Made by a program: the position numbers and the translations under genes. The notes beneath the pieces are model-generated. The model ran no database searches and was not told the DNA's origin. It worked only from the letters and a program-made list of their open reading frames with translations. A DNA stretch of 38,703 nt. Origin: a virus. Location: positions 1 to 38,703 of the IMG/VR virus record IMGVR_UViG_3300038551_000127. One strand, written 5' to 3'. Of the stretch, positions 1 through 38,703 are shown one piece after another (within the stretch, counting starts at the first letter, position 1; each line of letters begins with the position of its first letter).

Positions 1-1
1 T

Positions 2-208
2 TCGACATATGATCATAATATAAATGTGGACGATTCTTTTGATATGGAAAATTCTATTAAAAAAATTACCTTTGTTAATAATATTCCATACGGAAATAGA
101 CTCGGAGAATTAATTAGATTTAATTCTTTGCATTTTCAGGGGAGTGGCTGTAAATATTTAATGAAAGATTATGTAAAACAGCGTTTAATGGGAGATAGGA
201 ATGAATAA
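2..208 (+). CDS. 3' end of a gene, possibly a glycosyltransferase (partial)
   Basis: The frame is open from the left edge of the window, so only the last 68 codons are visible and the true start lies upstream; the GTG at 26 is internal. The tail contains an H-F-Q-G-x-G-C-K segment followed by a basic helix. An HFQG..K stretch near the C-terminus is something I associate with some phage and capsule glycosyltransferases, and the next gene is a GT2 enzyme, but this is a weak basis. The last 8 bases overlap the downstream start at 201, so the two are probably translationally coupled. It could be any other protein. Confidence 0.45.
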   Translation, partial: STYDHNINVDDSFDMENSIKKITFVNNIPYGNRLGELIRFNSLHFQGSGCKYLMKDYVKQRLMGDRNE

Positions 209-1109
209 AACTTTGGTAGGAATTGTAACTTTTGGAAATACTGAATTTACCAAGTTGGCGGTTAAGTCAATTAGAGAAACTGTAACGTATCCTGTGGATA
301 TTTTTTTAGTCGTAGGACAGCCCGGTGATTCTGAAACTTTGAATTGGCTCTTTTCTGAGGAAGACATAAAATTTATAGTTCATACTGAAAATATGGGCTT
401 TCCTTATTCTTGCAATGATATTTATGATTTTGCTTGGAAAGAAAATAACTATGATGAAGTAATTTTTATGGGAAATGATGTTGTTGTATATCCAAATGCA
501 TTGGATATACTTATTAAGCAAGCAAGAACTACTGATTATGAATGGATTGGTGCATCTCAATTTGATGTTAAGACCCTGGTTAGAATGTATCCAGAAACTA
601 AGAAGTGGTTTCATAGTGATGTATTAAAGTTTAATGCATTTGATTCTGGTGAACCTTGGAAAGTCCACTCTGGATGGCCTAATGATATGGACTTTGTACA
701 TGATAGTTTTCCTGAAGTTCATAATTTATGCTTATATAAGAAATCTGTATTCGATAAGATTGGCTATAATGATGTTAATTTTTATCCAGCTTACTTTGAA
801 GATAATGATTATGTAAGACGTGGAGTTAATTCTAAGTGCAAAGGTTGCTACATGGTAAATGCCGTATTCTTTCATTTTTGGAGTAGAACTATTCATCAGG
901 GATCTGGAGGATCTAATTCTCATTTTTTTGAAAATAATAGAAGATATTATTTGACCAAGTGGGGAGGACCTTTTGCCCAAGAAAAATATCTTATACCATT
1001 CAATGGCAATGACTATAGTTTAACTAATGATTTAATTCTTCCTGGATCATTAAAAATAGACTCAAGAAAAGATGAATTAAAAATTATAGCCTTTTGGAAT
1101 AAAAAATAA
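201..1109 (+). CDS. Glycosyltransferase family 2 (GT-A fold)
   Basis: Predicted to transfer a sugar from a nucleotide-sugar donor. The N-terminus LVGIVTFGN (residues 5-13) is the first strand of a GT-A Rossmann-like domain. An N-M-G-F-P-Y-S-C-N acceptor-loop motif lies at about 64-72, and GNDVVV (91-96) occupies the place of the metal-binding DxD motif. The C-terminal half carries the H-x-x-S-x-T/HQG and FENNRRYY-x-x-KWGG pattern typical of GT2 enzymes, and its 302 residues suit a single-domain enzyme. It overlaps the preceding gene by 8 bases and ends in a TAATG junction with the next. Immediately upstream of the terminase, it may glycosylate virion proteins or modify host surface sugars; the substrate cannot be told from sequence. 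Confidence 0.85.
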   Translation: MNKTLVGIVTFGNTEFTKLAVKSIRETVTYPVDIFLVVGQPGDSETLNWLFSEEDIKFIVHTENMGFPYSCNDIYDFAWKENNYDEVIFMGNDVVVYPNALDILIKQARTTDYEWIGASQFDVKTLVRMYPETKKWFHSDVLKFNAFDSGEPWKVHSGWPNDMDFVHDSFPEVHNLCLYKKSVFDKIGYNDVNFYPAYFEDNDYVRRGVNSKCKGCYMVNAVFFHFWSRTIHQGSGGSNSHFFENNRRYYLTKWGGPFAQEKYLIPFNGNDYSLTNDLILPGSLKIDSRKDELKIIAFWNKK

Positions 1110-1369
1110 TGTCTATAACTATCTCCTCAGATGTAAAAGTAAAATTAGGAGACTCCATTAATAAAAGAATTAATTCAATTTTAGGTCGAATGATTATAAT
1201 TGGTGGAACTAGACTTGGAGTTCCATGCTTTTATATAAATAAATATACACTTACTCCTAATGAATCCATCTTAGCTGGGATTGCTAGAGATTATACAGAT
1301 GCTAACGAATGGCTTATAGGGGATAATAATATAAAATTAATTCTCCCAGAGGAATATATATGCCTTTAA
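1109..1369 (+). CDS. Small hypothetical protein upstream of the terminase
   Basis: This 86-residue product starts in a TAATG junction with the glycosyltransferase gene and overlaps the terminase start by 10 bases, so it belongs to the same operon. It has a mixed alpha/beta look, with no membrane segment and no helix-turn-helix that I can recognise. The position just before the large terminase gene is where a small terminase subunit often lies, but nothing in the residues supports DNA binding. Function unknown. Confidence 0.65.
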   Translation: MSITISSDVKVKLGDSINKRINSILGRMIIIGGTRLGVPCFYINKYTLTPNESILAGIARDYTDANEWLIGDNNIKLILPEEYICL

Positions 1370-2940
1370 TTGAAAAATTATCTAACCAAGATTTATATTT
1401 ATTAGAAATATTTAGAAATCCAGCACTACTTGGAGAATTTATAGCTAACTTTGATAAAACAGAGAGAGAAGATGTCTGGGAATATTCTATATATCAAAGA
1501 GAAGTTCTTTGTGATTTTGCAGAATATTCTGAGCTTTGTTGTGGAAGAGCTGTTGGTAAAACTGTGTCTCTTTCAGATTTAATGGTTTGGATATTAATCA
1601 ACAAAATATTCCCAAATGATTACATAATTTATACTGTGCCAAACAAGGCACATCTTGAACCTGTATTTACTAATCTTACAAGGTTATTTAGATCAAATAC
1701 ACTACTAAGAAACTTTATCGATCCTAAGAAAGGAATTAACTCATCCGATCATACCATTAAATTGCTAAATCATACAGATTTAATATGTAGAATAGCCGGT
1801 ACAACTGGAACTGGAGCTAATGTTGTTGGTTTACATAGTCCGTTTGAAATATTAGATGAGGCCGGTCTTTATCCTTGGGGAACATGGATAGAGTTTCAGC
1901 CCACATTAAATACATGGGAAAAAGGATTTAGAAGAATTGTGTCTGGAGTTCCTACTGGACTTCGAGATAAAAATGTTCTTTATTATGTAGATCAACAGGA
2001 TACTAACTATAAGAAACATAGAGTCTCTGCTCATGAAAATCCTAGATATACAGAAAAAGATGAAAAAGAAAATCTTGAAAAGTATGGTGGAGCGGATTCT
2101 GATGATTATATTCACTTAGTTTTAGGAGAACATGGAGTTCCAGTTTTTGCTGTATTTGATAGAAATCTAATGCAAATTGATGTTTATCCTGTTTTTAAAG
2201 TCATGATAGACGGTATAGCTATAACTAATTCTGAACAAATTTATACAAAATTGAGCGGTATTCCGGCTATTTCAGAAAAATATGATTATACTCTTGTTGG
2301 AATTGACTTAGGTTATACCGAACCCACAGCGATTCATATTTTGTATTCCAAGAATGGTTTACTAAAATATCATGCAAGAATTCAGTTATCTAAGGTTACG
2401 TATCCATTACAAAAAAAGTTATTTGATTTTATTGATGACAAGTTCGGAAAATTTGATATTATTGGAGTAGACTTTGGAGGCCCTGGTAAACCTGTTGTAC
2501 AAGATTGGTTAGAATCTGACGAATTTTTACATAAAGATTATAAGAAAAGAATGATTCCGGTAGACTACTCAGGATGGATTATTCTTGGTACTAACTCAGA
2601 TGGCGAAGAAATTAAAACTAAAATGAAACCATTTGCTGTTTCATTGGCTCAAGAATATACCAACTCACATAAACTTGTTTATTCCTCAACTGATTATGAT
2701 TTTATATCAGAATTAGAAAGAGTTACTTATACAAAAACTCCATCAGGAGAAATTGTTTATAGAACTTTAACTCCTAGAGGAGGAGAGCGTGGAGAAGATC
2801 ACCACACATCGGCCCTTTTATCAGCAATGGTCGCTCACTACATAGTAAAAGATGCTACACAAAACAAACCTAAATCTAAACGTTTATATACACCAACTTG
2901 GTTATTTCGTAGAGAGATTTTAAACGGAGGTATGAGATAA
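1360..2940 (+). CDS. terL: Terminase large subunit (packaging ATPase and nuclease)
   Basis: This is the motor that pumps DNA into the prohead through the portal and cuts the concatemer. The ATPase domain has a Walker A-like motif GRAVGKT (about 62-68), a Walker B ILDEA (164-168, D166 and E167) and an SGVPTG coupling motif (195-200). The RNase H-like nuclease domain shows the expected acidic residues in GIDLG (D316), GVDFG (D371) and ED-HHTS (about 479-483). The length of 526 residues is usual for the family. GAGG precedes the ATG, and the start overlaps the previous gene. It is followed directly by the portal gene through a TAATG junction, the standard packaging order. Confidence 0.96.
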   Translation: MPLIEKLSNQDLYLLEIFRNPALLGEFIANFDKTEREDVWEYSIYQREVLCDFAEYSELCCGRAVGKTVSLSDLMVWILINKIFPNDYIIYTVPNKAHLEPVFTNLTRLFRSNTLLRNFIDPKKGINSSDHTIKLLNHTDLICRIAGTTGTGANVVGLHSPFEILDEAGLYPWGTWIEFQPTLNTWEKGFRRIVSGVPTGLRDKNVLYYVDQQDTNYKKHRVSAHENPRYTEKDEKENLEKYGGADSDDYIHLVLGEHGVPVFAVFDRNLMQIDVYPVFKVMIDGIAITNSEQIYTKLSGIPAISEKYDYTLVGIDLGYTEPTAIHILYSKNGLLKYHARIQLSKVTYPLQKKLFDFIDDKFGKFDIIGVDFGGPGKPVVQDWLESDEFLHKDYKKRMIPVDYSGWIILGTNSDGEEIKTKMKPFAVSLAQEYTNSHKLVYSSTDYDFISELERVTYTKTPSGEIVYRTLTPRGGERGEDHHTSALLSAMVAHYIVKDATQNKPKSKRLYTPTWLFRREILNGGMR

Positions 2941-4415
2941 TGCCTGATGAAACTAGAACTCCAATTAAATTAGCTAAAGCATCTTATATTTATAATAATA
3001 TAGGAGCAACAAAGTTTAATTCTAGTCCATGGATTCCAGAAACTGTGGATAGATTTGAATTAGGAAAAGATAAAAAATGGAAGGATCTTGTAGGAGATTG
3101 TAGATACTTTTATAAACACGATCCTATTGCATCTATTGTTATAAATAAAATTGTTGATTTGGCTCTGAATAATTTAACATTTCGTGTATCAAAGGGAAGA
3201 GATGCAGCAAAAGATGTTATAGAGGCCATTAAACCAAAGTTAATGTCTTTTATGAAAACCTGCGGTTTAGAATATTTAATTTCTGGCTTAGTTATTCCAG
3301 AAATTCAGTTTAACAGAGTTGATAAAGAAGAGTTAAAGGATCTTGGAATAAAAAGATTTGAAACTCTTCAACTGCCTACTGATATGTGGTTACGTGATCC
3401 TGCAGAAGTGACAATTAAGGAACCTTTAATCGGTGGCAAGGTTTCTTATTTTATTAATATTCCAGAAGAGTTAAGAATTTTTATTGAGAATAAGGGGCGA
3501 TACAGTGATCAAAGCGAAGATATTGAATTATATGAGTATCTTTTAAAGGAAATGCCAGAATTTATTAAAAAAGTTAAGGAGGGTGAACAAAAAGTACTTT
3601 TAAATAATCCTTTAATTATTCGATATAATGTAATTACTGGAAGTCCTTATCCAGTTCCATATCTTCATCCGGCAATAGAATCTCTAAAACATAAGAGAAA
3701 CCTAAGAAGAATGGATTATTCATTGGCATCTAGAGTTATTACAGCAATACAGAAAATAACTTTGGGCAATGATGAATATCCACTAACTGAAGATAATGAG
3801 GATCAATTAGAAAAACTGAAGAAAGAAATGCTTTGGAGAGAGGCTGCCGATAGCACAGAACTAGAAAGAATTTTTCAAATTTTTGGGAATCATACTCTTG
3901 AAATAGAGTGGGTTATTCCAGAAGTTACTGCTTTATTAGATGAAAAGAAATATAAAAATGTTAATAGTGATATTGCAATGGCTTTGGGATTTCCAAGAAT
4001 ACTAGTAACAGGAGAAACTGAAAGATCTTTTGCATCTGATCCAGATATAGCTACTGTATCTCCTATACAAACAATGGAAAGAATTAGAGAAACTTTACTA
4101 CCCATTCTAAGGAAGATTATTGATATAATAATAGTAGACAATAAGTTGGGGGCTAATGAGTTTTCTATAAAATTTAAGCCAATTAATATGATGGCTGTTT
4201 CAGTCTTTATTGAAGGATTACAGGCTCTATATGAATCAGGAAATCTCTCAAGAGAAGATTATGATGCTGCCTTTGGTTTTGATTTATACGAGCAGTTGGA
4301 AAAGAGAAAAGAAGAGCAAGATACTTTCAAAGAATTGAATTTAGATGAATTTGCTCCAATTCCTTTCAGTAAACAGCCAAATAAATCGAATAAACGCCCT
4401 GTAGAAAAAAAGTAA
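2940..4415 (+). CDS. Portal protein
   Basis: Predicted to form the dodecameric ring at one capsid vertex through which DNA enters and leaves and onto which the neck is built. Its 491 residues, its place directly after the terminase and its helix-rich centre fit the family. The stretch DPIASIVINKIVDLALNN near residue 61 is a typical portal N-terminal helix, and the ALGFPRIL-x-TG-x-TERSFASDP segment (about 347-367) followed by a long helix resembles the portal stem and clip region of SPP1/HK97-type portals. The C-terminus is charged and probably disordered. The start lies in a TAATG junction with the terminase. The assignment rests on order and pattern rather than an exact motif. Confidence 0.88.
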   Translation: MPDETRTPIKLAKASYIYNNIGATKFNSSPWIPETVDRFELGKDKKWKDLVGDCRYFYKHDPIASIVINKIVDLALNNLTFRVSKGRDAAKDVIEAIKPKLMSFMKTCGLEYLISGLVIPEIQFNRVDKEELKDLGIKRFETLQLPTDMWLRDPAEVTIKEPLIGGKVSYFINIPEELRIFIENKGRYSDQSEDIELYEYLLKEMPEFIKKVKEGEQKVLLNNPLIIRYNVITGSPYPVPYLHPAIESLKHKRNLRRMDYSLASRVITAIQKITLGNDEYPLTEDNEDQLEKLKKEMLWREAADSTELERIFQIFGNHTLEIEWVIPEVTALLDEKKYKNVNSDIAMALGFPRILVTGETERSFASDPDIATVSPIQTMERIRETLLPILRKIIDIIIVDNKLGANEFSIKFKPINMMAVSVFIEGLQALYESGNLSREDYDAAFGFDLYEQLEKRKEEQDTFKELNLDEFAPIPFSKQPNKSNKRPVEKK

Positions 4416-4431
4416 AAATTAGGAGGTAATA

Positions 4432-4959
4432 ATGCCTAAAGAATACAAGGAATGTGTTAAAAGTGAGGTTGCCAGAGGGCGGCCTTTAGATACTGCTCAA
4501 AGAATATGTGCAATCAGTTACTTTAAACGTCATGGAATGACTCCTAGAGAGGCTGAAAAGAGAGGTAAAGCCTCAGATGATACTGAGTTTAGTCCGGAAG
4601 AACTTTCAATTTTTAATGTAATTGAAACTGTTGGTGATGCTATTGAGGCATTCAATGAAATTACATTTGAAGAATCTGCCGTTTGGACTACAGCTTATGT
4701 TAATGACTTGCCGGATTCTGCCTTTTTATATGTAGAATCAGGAGGAAAAAAGGATTCTGAGGGCAAAACTGTTCCAAGAAGTTTGAGACATTTGCCTTAT
4801 AAAAGTAAAGAAGGAACTGTAGATTTACCACATTTACGCAATGCTATAGCAAGAATTCCACAAATGAAAGGAATTTCGCCCGATCTTAAAGCTAGATTGC
4901 AGGCAAAGGCTAGAAGACTTCTTTCTAGCCGTGGTGGAAATCCTGAAAAAGAGGATTAA
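4432..4959 (+). CDS. Head-module protein with DUF6582-like C-terminal domain
   Basis: An AGGAGG site (4421-4426) lies just ahead of the ATG. The product has two parts. Residues 1-45 form a small Cys-containing helical segment (KECVKSEVARG...AQRICA). Residues about 90-165 contain the pattern LPDSAFLYVE-x-GG, RSLRHLPY and HLRNAIARIPQ, which matches from memory the DUF6582 domain found in phage head-region proteins. Its place between portal and prohead protease suggests a role in head assembly, perhaps as a minor capsid or protease-associated protein. The biochemical role is unknown. Confidence 0.7.
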   Translation: MPKEYKECVKSEVARGRPLDTAQRICAISYFKRHGMTPREAEKRGKASDDTEFSPEELSIFNVIETVGDAIEAFNEITFEESAVWTTAYVNDLPDSAFLYVESGGKKDSEGKTVPRSLRHLPYKSKEGTVDLPHLRNAIARIPQMKGISPDLKARLQAKARRLLSSRGGNPEKED

Positions 4960-4974
4960 AGTAGGATTTTTTCA

Positions 4975-5982
4975 ATGAAAATACACAACATTTTATCAAA
5001 TATTGTACAATTAAAAATAGATGAAGAGGATGAATATAAGGAGTTAATGGCATCATTGTCATTGAATAAAACCATTAAATGGATTAAATTTATTTTGACA
5101 GATGATGGTCCTAATATTAATAACCAAAGAGTTCCAAAAGATGAGTTTCCAAATCTTATAAAAAGTGGGCTATATATGCCAATCAAAATGGCTCAGGGAC
5201 TTATAAGAGCTGGACATGAATTCTCTGTACCTATTGGAACTATTACTGGACTTATAGAGCGTGAGAATCGAGTAGAGGGCATCGCCGCTCTTTGGTCTAG
5301 GGAATATCCCGAGGAAGTAAAAATTCTGGAGGATATGAGTTCTGCTGGAGAAAAGCCGCAAATTTCTTGGGAAATATTATATAAAGATTCGATAAATGAT
5401 GAAGGTATTGAGAGTCTGCAAGATACCCAATTAACTGCTGCTACAGTTGTAGGACTTCCTGCATACAATGGCAGAACTCCAATTTTATCTATGGCGTCAA
5501 TAAATAAGGAGGGCAAATCCCCAATGGATGAGAAAGAACTAGAAAAACTTCAGGCTGATTTTGCTGCTTTAACTGAAGAAAATAAAACTTTAAAGGGAAG
5601 TTTAGAAACATTAACTAACCAGATATCTGATTTACAAAAGGCCCACGATGTTTTAGCTGCATTCAAGGCTGACATTGATACTAAGGCTGAAAAAGAGGCT
5701 AAAGTTGCTTCAATAAAGAAAATGTTTGAAGATGCTGGAATTGAACTTCCTGAGGATTATTTTACTGATGATGCCAGAGCAGCTCAGCTATTGTCTATGA
5801 GTACAGATCAACTTTCATATGTTATTCAAGAATTTGCACTATTTTCTAAGAGAGATTCGTCATCAAGCGCATCTACTAGAAGATTAGGTGATAGAAACCT
5901 TCCGAATCTTAGCGGAAAACCTGAGGATTTCACACCTAAAGAAATTGCCATGAAGCTCAGAGAAGAGCTTTCTAAGAAATAA
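4975..5982 (+). CDS. Prohead protease with C-terminal scaffold-like domain
   Basis: The N-terminal half (about 30-175) resembles the prohead protease fold. It has GHEFSVPIGTI with a candidate catalytic His81, PQISWEILY with a candidate Ser131, and VVGLPAYNGRTPI at 158-170, like the conserved strand after the serine in S78-type proteases. The C-terminal half (about 184-335) is charged, Lys/Glu-rich and coiled-coil-like (185-245), as expected of a scaffold. It lies between portal and capsid genes, with no separate scaffold gene nearby. A strong internal ribosome site inside the gene suggests that the second half is also made alone. The catalytic residues are inferred from context, not from alignment. 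Confidence 0.72.
   Translation: MKIHNILSNIVQLKIDEEDEYKELMASLSLNKTIKWIKFILTDDGPNINNQRVPKDEFPNLIKSGLYMPIKMAQGLIRAGHEFSVPIGTITGLIERENRVEGIAALWSREYPEEVKILEDMSSAGEKPQISWEILYKDSINDEGIESLQDTQLTAATVVGLPAYNGRTPILSMASINKEGKSPMDEKELEKLQADFAALTEENKTLKGSLETLTNQISDLQKAHDVLAAFKADIDTKAEKEAKVASIKKMFEDAGIELPEDYFTDDARAAQLLSMSTDQLSYVIQEFALFSKRDSSSSASTRRLGDRNLPNLSGKPEDFTPKEIAMKLREELSKK
5524..5982 (+). CDS. Nested capsid scaffold protein (internal start)
   Basis: Met184 of the protease gene is preceded by AAGGAGG at 5506-5512, 11 bases from the ATG at 5524 and in the same frame. Initiation there would give a 152-residue protein made only of the coiled-coil and C-terminal region. Phage lambda uses this layout: the Nu3 scaffold is translated from within the protease gene C. 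The strong Shine-Dalgarno sequence is visible; that it is used is an inference. The alternative is that the whole fusion protein is the only product and is cleaved afterwards. Confidence 0.5.
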   Translation: MDEKELEKLQADFAALTEENKTLKGSLETLTNQISDLQKAHDVLAAFKADIDTKAEKEAKVASIKKMFEDAGIELPEDYFTDDARAAQLLSMSTDQLSYVIQEFALFSKRDSSSSASTRRLGDRNLPNLSGKPEDFTPKEIAMKLREELSKK

Positions 5983-6000
5983 TTAGGAGGAATTTTTACA

Positions 6001-6585
6001 ATGGAGATCAATAAGTATAGCGACATCTTAGGTGTTGTAGTTTGTGAGGACACTGTAGAAGGACGCTTTGTTCTCTTAACTGAAAACATCGCGGGGTCAC
6101 ACGATTTTGGAAGTAGAACTGATCTTCCGGGAGTTATTAGACCTAAAAACTCAGCCCAAGCTGCTAGAGCTAATTATGTGGTTACTTGGATTGTCCCCAA
6201 CCAGTCACTTCCTCTTTATATCCCTACTCCTTCATTGCCATACTCTTTGAGGAGAGGAGGATTTGATCAGAGTGGCAATCTTCCATTTGATCCAACAGCT
6301 GTGCATTTGACATGGCCTGGACAAAAGAATGGTGTGGCAATCCCATCTGGGTTCCCAGCTATTGCATTTGCTGGAGGAGTTTTTACAATCCCATCTGGTC
6401 TATTTATTTATAATGTTGGATTAAGAACTCCTGGAAATTATGTTATTGCTGCAAATGACACTGATGATGGTGCCGGTGAAGGTGGAAAGGCTAAGTATTC
6501 TGCATCTGCTACTGGCGCTGTTGGTGTTGTTGAAAGATTTGATGTATCTGAGTGGTCATTGACTGTCAGAACATTCCAGCCGTAA
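6001..6585 (+). CDS. Probable capsid decoration protein
   Basis: This 194-residue, beta-rich protein is encoded between the protease/scaffold gene and the major capsid gene, exactly where lambda-like phages keep their head-stabilising protein. AGGAGG (5985-5990) lies 10 bases before the ATG, so high expression is expected. The sequence is rich in Gly, Pro, Thr and Val, with repeated IPSG turns near residues 118-135 and a C-terminal ERFDVSEWSLTVRT strand, and it lacks a signal peptide or membrane segment. The role as decoration protein is an inference from position, size and expression signal. Confidence 0.6.
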   Translation: MEINKYSDILGVVVCEDTVEGRFVLLTENIAGSHDFGSRTDLPGVIRPKNSAQAARANYVVTWIVPNQSLPLYIPTPSLPYSLRRGGFDQSGNLPFDPTAVHLTWPGQKNGVAIPSGFPAIAFAGGVFTIPSGLFIYNVGLRTPGNYVIAANDTDDGAGEGGKAKYSASATGAVGVVERFDVSEWSLTVRTFQP

Positions 6586-6620
6586 GCCTAGGCTAAATTA
6601 ATAGGAGGTAATATATTACT

Positions 6621-7532
6621 ATGAGCGATAAATATAAGGAAGCTTTGGCGGCATTAATGCGTAACCCTAGCAATGAAACTAGGGAAGCATTTGCTCAGGT
6701 ATTGGTTGAATTCCTACAGCCTAGCCATCTTACTACAGAAATTTTAAGTCTGCTTCTTGACACAAGAGCATTAGAACCTGGAGATTTACTTGTAAAGAAA
6801 GTTCGCAAGGGAATCAAGGTTAGAACTCTTGTTCCTGGATCAGTTCATCTAGCAAGTGAAATTACAATTTCTGATAGAATCAACTTCATTCTTGACGGGG
6901 GTGATGTTAAAGTTACCTACAATGAATGGGAGTTGGAGCGTGGTGAGATTGGCTCAGTTGCGGAAATAACCAACGAGATGCGGGCAAAGCTTCGTGACTA
7001 TTTTGTTAACAAAGTTTTTACTGCACTATCCACAATTTGGAATGGAACAAATACTCCTAATAACTATACGTCAGTTGGTGGTCCAATAACTGCAACTTCT
7101 CTAGAAAATGCTATTAATAGAATCAATCAAACAACTCCTGGAGCAAGATTGATTGTTGGAGCAAGAGCCGCAGTTACACCTATTACTAAATTTGGTGCAT
7201 TTTGGTCAGATGGTTCAACAACCGGATATGACCCAGATCTAATTAGACAAATTTGGCAAACAGGATGGCTTGGAAGATATTATGGAGTCCCCGTTCTAGC
7301 AATTGAGCAAATCTGGGATAATCCTGAAGATTACAAGACAATGATTCCTACCGATAAAGTTCTTGTTATTGGAGAGAAAGTTGGAGAATTTATTACTTAC
7401 GGAGAAGCTAAATCAAAGCAATGGGTTGATAATAATCCAACACCTCCTCAGTGGATGCTAGAGCTTTATCAGCAATTTGGAATGATAATTGATAATGCTC
7501 AGGGTATCTATGTCCTAGGAAACGTTAGCTAA
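6621..7532 (+). CDS. Major capsid protein (HK97-like fold expected)
   Basis: The main shell subunit. At 303 residues it is of usual size, and it has a strong AGGAGG site (6603-6608). The N-terminal helix is followed by an E-loop-like basic strand (LLVKKVRKGIKVRTLVPG), a long spine-helix candidate around 115-140 and a P-domain. The C-terminal part (from about 215) has the pattern GWLGRYYGVPVLAIEQIWD...VLVIGEKVGEFITYGEA, in which a short 'YGVPV' strand precedes a surface region and a final beta strand, as is common in HK97-type capsid proteins. The order protease - decoration - capsid - connector supports the call. It is followed by a strong hairpin at 7548-7577. Confidence 0.88.
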   Translation: MSDKYKEALAALMRNPSNETREAFAQVLVEFLQPSHLTTEILSLLLDTRALEPGDLLVKKVRKGIKVRTLVPGSVHLASEITISDRINFILDGGDVKVTYNEWELERGEIGSVAEITNEMRAKLRDYFVNKVFTALSTIWNGTNTPNNYTSVGGPITATSLENAINRINQTTPGARLIVGARAAVTPITKFGAFWSDGSTTGYDPDLIRQIWQTGWLGRYYGVPVLAIEQIWDNPEDYKTMIPTDKVLVIGEKVGEFITYGEAKSKQWVDNNPTPPQWMLELYQQFGMIIDNAQGIYVLGNVS

Positions 7533-7547
7533 TTTTAATTTAGATAA

Positions 7548-7577
7548 GGGGGGAGGGAGGTAATAATCTCTCCCCCC
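7548..7577 (+). promoter_or_regulatory. Strong GC hairpin after the capsid gene
   Basis: An 11-bp stem (7548-7558 with 7567-7577, one G-U pair) closes an 8-base loop. Six consecutive G-C pairs at the base make it by far the most stable hairpin in this AT-rich region. No U-tract follows, so it is not a standard intrinsic terminator. It is more likely an mRNA 3' stabiliser or a partial attenuator that separates the abundant capsid message from the genes behind it. Confidence 0.6.
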
Positions 7578-7603
7578 AGGTACTTTACAAATGGGAGGAA
7601 AAT

Positions 7604-8161
7604 ATGAAGGTTCAATCTCAAACAGAGGTCACTGTGTTTGACCCTAAAAGTTATTCAGCAATGCAGGTCGGTAAACCATACAGGAAATATCAAAAAACTA
7701 TTTTGGGTAAGGTCTTTGTAACAGTTCTTAATCCCTTTTCAGGACAGCCGGAGGGGATTGTAATTGAAGGTGATCCATCACTTCCCGAAGATCAGGAAAA
7801 AATAACTGTTTGTACTTGGAATGTGAAAGAGGATGTTTTCTTTAGACGTATGAATGTTACACACTTTACGTCAGGAAACCTTAGAGAGATTCCTATTCCA
7901 GAGCTTCCTGAAGAGGATATAAGACCTAAATCAGTTAATGAAATAAGTGATGAAGAAATTCTAGATTTATTAAATAAGCCATTCTTAGCTTTAAAGAATA
8001 GACTTAACAAATTTACTGCGCCTGCTCCGGCGTTTCGTATTTTAAAGAAGGCAGAGGACATGGAAAAGTCAGAAAAAATACTTGATGCCATTAGAGCAAG
8101 ATTAAGTGAATTAGAATTTGTATTGCCCGCTAAATTAGAAGCTGAGAAGCAGGAGAGTTAA
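7604..8161 (+). CDS. Hypothetical protein following the capsid gene
   Basis: A GGAGG site (7594-7598) sits 5 bases before the ATG, and the gene ends in a TAATG junction with the connector gene, so it is a real member of the head operon. The 185-residue product begins with a beta-rich part (residues 1-100) and ends with a charged helical part (about 105-180) rich in Glu, Lys and Leu. I do not recognise a family. Proteins at this position are often capsid-associated or linked to connector assembly, but no specific role can be given. Confidence 0.7.
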   Translation: MKVQSQTEVTVFDPKSYSAMQVGKPYRKYQKTILGKVFVTVLNPFSGQPEGIVIEGDPSLPEDQEKITVCTWNVKEDVFFRRMNVTHFTSGNLREIPIPELPEEDIRPKSVNEISDEEILDLLNKPFLALKNRLNKFTAPAPAFRILKKAEDMEKSEKILDAIRARLSELEFVLPAKLEAEKQES

Positions 8162-8652
8162 TGGCAACAACAGATTTAACTGAGTATATTGATCGTTTAA
8201 GATTACATCTAGGAGATACTGAACCTGCATCCTATAGATACCTTGATGAGTGGCTAACTGTGGCCTTATATGGAGCAGTTGAGCTTTTGATGCCTAGATG
8301 GAATTACAAGTATCTCCTAGATGATTCTCATGAAGCCTATAGAAACCCTACTATAGTATTCTTATTTCCAGAACCTCCTGTAATTGAAGAGGGTGATCTT
8401 TGGCCGATATTACTTCAAGCATCTATTATAATTAAATCAGGATCATTAGAAAATTCTTCATGGAATTTTAACTCTTGGCGTGATGCTGAAATAGCTTATT
8501 CTAATCTTGAATCTGCTAGAAGTAAAGATAAGTCTTTAGACAGAGATATAGAACTTTTAGATCAAATGCTTCCTTGGAGAGGAAAAAGACTTGCCGCTCC
8601 AATTAAGGGACATTTACCAGGATACTTAGAAAATGTTTATGAACATGATTAG
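8161..8652 (+). CDS. Probable head-tail connector (adaptor) protein
   Basis: This 163-residue, mostly helical protein is encoded after the capsid gene. The pattern is an N-terminal helix TEYIDRLRLHLGD, a helix around YLDEWLTVALYGAVELL, a hydrophobic ILLQASIIIKSGSLE segment and a charged final helix. This resembles the gp6/gp15-type adaptors that bind under the portal. The start is in a TAATG junction with the previous gene, so it is translationally coupled. The call rests on size, helical pattern and order. A structured RNA element follows immediately. Confidence 0.55.
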   Translation: MATTDLTEYIDRLRLHLGDTEPASYRYLDEWLTVALYGAVELLMPRWNYKYLLDDSHEAYRNPTIVFLFPEPPVIEEGDLWPILLQASIIIKSGSLENSSWNFNSWRDAEIAYSNLESARSKDKSLDRDIELLDQMLPWRGKRLAAPIKGHLPGYLENVYEHD

Positions 8653-8653
8653 C

Positions 8654-8714
8654 TTTAGCAAGTAGCTTTAGGGTTCTAAAGGTCATTCTGCGAAAGCGGA
8701 TACTACTTGCTAAA
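8654..8714 (+). ncRNA. Three-way-junction RNA element (cis-acting leader candidate)
   Basis: A perfect 12-bp outer stem (8654-8665 with 8703-8714) encloses two hairpins. One is 8666-8681 (six pairs, GGTT loop). The other is 8687-8700 (five pairs including one G-U, GAAA tetraloop of the GNRA class). Linkers of 5 and 2 bases join them, so the whole is a compact 61-nt three-way junction. It fills the gap between the connector gene and the next gene, and ends 12 bases before the AGGAG that serves the ATG at 8742. It is not a tRNA, and no CTGATGA core of a hammerhead ribozyme is present. A control element for translation or RNA processing is most likely. Confidence 0.6.
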
Positions 8715-8741
8715 TTTATGTCTTTTAGGAGAAAAAACACG

Positions 8742-9326
8742 ATGATCAAAGCTAATACACGTACAAAAGGTCTTAGAAGTAGATCAAAAATAAAGGGAAA
8801 ATTAACAGTTACAGTATTTGGACCCGATGGGCAAATCAAACGAAGAGCACCTAATTTCTTTCAAAGACTTCTTGGATTAAACGGAAGTCCAATGGTTTCT
8901 ATCAATCATAATATTGTCACCGATGAGGGCGATGCTATGATTGCTGATATAATGGCACATACACCAGCCAGGGTAAAAGTAGATGGAACTAACGGGTATA
9001 TTCAAGTAGGAACTGGATGGACTGGAACTACACCAAAAGCTAATACAGTTCTTAATACACCTACTGGAACTCCAGAACTTATGGATTCTACTTACCCTAA
9101 AGTTAAGGGAACTTTTGGTGCTGCTAATGATAATGTAACTCAATATAGATCAACCTTTGAGGCCGGTGATTTAAATGCTACTGGAATCGATGAGGCCGGT
9201 TTAGCAAATAACATTACTCCAGCTTCCTGGGATTTATTAGCCTATGCCCAGATTACTCCAGCCGTTGATGTTAGTACAGCAGATACTTTACAGGTTGATT
9301 GGGAACTAACTTTCCTAGGTTCATAA
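8742..9326 (+). CDS. Virion protein, possible head/neck fibre base
   Basis: I start this gene at 8742 rather than at the in-frame ATG at 8718. AGGAG (8727-8731) lies 10 bases before 8742, while 8718 has only the RNA stem upstream. The 194-residue product has a basic N-terminus (about 1-30) followed by a beta-rich domain rich in Gly, Thr and Asn. It ends in QVDWELTFLGS, a final strand of the sort I know from many phage structural proteins of unknown function. It is the first gene of a cassette lying between head and neck genes, so it may anchor the fibres encoded downstream. That role is inferred. Confidence 0.6.
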   Translation: MIKANTRTKGLRSRSKIKGKLTVTVFGPDGQIKRRAPNFFQRLLGLNGSPMVSINHNIVTDEGDAMIADIMAHTPARVKVDGTNGYIQVGTGWTGTTPKANTVLNTPTGTPELMDSTYPKVKGTFGAANDNVTQYRSTFEAGDLNATGIDEAGLANNITPASWDLLAYAQITPAVDVSTADTLQVDWELTFLGS

Positions 9327-9329
9327 TTA

Positions 9330-10124
9330 ATGTTGCAGCTTACTGGAACTAGTGATCTCATTAGAGTTGTTACTAGTGCAGCGGCTGATATTGAAGTTCA
9401 TGCATCTTGGGTAGATAATAATGCTGGAACTATAACTCCTGGCAGAACTAATACAGCCAGCATTGTAACAGCAACAACAACCACTATTGTTGGCTCTCCT
9501 TCAGCAAATATACAAAGAAGAGTTGTATCCTTAAGTTTAAGAAACAATCATGCTTCTACATCTTGTGATATCACTGTAGATCACACTGATGGTACAAATG
9601 CTGATACTTTAATAAAAGTAACTCTATTAGCTGGTGAAGCTTTAATTATGGATAGTGAGGGTGAATGGCATCATTTTGATTCAAGTGGAAATGAGTATCA
9701 ACGCTCTGTAGCTATGGCTACGAGATCAGAAATGGAATCTGCATCAAGTCTTGTTGTAGGAGTTTCTCCAGGAATAATGCGTTATCATCCAGGAATAGTA
9801 AAAGCTTGGGCATCTATAAAAATGATCAATGGCGTCCCATTATTAGTTGATGGATACAATCTAGAATCAATTACAGATACGGCTGCTGGTCAAATGTCTT
9901 TTGATTTTGTCGAAAACTTTGCCAATGCCAACTACTGTTTACAAGCATTAATTGAAAGAACATCAACATCTCTTACAGCAACTAACTTAAAATATTGTAA
10001 CATCAGATTCGGTTCACAAATAGCGGCTGGGGCTTTAATAGAGGTTTATGATGGAACTGCTACTACTCATGTTCAAGAAGATCCAAACGCCTATTGTTTT
10101 ATTTGTCTTGGAGATGCCGCATAA
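9330..10124 (+). CDS. Fibre-like virion protein, tandem paralogue 1
   Basis: This is the first of three adjacent genes encoding related proteins of about 261-264 residues. It has an N-terminal conserved beta domain: GTSDLIRVVTSAAADIEVHASW (start of protein), TPGRTNTASI, SLSLRNNHASTSCDITVDH, and TLLAGEALIM followed by WHHFD (near residues 100-120). The C-terminal half is more variable and resembles a small jelly-roll or receptor-binding domain (YHPGIVKAW...FENFANANYCLQALIERT). The N-terminal signature recurs in many uncharacterised Caudoviricetes proteins. There is no clear ribosome site; the gene begins 4 bases after the previous stop and is probably coupled. The exact place in the virion is unknown. 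Confidence 0.65.
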   Translation: MLQLTGTSDLIRVVTSAAADIEVHASWVDNNAGTITPGRTNTASIVTATTTTIVGSPSANIQRRVVSLSLRNNHASTSCDITVDHTDGTNADTLIKVTLLAGEALIMDSEGEWHHFDSSGNEYQRSVAMATRSEMESASSLVVGVSPGIMRYHPGIVKAWASIKMINGVPLLVDGYNLESITDTAAGQMSFDFVENFANANYCLQALIERTSTSLTATNLKYCNIRFGSQIAAGALIEVYDGTATTHVQEDPNAYCFICLGDAA

Positions 10125-10909
10125 TGATACAATTAGCTGGAACTTCTGATCTTCTTCGTGTCATTACTAGTGCCGCAGCCGACATAGAATCTCATGTTTC
10201 TTGGGCTGAAAATAATGCCGGAACTGTAACTCCAGGAAGAACTAATACTGCAAGTATAATCAGTGCAACTACTACAACCATACTTGGTTCTCCAGCATCT
10301 GGTGTACAGAGAAGAGCAAAGTTTATTAGTTTAAGAAATAACCATGCATCTACATCTTGTGATGTTACTGTAACACATGAGGATGGAACTAACACAGAAA
10401 CATTAATAAAAGCAACATTACTTGCTGGGGAGCTTCTTATTTATGATGAAGAGGGAAAGTGGCATCATTATGATGCTAATGGTGGAGAGTACCCAACAAA
10501 TGGAATAATAGCCCTTCGTACAATAGTAGAGGGAGCAGAAAGTTTAACAACTTTAGTAACCCCTGGTAGACAACATTATCATCCAGGATCATCAAAAGCC
10601 TGGGCTAGAGCTGGAGTTACTGGAAACTTAATAGCATCCTATAATATGACTAGTGTTACTGATACTGGCGCTGGTAGAGCAACTTTTAATATTAATGTTG
10701 ATATGGCAAGTATATCATATTCAATTGTTGCAACAGTTCAACGTGTGAATGCTAATATAGCTGTAACAGATTGGAAAACAGCTATGATAAGGTTTGCTAC
10801 TTTTGGAGTTGGTTCTTTTGAAATAGAATGTTATGATTATACTGCCACAACTGCTGTTCAAGAAGATCCAGCATCATATCATGTAGTTGTTTATGGAAGG
10901 CAATTTTAA
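10124..10909 (+). CDS. Fibre-like virion protein, tandem paralogue 2
   Basis: The start is set at 10124, in a TAATG junction with paralogue 1. The reading frame stays open upstream to a further ATG at 10094, but the residues conserved among the three copies begin right after 10124. The product of 261 residues is collinear with paralogue 1: GTSDLLRVITSAAADIESH, TPGRTNTASI, SLRNNHASTSCDVTVTH, TLLAGELLIYDEEGKWHHYD, then a variable C-terminal half around YHPGSSKAWARAG. Divergence is concentrated in the C-terminal half, consistent with a shared attachment domain and separate binding functions. Function not established. Confidence 0.65.
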   Translation: MIQLAGTSDLLRVITSAAADIESHVSWAENNAGTVTPGRTNTASIISATTTTILGSPASGVQRRAKFISLRNNHASTSCDVTVTHEDGTNTETLIKATLLAGELLIYDEEGKWHHYDANGGEYPTNGIIALRTIVEGAESLTTLVTPGRQHYHPGSSKAWARAGVTGNLIASYNMTSVTDTGAGRATFNINVDMASISYSIVATVQRVNANIAVTDWKTAMIRFATFGVGSFEIECYDYTATTAVQEDPASYHVVVYGRQF

Positions 10910-11700
10910 TGTTAATAGTTCAATCTACGACAGATATTTTAAGAGTGGTTACTGGACAAGCCGCAGATATCGAAGTCCACGTATCCTGGATGGATAAAAA
11001 CGGATCTACATTTACTCCAGGGCGTACAAATTTAGCAAGTATAACAACTGCAACCACTACGAATATAATTGATATGACGGGAGTAGCAGCTGGAACTTAT
11101 AGAAATATTAAACTTTTAAGTTTAAGAAATAATCATGCATCCACAGCATGTACTATTACAATCGAACATAATGATGGAACTAATATAGAAACACTTGTCA
11201 AATGTATTTTATTACCAGGAGAAACACTGATATTTAGTGGTAATGGATGTTGGAGACATTATAAGGCAAGCGGAGCAGTTTATTCAGCAAGTGGTCCAAT
11301 GGCAACGCAGTCTCAAATGGAAACAGGCACTAGTACATCAATTGTTGTAAGCCCTGGTACACAAAAGTTTCATCCAAGTCATCCAAAATTTTGGGCAAAG
11401 TTTGGGATTTCTGGAAATATATTAGATTCATGGCAAGTAAGTAGTGTAAGTGATGATGGAGTTGGGTTAGCAACAGCGACTCTTGTTCCAGGATTTTCTG
11501 CATCTACAGGGTGGATTGGACAAATCACAACTGAAAGAGCTGCAACATCTTTAGCTGTAGCAGATGCTAGAGATCAGGCTATTACATCTACTGTTATGGG
11601 AGTTGATACAATGGTAGTTGAATGTTGGAATCATGCAACAACAGCCGCCAGAGCTGATCCTGCTGCTTGGCATATAGCTGGTTATGGGGATGAGCCATAA
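10909..11700 (+). CDS. Fibre-like virion protein, tandem paralogue 3
   Basis: This is the third and most diverged copy (263 residues), again starting in a TAATG junction. The shared positions are TTDILRVVTGQAADIEVHVSW, TPGRTNLASI, SLRNNHASTACTITIEH and LLPGETLIFSG, then W-x-x-Y. The C-terminal half (FHPSHPKFWAKFG...AAWHIAGYGDEP) keeps the same skeleton: a 'HP-x-x-x-KxWA' step and a closing strand. Three copies in a row suggest duplication followed by diversification, possibly giving heterotrimers or alternative receptor specificities. That is inference. The stop overlaps the ribosome site of the next gene. Confidence 0.65.
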   Translation: MLIVQSTTDILRVVTGQAADIEVHVSWMDKNGSTFTPGRTNLASITTATTTNIIDMTGVAAGTYRNIKLLSLRNNHASTACTITIEHNDGTNIETLVKCILLPGETLIFSGNGCWRHYKASGAVYSASGPMATQSQMETGTSTSIVVSPGTQKFHPSHPKFWAKFGISGNILDSWQVSSVSDDGVGLATATLVPGFSASTGWIGQITTERAATSLAVADARDQAITSTVMGVDTMVVECWNHATTAARADPAAWHIAGYGDEP

Positions 11701-11710
11701 GGAGATAAAT

Positions 11711-12241
11711 ATGGAAATTAAACAAACTTTTATTTCTATTAGCCTAGATACTGGACGTGTGGCTATAATGGGATTCGTTACTCAGGGTAAGGGTTCTATA
11801 CTTCCAAGTGGTGCTATATGGATTGATGAAGAAAAAAACTGGTGGTATAGAGAACCTACAGATGAGAATATTAAAAATGAAATTGAACGCACTATGTTTT
11901 CTAATGGTCAACCAACTATATACAGAATAATCTCACAAGAAGAAATTCCAATTGATAGAACATTCAGAGATGCTCTTTTTGATGATGGACAAAAGCTTAT
12001 GTTTAATATGGAAAGAGCAAGAGAAATTCACAGGGACCGCCTAAGAAGATTAAGAGTAGCAGAGTTTGAAAAGAATGACATAGAGCTAAGGGATGCATCT
12101 CTAGAAAAAGATGAAATTAAATTACAAAAAGCTTTAGAAAAGCGCGATGTATTAAGAAATATCACAATTCATCCTGAAATTGATGCCGCTAAAAATATAG
12201 AAGAACTAAAAATTGCAGGATTATCTGTATTAGAGGAATAA
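11711..12241 (+). CDS. Tail-fibre-chaperone-like protein
   Basis: I use the ATG at 11711 because AAGGAG (11699-11704) sits 6 bases ahead; the in-frame ATG at 11684 lies inside the preceding gene. The product is 176 residues. The middle carries the pattern PIDRTFRDALFDDGQKLMFNM-ERAREIHRDRLRRLR (described in two parts here), followed by a long charged helix and a final DVLRNITIHPEIDAAKNIEELK. This 'RTFRDA...AREIH-x-D-x-x-R' arrangement is common in small phage proteins encoded next to fibre genes, which are often thought to help fibre folding. The neighbour downstream is a repeat fibre, which fits such a role. Not proven. Confidence 0.5.
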   Translation: MEIKQTFISISLDTGRVAIMGFVTQGKGSILPSGAIWIDEEKNWWYREPTDENIKNEIERTMFSNGQPTIYRIISQEEIPIDRTFRDALFDDGQKLMFNMERAREIHRDRLRRLRVAEFEKNDIELRDASLEKDEIKLQKALEKRDVLRNITIHPEIDAAKNIEELKIAGLSVLEE

Positions 12242-13645
12242 GTGTCTACAGGATTTTATTCTCAAGAACTAAGAGGTGAAGGGTGGTTCGGATCTGATTT
12301 TGATATAAAGGGGTGGTTTAGCCAAGAGTTTATTATTAGTGCTGGTGGAGGAGCTTTTTTTGCATCCATTTCTAATACAGTAGGAATAACTACATCATTA
12401 TCAAATTCTAGAAATATCATAAAAACATTAACAAATACTGTTGGTATAACAACAGCTCTAACTAATGCTAGAAATATTATTAAATCATTATCTAATACTG
12501 TGGGAATAACAACTACATTATTGAATTCTCGAAACATAATAAAATTCTTATCAACTACAGAAGGAATTACTACAACTTTAATAACTTCTAGGAATATTAT
12601 AAAAAGTATTGCTGATACAATTAATATTGGTGACACTCTTTCTAGACTTCTGATTAAGGTTACTTTAATAACAAATAGTATTGGTATTACAGACATAATA
12701 AGTAGAGCAGGAATATTTAGAAAAACTATTCAAAATACAGTCGGAATCACTGATATTTCTTCTAGAATAGGGATATTTAAGAGAGAGATAATTAACACAA
12801 TCGGAATAACTGATGTTATTTCAAGAAGTAAAGGTGTTATTTATTCTATAGCCGATACAATTGGTATTACAGATGTTCTTACAAGAATAGCAACAAAGAT
12901 AGTTTTAATTTCAAATATAGTTGGAATAACTGATATTAAAACACAAACATTAACATATGTTAGATCTATTTCTGATGCCGAAGATATAACTGATGCTGTA
13001 ACTAAATCAATTCATTATGTTAAGGCTATCGCTGATATCGTTGGTATAACTGATGTAATCTCTACTGCACTTATAAAATTTATATTTATAGCAAACTCTG
13101 TAGGTGTAACGGATGTACTTTCAAAAGCATTAAATTATAGTAGAACAATTTCAGATAGTGTAATTGTAACATCTTTATTATCAAGAATTTATACAGCTTA
13201 TAGAATTATTTTAGATACAGAATCATTAAATGATGATTTAATGAGACAATTAAGAGCTATCAGAAGTATTTCAAACTCTATTAGTATTTTAGACACTATA
13301 CAAACATTTAAATCTATAATTATAGCTCTGCTTGACACTGTTGGAATTACAGATATACTCTCTAGAGTTGAAAATTTTAGAAGAAGTATATCAGAAAACA
13401 TTTCTATAACAGATATTTTAAATAGAGCTTTATATAAAATTGTAGTCTTAGCAGATACAGTTGGAATTATAGACATTCTATCAAGATCAAAGATAATTTT
13501 AGTTCTTATTTCTGATACTATTTTAATATTTGATACACTTTCAGCAATTGCTTGGAAAGTTATTAGAAGAGTTAGTAAATTAGTTTTAAATGATAGAAAA
13601 CTTGGGGATGTCATTATATCAATAATTCGTATAAAAAGTGACTAA
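12242..13645 (+). CDS. Long fibre protein of ~20 tandem 20-residue repeats
   Basis: The start is GTG directly after the previous stop, with AGAGG (12233-12237) 4-5 bases before it. After a short N-terminal part (about 1-42), the rest of the 467 residues consists of roughly twenty tandem units of 20 residues with consensus D/N-T-V-G-I-T-D-x-L-S-R-x6-[RK]-x-I. The first four units (GITT-x-L-x-NSRNIIK) are nearly identical to each other; later ones have drifted. Such regular hydrophobic repeats fit the shaft of an elongated fibre or whisker. No receptor-binding tip domain is visible. The neighbouring fibre-chaperone-like gene may help it fold. The fold itself is not known to me. Confidence 0.65.
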   Translation: MSTGFYSQELRGEGWFGSDFDIKGWFSQEFIISAGGGAFFASISNTVGITTSLSNSRNIIKTLTNTVGITTALTNARNIIKSLSNTVGITTTLLNSRNIIKFLSTTEGITTTLITSRNIIKSIADTINIGDTLSRLLIKVTLITNSIGITDIISRAGIFRKTIQNTVGITDISSRIGIFKREIINTIGITDVISRSKGVIYSIADTIGITDVLTRIATKIVLISNIVGITDIKTQTLTYVRSISDAEDITDAVTKSIHYVKAIADIVGITDVISTALIKFIFIANSVGVTDVLSKALNYSRTISDSVIVTSLLSRIYTAYRIILDTESLNDDLMRQLRAIRSISNSISILDTIQTFKSIIIALLDTVGITDILSRVENFRRSISENISITDILNRALYKIVVLADTVGIIDILSRSKIILVLISDTILIFDTLSAIAWKVIRRVSKLVLNDRKLGDVIISIIRIKSD

Positions 13646-13653
13646 GAGGACCT

Positions 13654-13950
13654 ATGAATGTATATGATGTAAGTGATAAAATTAGAGTAACGATGTCTTT
13701 TTACTTAGTTGATGAAGATGGAAATCAAGTTCTTATGTCACCAACTAATATTACTTTAAGTATTAAGAAACCCGATAAGACTGTTACTACTTATCAAAAG
13801 ACTGATCTTACAGAGCAAGAAACTGGAATATTTTATTTAGAATTTGTGGTGGATCAGGTTGGGACTTGGCACTATAGAGCAGATTCTAGCGGAGTAGTAA
13901 ATGCAGGAGGAGAATCAAGCTTTAGAGCAAGATTAAGTAATATTGTTTAA
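13654..13950 (+). CDS. Small Ig-like beta-sandwich protein
   Basis: AGAGG lies just before the ATG. The 98-residue product reads as a single beta-sandwich: VSDKIRVTMSFYLVDEDG, TLSIKKPDKTVTTY, ETGIFYLEFVVDQVGTWHYRAD and a closing SFRARLSNIV. The spaced 'PD/PDGT', 'TGIFYLEF' and 'G-T-W-H-Y-R' steps are typical of small Ig-like phage proteins found near structural genes. It may be a minor virion protein decorating the head or fibre, as Ig-like domains often do. No enzymatic motif. Confidence 0.6.
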   Translation: MNVYDVSDKIRVTMSFYLVDEDGNQVLMSPTNITLSIKKPDKTVTTYQKTDLTEQETGIFYLEFVVDQVGTWHYRADSSGVVNAGGESSFRARLSNIV

Positions 13951-13964
13951 AAGGAGAGGTTAAT

Positions 13965-15230
13965 ATGGTAAAATTAAAGGTAGAGGAATCTCAAAAAAAG
14001 AAGATTTTAATTATTGGAGATGCTGTTGTTCCCACAGGGTTTGCAAGAGTATTGCATAGTTTATTTACTCCACTAACAAAAAAATATTCTATACACCATC
14101 TTGGGGTTAATTATCGAGGCGATCCACACAATTTTAATTATCCAATTTATCCGGCTATTTTAGGAGGGGACATCTATGGATTTGGTCGTCTAGAAAATTT
14201 AATCGAGGTAATAAAGCCTGATGTAATTTTTATATTAAATGATCTGTGGATTCACTCTGATTATGTAGAAAGATTAAATAAATATCTTGGTAAAATAAAG
14301 ATCATTCTTTATACACCGATAGATGGTGGTCCTATAGAGCCTAGTTGGTTAAAGTCCATTAAAGATGTTGATAGACTTCTAGTTTATACTAATTTTGGAA
14401 AAAGTGTTATAAATCAGGGATTAAAAGTATGGGGTGAGAACGAGACTATTAAGTTTCCTAAAGTAGAGATTCTTCCTCATGGAATAGATACAACTAAATT
14501 TTATCCATTCCAAGATAAAGATATAGCTAAGAGAACTTTGTACCCAAATAGAGAAGATTTTTTTAATAACTCTTTCATAGTTTTAAATGCTAATAGAAAT
14601 CAGCCGAGAAAGCGTCTTGATATAACATTAAAAGCATTTGCTCTATTTTCAAAAGATAAGCCATCAAATGTTAAATTATATCTTCATACTGGTGTTGAAG
14701 ACATGGGGTGGAATATTCTAAGTCTTGCAAAAAGATATGGAATTGATAGTAGAGTAATTATCACATCTTTGGCCCACAATTTACAAACCGTTCCGGATGA
14801 AAAATTGAATCTTATATATAATGCTTGTGATGTTGGATTAAATACATCAGTCGGAGAGGGTTGGGGATTATGTAGTTGGGAACATGCTGCTACAAAGGCA
14901 GCCCAGATAGTTCCAAAACATTCTTCTAATATAGAACTTTGGGAAAAAAGAAGAGGAATATTAATAGAACCTTCATTTCAACTTACTACTGAGAGAGTTT
15001 TAACTGAAGGATTTATAGTTGCACCAGAATCTGTGGCTAAGGGATTACAAGTTTTATATGAAAATAAAGATCTAAGAAATGAATTAGCAGAAAATGCTTA
15101 TAATTATATAACTAAGAAAAGATTTAGTTGGAAAGCTATATCTAAGAAGTTAGATAATATTATTATGGATGTTTTAGAGGAAAAGTCAAAAGAAGAGGCA
15201 GAAGACTATGGCAATATCGTGGCCATCTAA
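13965..15230 (+). CDS. Glycosyltransferase family 4-like (GT-B fold)
   Basis: AGGAGAGG precedes the ATG. The N-terminal Rossmann domain begins ILIIGDAVVPTGFARV; the C-terminal donor-binding domain includes VEILPHGIDTTKF, FIVLNANRNQPRKRLDITL (about 195-220) and a GEGWGLCSWEHA motif near 297-308, matching the E-x7-E signature of retaining GT4 enzymes. Length (421) is standard. It is the second clear glycosyltransferase in the window and lies inside the structural operon, overlapping the next gene by 23 bases. The likely job is glycosylation of virion proteins such as the fibres just upstream; host-surface modification is an alternative. Substrate unknown. Confidence 0.88.
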   Translation: MVKLKVEESQKKKILIIGDAVVPTGFARVLHSLFTPLTKKYSIHHLGVNYRGDPHNFNYPIYPAILGGDIYGFGRLENLIEVIKPDVIFILNDLWIHSDYVERLNKYLGKIKIILYTPIDGGPIEPSWLKSIKDVDRLLVYTNFGKSVINQGLKVWGENETIKFPKVEILPHGIDTTKFYPFQDKDIAKRTLYPNREDFFNNSFIVLNANRNQPRKRLDITLKAFALFSKDKPSNVKLYLHTGVEDMGWNILSLAKRYGIDSRVIITSLAHNLQTVPDEKLNLIYNACDVGLNTSVGEGWGLCSWEHAATKAAQIVPKHSSNIELWEKRRGILIEPSFQLTTERVLTEGFIVAPESVAKGLQVLYENKDLRNELAENAYNYITKKRFSWKAISKKLDNIIMDVLEEKSKEEAEDYGNIVAI

Positions 15231-15651
15231 TACTATAACAATTATAGATGAAATTAGAGAAGCCATTGGTAGGGATATTATTATTAATATTCCTGTTAGT
15301 GGTATTGCATGTCCAGATCCTACAGATGGTTTAGATCCAGTTACGAATCTATCAATTAATCAGTTCTGTCCGACTTGTCATGGAGCTTATTGGATTGAAA
15401 CCTCATCTGGAATTAGTATCAAAGCACATGTAACTTGGAAACCATCAGAAATACTTGCATGGGTAACTGGAGGAAAGGTTATTGAAGGAGATTGTTTAGC
15501 TCAAATTAAATATACTGCATCAGCATATATGTGGGTTAGAGAGGCAGAAAGTTTTATTGTTGATGGAAAAACTCTAATCAAAAAAGATATCACTCTTAGA
15601 GGAGTTCCAGAAATAAACAGAATTATTATTACCCTAGCACAACAGGAATAA
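15208..15651 (+). CDS. Neck/head-closure protein with Cys cluster
   Basis: The start overlaps the glycosyltransferase gene by 23 bases, with AGAAGAGG a little upstream. In the 147-residue product, an N-terminal helix (IDEIREAIGRDI) is followed by a putative metal site with Cys35, Cys54, Cys57 and His58 (ACPDP...LDPVTN...QFCPTCHG). The rest is beta-rich. A 'IREAIGR...CP-x-CxG' layout recurs in phage proteins encoded between connector and tail terminator, where the head-closure protein is expected. The call is based on that order and pattern; the zinc ligand set is a suggestion. Confidence 0.55.
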   Translation: MAISWPSNTITIIDEIREAIGRDIIINIPVSGIACPDPTDGLDPVTNLSINQFCPTCHGAYWIETSSGISIKAHVTWKPSEILAWVTGGKVIEGDCLAQIKYTASAYMWVREAESFIVDGKTLIKKDITLRGVPEINRIIITLAQQE

Positions 15652-15662
15652 GGAGAACCAAA

Positions 15663-15887
15663 ATGGACAAAATCATCATTGATGGGTTAAATATGTTTGA
15701 TGTTATAAATTGGGTAACTAAGAAAAATAGAAGATATATTGCTAATGGCCTAAGAGAACTTGAAGAAATCTTAGGAAAAGATACAGAATCTTTTATAAGA
15801 GCTAGAAAATTATATCTTGACAATTTTAATGATTATACACGCTCTATCTTGGTTACTCTATTTGGAAATATTGAAGGCTTGTCATAA
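15663..15887 (+). CDS. Small hypothetical neck-region protein
   Basis: A strong AAGGAG site precedes the ATG, and the stop overlaps the next start (TAATG), so this 74-residue gene is genuine. It is largely helical (VINWVTKKNRRYIANGLRE, LEEILGKDTESFIRARKLYLDNFNDYTRSI) with a mildly hydrophobic end, but no membrane segment. I do not recognise the family. Small helical proteins at this place are often neck components. Confidence 0.6.
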   Translation: MDKIIIDGLNMFDVINWVTKKNRRYIANGLRELEEILGKDTESFIRARKLYLDNFNDYTRSILVTLFGNIEGLS

Positions 15888-16759
15888 TGGCTTCAGAATT
15901 ATCAGCAGAATATTTCAGGCAATTAACAAGAAGTGCTGCTAAGTTAAGCCGTGCCACAATGGGAGAGGGATTTTTAGCACAACAAATTGCTGAAAAGGCT
16001 GCTGAAAATATTGAAAGACACGCAAGAGAAATTTTGTTGGGAGAGCTTGATAAGGCAATAACTAAAGTTGGTGAATTTGATTATCCAGCATTCTCAATTC
16101 CATTAAGAAGATGTTTTAATAAAATAGGAATTATAACTTTTTCAAGACGTGGGATTAATATTAATGCTTTTGAATTGGTAGGAACATGGGAAGAACTTGA
16201 AGCTGGAATATCCGCTGCTAGAGCTTATTTAGGAGTTGGAAAAAAATTAGGGCCGGAGGATGCAGCTTTATTTTGGAAATGGAGAATTTATAAGCCCGCA
16301 AGAGAGGGGGTTGAGCCAAAAAGATATTTCTTAAGAGAAACTAGATCTGAAAGAAAGAGAATGCGGAAGAAAGATCGGTTTGATTATAGAGCTTATGCTG
16401 AGCGAGCTTATGAGAGAACTATAAAAGCAAGACAAAGTGCATATGGTGGAAAGGCACCATATTGGTTATGGCTTGATAGAGGAAATGCCCAGCCCTTTGA
16501 GTGGCTGCCCTATCCTAGGAATAGCCCTACTAATTTTACTTATAAAGCTAAAATATTAATAAATGAGCTTTATAGAGATGAGATAATAAGAATTGCGACT
16601 AGATATACAACAGCTATAAACGATGAACTTTATAAGTTTTTTCAAGATCCTAGTGTATATAAACCAGGAGAGGCTATAGGAACAATAAAAACTAGAAGAG
16701 CAACAAGACGGTTTTTTGTTACTGAAGGAGGAATTTTGGGTTATAGAACTCAGAGGTAA
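15887..16759 (+). CDS. Neck / minor tail protein, possibly HK97 gp10-like
   Basis: This is a 290-residue basic protein starting in a TAATG junction. The N-terminal 70 residues are helical (LTRSAAKLSRA, AAENIERHAREILLGE). The middle is rich in Arg and Lys (KRYFLRETRSERKRMRKKDR, about 145-164), followed by APYWLWLDRGN near 187-197 and a C-terminal helical stretch. The WLDRGN-type motif and the place before the tail terminator resemble gp10-type tail-completion proteins, which are usually shorter, so an extra domain may be present. Function is inferred from order. Confidence 0.5.
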   Translation: MASELSAEYFRQLTRSAAKLSRATMGEGFLAQQIAEKAAENIERHAREILLGELDKAITKVGEFDYPAFSIPLRRCFNKIGIITFSRRGININAFELVGTWEELEAGISAARAYLGVGKKLGPEDAALFWKWRIYKPAREGVEPKRYFLRETRSERKRMRKKDRFDYRAYAERAYERTIKARQSAYGGKAPYWLWLDRGNAQPFEWLPYPRNSPTNFTYKAKILINELYRDEIIRIATRYTTAINDELYKFFQDPSVYKPGEAIGTIKTRRATRRFFVTEGGILGYRTQR

Positions 16760-16765
16760 AATAAA

Positions 16766-17221
16766 ATGGACTTATTAAGAAAACAAGATTTAAGTATATT
16801 TTATTGGTTAAAAAGTTTATTTACACCATATAGTTTTGTAACTATAGACGATGGATTTCCTGATAAAGAACTGGAAAATCCCGTAGTAACAGTTGAGTCT
16901 ATGGATTTTGATGAGGTTGATTTTGAATTGGGAAGTAGAATAGGTCAAATAAGAAGGCCCTGGTCAATAGATATTTTTGCTTTGAATAAAGCACAGCGGG
17001 ATGAGTTTTCCTATCTTATCTTTCAAGCCCTCAGAGATGGAATTCCCGTTTATGACTATGATGAAGGATTTCCACCATCCGTGTCTCCAACGCAGATTGG
17101 CACGTTAGAGACTAGTGATAGAGAGGTCCGAATCATTAGGGTCTTTCCAGATGTCACACAAAAGAAGTTATTTTGGCGCTCTGCGGTCCTATTCTTAACT
17201 AGGTATCAACCGAAGAATTAA
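16766..17221 (+). CDS. Tail terminator / tail completion protein
   Basis: AGAGG precedes the ATG. The 151-residue product has an N-terminal helix (SIFYWLKSLF), the strand ENPVVTVESMDFDEVDFELGS, a conserved RRPWSIDIFALNKAQRDEFSYLI helix (about 67-89), the VYDYDEGFPPSVSPTQIG loop and a closing strand FWRSAVLFLTRYQ. This matches the alpha/beta pattern of terminators that cap the tail tube and join it to the neck. The tail tube gene follows, which supports the call. Confidence 0.65.
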   Translation: MDLLRKQDLSIFYWLKSLFTPYSFVTIDDGFPDKELENPVVTVESMDFDEVDFELGSRIGQIRRPWSIDIFALNKAQRDEFSYLIFQALRDGIPVYDYDEGFPPSVSPTQIGTLETSDREVRIIRVFPDVTQKKLFWRSAVLFLTRYQPKN

Positions 17222-17242
17222 ATTTTTAGGAGGAAATTTTAA

Positions 17243-18433
17243 ATGGCCAAACGAGTTTCAATTCCGTCTAAGCATGTTGAGCTTAAGATCGTCGGCCCTC
17301 GCGATGCTCTAGTTGTTCCACGTGTTCAAAGACTTACGGCAACTGCTGATATTCCTACTACACAAGTAGATGAATTAGGAAATTCTCAGCATGTTGGAAC
17401 ATCAAAAGATACTCCTAATGTTACTTTAACTTTTCAGGCTATGGATGTTGGTCATAAAATTGTTTCAATTTTGACTGGAGTTAGTCCATCAGCTTATCCA
17501 ACAGGGGGAGTTAATTTAACAACAGACTTTAAGACTTTTGATGCGGTTGGATTAATTAGGGATGAGAACGTTGCCGATTATGTTAAGACTATGCACTTGA
17601 GAAAGCTTACATGCCAGTCTCTTGCTCTAAACTCCTCAGTTGACGGAGATTCTACAGAAGAATATACAGCAATTGGAACTTCAAAGCGTTGGTTTACTAA
17701 AGATGTTGTTGTTGAAAAATTCGCTTCTGGTTCCACAGTGTTTATTTTAAGTGAGACTCCTATAGTTTTGAAGGATGGTAATTACGCTCTTTCAGTCATT
17801 CGTGATGGAGTTTATGATACCGAGGTAGTGGGTGCTCCAGCAGCAGGTGAATATAGTATTTCAGGAACAACTTTAACTTTAGGAACAGCAATAGTAAATC
17901 AAGTAATTGTTGTATATCAGGCCGATCCTGCTGGAAATAACTGGGCTGATGTTAGTGATTTAACAATGCCCGCTTCTGTTAGAGGTAGAGACGTTCCTGT
18001 TTTAATCCAGGCCAATAGTATTGAGAGAGTCCAATCATTAACAATCAATGGAGCATTTAATCCAACTGTTGTTAGAGAAATGGGCAATAGAAATATTGTT
18101 GGATATACTTATCCTGTTCCAGAAGTTACAGGAACAGTTACAGTTTTGGATACTGATACAGAGCTTATTAGGTTATTTACTAGTGGAGCTATTTCTGATA
18201 CAGAATTCCAACCTGGACTATGTGCTGCAACAGGAATTTCTTTGATAGTTAAGTTATTTGATCCTGCTGATTGTGTTGAGCCTTATAGAGTTGTTAAGAC
18301 ATTATATCTTGATAAAATCTCTATAACAAGCGATGGATTTACTTCTAACGTAAATGACAATGCACAGCAGACATTTGACTGGAGATCAGAGACAGGAAAT
18401 ATTGTTGTTTACTCTGGTGCAATGCCTGGATAA
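17243..18433 (+). CDS. Major tail tube protein
   Basis: AGGAGG (17228-17233) lies 9 bases before the ATG, as expected for an abundant protein. It follows the tail terminator and precedes a strong transcription terminator and the tail chaperone gene. N-terminal residues (about 10-75) give LTATADIPTTQVDELGN and DTPNVTLTFQAMDVG, a beta pattern typical of tube subunits; the C-terminal part has VLIQANSIERVQSLTINGAF, a TYPVPEVTGTVTVLDTDTELIRLF segment and FDWRSETG. At 396 residues it is larger than many tube proteins, with extra material around 150-235 that may be a surface domain. Confidence 0.8.
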   Translation: MAKRVSIPSKHVELKIVGPRDALVVPRVQRLTATADIPTTQVDELGNSQHVGTSKDTPNVTLTFQAMDVGHKIVSILTGVSPSAYPTGGVNLTTDFKTFDAVGLIRDENVADYVKTMHLRKLTCQSLALNSSVDGDSTEEYTAIGTSKRWFTKDVVVEKFASGSTVFILSETPIVLKDGNYALSVIRDGVYDTEVVGAPAAGEYSISGTTLTLGTAIVNQVIVVYQADPAGNNWADVSDLTMPASVRGRDVPVLIQANSIERVQSLTINGAFNPTVVREMGNRNIVGYTYPVPEVTGTVTVLDTDTELIRLFTSGAISDTEFQPGLCAATGISLIVKLFDPADCVEPYRVVKTLYLDKISITSDGFTSNVNDNAQQTFDWRSETGNIVVYSGAMPG

Positions 18434-18467
18434 AACTGAATAAATTTTGACATTCAGGGAGATTAAT

Positions 18468-18515
18468 AAAGGGGTCATGATACTTAATAAGTTGTCATGA
18501 CCCCTTTTAATTTTT
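18468..18515 (+). terminator. Rho-independent terminator between tail tube and chaperone genes
   Basis: A 13-bp perfect stem (18468-18480 with 18495-18507) with a further ACTT/AAGT stem inside makes a long rod, followed by TTTTAATTTTT (18505-18515). It lies in the only sizeable gap between the tube gene and the chaperone gene. I see no promoter between it and 18532, so some readthrough must occur. It probably reduces the message for chaperone and tape measure relative to tube. Confidence 0.85.
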
Positions 18516-18531
18516 CATAGGAGAGGATAAA

Positions 18532-19299
18532 ATGGAAATCGAAAAGAATGATGTTAATCTTTCCGAGTTATTTAGGTGGAATAAAAAAGTTTCAATTTTA
18601 GGGCCTAATGGAGAAGAATTAGGATATATAATTTACATGAGGTTGGTTGGAGATGCTGACTTAAATAGAGCAAGAGTTTTTGGTTTAAGATCAAGTGCAA
18701 TACTCAGAAAGGAATTAAAAACTCCTGGTACGGATAAATATGAGGCATACATTTCACAGATTAAAGATCAAGAGAAAGATGTCCTTATAAAAGCTATTAT
18801 TCTATTTGAAATTCCAACTCTTTCAGAAGAATCTAGAAGAGAAGTTGATATAAAATTTCCTATGGAACCTTCATCAGATGCTCCTCTAGAAGAACATGAA
18901 AATTATCAAAAAGAGGTAGATGAATTTCCTAAAAAATTTGCAGATGCTTCTGAAAAAATTCTTAGAAAAAAGATTAAACAAGAAGAAAAAAGGCTTGAGC
19001 CTATGGATGAAGCAGCATTAAAACAAGAGTATATAAACTCATTTATAGGTGTTATATGTCAAGAGGAAATGTCAAAGAAATTTTCTGACATGTGTATTTA
19101 TTTAGGAACTTATAAAGATAAAAAATTTAAAAGAAAAGTATTTGAAAGTTTTGATGAATTTGATAATGCTGCTCCAGAGCTAAAAGAACAGCTAAGAAGA
19201 GCATACTCTGAGCTAGAGTTAAGAATGCCAGAACTAAAAAAATCGCAAAGAGCAACGCAGTCTCAACAGCCTGGAGCGTTGCTCAAGGACAATGGGTAA
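18532..19299 (+). CDS. Tail assembly chaperone, short form (gpG-like)
   Basis: An AGGAGAGG site lies just before the ATG. The 255-residue product is charged and largely helical, and it lies between the tail tube and tape measure genes, the universal place for siphovirus tail chaperones. The product is needed for tail assembly but is normally absent from the finished particle. Near its end (codons 236-237) the ribosome meets A AAA AAA followed by a stem-loop, so a fraction of ribosomes continue into the -1 frame to make a longer form. The unshifted C-terminus after that point is short and polar. Confidence 0.8.
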   Translation: MEIEKNDVNLSELFRWNKKVSILGPNGEELGYIIYMRLVGDADLNRARVFGLRSSAILRKELKTPGTDKYEAYISQIKDQEKDVLIKAIILFEIPTLSEESRREVDIKFPMEPSSDAPLEEHENYQKEVDEFPKKFADASEKILRKKIKQEEKRLEPMDEAALKQEYINSFIGVICQEEMSKKFSDMCIYLGTYKDKKFKRKVFESFDEFDNAAPELKEQLRRAYSELELRMPELKKSQRATQSQQPGALLKDNG

Positions 19300-19541
19300 A
19301 GCTTTTTCCTGAGTTTAAAAGCCCATTTGATATGCCTTGGGTATATAGCTTTATAATTAGAAAACGTCAACAAGTAGATTCATTTAATGATATGCCAAAA
19401 GAAAAAAGACCTCCAGAAAGACTTATTTGGCACGGAACTTCCGATGATCTTGAAAAATGGATCGAAACTGTTTATCCATCAAAAGGAAAAATGAAAGAAG
19501 ATGGAATTAATATAGTTATTAAAGATGATGAAATAGGATAA
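18532..19541 (+). CDS. Tail assembly chaperone, frameshifted long form (gpGT-like)
   Basis: Reading 18532-19242 and then, after a -1 slip, 19242-19541 gives a 336-residue fusion. The -1 frame is open from 19212 to the TAA at 19539-19541 and begins IAKSNAVSTAWSVAQGQW, then VKLFPEFKSPFDMPWVYSF. This reads as a good protein, and no stop interrupts it. The ATG at 19332 in this frame has no ribosome site, so the 69-codon open frame there is almost surely the 'T' extension, not a separate gene. In lambda and relatives the long form links the chaperone to the tape measure; the same role is expected here. Confidence 0.78.
19236..19284 (+). promoter_or_regulatory. -1 programmed ribosomal frameshift signal
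   Basis: The slippery heptamer A AAA AAA occupies 19236-19242, in the correct phase for the chaperone frame (CTA AAA AAA). After a 7-base spacer, a perfect 9-bp stem forms between 19250-19258 and 19276-19284 with a 17-base loop. Heptamer, spacer length and stem all match established bacterial and phage -1 sites, and a protein-like -1 frame follows. Confidence 0.85.
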
Positions 19542-19542
19542 T

Positions 19543-22500
19543 ATGCCAAATCTCTCACAAGTCTCAACAGACCTTAATGTAATAGAAAAGAGTATTAGAC
19601 AAATTGCTACTACTCTTGGTACGCTTAGTAGAGAAAATGTTGATAAACTCTCAACTATTGTTACTAGGCTATATAATATTGGAAGAGGTCAATATGTTAG
19701 GGGAAGTACTCAAACCCTTATAGCTGATTGGCAAGCTGTTAGAGCTGAATTAAATGCTAATGCCGAAATAGCTATAAGATTTGAACAAGCTTTAAGAAGA
19801 ATAGCTAATGCTGGATTAGCAGCAGGAAGATTTGCTGGGGGAGGTAGATTTGTTCCTGGAGGAGGAATTACTGGAGGAGGACTTCAGGCTCCTATAGGAA
19901 TATTGCCTGCTGATTATACTCAAGTAATGCGTAGATTGGCTGCACAGGGAATAGCCGACCCTTACCATGCTTTAAGACAAAGAGTTCCTGGTGTTTATCC
20001 TTATATACAAGGACAAGGAGATGTGGGGCTAGCTGGAAGAATTTCTGCTCGTAGAAGAGAGGTTGAAGCCTTTAATGTAACAAGAGCTACAGCAGAACAG
20101 TGGGAACTTGAAAGAAGAATATCACAAGAAGATGCTACTCAAGTTGCTCAAATGCAACAGCAACTTAATATTGCAGAAAGACTCCTTGGAAGAACTCAGG
20201 AACAGGTTGGTGTCTTAAGAATGGGACCAGGGTTGGCTGATAGAGGTCCTGCTGGACCCGTATTGACTGACGCTCAAAGACAAAGATTAGCATTATTAGA
20301 GGCTCAGAGGGAAATATTAAGACAACCATCCCTGGCAGCTGGTGCGGGTATTCCAGGAGGTGCTGTGGCTGCTGAGGCCGCTGCTGAAAGAATGAGGGCC
20401 TTGAATTTTGAATTTGGTGATTTACAAAGAACTTCTGTTGAAGCCTCTAGACAGATAACTAAATGGACATTTTCTGCGAGAGATGCTAACGGAGTAATCA
20501 GACAAGCAACAGTTGTTACCGATAAATTTGGAAATGTTCTTCAAGATATGGGAACCAGATTTAGAGGCTTTTGGTCAATGGTTTCCAGAGATATTACTAA
20601 AGTAGCAGAATGGGCTATAGCTGCCGGGGTTATTTATGGTGGTCTTAGAAAGATAAATGAACTTATTAGAGAATCAATTGAAATACAAACTCGTTTAGCC
20701 GATGTTCAAATAGCTCTTGGAACCACAACTGAGCGTTTAGGAGCTGTTTTTGACAATGCTGCCGTAGTTGCTAGAGGATTTGGTACTGATGTTGCCGGAG
20801 TTATTGATGGATATCTACTAGCTTATCGTGCAGCTGGTCAATATACAAATGAAACAGAAAGATCAACCGTAGCTACACAATTATTAAGAGATTCCATGTT
20901 ACTAGCTACTCTTTCAGGGATGGATCAGGCCATAGCGCTTGATACACTAACTGCCGCTTTAAGACAGACTGGAAGAGAGCTTACAGATAGTGCTGATCTT
21001 CTTGATAAATGGGTAGCTGTGACTAGATATGCTAATGTTGATCTTAGAACTTTAGCTACAACTTTTGCTATAACTGGCGCTGCTGCTGAGGGTGTTGGTG
21101 CTGATGCCGATAGGCTAAATGCTATTATTGGTGCTTTTGCTGAGGCAGCTCAAACATCTTCAGAAGAGACTGCCAATGCTATTAGAGGGTTTATTGCAGG
21201 ATTCCAAAGTGAACAGGCACAAGAAAGATTGGCAAGCTTTGGAATTTCAGTTAGAACTACTAGTGGAGAACTAAGAGATTTTGTTGATGTTATGGATGAT
21301 ATAGCATCAAGAGCCGCCCAAGGAATTATTTCTGAACAGCAATTATCTGAAATTGCTAATATAATTGGTGGTGGATGGAGACGTGGAGCACAGGTTATGA
21401 CCATGCTCCAAAACTGGACAAGATTCACAGATATCTATAACATAAGTGTAAATGCTAGTGGAGAAGCTCAACAAGCTCTATCTATCAGACTTCAAACTAC
21501 ACAAGTGGCATTAACTAATTTAGGAAATGCTTTTTCTCAATTAGCAAGAGCTTTAGGTAGTGAAGGAGGATTCCTAGATTTAATCACAAAGGGTGCTCAG
21601 ACTTTAACTAAAGTTGTGGATGCTATAACTAGATTAGTTCAAATATTGGGAAGATCGTTACCTGTAATAATGGCTTTTGGATTAGCTTGGAAATTCGCCG
21701 GAAGTAATATGGTGGCTGCAAGTTTAGCTAATTTAGGAGGATTTGGATTAATTCCAGGAATTCCTATAGGAGCACAGTTTGGTGGTGCTTTAATGAGAGG
21801 CGGGGGAGCACTTCTTGGGGGATTTAGGAATCTTTCTGGAAGAATTCCTCAAGGATATACAGCTTTAGGAGGTTTAGGAAGAATAGCTGGAGGAGCCGGT
21901 CTTGGAGCATTGTCAGCAATTCTTTCCGGTGATGTTGGGAAAGCTTTAGAAGGAGATACGACATCTCTGGCAAGAAGTGGCGTTACAATTGCTACATCAA
22001 TTCTTAGTACACTAGTTACAGGAAATCCTATAATTGGTGCTGCTATCGGTACAGCCATTTCTCAATTCTTTATTAGAGATGTTGGCGAGCATATCGGAGA
22101 GCTTGGAAATATTCTTGCTATGGAGTTTAGTAGACAATTAGAAGAAGTTCCAGAAAATACTCCTCAAGCTGTAGAAAGTCAAGGAAGAGCTTTATTAGAG
22201 AGGGCACTTCCAGGGCTATCTTTAACTGCTTTAGGATTTTTTGAAAATAGATCTAGAAGGGAATATGAAAGAATATATGGTATAGCTCCTGGAACTGCTA
22301 CAGCAGAACAAGCGCAAAATTTACAGACTCTCACAATGCTTGAAATATTGGCAGGAAGAGCGCCAACAGCACAAGGAATTCTTCCAGGTCTTGGTGTAGA
22401 ACTTCTCTTAGCAAACGCTAATGATGATCTTAGACGATCTGCTGAAGAACTATTAAATGCAGCTTATGCACTTGAAAGTGCTGCACAAGAACAAGAGGGG

Positions 22501-24159
22501 GCTTTCTTACCAGGAACTCCTGCCAATCAGGCATTATTAGCCGCTGGAGGTATGGCAGGAATCGCAAGAGAAAGGCTTACAAGAGAACAACAAGAAAGAT
22601 ATGAAAACTTTTCTAGAGGATTAATTACAGGGACAGAGTATGATCAGTTTTCAAGAGGAATTGAAAATGCAATCGTTCAAGTAAATACTCTTTATGCAGC
22701 ATTGGGAGATACGGCCTCAGCAGTTTTAGGAGTTCAAAATGCCGAGGATGCTTACAGAGAGCTGGCAGACTTAGTAGCAGAATATTCTCCAGAACAAGCA
22801 CAATTATTGCAAACTGCTGCAAATGAAGTTTTAAGATATATGAATGCTGTGGCTAGTGATGCCTCAGTCGAAAATATAAACGCTTTGGCTAGAGCACAAG
22901 AATATTATAATCAACAGTTATTAGGAACACAACAGGCTATTCAATATCAGCAAGCTGTTGTTCCAGAAACAATTTTAATGGCACCAGCCACAGCAGGACA
23001 GGCACAGCAAGTTCTAGCTAGAGCACGTCAAATAAGTGAGGCTATGATTGAGGGAACAACAGGAGGCGATCCTATCCTTCGACAAAGAATGCTAGATAGC
23101 ATAGAGGAATTCGCTGTCCTTAGTGGAGAAACTTTTGCCAGAGTATTCCCTGAAACTATAAAAGATATACTTCCTGAAGCATTTAATCAAGCTCTTGAAG
23201 AAATGGGATTAGATTTTGAGGGAGGTCAAATTAGGTGGGATATTCAGACTACTGATCTTCCAATCTCACAACTACCTTCTCAGCAAATGCTTACAGCTAT
23301 GGGAGCTTGGTTAGAAAGACAGTTCCCAGGATATCAAGCTGCAAATGACCCTATGGGACTTATTTCAACAGTAGATCATCAGACTAAAGTTTATCATGGT
23401 GATAGCCTTGCTTTACAACTTTTACTACAAGATATAAAGAATCTTCAAGAAGAACAGCTTGAGGGAGTATTTAATCTTCCTGCTGACATGGCCGCTTTAA
23501 TTCCTATGACCGGAAAACTATACTTCTCAACATCACCTATTAATCAAGGAGGGGCTGGGCTGTTTGCTGATTGGGCTAATATCTTGAATGAACCTGCTTT
23601 TGAATTGAAAGCAGCAGGTACAGGACTTTTAGCCGCTGGCGTAGCTTTAGGTATTGCTGCAACGGGATTAGACCTAGCTGCCAAGGCAGCAGGTGTAGGA
23701 TTTTTGGCCGCTGGAGCAATTGGAGCAACTTTGGGTGTCGCAGGCTCATTTACAGAGGACAGATCTGCAAAACGGGCACCTACAATCTATGATAAAACTC
23801 CTTTTGGAACTAAGACTACAACTGTAGAAGAATTTTCAGAAGGTTTGGCAGCAGGTATTGAGGATGCAATTCTTGGCCCATTTATGGATCTTGGAGGTTT
23901 AATAGATAGTATTATTAATAGCCTAATAGGAGGCGGAGGAACTCCTCTTGGTAAACCATCTGGACCAGCATCAATTCTCCCATTCTCAGAAATGATGCCT
24001 GATAGTATTCCTATTACTACTAAAATAACTCTTGAAAATCAAAATATCGTAATGATTGATGGTCAGAAGATTTTAGATCAGCTTATGAAGAAAGAACAAG
24101 TTGATTTTAGAAGAGCAAAGAGAATGAGTGGAACAGTTGCTTATGAGGTAACTAGCTAA
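19543..24159 (+). CDS. Tape measure protein
   Basis: This is the longest gene of the window (1538 residues), directly after the tail chaperones. It scaffolds tail assembly and sets tail length; at about 0.15 nm per residue the tail would be roughly 230 nm. The region from about 350 to 620 matches the TP901-type core (AEWAIAAGVIYGGLRKINELI; LLATLSGMDQAIALDTLTAALRQTG; ATTFAITGAAAEGVGADADRLN, each part of that core). Hydrophobic stretches at about 700-735 and 1357-1403 may insert into membrane during DNA delivery. Much of the rest is Ala/Gln/Glu-rich helix. No lysozyme or peptidase domain is recognisable. The start has only a weak ribosome site and may be coupled to the chaperone stop one base upstream. 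Confidence 0.93.
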   Translation: MPNLSQVSTDLNVIEKSIRQIATTLGTLSRENVDKLSTIVTRLYNIGRGQYVRGSTQTLIADWQAVRAELNANAEIAIRFEQALRRIANAGLAAGRFAGGGRFVPGGGITGGGLQAPIGILPADYTQVMRRLAAQGIADPYHALRQRVPGVYPYIQGQGDVGLAGRISARRREVEAFNVTRATAEQWELERRISQEDATQVAQMQQQLNIAERLLGRTQEQVGVLRMGPGLADRGPAGPVLTDAQRQRLALLEAQREILRQPSLAAGAGIPGGAVAAEAAAERMRALNFEFGDLQRTSVEASRQITKWTFSARDANGVIRQATVVTDKFGNVLQDMGTRFRGFWSMVSRDITKVAEWAIAAGVIYGGLRKINELIRESIEIQTRLADVQIALGTTTERLGAVFDNAAVVARGFGTDVAGVIDGYLLAYRAAGQYTNETERSTVATQLLRDSMLLATLSGMDQAIALDTLTAALRQTGRELTDSADLLDKWVAVTRYANVDLRTLATTFAITGAAAEGVGADADRLNAIIGAFAEAAQTSSEETANAIRGFIAGFQSEQAQERLASFGISVRTTSGELRDFVDVMDDIASRAAQGIISEQQLSEIANIIGGGWRRGAQVMTMLQNWTRFTDIYNISVNASGEAQQALSIRLQTTQVALTNLGNAFSQLARALGSEGGFLDLITKGAQTLTKVVDAITRLVQILGRSLPVIMAFGLAWKFAGSNMVAASLANLGGFGLIPGIPIGAQFGGALMRGGGALLGGFRNLSGRIPQGYTALGGLGRIAGGAGLGALSAILSGDVGKALEGDTTSLARSGVTIATSILSTLVTGNPIIGAAIGTAISQFFIRDVGEHIGELGNILAMEFSRQLEEVPENTPQAVESQGRALLERALPGLSLTALGFFENRSRREYERIYGIAPGTATAEQAQNLQTLTMLEILAGRAPTAQGILPGLGVELLLANANDDLRRSAEELLNAAYALESAAQEQEGAFLPGTPANQALLAAGGMAGIARERLTREQQERYENFSRGLITGTEYDQFSRGIENAIVQVNTLYAALGDTASAVLGVQNAEDAYRELADLVAEYSPEQAQLLQTAANEVLRYMNAVASDASVENINALARAQEYYNQQLLGTQQAIQYQQAVVPETILMAPATAGQAQQVLARARQISEAMIEGTTGGDPILRQRMLDSIEEFAVLSGETFARVFPETIKDILPEAFNQALEEMGLDFEGGQIRWDIQTTDLPISQLPSQQMLTAMGAWLERQFPGYQAANDPMGLISTVDHQTKVYHGDSLALQLLLQDIKNLQEEQLEGVFNLPADMAALIPMTGKLYFSTSPINQGGAGLFADWANILNEPAFELKAAGTGLLAAGVALGIAATGLDLAAKAAGVGFLAAGAIGATLGVAGSFTEDRSAKRAPTIYDKTPFGTKTTTVEEFSEGLAAGIEDAILGPFMDLGGLIDSIINSLIGGGGTPLGKPSGPASILPFSEMMPDSIPITTKITLENQNIVMIDGQKILDQLMKKEQVDFRRAKRMSGTVAYEVTS

Positions 24160-24515
24160 TGGCATCTATTTGGAAATTAAATGGCATTGATATTTATGTA
24201 GATGTTTTTGGAGATTCTAAAGATCCTACTATTGCTGAACTTAATCCTATTAATTCTATCCAATCTGTATATCACTGGATAACTACTCCAGATAAAACTA
24301 TAGAAATTCAAGGTACAGTTGTTGGAACTGGATACAAACAATTAATTGAAAATACTGTTGCATCAGTAGTTACATTAACTACTGATTTAGGAGATGTAAC
24401 TGTGTTAATCAAAAATATTAAATCTGATCGTCAATTAGTAAGCTGTCAATATGTAGATCTTAGTCAACCTACCACATCCCCTGTTTATAGAGTTACAATT
24501 ACTATGAGGACATAA
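24159..24515 (+). CDS. Small tail-tip (baseplate) protein
   Basis: This 118-residue, beta-rich protein starts in a TAATG junction with the tape measure gene. The pattern WKLNGIDIYVDVFGD...YHWITTPDKTIEIQGTVVG, then VTVLIKNIK and VYRVTITMRT, suggests one small beta-barrel, of the kind that forms rings at the tip of the tube. Gene order (tape measure, then this, then hub proteins) supports a tail-tip role, perhaps in place of a full distal tail protein. No enzyme motif. Confidence 0.6.
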   Translation: MASIWKLNGIDIYVDVFGDSKDPTIAELNPINSIQSVYHWITTPDKTIEIQGTVVGTGYKQLIENTVASVVTLTTDLGDVTVLIKNIKSDRQLVSCQYVDLSQPTTSPVYRVTITMRT

Positions 24516-25499
24516 ATGGTTGGTACTCCAAAAATTCTATATCACAATATTCCTAATTGTACTAATGTAATTTCGGCTAGAGTAACTGAAGCATATAATG
24601 CTGCTCTGTCTCAGGCACAAATTGTATGTTATAGTACAACTCTTGAGTTAGGTGATAGTATTAGCTTTAATTTAGGTTATGAAGGAGATCATGGAAAAGC
24701 TTTTCAAGGATATGTAAGAAGAATAGAGATTGGACTTCCAGAAGCATTAACTACAATTATTTGTGAGGATGAACTTAGCAAAGCTGTTGATTTTTACATG
24801 GCGTCTGATGATCCAGATCATCCTTTTGAAAGATCAAATATTCAGACAGAGGATTTAATTAGGGATATTCTTGCAGAAGCTCAGATTTCTTCATTTGCAT
24901 ATAGTATTCCACTCTCAGTTACTTGGGGAACTCATGGAACCAGTGTGAAATTTAATTTATTAAGTGCATATCAAGCTTGTAAAACTATTTCAGATGCTCT
25001 AGCTTGGCATATATATTGTGATAGAAATGGAACCGTCCATCTTACTGATGACCATCCATATAAAGAAATTGGAGAAATAATAACCCCAGATTTTACTTGG
25101 GATGATTCTACTCAGAATATATTAATGCTTACTTATGCAAAATCAGCAGAAGAATTGAGAAATAGGGTTGTTGTCTATGGAATAGAAAACATATCGGCGT
25201 CTGCCTCAGCCTCAAGCCCCTATTTACCTTCGGGCTTTTATAAAACTGCCGTAGTTGCTACACCAATTATAACGAATCATGGGCAAGCCCAGCAGATTGC
25301 TGATTTAAACTTAGCAAGATTTAACCGACTGACTGAATCATTAAATCTTCAAGTGGAAGGAAACTATAGAATAACTCCAAGACTTTGGGCTGATATAACA
25401 AATAGTTATTTGGGAATCAGCGGAGATTGGTTTATTTATCAGGTTGAACATTCATTTGATAGCTCTGGTTATGTTTGTAATATAACAGCTACAAGGTAA
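24516..25499 (+). CDS. Baseplate hub protein (gpD-like)
   Basis: The 327-residue product follows the small tip protein directly. Its layout is that of a gpD-type hub. The N-terminal barrel (LELGDSISFNLGYEGDHGKAFQGYVRRIEIG) is followed by an insert with LIRDILAEAQISSF, a central barrel around KTISDALAWHIYCDRNGTVHL (about 150-170) and a C-terminal part with GQAQQIADLNLARFNRL and ADITN...GDWFIYQVEHSFD. The phrase 'A-x-x-L-A...G-x-V' plus the final 'VEHSFD' strand is typical of late-control protein D relatives. The hub closes the tail tube. Confidence 0.72.
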   Translation: MVGTPKILYHNIPNCTNVISARVTEAYNAALSQAQIVCYSTTLELGDSISFNLGYEGDHGKAFQGYVRRIEIGLPEALTTIICEDELSKAVDFYMASDDPDHPFERSNIQTEDLIRDILAEAQISSFAYSIPLSVTWGTHGTSVKFNLLSAYQACKTISDALAWHIYCDRNGTVHLTDDHPYKEIGEIITPDFTWDDSTQNILMLTYAKSAEELRNRVVVYGIENISASASASSPYLPSGFYKTAVVATPIITNHGQAQQIADLNLARFNRLTESLNLQVEGNYRITPRLWADITNSYLGISGDWFIYQVEHSFDSSGYVCNITATR

Positions 25500-25509
25500 G
25501 GATAAAATT

Positions 25510-28035
25510 ATGGATTTTCATATTCCTGATTATGTTCAGGTAACAATAGATGGGCATGATGCTACTGATTATATAATAAGTTATAGACGCCATGATGACG
25601 TTTGTGAACTTGGAGTTACTTTCGATTTATCTCTGAGTGATCAATATCCATATGAGATTGATCCTTATGATTCTGTAACAATAAAAGAACTGTATAATTC
25701 TCAAGAAGGGTATGTTTTAAGAGGATATTGTATAGAAATTTCTAAAGATTTTGAGGAAAGTGATATAAAAATTAAAGGAATGGATAAATCTATAAGACTT
25801 GTAGATTATTATATTCCAGAGCAATTAATTTCAAATGGGGAAACTGTTGATTATTGGATACAAACAATTGTAGGAATGGCCGGACTATCTGTATATTTTG
25901 AAGCCACATCAGATCAGATAGTAGAGGTAGATACTCCACTAGGCTTTCAAACAGCAGCAGATGCTTTATTAAAATTAGAAAGATTAGCGGCCTATTATGC
26001 AAAGTATGATTCACAGAATGATTACGTAAAAATTTTTAGACTTGGAAGTAGTGAACCTGTAATAAGTATCACAGATCCAACACAAGCTAATAGACAGCTC
26101 GGAACAGAAAATACTAGAAATGTTGTAAAGGTTTATGGTGGATTTAAGTATGATTTAATAGATCAAACAGCCACTCAGATTTTTGCAAAAGTTAAAAAGA
26201 CTATGCCAGAATTATTAGCTGACAAGTCGGCAGTTATTGTAAGTCCTGTTATTAGAAGTCAAACATATGCTTATATGGTAGCCAATCGAATTTTGGCCGT
26301 TGTGAGTAGTCTAGATGATGAACAACTTTATGTTTTACCTGGATTCTATCCTGGAGTACAAGTAGGAGAAACATGTTATATAGAGGTAAATCATGCTAAT
26401 TATGATTTTGCTGGAAATAGATTAATAACATCTATAGAGGCTGTTGTTGAAGAAACTGGAGCAATTACAACTATAGGAGTCGGTAAAAAATGTCCTAGAA
26501 TTTCTATACAATTAGCCGATCCTCCTATATTTATTACTACTACAACTGATGGCGTAGGCGTATCTTGGAATGGAGGAGATACATTTGTCCTTTCTAATAT
26601 AGGATTGTCAACTCCAGAGGAATTAAATGCTGCAAATATTGCTGTAAATCAGTTTGGAAGATCTATGGTAGTTACAGCAGCGGGTTTATATAGACGTTGG
26701 GGAACTGGAGGACTTTGGACTCAAGTCTTTGAAAAACCTGATGATCCAATAAATGATGCTATGGATGATCCTCCAGTACTTGGAGAATCTTTAGAATTAA
26801 TAAAAGTAGTAGATGAGCCTACAAAAGCTGGAACATTTCATGTTTTAGCAAGGGGAAAGTCTGATGATTTACGCCCCAGATGGTGGGTATATACAACTAA
26901 AAATTTTGGTTTTAGCTGGACTTCCGATCAGGTTTATGTACCAACTACAGTTTCTGGTTATCAAGAAAATGATTATGCTCCTTCTGGAAGGGTATATTCA
27001 GTAACGGTTGGAGATATAACTTGTGAATTAGATAATAAAGTTTACGTTATAGCAGATGGGGGGCCTATACTACCTCCAGAGCTTATTTATTGGATTTCAT
27101 ATTTTAGCTCTGGAAATATAGGGATTGGAATCTGGAAATATGAGGAGGAGCCTTTAATAAAAACTGCCTTAACTTGGCCCACTACAACAGAAACCTTTAG
27201 GTATGCAGATGTATATTCTTTACCAACATATAGAGATATTGCTTTTGTTGTTCTCTTAACTCAAAGAAAAGCATATCCTGGAAATCCTGTAGTAAGAATT
27301 ATGAAAACACATGATGCTGGGGAAACTTGGACAAAGATTTTTGATCAAGAATTAACTCAACCAGTATGGACAATTTCACCATTAATTCCATCTCATGTTA
27401 TATTTAATTATTCAACTTCTTCTCCAGGCAATATAGAATTTATTATACCAGTTTGGTCAAATGCAGATGCAGGAAGTTCTTATTTTGATGGAGTTTACAC
27501 TTGGGTAAGAAAGTTTTATGTAGGAAGCTACCATATATACGGGAGTTATTCATCACTTTCTTCTAGTAGTTTAGGTCCGATAGAGAACAGTGAAGCAATT
27601 TGGCAAACCTCAACTCCTTTAGGAATTGGATACATTGGAGATCTTGTAGTTAATCCTAGACGTTATAAGCACTATTCTGAACTTAGAGTACAATTCTTTA
27701 TTCCTCCAGATCCAGTTGGTGGTCCATATCCAACACCTTTATATAAAAAAGAGGACTTTACAGACGAGTATTCCTCAGCGGATTCATATTTAAAAGATGC
27801 TATTTTTGATGCTCCTGCTGGACAGGTTGTATACTATCCTCCAAATAATTCTATGGCCTATAGTTATGGTCATTATTATGGAATTACTTATGACGATACT
27901 CTAGCTTTTATGTATTTAAACGAATCTAGTCCAGGGATAGTGTCTTCATTTACAAACTTGATGGGCTATGGACCAACACCAAAAAATTTTGGCGGTCATA
28001 TTATTTATAAATTTGACGTTGGAGATTCACAATGA
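25510..28035 (+). CDS. Second hub protein fused to a BNR/Asp-box beta-propeller
   Basis: AAGGA lies ahead of the ATG. Residues 1-345 form a second hub-like module (VQVTIDGHDATDYIISYRRH; VLRGYCIEISKDF; FQTAADALLKLERLAAYYAKYD), parallel to the preceding gene. From about 345 to the end (841) the sequence changes to repeated blades with Asp-box-like motifs: DGVGVSWNGGDTF (about 350-362), KNFGFSWTSD (about 463-472) and THDAGETW (600-607). This suggests a beta-propeller carried at the tail tip, probably for carbohydrate or receptor binding. Asp boxes alone do not show sialidase activity, and I see no catalytic set. Its stop overlaps the next start (ATGA). Confidence 0.68.
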   Translation: MDFHIPDYVQVTIDGHDATDYIISYRRHDDVCELGVTFDLSLSDQYPYEIDPYDSVTIKELYNSQEGYVLRGYCIEISKDFEESDIKIKGMDKSIRLVDYYIPEQLISNGETVDYWIQTIVGMAGLSVYFEATSDQIVEVDTPLGFQTAADALLKLERLAAYYAKYDSQNDYVKIFRLGSSEPVISITDPTQANRQLGTENTRNVVKVYGGFKYDLIDQTATQIFAKVKKTMPELLADKSAVIVSPVIRSQTYAYMVANRILAVVSSLDDEQLYVLPGFYPGVQVGETCYIEVNHANYDFAGNRLITSIEAVVEETGAITTIGVGKKCPRISIQLADPPIFITTTTDGVGVSWNGGDTFVLSNIGLSTPEELNAANIAVNQFGRSMVVTAAGLYRRWGTGGLWTQVFEKPDDPINDAMDDPPVLGESLELIKVVDEPTKAGTFHVLARGKSDDLRPRWWVYTTKNFGFSWTSDQVYVPTTVSGYQENDYAPSGRVYSVTVGDITCELDNKVYVIADGGPILPPELIYWISYFSSGNIGIGIWKYEEEPLIKTALTWPTTTETFRYADVYSLPTYRDIAFVVLLTQRKAYPGNPVVRIMKTHDAGETWTKIFDQELTQPVWTISPLIPSHVIFNYSTSSPGNIEFIIPVWSNADAGSSYFDGVYTWVRKFYVGSYHIYGSYSSLSSSSLGPIENSEAIWQTSTPLGIGYIGDLVVNPRRYKHYSELRVQFFIPPDPVGGPYPTPLYKKEDFTDEYSSADSYLKDAIFDAPAGQVVYYPPNNSMAYSYGHYYGITYDDTLAFMYLNESSPGIVSSFTNLMGYGPTPKNFGGHIIYKFDVGDSQ

Positions 28036-28601
28036 CTCTTGTAGTTTGGGAAACTCTAGATTCATTTGAATCTAAAAATGTAATATGGAGTGGATTTTCA
28101 TACGCATATCCTAGTGGAATTAACTTATATTCTGATATATTTGATCTATATATTGTAGGTCTACATTCTTCTTTGGGAAATTATTTAACAGTAATAGATA
28201 AAGTTGAGGGAGATTATACAGTAATAGATGCGAGTCCTCCATCTGAAACTAGAGAAGCTATAATGACTCACTATTTGAATGAAATAGGATATGCTCAATA
28301 TTCTGCATATGTAGAAATTTCTGGTTCTAAAATGTTTATATCTTATTATCCAGAAAATACAGATGGTTGGCAAATAGTTTTTCCAATAAATGTTTCAGGA
28401 GAATCAAATCTTGGTGTTGATATTGTTTTCCCAGATACTCCCAATAGTCCAAGATTCTTAGTAGGTACAAAAATTCCTGGTTCTGCAATAATAGTTATGT
28501 TGGCAGATGATCCATTATTAATGAATAGATATCCTTCAACATTCATAGGATTTATTCCATCGGGAATTCTTACAGATATTGAGGCAATGAGGTTTATATA
28601 A
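28032..28601 (+). CDS. Hypothetical tail-tip or fibre-associated protein
   Basis: The start overlaps the preceding stop (ATGA), so translation is coupled. The 189 residues look like mixed beta-sheet with aromatic residues (WETLDSFESKNVIWSGFSYAY; YAQYSAYVEISGSKMFISYY) and no transmembrane segment. I do not recognise a family. Lying between the propeller hub and a long fibre gene, it is likely to be an adapter or small tip component, but this is only positional. Confidence 0.55.
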   Translation: MTLVVWETLDSFESKNVIWSGFSYAYPSGINLYSDIFDLYIVGLHSSLGNYLTVIDKVEGDYTVIDASPPSETREAIMTHYLNEIGYAQYSAYVEISGSKMFISYYPENTDGWQIVFPINVSGESNLGVDIVFPDTPNSPRFLVGTKIPGSAIIVMLADDPLLMNRYPSTFIGFIPSGILTDIEAMRFI

Positions 28602-30485
28602 ATGGCCGATATAGCAAAAGATTATCATGGCGACTTATTAAAAACAATAAGAGAAGTTGCTAGAGGAGAGAGATGGTGGTCTTCTCCTCTTAACCTTGGA
28701 GGAATTCCTGGACCAAGCGGAGGTTCTGGAGGCCCTGTTGGGGGTCTTTTTGGACAGCTTCCTCAAACAAGAGTTGCTTATGATACATCAGAAGCAGCCT
28801 ATTCAGGAATATACTCTAACCCTCCAAGCGGGTCTTTGCTAGATAACCTAGCTCATATGAGGTTTAGACTTGAGGATCTAGAGGCTTTAATAGGAAAGGT
28901 TACTGTTTTAGATGATGGAGAAACAAAAGGTCAACCACCCAACTTAGATTTTATGACAGGACTTTCTGTAACTGTTATAGGAAGTACTGCTTATATTTAT
29001 AATACAATAACTCCAGCCGGAGGTCATTATTTAAGATACATTGAAGATTTATCTTCACAAGTTCCCTCATCTGGAAATCACTTTGATACAAGCTATACTG
29101 TTATAAGTGGATCATTAAAGTTATCAATAGATGGATTAATGCAAGCTCCAAGTAGTTATACTACAGATTTAGATGGAGGAGGGTTTACTGTTTTATTTGA
29201 TGTTCCTTCTGGAACTCTATTATATGCAGATTATTCTATAGTTTCAGGCTCATTGCCACAGATTAGAGTTCATAAAGTTGGAATTCTTGAGGCTACTGGA
29301 GTTACTGTTTTAGACTTTGACTCTCCATTCAAACTAACAATTAATCCTCCAGGAACTCCAGAAAGTGAAACCGGAATTGGAATTAGTATTTCTGGAATTA
29401 GGCCGTCAGTAAAATCCGGAGAAGATCTATATCAAGAAATTCAGCAATTTGAATATGTAGGATCTGGAGTTTCAGTATCTAATGATGGAGGAAAAGTAGT
29501 TATAACTATACCAGGATATACTCCAGGAATTCCTTCAGTTGATATTTATAGAAGTGGAATATTTCAAGGATCTGCAACTGAATTAGATTTCACTGGAGCT
29601 GTGGGAGTAACCGTAATATCAGATAGAGCAACTATAGATATAGGAACTGCGGCAGGAAGTGGAGCCGGGGTTTCTTATAGTGGTATTATCGTTAGTAACG
29701 GGCCATTTATAAGAAGTAATATAGTTAAACATCTGGATTTTGGAAACTATTTGGATGTCACTCTTGTAGAAGATGATGAAAAGGCTGAAATTAATTTAAC
29801 TACAGGAGAAATTTGGTCTACTGATAACCCTCCATTAGTTGAAACCTCATATGATGATGAGTTTAATGGAACATCTTTAGATCCTAAATGGACAGAATTT
29901 GATCCTAGCAGTATTTTAACTGTTTCTGTTGAACGCTGGGGACTTGATTTAAATCCTCTAACCTCTCCAGCAGAAAAGGCTGCTGGAATTTACCAATCAC
30001 ATGATAATAGTGATATTACCATAATAACAAAGGTTGGAGCATTATCAAAACAGAGTGATGATTTAAAGATTGGAATTTTATTGGCTAATGATATTGAAAG
30101 TAATCCAACAACATCTCCATTGGCTGCTTGGACGCTTTATATGGGAGGCGCTGGTACTGGATTACAATATGTTGTCTATAGTGATTACCAGACACTTTCT
30201 GGAGCCAGTATAAATGAAACAGCAGCTCTTTGGTTAACAGATGTTTATTTAAGAGTTAGAATTAGTGGAGCCGATATAGGTTTTGACTTTTCAAGCGATG
30301 GTGTGGGATGGATTACCAAAGGAACTTATACTAAACCATTTGATATAGGTCAAATTGGTATATTTATTATTAATAATACATCCTTTGAAACAAAGGCTGT
30401 ATCCAGATTCTTTAGAACAAGACCATATACTAACTTAAATCAAATTTTAGAAGGAAGTGAACTTACCTTATTACAGGCAGACTAA
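28602..30485 (+). CDS. Tail fibre with collagen-like turn and lectin-like C-terminal domain
   Basis: The 627-residue product starts directly after the preceding stop. Near residues 28-50 a Gly/Pro-rich stretch (GGIPGPSGGSGGPVGG) may be a short collagen-like or flexible hinge. The centre is composed of repeated Gly/Ser/Thr-rich beta segments beginning around 85, with VTVLDDGETKGQPPNLDF and repeated 'VTVI' strands. The C-terminal region from about 420 (DDEFNGTSLDPKWTEF) looks like a concanavalin A-type/DUF1349-like domain and ends in RFFRTRPYTNLNQ. This is a plausible receptor-binding fibre; the glycan target is unknown. Confidence 0.62.
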   Translation: MADIAKDYHGDLLKTIREVARGERWWSSPLNLGGIPGPSGGSGGPVGGLFGQLPQTRVAYDTSEAAYSGIYSNPPSGSLLDNLAHMRFRLEDLEALIGKVTVLDDGETKGQPPNLDFMTGLSVTVIGSTAYIYNTITPAGGHYLRYIEDLSSQVPSSGNHFDTSYTVISGSLKLSIDGLMQAPSSYTTDLDGGGFTVLFDVPSGTLLYADYSIVSGSLPQIRVHKVGILEATGVTVLDFDSPFKLTINPPGTPESETGIGISISGIRPSVKSGEDLYQEIQQFEYVGSGVSVSNDGGKVVITIPGYTPGIPSVDIYRSGIFQGSATELDFTGAVGVTVISDRATIDIGTAAGSGAGVSYSGIIVSNGPFIRSNIVKHLDFGNYLDVTLVEDDEKAEINLTTGEIWSTDNPPLVETSYDDEFNGTSLDPKWTEFDPSSILTVSVERWGLDLNPLTSPAEKAAGIYQSHDNSDITIITKVGALSKQSDDLKIGILLANDIESNPTTSPLAAWTLYMGGAGTGLQYVVYSDYQTLSGASINETAALWLTDVYLRVRISGADIGFDFSSDGVGWITKGTYTKPFDIGQIGIFIINNTSFETKAVSRFFRTRPYTNLNQILEGSELTLLQAD

Positions 30486-30487
30486 TT

Positions 30488-30958
30488 ATGGGAAGAACTA
30501 GAATTACTGTTCAAGATAAAGATATATATTATGCACACATGTATGCAGATAATATAACACATGTGGTAGATATAACTGCGCCCGATACTTTTGTTAAAAT
30601 AGATGATGATTTAAGTATTGGAGAAATAAGTGGTGTGGTGTTTCAAAATGATTGTGAATTAAAAATAACTGTAGTTGGCAAATATTTGATAAATTATTCA
30701 ATATCAGCCCTTACAGCATCAGTGGCTAATAAAACAGTAGAAAGTTGTATTATGTTAAATGGAACTCCACTAGAAAGTAGTACAGCACACGCAGAAGTAT
30801 CCCCAGGAGGATCAAATAGACCAGAAGTTTTATCTGGGCATGCAATTCTGGATTTAGATGTTGATGATGTTATAAGTTTGGCTATGGCTAATCATGATGA
30901 TACTACCGACATAGTAATAGCTCATGTAACTTGCACTTTAGTTCAGATTTCAAGATAA
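30488..30958 (+). CDS. C1q/TNF-like jelly-roll protein
   Basis: Encoded right after the fibre, this 156-residue product has the step pattern of C1q-type jelly rolls: YLINYSISALTAS, ESCIMLNGTPLESS, SGHAILDLDVDDVISLAMANHDDTTD (about 117-142) and a final AHVTCTLVQIS strand. Such domains trimerise and are often the tip of a fibre or a decoration. It probably binds the host surface or caps the preceding fibre. The family call is from pattern memory. Confidence 0.55.
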   Translation: MGRTRITVQDKDIYYAHMYADNITHVVDITAPDTFVKIDDDLSIGEISGVVFQNDCELKITVVGKYLINYSISALTASVANKTVESCIMLNGTPLESSTAHAEVSPGGSNRPEVLSGHAILDLDVDDVISLAMANHDDTTDIVIAHVTCTLVQISR

Positions 30959-30970
30959 TTTTGATATAAT
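30942..30970 (+). promoter_or_regulatory. Candidate promoter, TTCAGA-17-TATAAT
   Basis: A perfect TATAAT (30965-30970) is preceded at 17 bases by TTCAGA (30942-30947, four of six matches to TTGACA). It overlaps the end of the preceding gene and lies upstream of a leader with a hairpin and the small membrane-protein gene. In AT-rich DNA a TATAAT alone is weak evidence. Confidence 0.35.
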
Positions 30971-30978
30971 TATTATAG

Positions 30979-31008
30979 AGCCGCATTCACCGGGTAAGGT
31001 GAGTGGCT
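30979..31008 (+). promoter_or_regulatory. Bulged hairpin in the leader of the membrane-protein gene
   Basis: AGCC (30979-30982) pairs with GGCT (31005-31008), and ATTCACC (30985-30991) pairs with GGTGAGT (30998-31004). A two-base bulge lies on the 5' side and the loop is GGGTAA. The alternative GTG start at 31003 is buried in the stem, while the GAGGG serving the ATG at 31021 remains outside. It may control start choice or mRNA stability. Confidence 0.5.
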
Positions 31009-31020
31009 AATGAGGGATTA

Positions 31021-31320
31021 ATGGAAAAATTTCCAATTGATTTGACTCCAATTGATGATGAGACAAATACGGCAGTTTTTAAAGCTCTAGAAGATTATAT
31101 AAAAAATGGAAGTAAACCTCCTGCTGATTCTAAAACTGTTCAATTATTCATTTTAGCACTTCTTAAGGATGTTTACACAGCAACCTATGTAAATAGAAAC
31201 CATATAAGAAGAGTTCAATTAGCCTTATATGGACTTGCTGGATTAGTATTTTTATATGGAGCTTTATTTATTGTAACTCATCCATCTGAATTATTAGAAT
31301 TAATATCAAAAATACCTTAA
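31021..31320 (+). CDS. Small single-pass membrane protein (holin-like candidate)
   Basis: I prefer the ATG at 31021, with GAGGG at 31012-31016, over the in-frame GTG at 31003, which lies within the leader hairpin. The product of 99 residues has a charged N-terminal half and one hydrophobic segment near residues 67-86 (LALYGLAGLVFLYGALFIV), with basic residues just before it. Size and topology would fit a one-segment holin or other small lysis/membrane protein, but no endolysin is seen nearby. It might instead be a virion component. Function not established. Confidence 0.6.
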   Translation: MEKFPIDLTPIDDETNTAVFKALEDYIKNGSKPPADSKTVQLFILALLKDVYTATYVNRNHIRRVQLALYGLAGLVFLYGALFIVTHPSELLELISKIP

Positions 31321-31331
31321 AGGAGATATAA

Positions 31332-31679
31332 ATGTCACAATTTATTCTAGGCGGAGTAACAATATCTAGGGCTGCTATTGATGTATCTAGTGGTTCTAAT
31401 ACACTAGTTCCTGCGGTCACTGGAAAAAAAATAAAAGTTCTTTCTTGTTTGCTTATTGCATCTGGAATAACAAATGCTTGCTTTAGAAGTGGATCTGCAA
31501 GTGGATATAGACTTACTGGAGAACTTACTTTGGATGCTGGTGGAGCAGGATTTGTATTACCGCATCCCACAGCAGATGGATTGCATCCTCTTGAAACAGA
31601 GGTAGGAAATGCTTTGGTATTAACTCTTGCTCCACAAACCTATGTAGGTGGTTATTTAGTTTATTACTTAGAGGAATAA
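31332..31679 (+). CDS. Small beta-sandwich virion protein
   Basis: AAGGAG precedes the ATG. The 115-residue product has the pattern IDVSSGSNTLVPAVTGKKIKVLSC, then YRLTGELTLDAGGAGFVLPHP and ALVLTLAPQTYVGGYLVYY. This corresponds to a short all-beta family I recall from many phage tail and fibre clusters ('GKKI-x-V-x-S...GP-x-x-x-x-x-GG-x-VLP...GG-x-LVY'). It is probably a fibre-associated or decoration protein. No catalytic motif. Confidence 0.6.
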   Translation: MSQFILGGVTISRAAIDVSSGSNTLVPAVTGKKIKVLSCLLIASGITNACFRSGSASGYRLTGELTLDAGGAGFVLPHPTADGLHPLETEVGNALVLTLAPQTYVGGYLVYYLEE

Positions 31680-31680
31680 A

Positions 31681-32982
31681 ATGCCCAATACTAGACTAGG
31701 ACTTTTGAATAGCAGAGGAAGTGCTTATTCAGAGTATATAAAAGATTTATTTAAAGATTCTGATGGGGTTTTAATACAAAATCATATTCCAGATGTGAGA
31801 ATTCCTGGATCATCTTGGTCATTGGGATCGTTGTCAAATAATGCCTGGGATATCTATGAGAATAAATTAAGATATATTGGAACAGCAACATCCTCTTTAA
31901 AAGGTGTAATAATAGAGTCTGAGGTATATCATGGTATTATTGAGGGAACAATGATCTCAGATCCTTTAATAAATCACCACGGAGGACTTATATTTAGAGT
32001 AAGAGATAATGCATTATCTGGATGGATGGCTTTCGTAGAACCTGGGGATATTTCAAATAATATTGGAATATATGATCCTAGTACTACAGTTAGAGCATTG
32101 GGAACACTTGGAATGTCTCTTGGGGATTCTATAAAAATTCATGCTTTCTTTAATGGACCTCTGATAAGAGCTACTTTTACTAATTTACGAACATTAGAGG
32201 AAAAAAAATTAATTTATAATGATACGTCATACTTAAGAAATTATTTTACTACAAAAGCTGGGATTATTTTAGATACATTGACACAAACTCCGACCAATGC
32301 ACGTTTTGATAACTTTAGAATTGCTGGATTTCTTCCTGCAACCTGGGTTCCAACAAGAATTTCGGGATGTGTTTTATGGCTAGATGGAAGAGATCTAACT
32401 TTTAAAACTGATGGAGTTTCTGTAGATCTGTGGCAAGATTTTTCTGGAAATAATTTTAGTGCAACTCAAGGGACTTCTGCAAATAGGCCACTGAAATATG
32501 CAAACATTATTAATAATAGAAATATTTTAAGATTTGATAATGTTAATGATGGAATGGTTACGACATGTGTAATAAATTCTTTACCATTCTCTCTATATGC
32601 TGTATATAATAGAACAGATCCAACATCCATTGAAAGAAGGGCAGTTCAAGGATCAAATAACTGGTTGATTGGCCCTAGAACTGATAATCATCAATATTAT
32701 AATGGAGCTCTTATCATTGGACCTCCAATAGTAAATGAAAAGTTTGTATATGCCGGAGTTATATGTAGTACTGGAAATAATGAGTTTAGAGTTAATGGAG
32801 TATCATACGGAAATAATGCAAATAATGGTGTTCCTGGAACTATTGGCCTTGGAACGTCTGGATCAAGTGGTGAAAGACTTGCTGGGGATATTGCAGAAAT
32901 TGTGGCCTTTAATAAGGCTCTCTCGACAAGCGAAAGAGATCAATTAGAGGCTTACTTTAAACTTAAGTACAATATATGGTGA
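31681..32982 (+). CDS. Fibre protein with two lectin-like (LamG/ConA) domains
   Basis: This 433-residue protein has GAGGAAT just before the ATG. Residues about 35-215 may be a first concanavalin A-like sandwich (SWSLGSLSNNAWDIYENKLRY; GLIFRVRDNALSGWMAFVE). Residues about 225-433 give a clear laminin G-like pattern: GCVLWLDGRDLTF, VDLWQDFSGNNFSATQ, NRPLKY, then near the end GDIAEIVAFNKALSTSERD and LEAYFKLKYNIW. LamG-3 domains bind glycans, so this is a good receptor-binding candidate. It is placed in a run of alternative binding proteins at the end of the tail module. Confidence 0.72.
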   Translation: MPNTRLGLLNSRGSAYSEYIKDLFKDSDGVLIQNHIPDVRIPGSSWSLGSLSNNAWDIYENKLRYIGTATSSLKGVIIESEVYHGIIEGTMISDPLINHHGGLIFRVRDNALSGWMAFVEPGDISNNIGIYDPSTTVRALGTLGMSLGDSIKIHAFFNGPLIRATFTNLRTLEEKKLIYNDTSYLRNYFTTKAGIILDTLTQTPTNARFDNFRIAGFLPATWVPTRISGCVLWLDGRDLTFKTDGVSVDLWQDFSGNNFSATQGTSANRPLKYANIINNRNILRFDNVNDGMVTTCVINSLPFSLYAVYNRTDPTSIERRAVQGSNNWLIGPRTDNHQYYNGALIIGPPIVNEKFVYAGVICSTGNNEFRVNGVSYGNNANNGVPGTIGLGTSGSSGERLAGDIAEIVAFNKALSTSERDQLEAYFKLKYNIW

Positions 32983-32989
32983 GGTATTA

Positions 32990-35347
32990 ATGGCTACTAG
33001 AACTTCTCAAAAAACAGGTTTATGGTCAGACCCTACAGTATGGTCAGGAGGAGCTGTTCCAATTGATGGAGACACTGTTGTTATAGCTATAGGACACACA
33101 GTTACTTTTGATGTTAATCAGTCGGCCTTTGGAACTGGTATTGTAGGAATAACTGTAACTGGTACATTAAGGTTTACTACCAATGGAACAGTGACTTATT
33201 TAAAGATGGCTGGAAATATTACTGGTACTGGTCAGCTATTTATTGGTAATTCCGAAGAGGACCCTATTCCAATGGATTCAATTATTGATGGTGAATTGGA
33301 AAATTGGATAGATTCTCACAATCTTACTGATTGGAACGAAGGCACTGTTGGTGGTTCTACAATTAACCAAGAGACTAGCATCGTATATGCTGGTAATAGC
33401 TCTGTTCGATTTGATGTTGATTTAGGAAATAATCATTGTAGAATAGAACAATATAAGCTTACTGAAATTGGTAAAACCTACCTAATTGGAGCATGGCTAC
33501 GTTCATCAGCATCTGGGAATCTAGTAGGTATTCATGTTGATAATACATCGCTTATTTCAGTTGACCCCGGACCAACATGGAAGTACTATTCGGTACAGTT
33601 TACCGCTACAGCGGCCCATCACTGGATAGGAGTTAAGCGAGAATATGCTCCGGGTGCTTCGCTTTATGCTGACGATATATCTATGACTCCTGTAGTACCA
33701 GAAGTAGCTACAATAGCTTTAAATGGAGCATATTATTGTAGTGTAAGTTCAATTAATTTCTATGGAGAGCGTAGAGAACCTTGGTATGCTATAGAATCTA
33801 AACAAGATAATACACATATTTTACTGGCCGGTTCTGGACCTTTATTGTGGCTAAGACCTGGAGATATAATAGGAATATCTGACAGTACAGTTAGAGGACC
33901 GCATTCTCCAGCTTCAGAATCATTTATTGTTGATAACTATGATCCTAATACTAGGATTATTACACTTAATTCAGGCACACCTCTTACTAGACTTGTTAAT
34001 CAGCATCAAGTTATTGATAAGATTATGCTTATCTCTCGTAATATATTAACTCAATGGCTAGGGAGCAGTTATTCGCTTGGTTTTATAACTGTATCAAACA
34101 ATGGAAAGATGCATGGTGTTAGATTTCTTAATACATCGGCAGGCATATTGTATGCTAGAGGTGGTTGGACAGTTTCTCATTGCACTCTCCACAATACGAC
34201 AGCTGAAGGCTCTTTTGTAAGAAGTGGCCCTAATCCAAGTTTATGTACAATATCAAAATGTTCAGCATTAAATGCTAGAACAATGATAATATATGCTTAT
34301 TTAGTACCAATTACGGATTCAATAAGTATAAATAATCCATCATCAGCATTTATAAACTGGTGTTATGGATCTATAGTTTCTAATTGTGCTGTCCATAATG
34401 GAGCATATGGATTAATTACAGGAGGATGGGCTTGTGAAGCCTCTAATTCATATGCTGCCGCCAGCACCAATAGTGCATTTTCTCAAGGCGGACATGACAC
34501 AGTTGTAAAAGATTGCGACGCTTATTATTGCCAACATGGTATGGTTTATATTGGTAGCCATATTATTATAAGATGCCGTGCATTTGAAGGTTTAACAGCG
34601 GCATTTGCTTCCCAAGTAGATGATGCAGTATTTATTGACTGTGAGGCTGACAGCCTTTGTGAACGTGGATTTAATGCTGTTGCTGGAGCTAAGTTATACA
34701 ATTGTCTATTTCCTCCAGTAGAATTTCCTAATTGGAACCAGCCACTTTTGAATAAAACTTCTTATACGGAAAGCTTTAACCATAATCGAATAGTAAATAA
34801 TTTTAAAGCCTGGACTCGAGGAGGAGAGGTTTTAACTGTAAGTACTCCTGTGGTGACTGGAAGAGAGCGCTCATTTAGACATGGTTGTGCTAGTGCAACA
34901 TTTCCATGCTATTATCAAAAGAAAGTTGTAGTTGAGCCTGGAGATACAATATATGCTGTAGCTTGGTTTCAAAAGACTGTATCAATGTCTTATTTACCAA
35001 GAGTACAGATTATTGACCCAGTACTTGATCCTGCATTTGATGATGGAGGAGAGCCTTTAGCAGAGGCAATTAAAACTATTGATGATACAGGTGTATGGGA
35101 AAAGGTAAAAGCTATTTGGACTAATTCTGAGAGCTTTCCTAAAGATATTATCGTTAGAGTAATAGCACAAAATGCAACAGGATATGTTTATTCTGATCTT
35201 ATAATATATTCTGATATTACTTACTATCAGCCTCTTGTAGATAGTGAACCTTCTCCTGCATTTGATGAGCCCGGGCTTCTTGGGGATGTTGGTTTATCGG
35301 ACCAAGTTCTCTTTGGAGTTGATTTAATAGATGAATTAACTGAGTAA
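32990..35347 (+). CDS. Tail spike with G8-like N-terminus and beta-helix
   Basis: GAGG lies before the ATG. The 785-residue product begins with a G8-like pattern (GLWSDPTVWSGGAVPIDGD, VVIAIGHTVTFDVNQ). A carbohydrate-binding-module-like segment follows at about 100-240 (YAGNSSVRFDVDLGNN; KYYSVQFTATAAHHWIGV). From about 350 to 580 short parallel strands with Cys/Asn/Ala ladders (GWTVSHCTLHNTTAEGSFV; AVHNGAYGLITGGWACEASN) suggest a right-handed beta-helix. The C-terminal part (about 600-785) again looks like a binding module. Such spikes often bind or cut surface polysaccharide; catalytic residues cannot be named. Confidence 0.65.
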   Translation: MATRTSQKTGLWSDPTVWSGGAVPIDGDTVVIAIGHTVTFDVNQSAFGTGIVGITVTGTLRFTTNGTVTYLKMAGNITGTGQLFIGNSEEDPIPMDSIIDGELENWIDSHNLTDWNEGTVGGSTINQETSIVYAGNSSVRFDVDLGNNHCRIEQYKLTEIGKTYLIGAWLRSSASGNLVGIHVDNTSLISVDPGPTWKYYSVQFTATAAHHWIGVKREYAPGASLYADDISMTPVVPEVATIALNGAYYCSVSSINFYGERREPWYAIESKQDNTHILLAGSGPLLWLRPGDIIGISDSTVRGPHSPASESFIVDNYDPNTRIITLNSGTPLTRLVNQHQVIDKIMLISRNILTQWLGSSYSLGFITVSNNGKMHGVRFLNTSAGILYARGGWTVSHCTLHNTTAEGSFVRSGPNPSLCTISKCSALNARTMIIYAYLVPITDSISINNPSSAFINWCYGSIVSNCAVHNGAYGLITGGWACEASNSYAAASTNSAFSQGGHDTVVKDCDAYYCQHGMVYIGSHIIIRCRAFEGLTAAFASQVDDAVFIDCEADSLCERGFNAVAGAKLYNCLFPPVEFPNWNQPLLNKTSYTESFNHNRIVNNFKAWTRGGEVLTVSTPVVTGRERSFRHGCASATFPCYYQKKVVVEPGDTIYAVAWFQKTVSMSYLPRVQIIDPVLDPAFDDGGEPLAEAIKTIDDTGVWEKVKAIWTNSESFPKDIIVRVIAQNATGYVYSDLIIYSDITYYQPLVDSEPSPAFDEPGLLGDVGLSDQVLFGVDLIDELTE

Positions 35348-35458
35348 TTTATTATTAATACAATAAAATTATTAAAAATAACTTTTAGAAAGAAAAAATT
35401 TAGAATAATCAAAAACAACAGATTTTTATAAAAAACAACAAGAGTCGCGGAGGGTTTT
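35348..35458 (+). other. A-rich leader with a 10-base direct repeat
   Basis: This 111-base gap is extremely A-rich. AAAAACAACA occurs twice, at 35411-35420 and 35431-35440, exactly 20 bases apart. No good -35/-10 pair is visible. It ends in GGAGGG, the ribosome site for the GTG at 35459. An unstructured leader of this sort may favour efficient translation. Confidence 0.4.
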
Positions 35459-35725
35459 GTGAATACATTTGGCCTGTTGGCACCAGTAGTATTAATAATC
35501 ATCATAATTCTTCTTATAAACTTTGCTGGAAAGAACTCAAGACCTGTGACTCCATCAGAAGAATATTTCTATAGAGGTTGTCCAAATAAGTGCATTCAAT
35601 GTGGCACAGAATTAACAAAGAAAAGATATCCCTTCGGACATGGTAAAGTAAAAGTAGTTATACGTTGTCCTAGAGGACATGAATCATACAGTTGGCTGGA
35701 GGACTATAATGACAGAGATTTATGA
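35459..35725 (+). CDS. Membrane-anchored zinc-ribbon-like protein
   Basis: The start is GTG, with GGAGG (35449-35453) five bases before it. The 88-residue product has an N-terminal membrane segment (about residues 5-23, VVLIIIIILLINF) followed by a soluble part with Cys41, Cys45 and Cys48 (GCPNKCIQCG) and a later CPRGHESY. The pattern suggests a zinc ribbon held at the membrane by one anchor. No known phage role comes to mind; lysis control or superinfection exclusion are possible. It overlaps the next gene by 17 bases. Confidence 0.6.
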   Translation: MNTFGLLAPVVLIIIIILLINFAGKNSRPVTPSEEYFYRGCPNKCIQCGTELTKKRYPFGHGKVKVVIRCPRGHESYSWLEDYNDRDL

Positions 35726-36425
35726 AGTTGATGGTATGTTCCTGGTAGATGGAGTTTTAAGTTATTTGCATGATGGAGCTTTTATCCCGATTTCAGCCAC
35801 TCCAGGACCTTCACCAGACCTTACTCCTATCTATGACCTGATAGGTGCCCTAGACGGGCGTGTAGGCAGCCTAGAGAGTAGAGTTAGCGTAATTGACTCA
35901 TTAATTGCCACTTTAGGAGCAGGCTGGACTCACGAAGATATCACACCACTACTAAAATTCCGTTTTAAGACGGACGATTCCAATGTTTATATTGGAACAG
36001 GAGCTTATGCCATCTACTCAGCCGGACTTCATCGTTTAGGAGATATGCAATATATTGACCTTTACGTATCTTTTGGAGATAGAATGTTCACTGAAGTATA
36101 TGCAGATGGTGCCCCTAGAGCTGGTCAGCGTACTTGGGCATGGGCATTTGTCCCTCAAGCAGAAAGAATACGCCCAAGAGTTGGTGGTTTAGGATTAATT
36201 GAATTTTATAGGGATGATGCCGGAGAAGGAAGAGGTCTTGGCTGGTCTGTTTGGGACAGAGAAATTGGTCCTAATAGAGATTGGGCATTAATGCCTAAAT
36301 ATATGGATGTAGGCTTCGCCAACGGCTCAGTTACCTATAACTGGCCTGATGTTGGAGGAGGCTTCTGGAAGACAGAAGGTTCCCACTTTAGGCTCATAAC
36401 TTTCCCATACCAATCCAGAGTATAA
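35709..36425 (+). CDS. Fibre-like protein with short coiled coil
   Basis: The start is placed at 35709, where GGAGG (35698-35702) is 6 bases upstream; the in-frame ATG at 35679 lies inside the preceding gene and has no such site. The product is 238 residues. The N-terminus (about 1-35) repeats 'VDG' beta turns, then a coiled coil follows (IYDLIGALDGRVGSLESRV, about 42-60), then a beta-rich C-terminal domain with aromatic residues (LKFRFKTDDSNVYIG; WTWAF-like; SVWDREIG). This is a plausible trimeric fibre or attachment protein. It is the last gene of the + strand operon and is a bit richer in G+C than its neighbours. Confidence 0.62.
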   Translation: MTEIYEVDGMFLVDGVLSYLHDGAFIPISATPGPSPDLTPIYDLIGALDGRVGSLESRVSVIDSLIATLGAGWTHEDITPLLKFRFKTDDSNVYIGTGAYAIYSAGLHRLGDMQYIDLYVSFGDRMFTEVYADGAPRAGQRTWAWAFVPQAERIRPRVGGLGLIEFYRDDAGEGRGLGWSVWDREIGPNRDWALMPKYMDVGFANGSVTYNWPDVGGGFWKTEGSHFRLITFPYQSRV

Positions 36426-36528
36426 TTATCCGATATTAGTTCAGAAAATTTTTTTGAAATTTTTTTACCGACATCGTTTAAAATTTGAGGTTTTCTGTCT
36501 CTGATGTACCACCGGGGCTGGGCAAAGA

Positions 36529-36568
36529 AAAACTCCCCACTATTTTTTTTCGGATAGTGGGGAGTTTT
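36529..36568 (+). terminator. Bidirectional terminator between convergent operons
   Basis: A perfect 15-bp stem (36529-36543 with 36554-36568) closes a 10-base loop. Read on the + strand it ends in GTTTT; read on the - strand it is followed by TTTTTC. It lies between the last rightward gene (ending 36425) and the last leftward gene (ending 36574), so it can stop both. Confidence 0.85.
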
Positions 36569-36573
36569 GTCAT

Positions 36574-37254
36574 CTATCTACCGTCACTATATACTTTGCC
36601 AGCGTCCTCTTGTTTCCTTCCGCGTACTTTGACATACTGACCAGAGGCGATACCGCCATCTACCACTCTCTGGAGTTTAGCGGCTTTCGATTCGATTGTC
36701 TCGCGGTTGTAGGTCACTTCCCCTACTTTCGCGGATTCGACTTTAAAGCCGCTCCTTTCTAGCGCTGCGAAGCACAGAGTCTTGATATGTCCTTCGCGGG
36801 GTGACGCCTCTCGCGCCTTCAGGATGGATAGCGCACAATATCCCAGTTCTTCCAGAAGCTCCGCGAGAGGGTGACTCACGTTTCCCGCCATGAGTCTTTG
36901 AATCAAGTCACCCTGTCCGTGCTTGCCGTACGTCCGAGTCTTGCCGCCATCGCTCGACTCCCAATTTGGCCAGTAATCGCGGAGGGATATTGCTATCTTT
37001 TTTCCCTCCGGAGACTTGACCATCACCTCTCCCGTCACTCGCGAATTCGCGAGATATTGCGCGACAGGATTCGCGGTGTAGGGATAGTGATACGCTTCTT
37101 TTGCGGCGGCGGCAATGCATGACCTCGCGAGAGACTCTAGTGAGTCTTGTGTCTTCTTTGACATGATAGGAAGACTCACCCTTTCGGTTGACTCTTCTCG
37201 CGCCCGCGGAGTCTTCTTTTCCGCGAGTCTTTTTGCTAGTGCCTTTGTGGACAT
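36574..37254 (-). CDS. Hypothetical protein of the leftward operon
   Basis: The ATG (37252-37254, - strand) has AGAGG about 8 bases upstream. The 226-residue product is rich in Lys, Arg, Glu and Ala and is probably soluble and mostly helical: an N-terminal basic part (1-30) and a segment SLARSCIAAAAKEAYHYPY around 42-60. The stretch ISLRDYWPNWESSDGGKTRTYGKHGQGD (about 89-116) may be a small domain, and a C-terminal helix is rich in charged residues. I do not recognise it. Its DNA is richer in G+C than the structural genes and packed with GANTC and CGCG, suggesting a different origin or selection. It stops 5 bases from the bidirectional terminator. Confidence 0.65.
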   Translation of the reverse strand: MSTKALAKRLAEKKTPRAREESTERVSLPIMSKKTQDSLESLARSCIAAAAKEAYHYPYTANPVAQYLANSRVTGEVMVKSPEGKKIAISLRDYWPNWESSDGGKTRTYGKHGQGDLIQRLMAGNVSHPLAELLEELGYCALSILKAREASPREGHIKTLCFAALERSGFKVESAKVGEVTYNRETIESKAAKLQRVVDGGIASGQYVKVRGRKQEDAGKVYSDGR

Positions 37255-37309
37255 TGTATCATCCTCTCAGAGAATTCTAGCATCGGAAACGGTATAGGAT
37301 TGCGAATCC

Positions 37310-37540
37310 TTAGTGTGCTATAGTGGCGGTTATCCTTCCTTTCTCACGCCTCACACGTACAGGATTCATCACCTCCGGAGATAGAACGCGGTAAACAACC
37401 TCCCGCCATCTTCCAGAAGTGATATTGTCCGCGATAGTGAGAAGTGAGGCGATAGGATTAGGATTCTGACTTCTGAGTAGTGTTACCTCCCCACAAATCA
37501 AGAATCCTCGCGAATTGACTATCTGATACGCGATTCCCAT
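37310..37540 (-). CDS. Small hypothetical protein of the leftward operon
   Basis: The ATG (37538-37540) has AGGAG 6 bases upstream on the - strand, a convincing start. The 76-residue product begins YQIVNSRGFLICGEVTLL, then a helical NPIASLLTIADNITSG and a basic end (VRVRREKGR). The alternation of beta and helix is compatible with a small regulatory or DNA-related protein, but no recognised motif is present. It precedes the 226-residue gene in the same direction with a 55-base gap, so both are likely one leftward operon. Confidence 0.6.
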   Translation of the reverse strand: MGIAYQIVNSRGFLICGEVTLLRSQNPNPIASLLTIADNITSGRWREVVYRVLSPEVMNPVRVRREKGRITATIAH

Positions 37541-37584
37541 GCTAGACTCCTAAATCCTTTCGGAGGTCAAAATATCCTGATAAC

Positions 37585-37779
37585 TTACGCCTCCCTTTCT
37601 CTGAAGCGTCCTAGAAAGAGATAACGCGGATTCTTGACCATCCTAGAATGAGGCCTCTCGACTCGGCGGCACCTCTTCGCCATGACGGTGCTATACCGTC
37701 TCACTACTCTAGATTCGTTATCATCATATACCAGAATCCTGCTAATTGACCTTAAAGAATTCCGCGAGAATTCTGTCAA
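37585..37779 (-). CDS. Doubtful small Arg-rich reading frame
   Basis: A 64-codon frame opens at TTG right after a stop, without any ribosome site, and its start codon coincides with the TTGACA of a candidate promoter. The residues are rich in Arg and Ser. An internal ATG at 37681-37683 (MAKRCRRVERPHS) would leave 32 codons and also has no ribosome site. A short leader peptide remains possible, but it could well be non-coding leader DNA. Confidence 0.2.
   Translation of the reverse strand: MTEFSRNSLRSISRILVYDDNESRVVRRYSTVMAKRCRRVERPHSRMVKNPRYLFLGRFREREA
37684..37700 (-). promoter_or_regulatory. GACGGT/ACCGTC inverted repeat
   Basis: A 6-bp perfect inverted repeat with a 5-base centre lies downstream of the leftward promoter candidate at 37751-37779. 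It can be a small hairpin in the leader or an operator-like site. Confidence 0.4.
37757..37779 (-). promoter_or_regulatory. Candidate leftward promoter with EcoRI-type palindromic spacer
   Basis: On the - strand, TTGACA (37774-37779) is followed after 17 bases by TTTAAG (four of six matches to TATAAT) ending at about 37751. Two GAATTC palindromes lie in the spacer (37758-37763 and 37769-37774). It is positioned to transcribe the leftward genes at 37540 and 37254. The -10 element is imperfect, so confidence is moderate. Confidence 0.4.
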
Positions 37780-37847
37780 TTATTGAAAGAATGTAATAAC
37801 ATTATGAATTGTACTAGAATTCCTATTTGTACTCTCGCCCCTACCAC

Positions 37848-37858
37848 GTACTAAGTAC
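37848..37858 (+). repeat. Operator-like palindrome GTACTAAGTAC (site 1)
   Basis: This is the best-conserved member of a family GTACTWAGTA found at 37848-37858, 38253-38263, 38324-38334 and 38565-38575, with an extended relative at 37947-37962. The sites sit only in the right-hand non-coding regions, near promoter candidates. This is typical of operator sites for a dimeric repressor. Confidence 0.5.
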
Positions 37859-37911
37859 AGACCTATTCGCATAGCCTGGACACAATGCCTGCTTTGTACT
37901 TATTACTGATT

Positions 37912-37937
37912 AAGTAACCGGCCTCTCTTAGAAATTG
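37912..37937 (+). repeat. Composite direct repeat AAGTAACCGG-N6-TTAGAAATTG (copy 1)
   Basis: The two 10-base blocks, separated by exactly 6 bases, recur in the same order and spacing at 38481-38506. The spacer sequences differ. The upstream TTGTAC is also shared at a similar distance. This looks like a pair of functional sites in which only the contact positions are conserved. Confidence 0.6.
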
Positions 37938-37986
37938 AAAAATTTGGTACTAATTACTAAGTTTCAAGATTTCTGAAAATAAAAGA

Positions 37987-38011
37987 AATGGCCCTATTTT
38001 CTAGGGCCATT
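37987..38011 (-). terminator. Terminator of the small leftward gene, overlapping its stop codon
   Basis: A 10-bp perfect stem (37987-37996 with 38002-38011) and 5-base loop are followed, on the - strand, by TCTTTTATTTTC. The TAG stop of the leftward gene (38001-38003) lies in the loop and stem. Confidence 0.8.
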
Positions 38012-38189
38012 CCTGGTGAGTAAAGTGTTTGAAATAGCGTGGATTGTTATACCCAATTGCCCTGTATCCTCCTTCTGCTTCTCGCAGGTTTTCTGGTATA
38101 AAATCAACATCTTTCACAATAGGCATTTCTAGTATCTTTTCAGCCGAGAGTTTTACTGAAGTTTCTAGTACTTGATGGTGTTTTATCAT
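38001..38189 (-). CDS. Small leftward gene with its own promoter and terminator
   Basis: The ATG (38187-38189) has GGAGG 7 bases upstream on the - strand (38197-38201 on +). The 62-residue product starts with a helical part (HHQVLETSVKLSAEKILE), then a polar segment IVKDVDFIPENLREAEGGY and an aromatic end (NPRYFKHFTHQEWP). It has no recognised motif, no membrane segment and no obvious helix-turn-helix. Promoter, operator-like inverted repeat and terminator all flank it within about 250 bases, so it is an autonomous unit, as for early moron-type or regulatory genes. Function unknown. Confidence 0.7.
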   Translation of the reverse strand: MIKHHQVLETSVKLSAEKILEMPIVKDVDFIPENLREAEGGYRAIGYNNPRYFKHFTHQEWP

Positions 38190-38190
38190 G

Positions 38191-38201
38191 GGAGGACCTC
38201 C
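38191..38201 (-). promoter_or_regulatory. Self-complementary ribosome binding site
   Basis: GGAGGTCCTCC on the - strand contains the Shine-Dalgarno GGAGG and its own complement with a single base between. It cannot fold as a hairpin with so short a loop, but could pair between two transcripts or slow ribosome binding. It lies within the first bases of the predicted transcript. Confidence 0.4.
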
Positions 38202-38208
38202 AAGAAGG

Positions 38209-38237
38209 ATTATAGCACAAATGGGCTAGGAAGTCAA
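38209..38237 (-). promoter_or_regulatory. Consensus sigma-70-type promoter for the small leftward gene
   Basis: On the - strand TTGACT (38232-38237) is followed by a 17-base spacer and TATAAT (38209-38214), which is nearly perfect consensus. Transcription would begin near 38202, giving a leader of about a dozen bases that already contains the ribosome site. An inverted repeat TGGGCT-N9-AGCCCA (38222-38227 and 38237-38242) spans the -35 element and could be an operator. Confidence 0.8.
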
Positions 38238-38252
38238 GCCCAGACGGGATCG

Positions 38253-38334
38253 GTACTTAGTATTGAGTAAAGCCAAATTGTACCAACTTTTTGATACAAG
38301 GCCAAGTACAGGGTGTGGGGCTAGTACTTAGTAT
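38253..38334 (+). repeat. Two GTACTTAGTAT operator-like sites (sites 2 and 3)
   Basis: Identical 11-base sites at 38253-38263 and 38324-38334 lie 71 bases apart and upstream of the leftward promoter at 38209-38237. They flank a weaker leftward promoter candidate (TTGGCC at 38300-38305, 17 bases, TACAAT at 38277-38282 on the - strand). The placement suggests regulation of leftward transcription. Confidence 0.5.
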
Positions 38335-38480
38335 AAATGTACTATGTATTTCTGTACCAACGTCCGGCTCGCCCTGCTGCTGGCACGAAAAAACCGGCCC
38401 TTATTCCTACTTGCCAACGTACTCAGCCCTTTATCATGTACTAGATGGTAAACATTCTACCAATTGTACCTAGGGCCTTA
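38335..38480. other. Non-coding stretch of the control region
   Basis: I see no convincing gene in this interval. The 60-codon frame around 38291-38473 has no ribosome site and an unlikely composition. The stretch carries several GTAC words (GTACTA, GTACCA, GTACTC) and two copies of CCAACGT (near 38354 and 38412). Its middle is richer in G+C than its flanks. Confidence 0.4.
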
Positions 38481-38506
38481 AAGTAACCGGAATTGTTTAG
38501 AAATTG
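38481..38506 (+). repeat. Composite direct repeat AAGTAACCGG-N6-TTAGAAATTG (copy 2)
   Basis: This is the second copy of the composite repeat, 569 bases after the first, with a different 6-base spacer. It lies immediately before the probable rightward promoter at 38522-38550. Confidence 0.6.
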
Positions 38507-38520
38507 GACTTTACGCCAGT

Positions 38521-38561
38521 GTATACAAATTGTAGTCAAGCGTATATAATTTGTATACGCT
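38521..38561 (+). promoter_or_regulatory. Probable rightward promoter with two overlapping inverted repeats
   Basis: TATACA (38522-38527), 17 bases and TATAAT (38545-38550) form a promoter candidate. Two perfect inverted repeats overlap it. GTATACAAATT (38521-38531) pairs with AATTTGTATAC (38548-38558), and AGCGTATA (38539-38546) pairs with TATACGCT (38554-38561). They share bases, so only one can form at a time as a cruciform or RNA hairpin. As protein sites they give three GTATA half-sites. A GTACTAAGTAA site follows at 38565-38575. This is a strong candidate for an autoregulated early promoter leading out of the window. Confidence 0.55.
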
Positions 38562-38575
38562 CAGGTACTAAGTAA

Positions 38576-38703
38576 TACATAAAGAAATTGCCGATATTAG
38601 TGGGCTTTTGAGTACAGCTAGATAGTGTTTGTATAGTACAAATATTTAAATATATGAAATATTCTTGTTGTAGCAGTAATCCTAGTACACGCTATATAAC
38701 AAA
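38576..38703. other. AT-rich end of the window
   Basis: Downstream of the rightward promoter candidate, about 130 bases without a gene contain more GTAC words and an AT-rich segment around 38640-38665. No ribosome site or start is visible before the edge, so the first rightward early gene presumably begins beyond the window. Confidence 0.35.

Follow-up and report, generated by a model that had tools for sequence, protein, structure and literature searches.

Structured RNAs that lie behind a gene can control the mRNA of that gene, as in phage lambda, where sib, a simple hairpin cut by RNase III, brings about retroregulation of int. In bacteria, a regulatory RNA structure behind the stop codon of a gene is highly unusual (PMC2864571). 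The L17 downstream element (RF01708) is a structured RNA of this kind, found directly 3' of a ribosomal protein gene in Lactobacillales and Listeria, in many cases without another gene nearby downstream, and it is regarded as a potential 3' UTR thought to act on the upstream gene (PMC2864571). The put RNA of phage HK022 (~70 nt) acts in cis on RNA polymerase without a dedicated protein: its two adjacent stem-loops, located downstream of early promoters, bind the zinc-binding domain of the beta' subunit and suppress termination (PMC9378689).

We analysed a 38,703-nucleotide sequence of an uncultivated virus (IMG/VR record IMGVR_UViG_3300038551_000127; hereafter the window, meaning this whole stretch), in which a 61-nt element (8654–8714, + strand) follows a presumed head-tail connector gene. 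While its effect is a matter of inference, nine other genomes keep both its stem and its core despite changed stem bases, which indicates that the element is a real RNA structure, apparently one without a name. Like the L17 downstream element, it lies directly 3' of a gene and is more stable on the sense strand through G-U pairs, but it differs in sequence and structure and has no match in Rfam. In principle it also resembles sib, a structured phage RNA that lies 3' of a gene and controls its mRNA; unlike in that simple hairpin, the loop region is the conserved part. It is similar in size to the put RNA, from which it differs in having one closing stem around a core, in lying between presumed late genes and in showing no excess of promoter-like sites.

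The window element and its boundaries

The predicted fold has a minimum free energy of -24.3 kcal/mol (z -5.1), and none of 200 dinucleotide shuffles was as stable, in agreement with the initial judgement that such a structure is unlikely by chance. The perfect 12-bp closing stem (P1) first described from the letters of the window was borne out, and both of the inner hairpins described with it are present in the predicted fold (Table 1). The element begins 1 nt past the connector stop codon (8650–8652) and ends 12 nt upstream of the AGGAG of the next gene. A tRNA search of the element was negative, as the sequence-only reading had anticipated, and its dismissal of a hammerhead ribozyme also stands: the element contains no CUGAUGA, has no Rfam match, and its three-way junction is not conserved.

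Table 1. Features of the window at and around the RNA element
Feature	Position	Strand	Sequence	Remarks
Upstream gene, presumed head-tail connector (by position)	8161–8652	+		Order head protein, 185-aa gene, connector conserved
P1 5' arm	8654–8665	+	UUUAGCAAGUAG	Begins 1 nt past stop; covarying stem, nine genomes; cognate-pair test
6-bp hairpin	8666–8681	+	CUUUAG-GGUU-CUAAAG	Window-specific (L130: different hairpin); not kept in most relatives
Purine box	8678–8682	+	AAAGG (family: RARGG)	Alignment A7; GG invariant
5-bp hairpin, GAAA loop	8687–8700	+		Predicted fold; conserved part is the inner two G-C pairs only
Core	8690–8699	+	GC-GAAA-GC-GG (family: GC-NNNN-GC-GG)	GC, GC and GG invariant in 9/9 aligned; loop variable
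P1 3' arm	8703–8714	+	CUACUUGCUAAA	Fold and cognate-pair test
Next gene	8742–9326	+		AGGAG 8727–8731; inferred start 8742, alternative 8718; first gene of the connector-glycosyltransferase cassette (window, L041)

At Rfam gathering cut-offs, no match was found in the window or in five related loci; the families covered, none of which reached its cut-off, included hammerhead, twister, pistol, hatchet, HDV-like and riboswitch classes, and permissive scans of the element gave chance-level matches only. In two pattern scans of IMG/VR, no hit outside the known clade had a comparable P1 as well as the core; the best candidates there required six G-U pairs and had a distant stem. Two covariance models (R1 and R2) detected part of the carriers and the others weakly or not at all, because the core varies in length and its variable inserts were not modelled. 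The element was not reported in the open literature searched.

Three other accounts of the interval were rejected. The 3' flank of P1 is UUUAUGUC, and no site resembling an intrinsic terminator, a GC-rich hairpin with a U run behind it, occurs at the element. Stop-codon readthrough can be discarded because tandem stops occur in several carriers (UAAUAG in L041, L076 and L090) and the window has further in-frame stops, and a coding sequence because the P1 sequence is scrambled and differences in core length are not multiples of three.

Carriers, relatives and neighbouring RNA structures

Relatives were gathered by scans with the presumed connector, the preceding 185-aa gene, the head protein and the portal, which retrieved >100 viral contigs together with a single contig from a Bathyarchaeota metagenome-assembled genome (MAG); all of the sequences compared are metagenomic, and the contigs closest to the window (L119 and L120) stop short of the element. 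A similar element directly follows the stop of the same gene in ten distinct genomes, the window included (the others being L041, L076, L039, L130, L090, L074, L131, L069 and L135). Apart from the close pair L090 and L074, the carriers have stems unrelated in sequence. In non-carrier relatives the gap is nearly always only ~10–45 nt long and holds a ribosome site. One carrier, L135 (JAUWDF010000002.1), is the phage-like contig binned in the Bathyarchaeota MAG, for which a host relationship and mis-binning are both possible; no second case was found in the 398 genomes of that phylum searched.

In a tree of three proteins, all ten carriers fall within one clade of eleven (support 100/100), which takes two changes to explain: a single gain and a single loss. 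The element was lost in L045, sister to L130 (support 99/97) and identical to it in gene order, so by this comparison it can be lost without rearrangement and is not indispensable. Deletion from a relative with unchanged gene order, which the sequence-only reading had named as counter-evidence, was thus seen once, and 10 of the 11 clade members retain the element. A short palindrome, GTAAAAATTTAC, stands behind the connector stop of L045 (L005, L016) and is possibly a scar of element loss.

Searches of Pfam, PHROG and an annotated phage collection with the presumed connector protein gave no match. Downstream, the window and L041 have a fibre cassette of ~5 kb between the element and a glycosyltransferase gene, which follows the element directly, without the cassette, in the remaining eight carriers. 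Kept before either neighbour, the element thus goes with the connector gene end rather than with the fibre genes, and the proposal that it sets the ratio of head to fibre proteins is unsupported, given that the fibre cassette is missing from the site in eight of ten carriers. The connector-glycosyltransferase junction is a cassette hotspot, with extra genes of ~2.7–5 kb in several lineages (window 8742–13950, L199, L202 and L019). Within the window cassette, three fibre-like paralogues stand in tandem and precede a 467-aa protein built of degenerate repeats with the approximate pattern IxDTVGITDxLSR (9330–11700 and 12242–13645).

Other RNA structures occur in the same gene row. Directly 3' of the major head protein gene, the window has a perfect hairpin of the GGGGGGAGGGA/TCTCCCCCC type (7548–7577), and most relatives have similar GGGGAGG/CCTCCCC hairpins at this place. 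Behind the presumed major tail protein gene, the gap at 18434–18531 holds a three-strand RNA that is more widespread in the family (about 35 relatives, for example L039, L131, L135, L042 and L068) and has no plausible Rfam match. It consists of a 5' strand, UGAC (18448–18451), which in relatives reads UAGCC, GACC or UAUAGU, a purine stretch and a strong hairpin (18468–18507) whose 5' arm is complementary both to its own 3' arm and to the 5' strand. Pairing of this strand with the arm is stronger in own than in swapped combinations (-5.4 versus -4.2 kcal/mol; 0 of 5,000 permutations; 35 distinct sequences), and the two covary, as in a strand-exchange switch. Lastly, seven of the eight carriers that lack the fibre cassette (L076, L039, L090, L074, L131, L069 and L135) bear another GC-rich hairpin ahead of the glycosyltransferase gene. 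This second hairpin lies ~15–80 nt past the element and has the form GCCGCCYTG...CAGGGCGGC or AGCCTCCCCACT...AGTGGGGAGGCT; it is absent in the window, L041 and L130. The version in L131 bears a weak likeness to the DUF2815 RNA (RF03084), a hairpin-before-ribosome-site motif, at 14.6 bits (E 2.9) and thus below the gathering score of 41.2; this likeness concerns the second hairpin and not the element.

Closing stem and core

The sequence of P1 has almost fully turned over between carriers, with pairing retained in each. When the core was held fixed and the flanks were shuffled, the longest flanking helix exceeded that of the shuffled flanks in eight of ten carriers (P<0.01), the two exceptions being L069 and L135, in which P1 is broken by an internal loop. 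Cognate P1 arms, picked by eye, formed duplexes with a mean energy of -16.1 kcal/mol, compared with -6.3 kcal/mol for arms swapped between genomes (P<0.0002). Neither test draws on alignment A7, a trimmed nine-row alignment with P1 lined up by hand, in which seven of seven P1 pairs show changes on both sides; pair counts from A7 lean towards P1, and this count is weaker evidence than the other two tests. Compensatory changes, the absence of which would have spoken against the initial proposal, are therefore present: P1 has changed on both sides and still pairs. Pairing in every stem at the orthologous site, despite unrelated sequences, supports the proposal of a functional RNA structure. The + strand fold is more stable than that of the - strand in all ten carriers, with 21 G-U pairs on the former and three on the latter, which argues that the element works as mRNA-sense RNA.

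Between the P1 arms lies a core of 22–37 nt with the family pattern RARGG-(6–9 nt)-GC-NNNN-GC-GG, in which GG, GC, GC and GG are invariant in all nine aligned sequences. A7 thus sets eight invariant core columns against seven P1 pairs that have all changed. The tetraloop varies (GAAA, GAUA, AAAC, GAAC, GAUU, AUAA and AUAC), in the GNRA hairpin the pairs at the two positions beneath the GC/GC step fail to form in five and seven of nine sequences, and a hairpin of at least 4 bp just 5' of or overlapping RAGG was seen by eye in the window and L130 only. Since the extension of the GC/GC step is mostly unpaired and the 6-bp hairpin is not kept in most relatives, the three-way junction with a GNRA loop, correctly described for the fold of the window itself, is the window's version and not the family's: the architecture conserved across these sequences is P1 around a compact core.

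Candidate roles at the module boundary

We tentatively favour, at somewhat below even probability, a lineage-specific, static, cis-acting element of a presumed late mRNA, whose core is recognised and which governs the fate of that mRNA at the boundary between modules. The long P1, whose sequence is free to vary, presents the conserved core directly behind the connector stop. Invariant loop bases are more than a plain hairpin requires, so the core would have a partner that recognises it: a protein, the ribosome or RNA polymerase. Across all carriers P1 begins between the stop codon itself and ~8 nt past it, so a terminating ribosome would cover its 5' arm, and the element would fold only while the end of the upstream gene is free of ribosomes. 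The mRNA of the head part may be shielded or cleaved at its 3' end, or the polymerase may be let through into the next module. This reading also gains from the conserved hairpins that follow two other genes of the row, those for the major head protein and the presumed major tail protein.

A plain 3'-end hairpin, with P1 merely an exonuclease block or RNase III site and the core as filler, is unlikely. It would fit a long stem past a stop codon, and the head and tail protein genes are likewise trailed by hairpins, but it leaves the eight invariant columns amid a scrambled stem unexplained.

Small self-cleaving ribozymes typically have a compact, conserved core inside a stem of free sequence, as this element does. 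A ribozyme closed by P1, with the invariant core as its active site, might cut the late mRNA between modules, and the site does lie between genes of one presumed transcript. We nevertheless consider it rather improbable, given the absence of matches to Rfam, known ribozyme classes included, the lack of a defined cleavage site and the absence of the element from other phages in the two pattern scans.

The translational switch suggested by the sequence-only reading fares poorly and is improbable too. The element does lie within the leader of the next gene, and several P1 3' arms are CU-rich and able to pair with GGAG, so that P1 or its 3' arm might pair alternately with the Shine-Dalgarno sequence, or the core might be a ligand aptamer. 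However, pairing with the own Shine-Dalgarno sequence is no better than with swapped ones (-6.9 versus -7.0 kcal/mol, P = 0.60), neither P1 arm has a third strand to pair with upstream, downstream or in the core, and the next gene is not the same across carriers. Control of late-mRNA fate at the boundary, and not of the next ribosome site, is the most likely function we would infer.

A separately acting small RNA, to which a stable, compact RNA in a short gap might point, is very unlikely: promoter-like sites near the element are no more frequent than in shuffles, the + strand has no terminator, and the element is always directly behind the same gene. A structured DNA site for recombination or packaging, as the extra genes admitted at the connector-glycosyltransferase junction might suggest, is least probable of all, since the G-U pairs favour + strand RNA and relatives without the element also have inserts there.

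Beyond the favoured reading of a recognised cis-acting element, we give little credence to the more far-reaching prospect that the core represents a novel class of small catalytic RNA, or a novel phage RNA acting directly on the transcribing polymerase or on the ribosome terminating at the stop codon. From a single late transcript a phage must make its proteins in widely differing amounts, and few RNA elements are known to bring this about from within a row of genes. The element described here combines strong comparative evidence and a length short enough for in-tube testing with an unusual place behind an upstream stop codon (PMC2864571).
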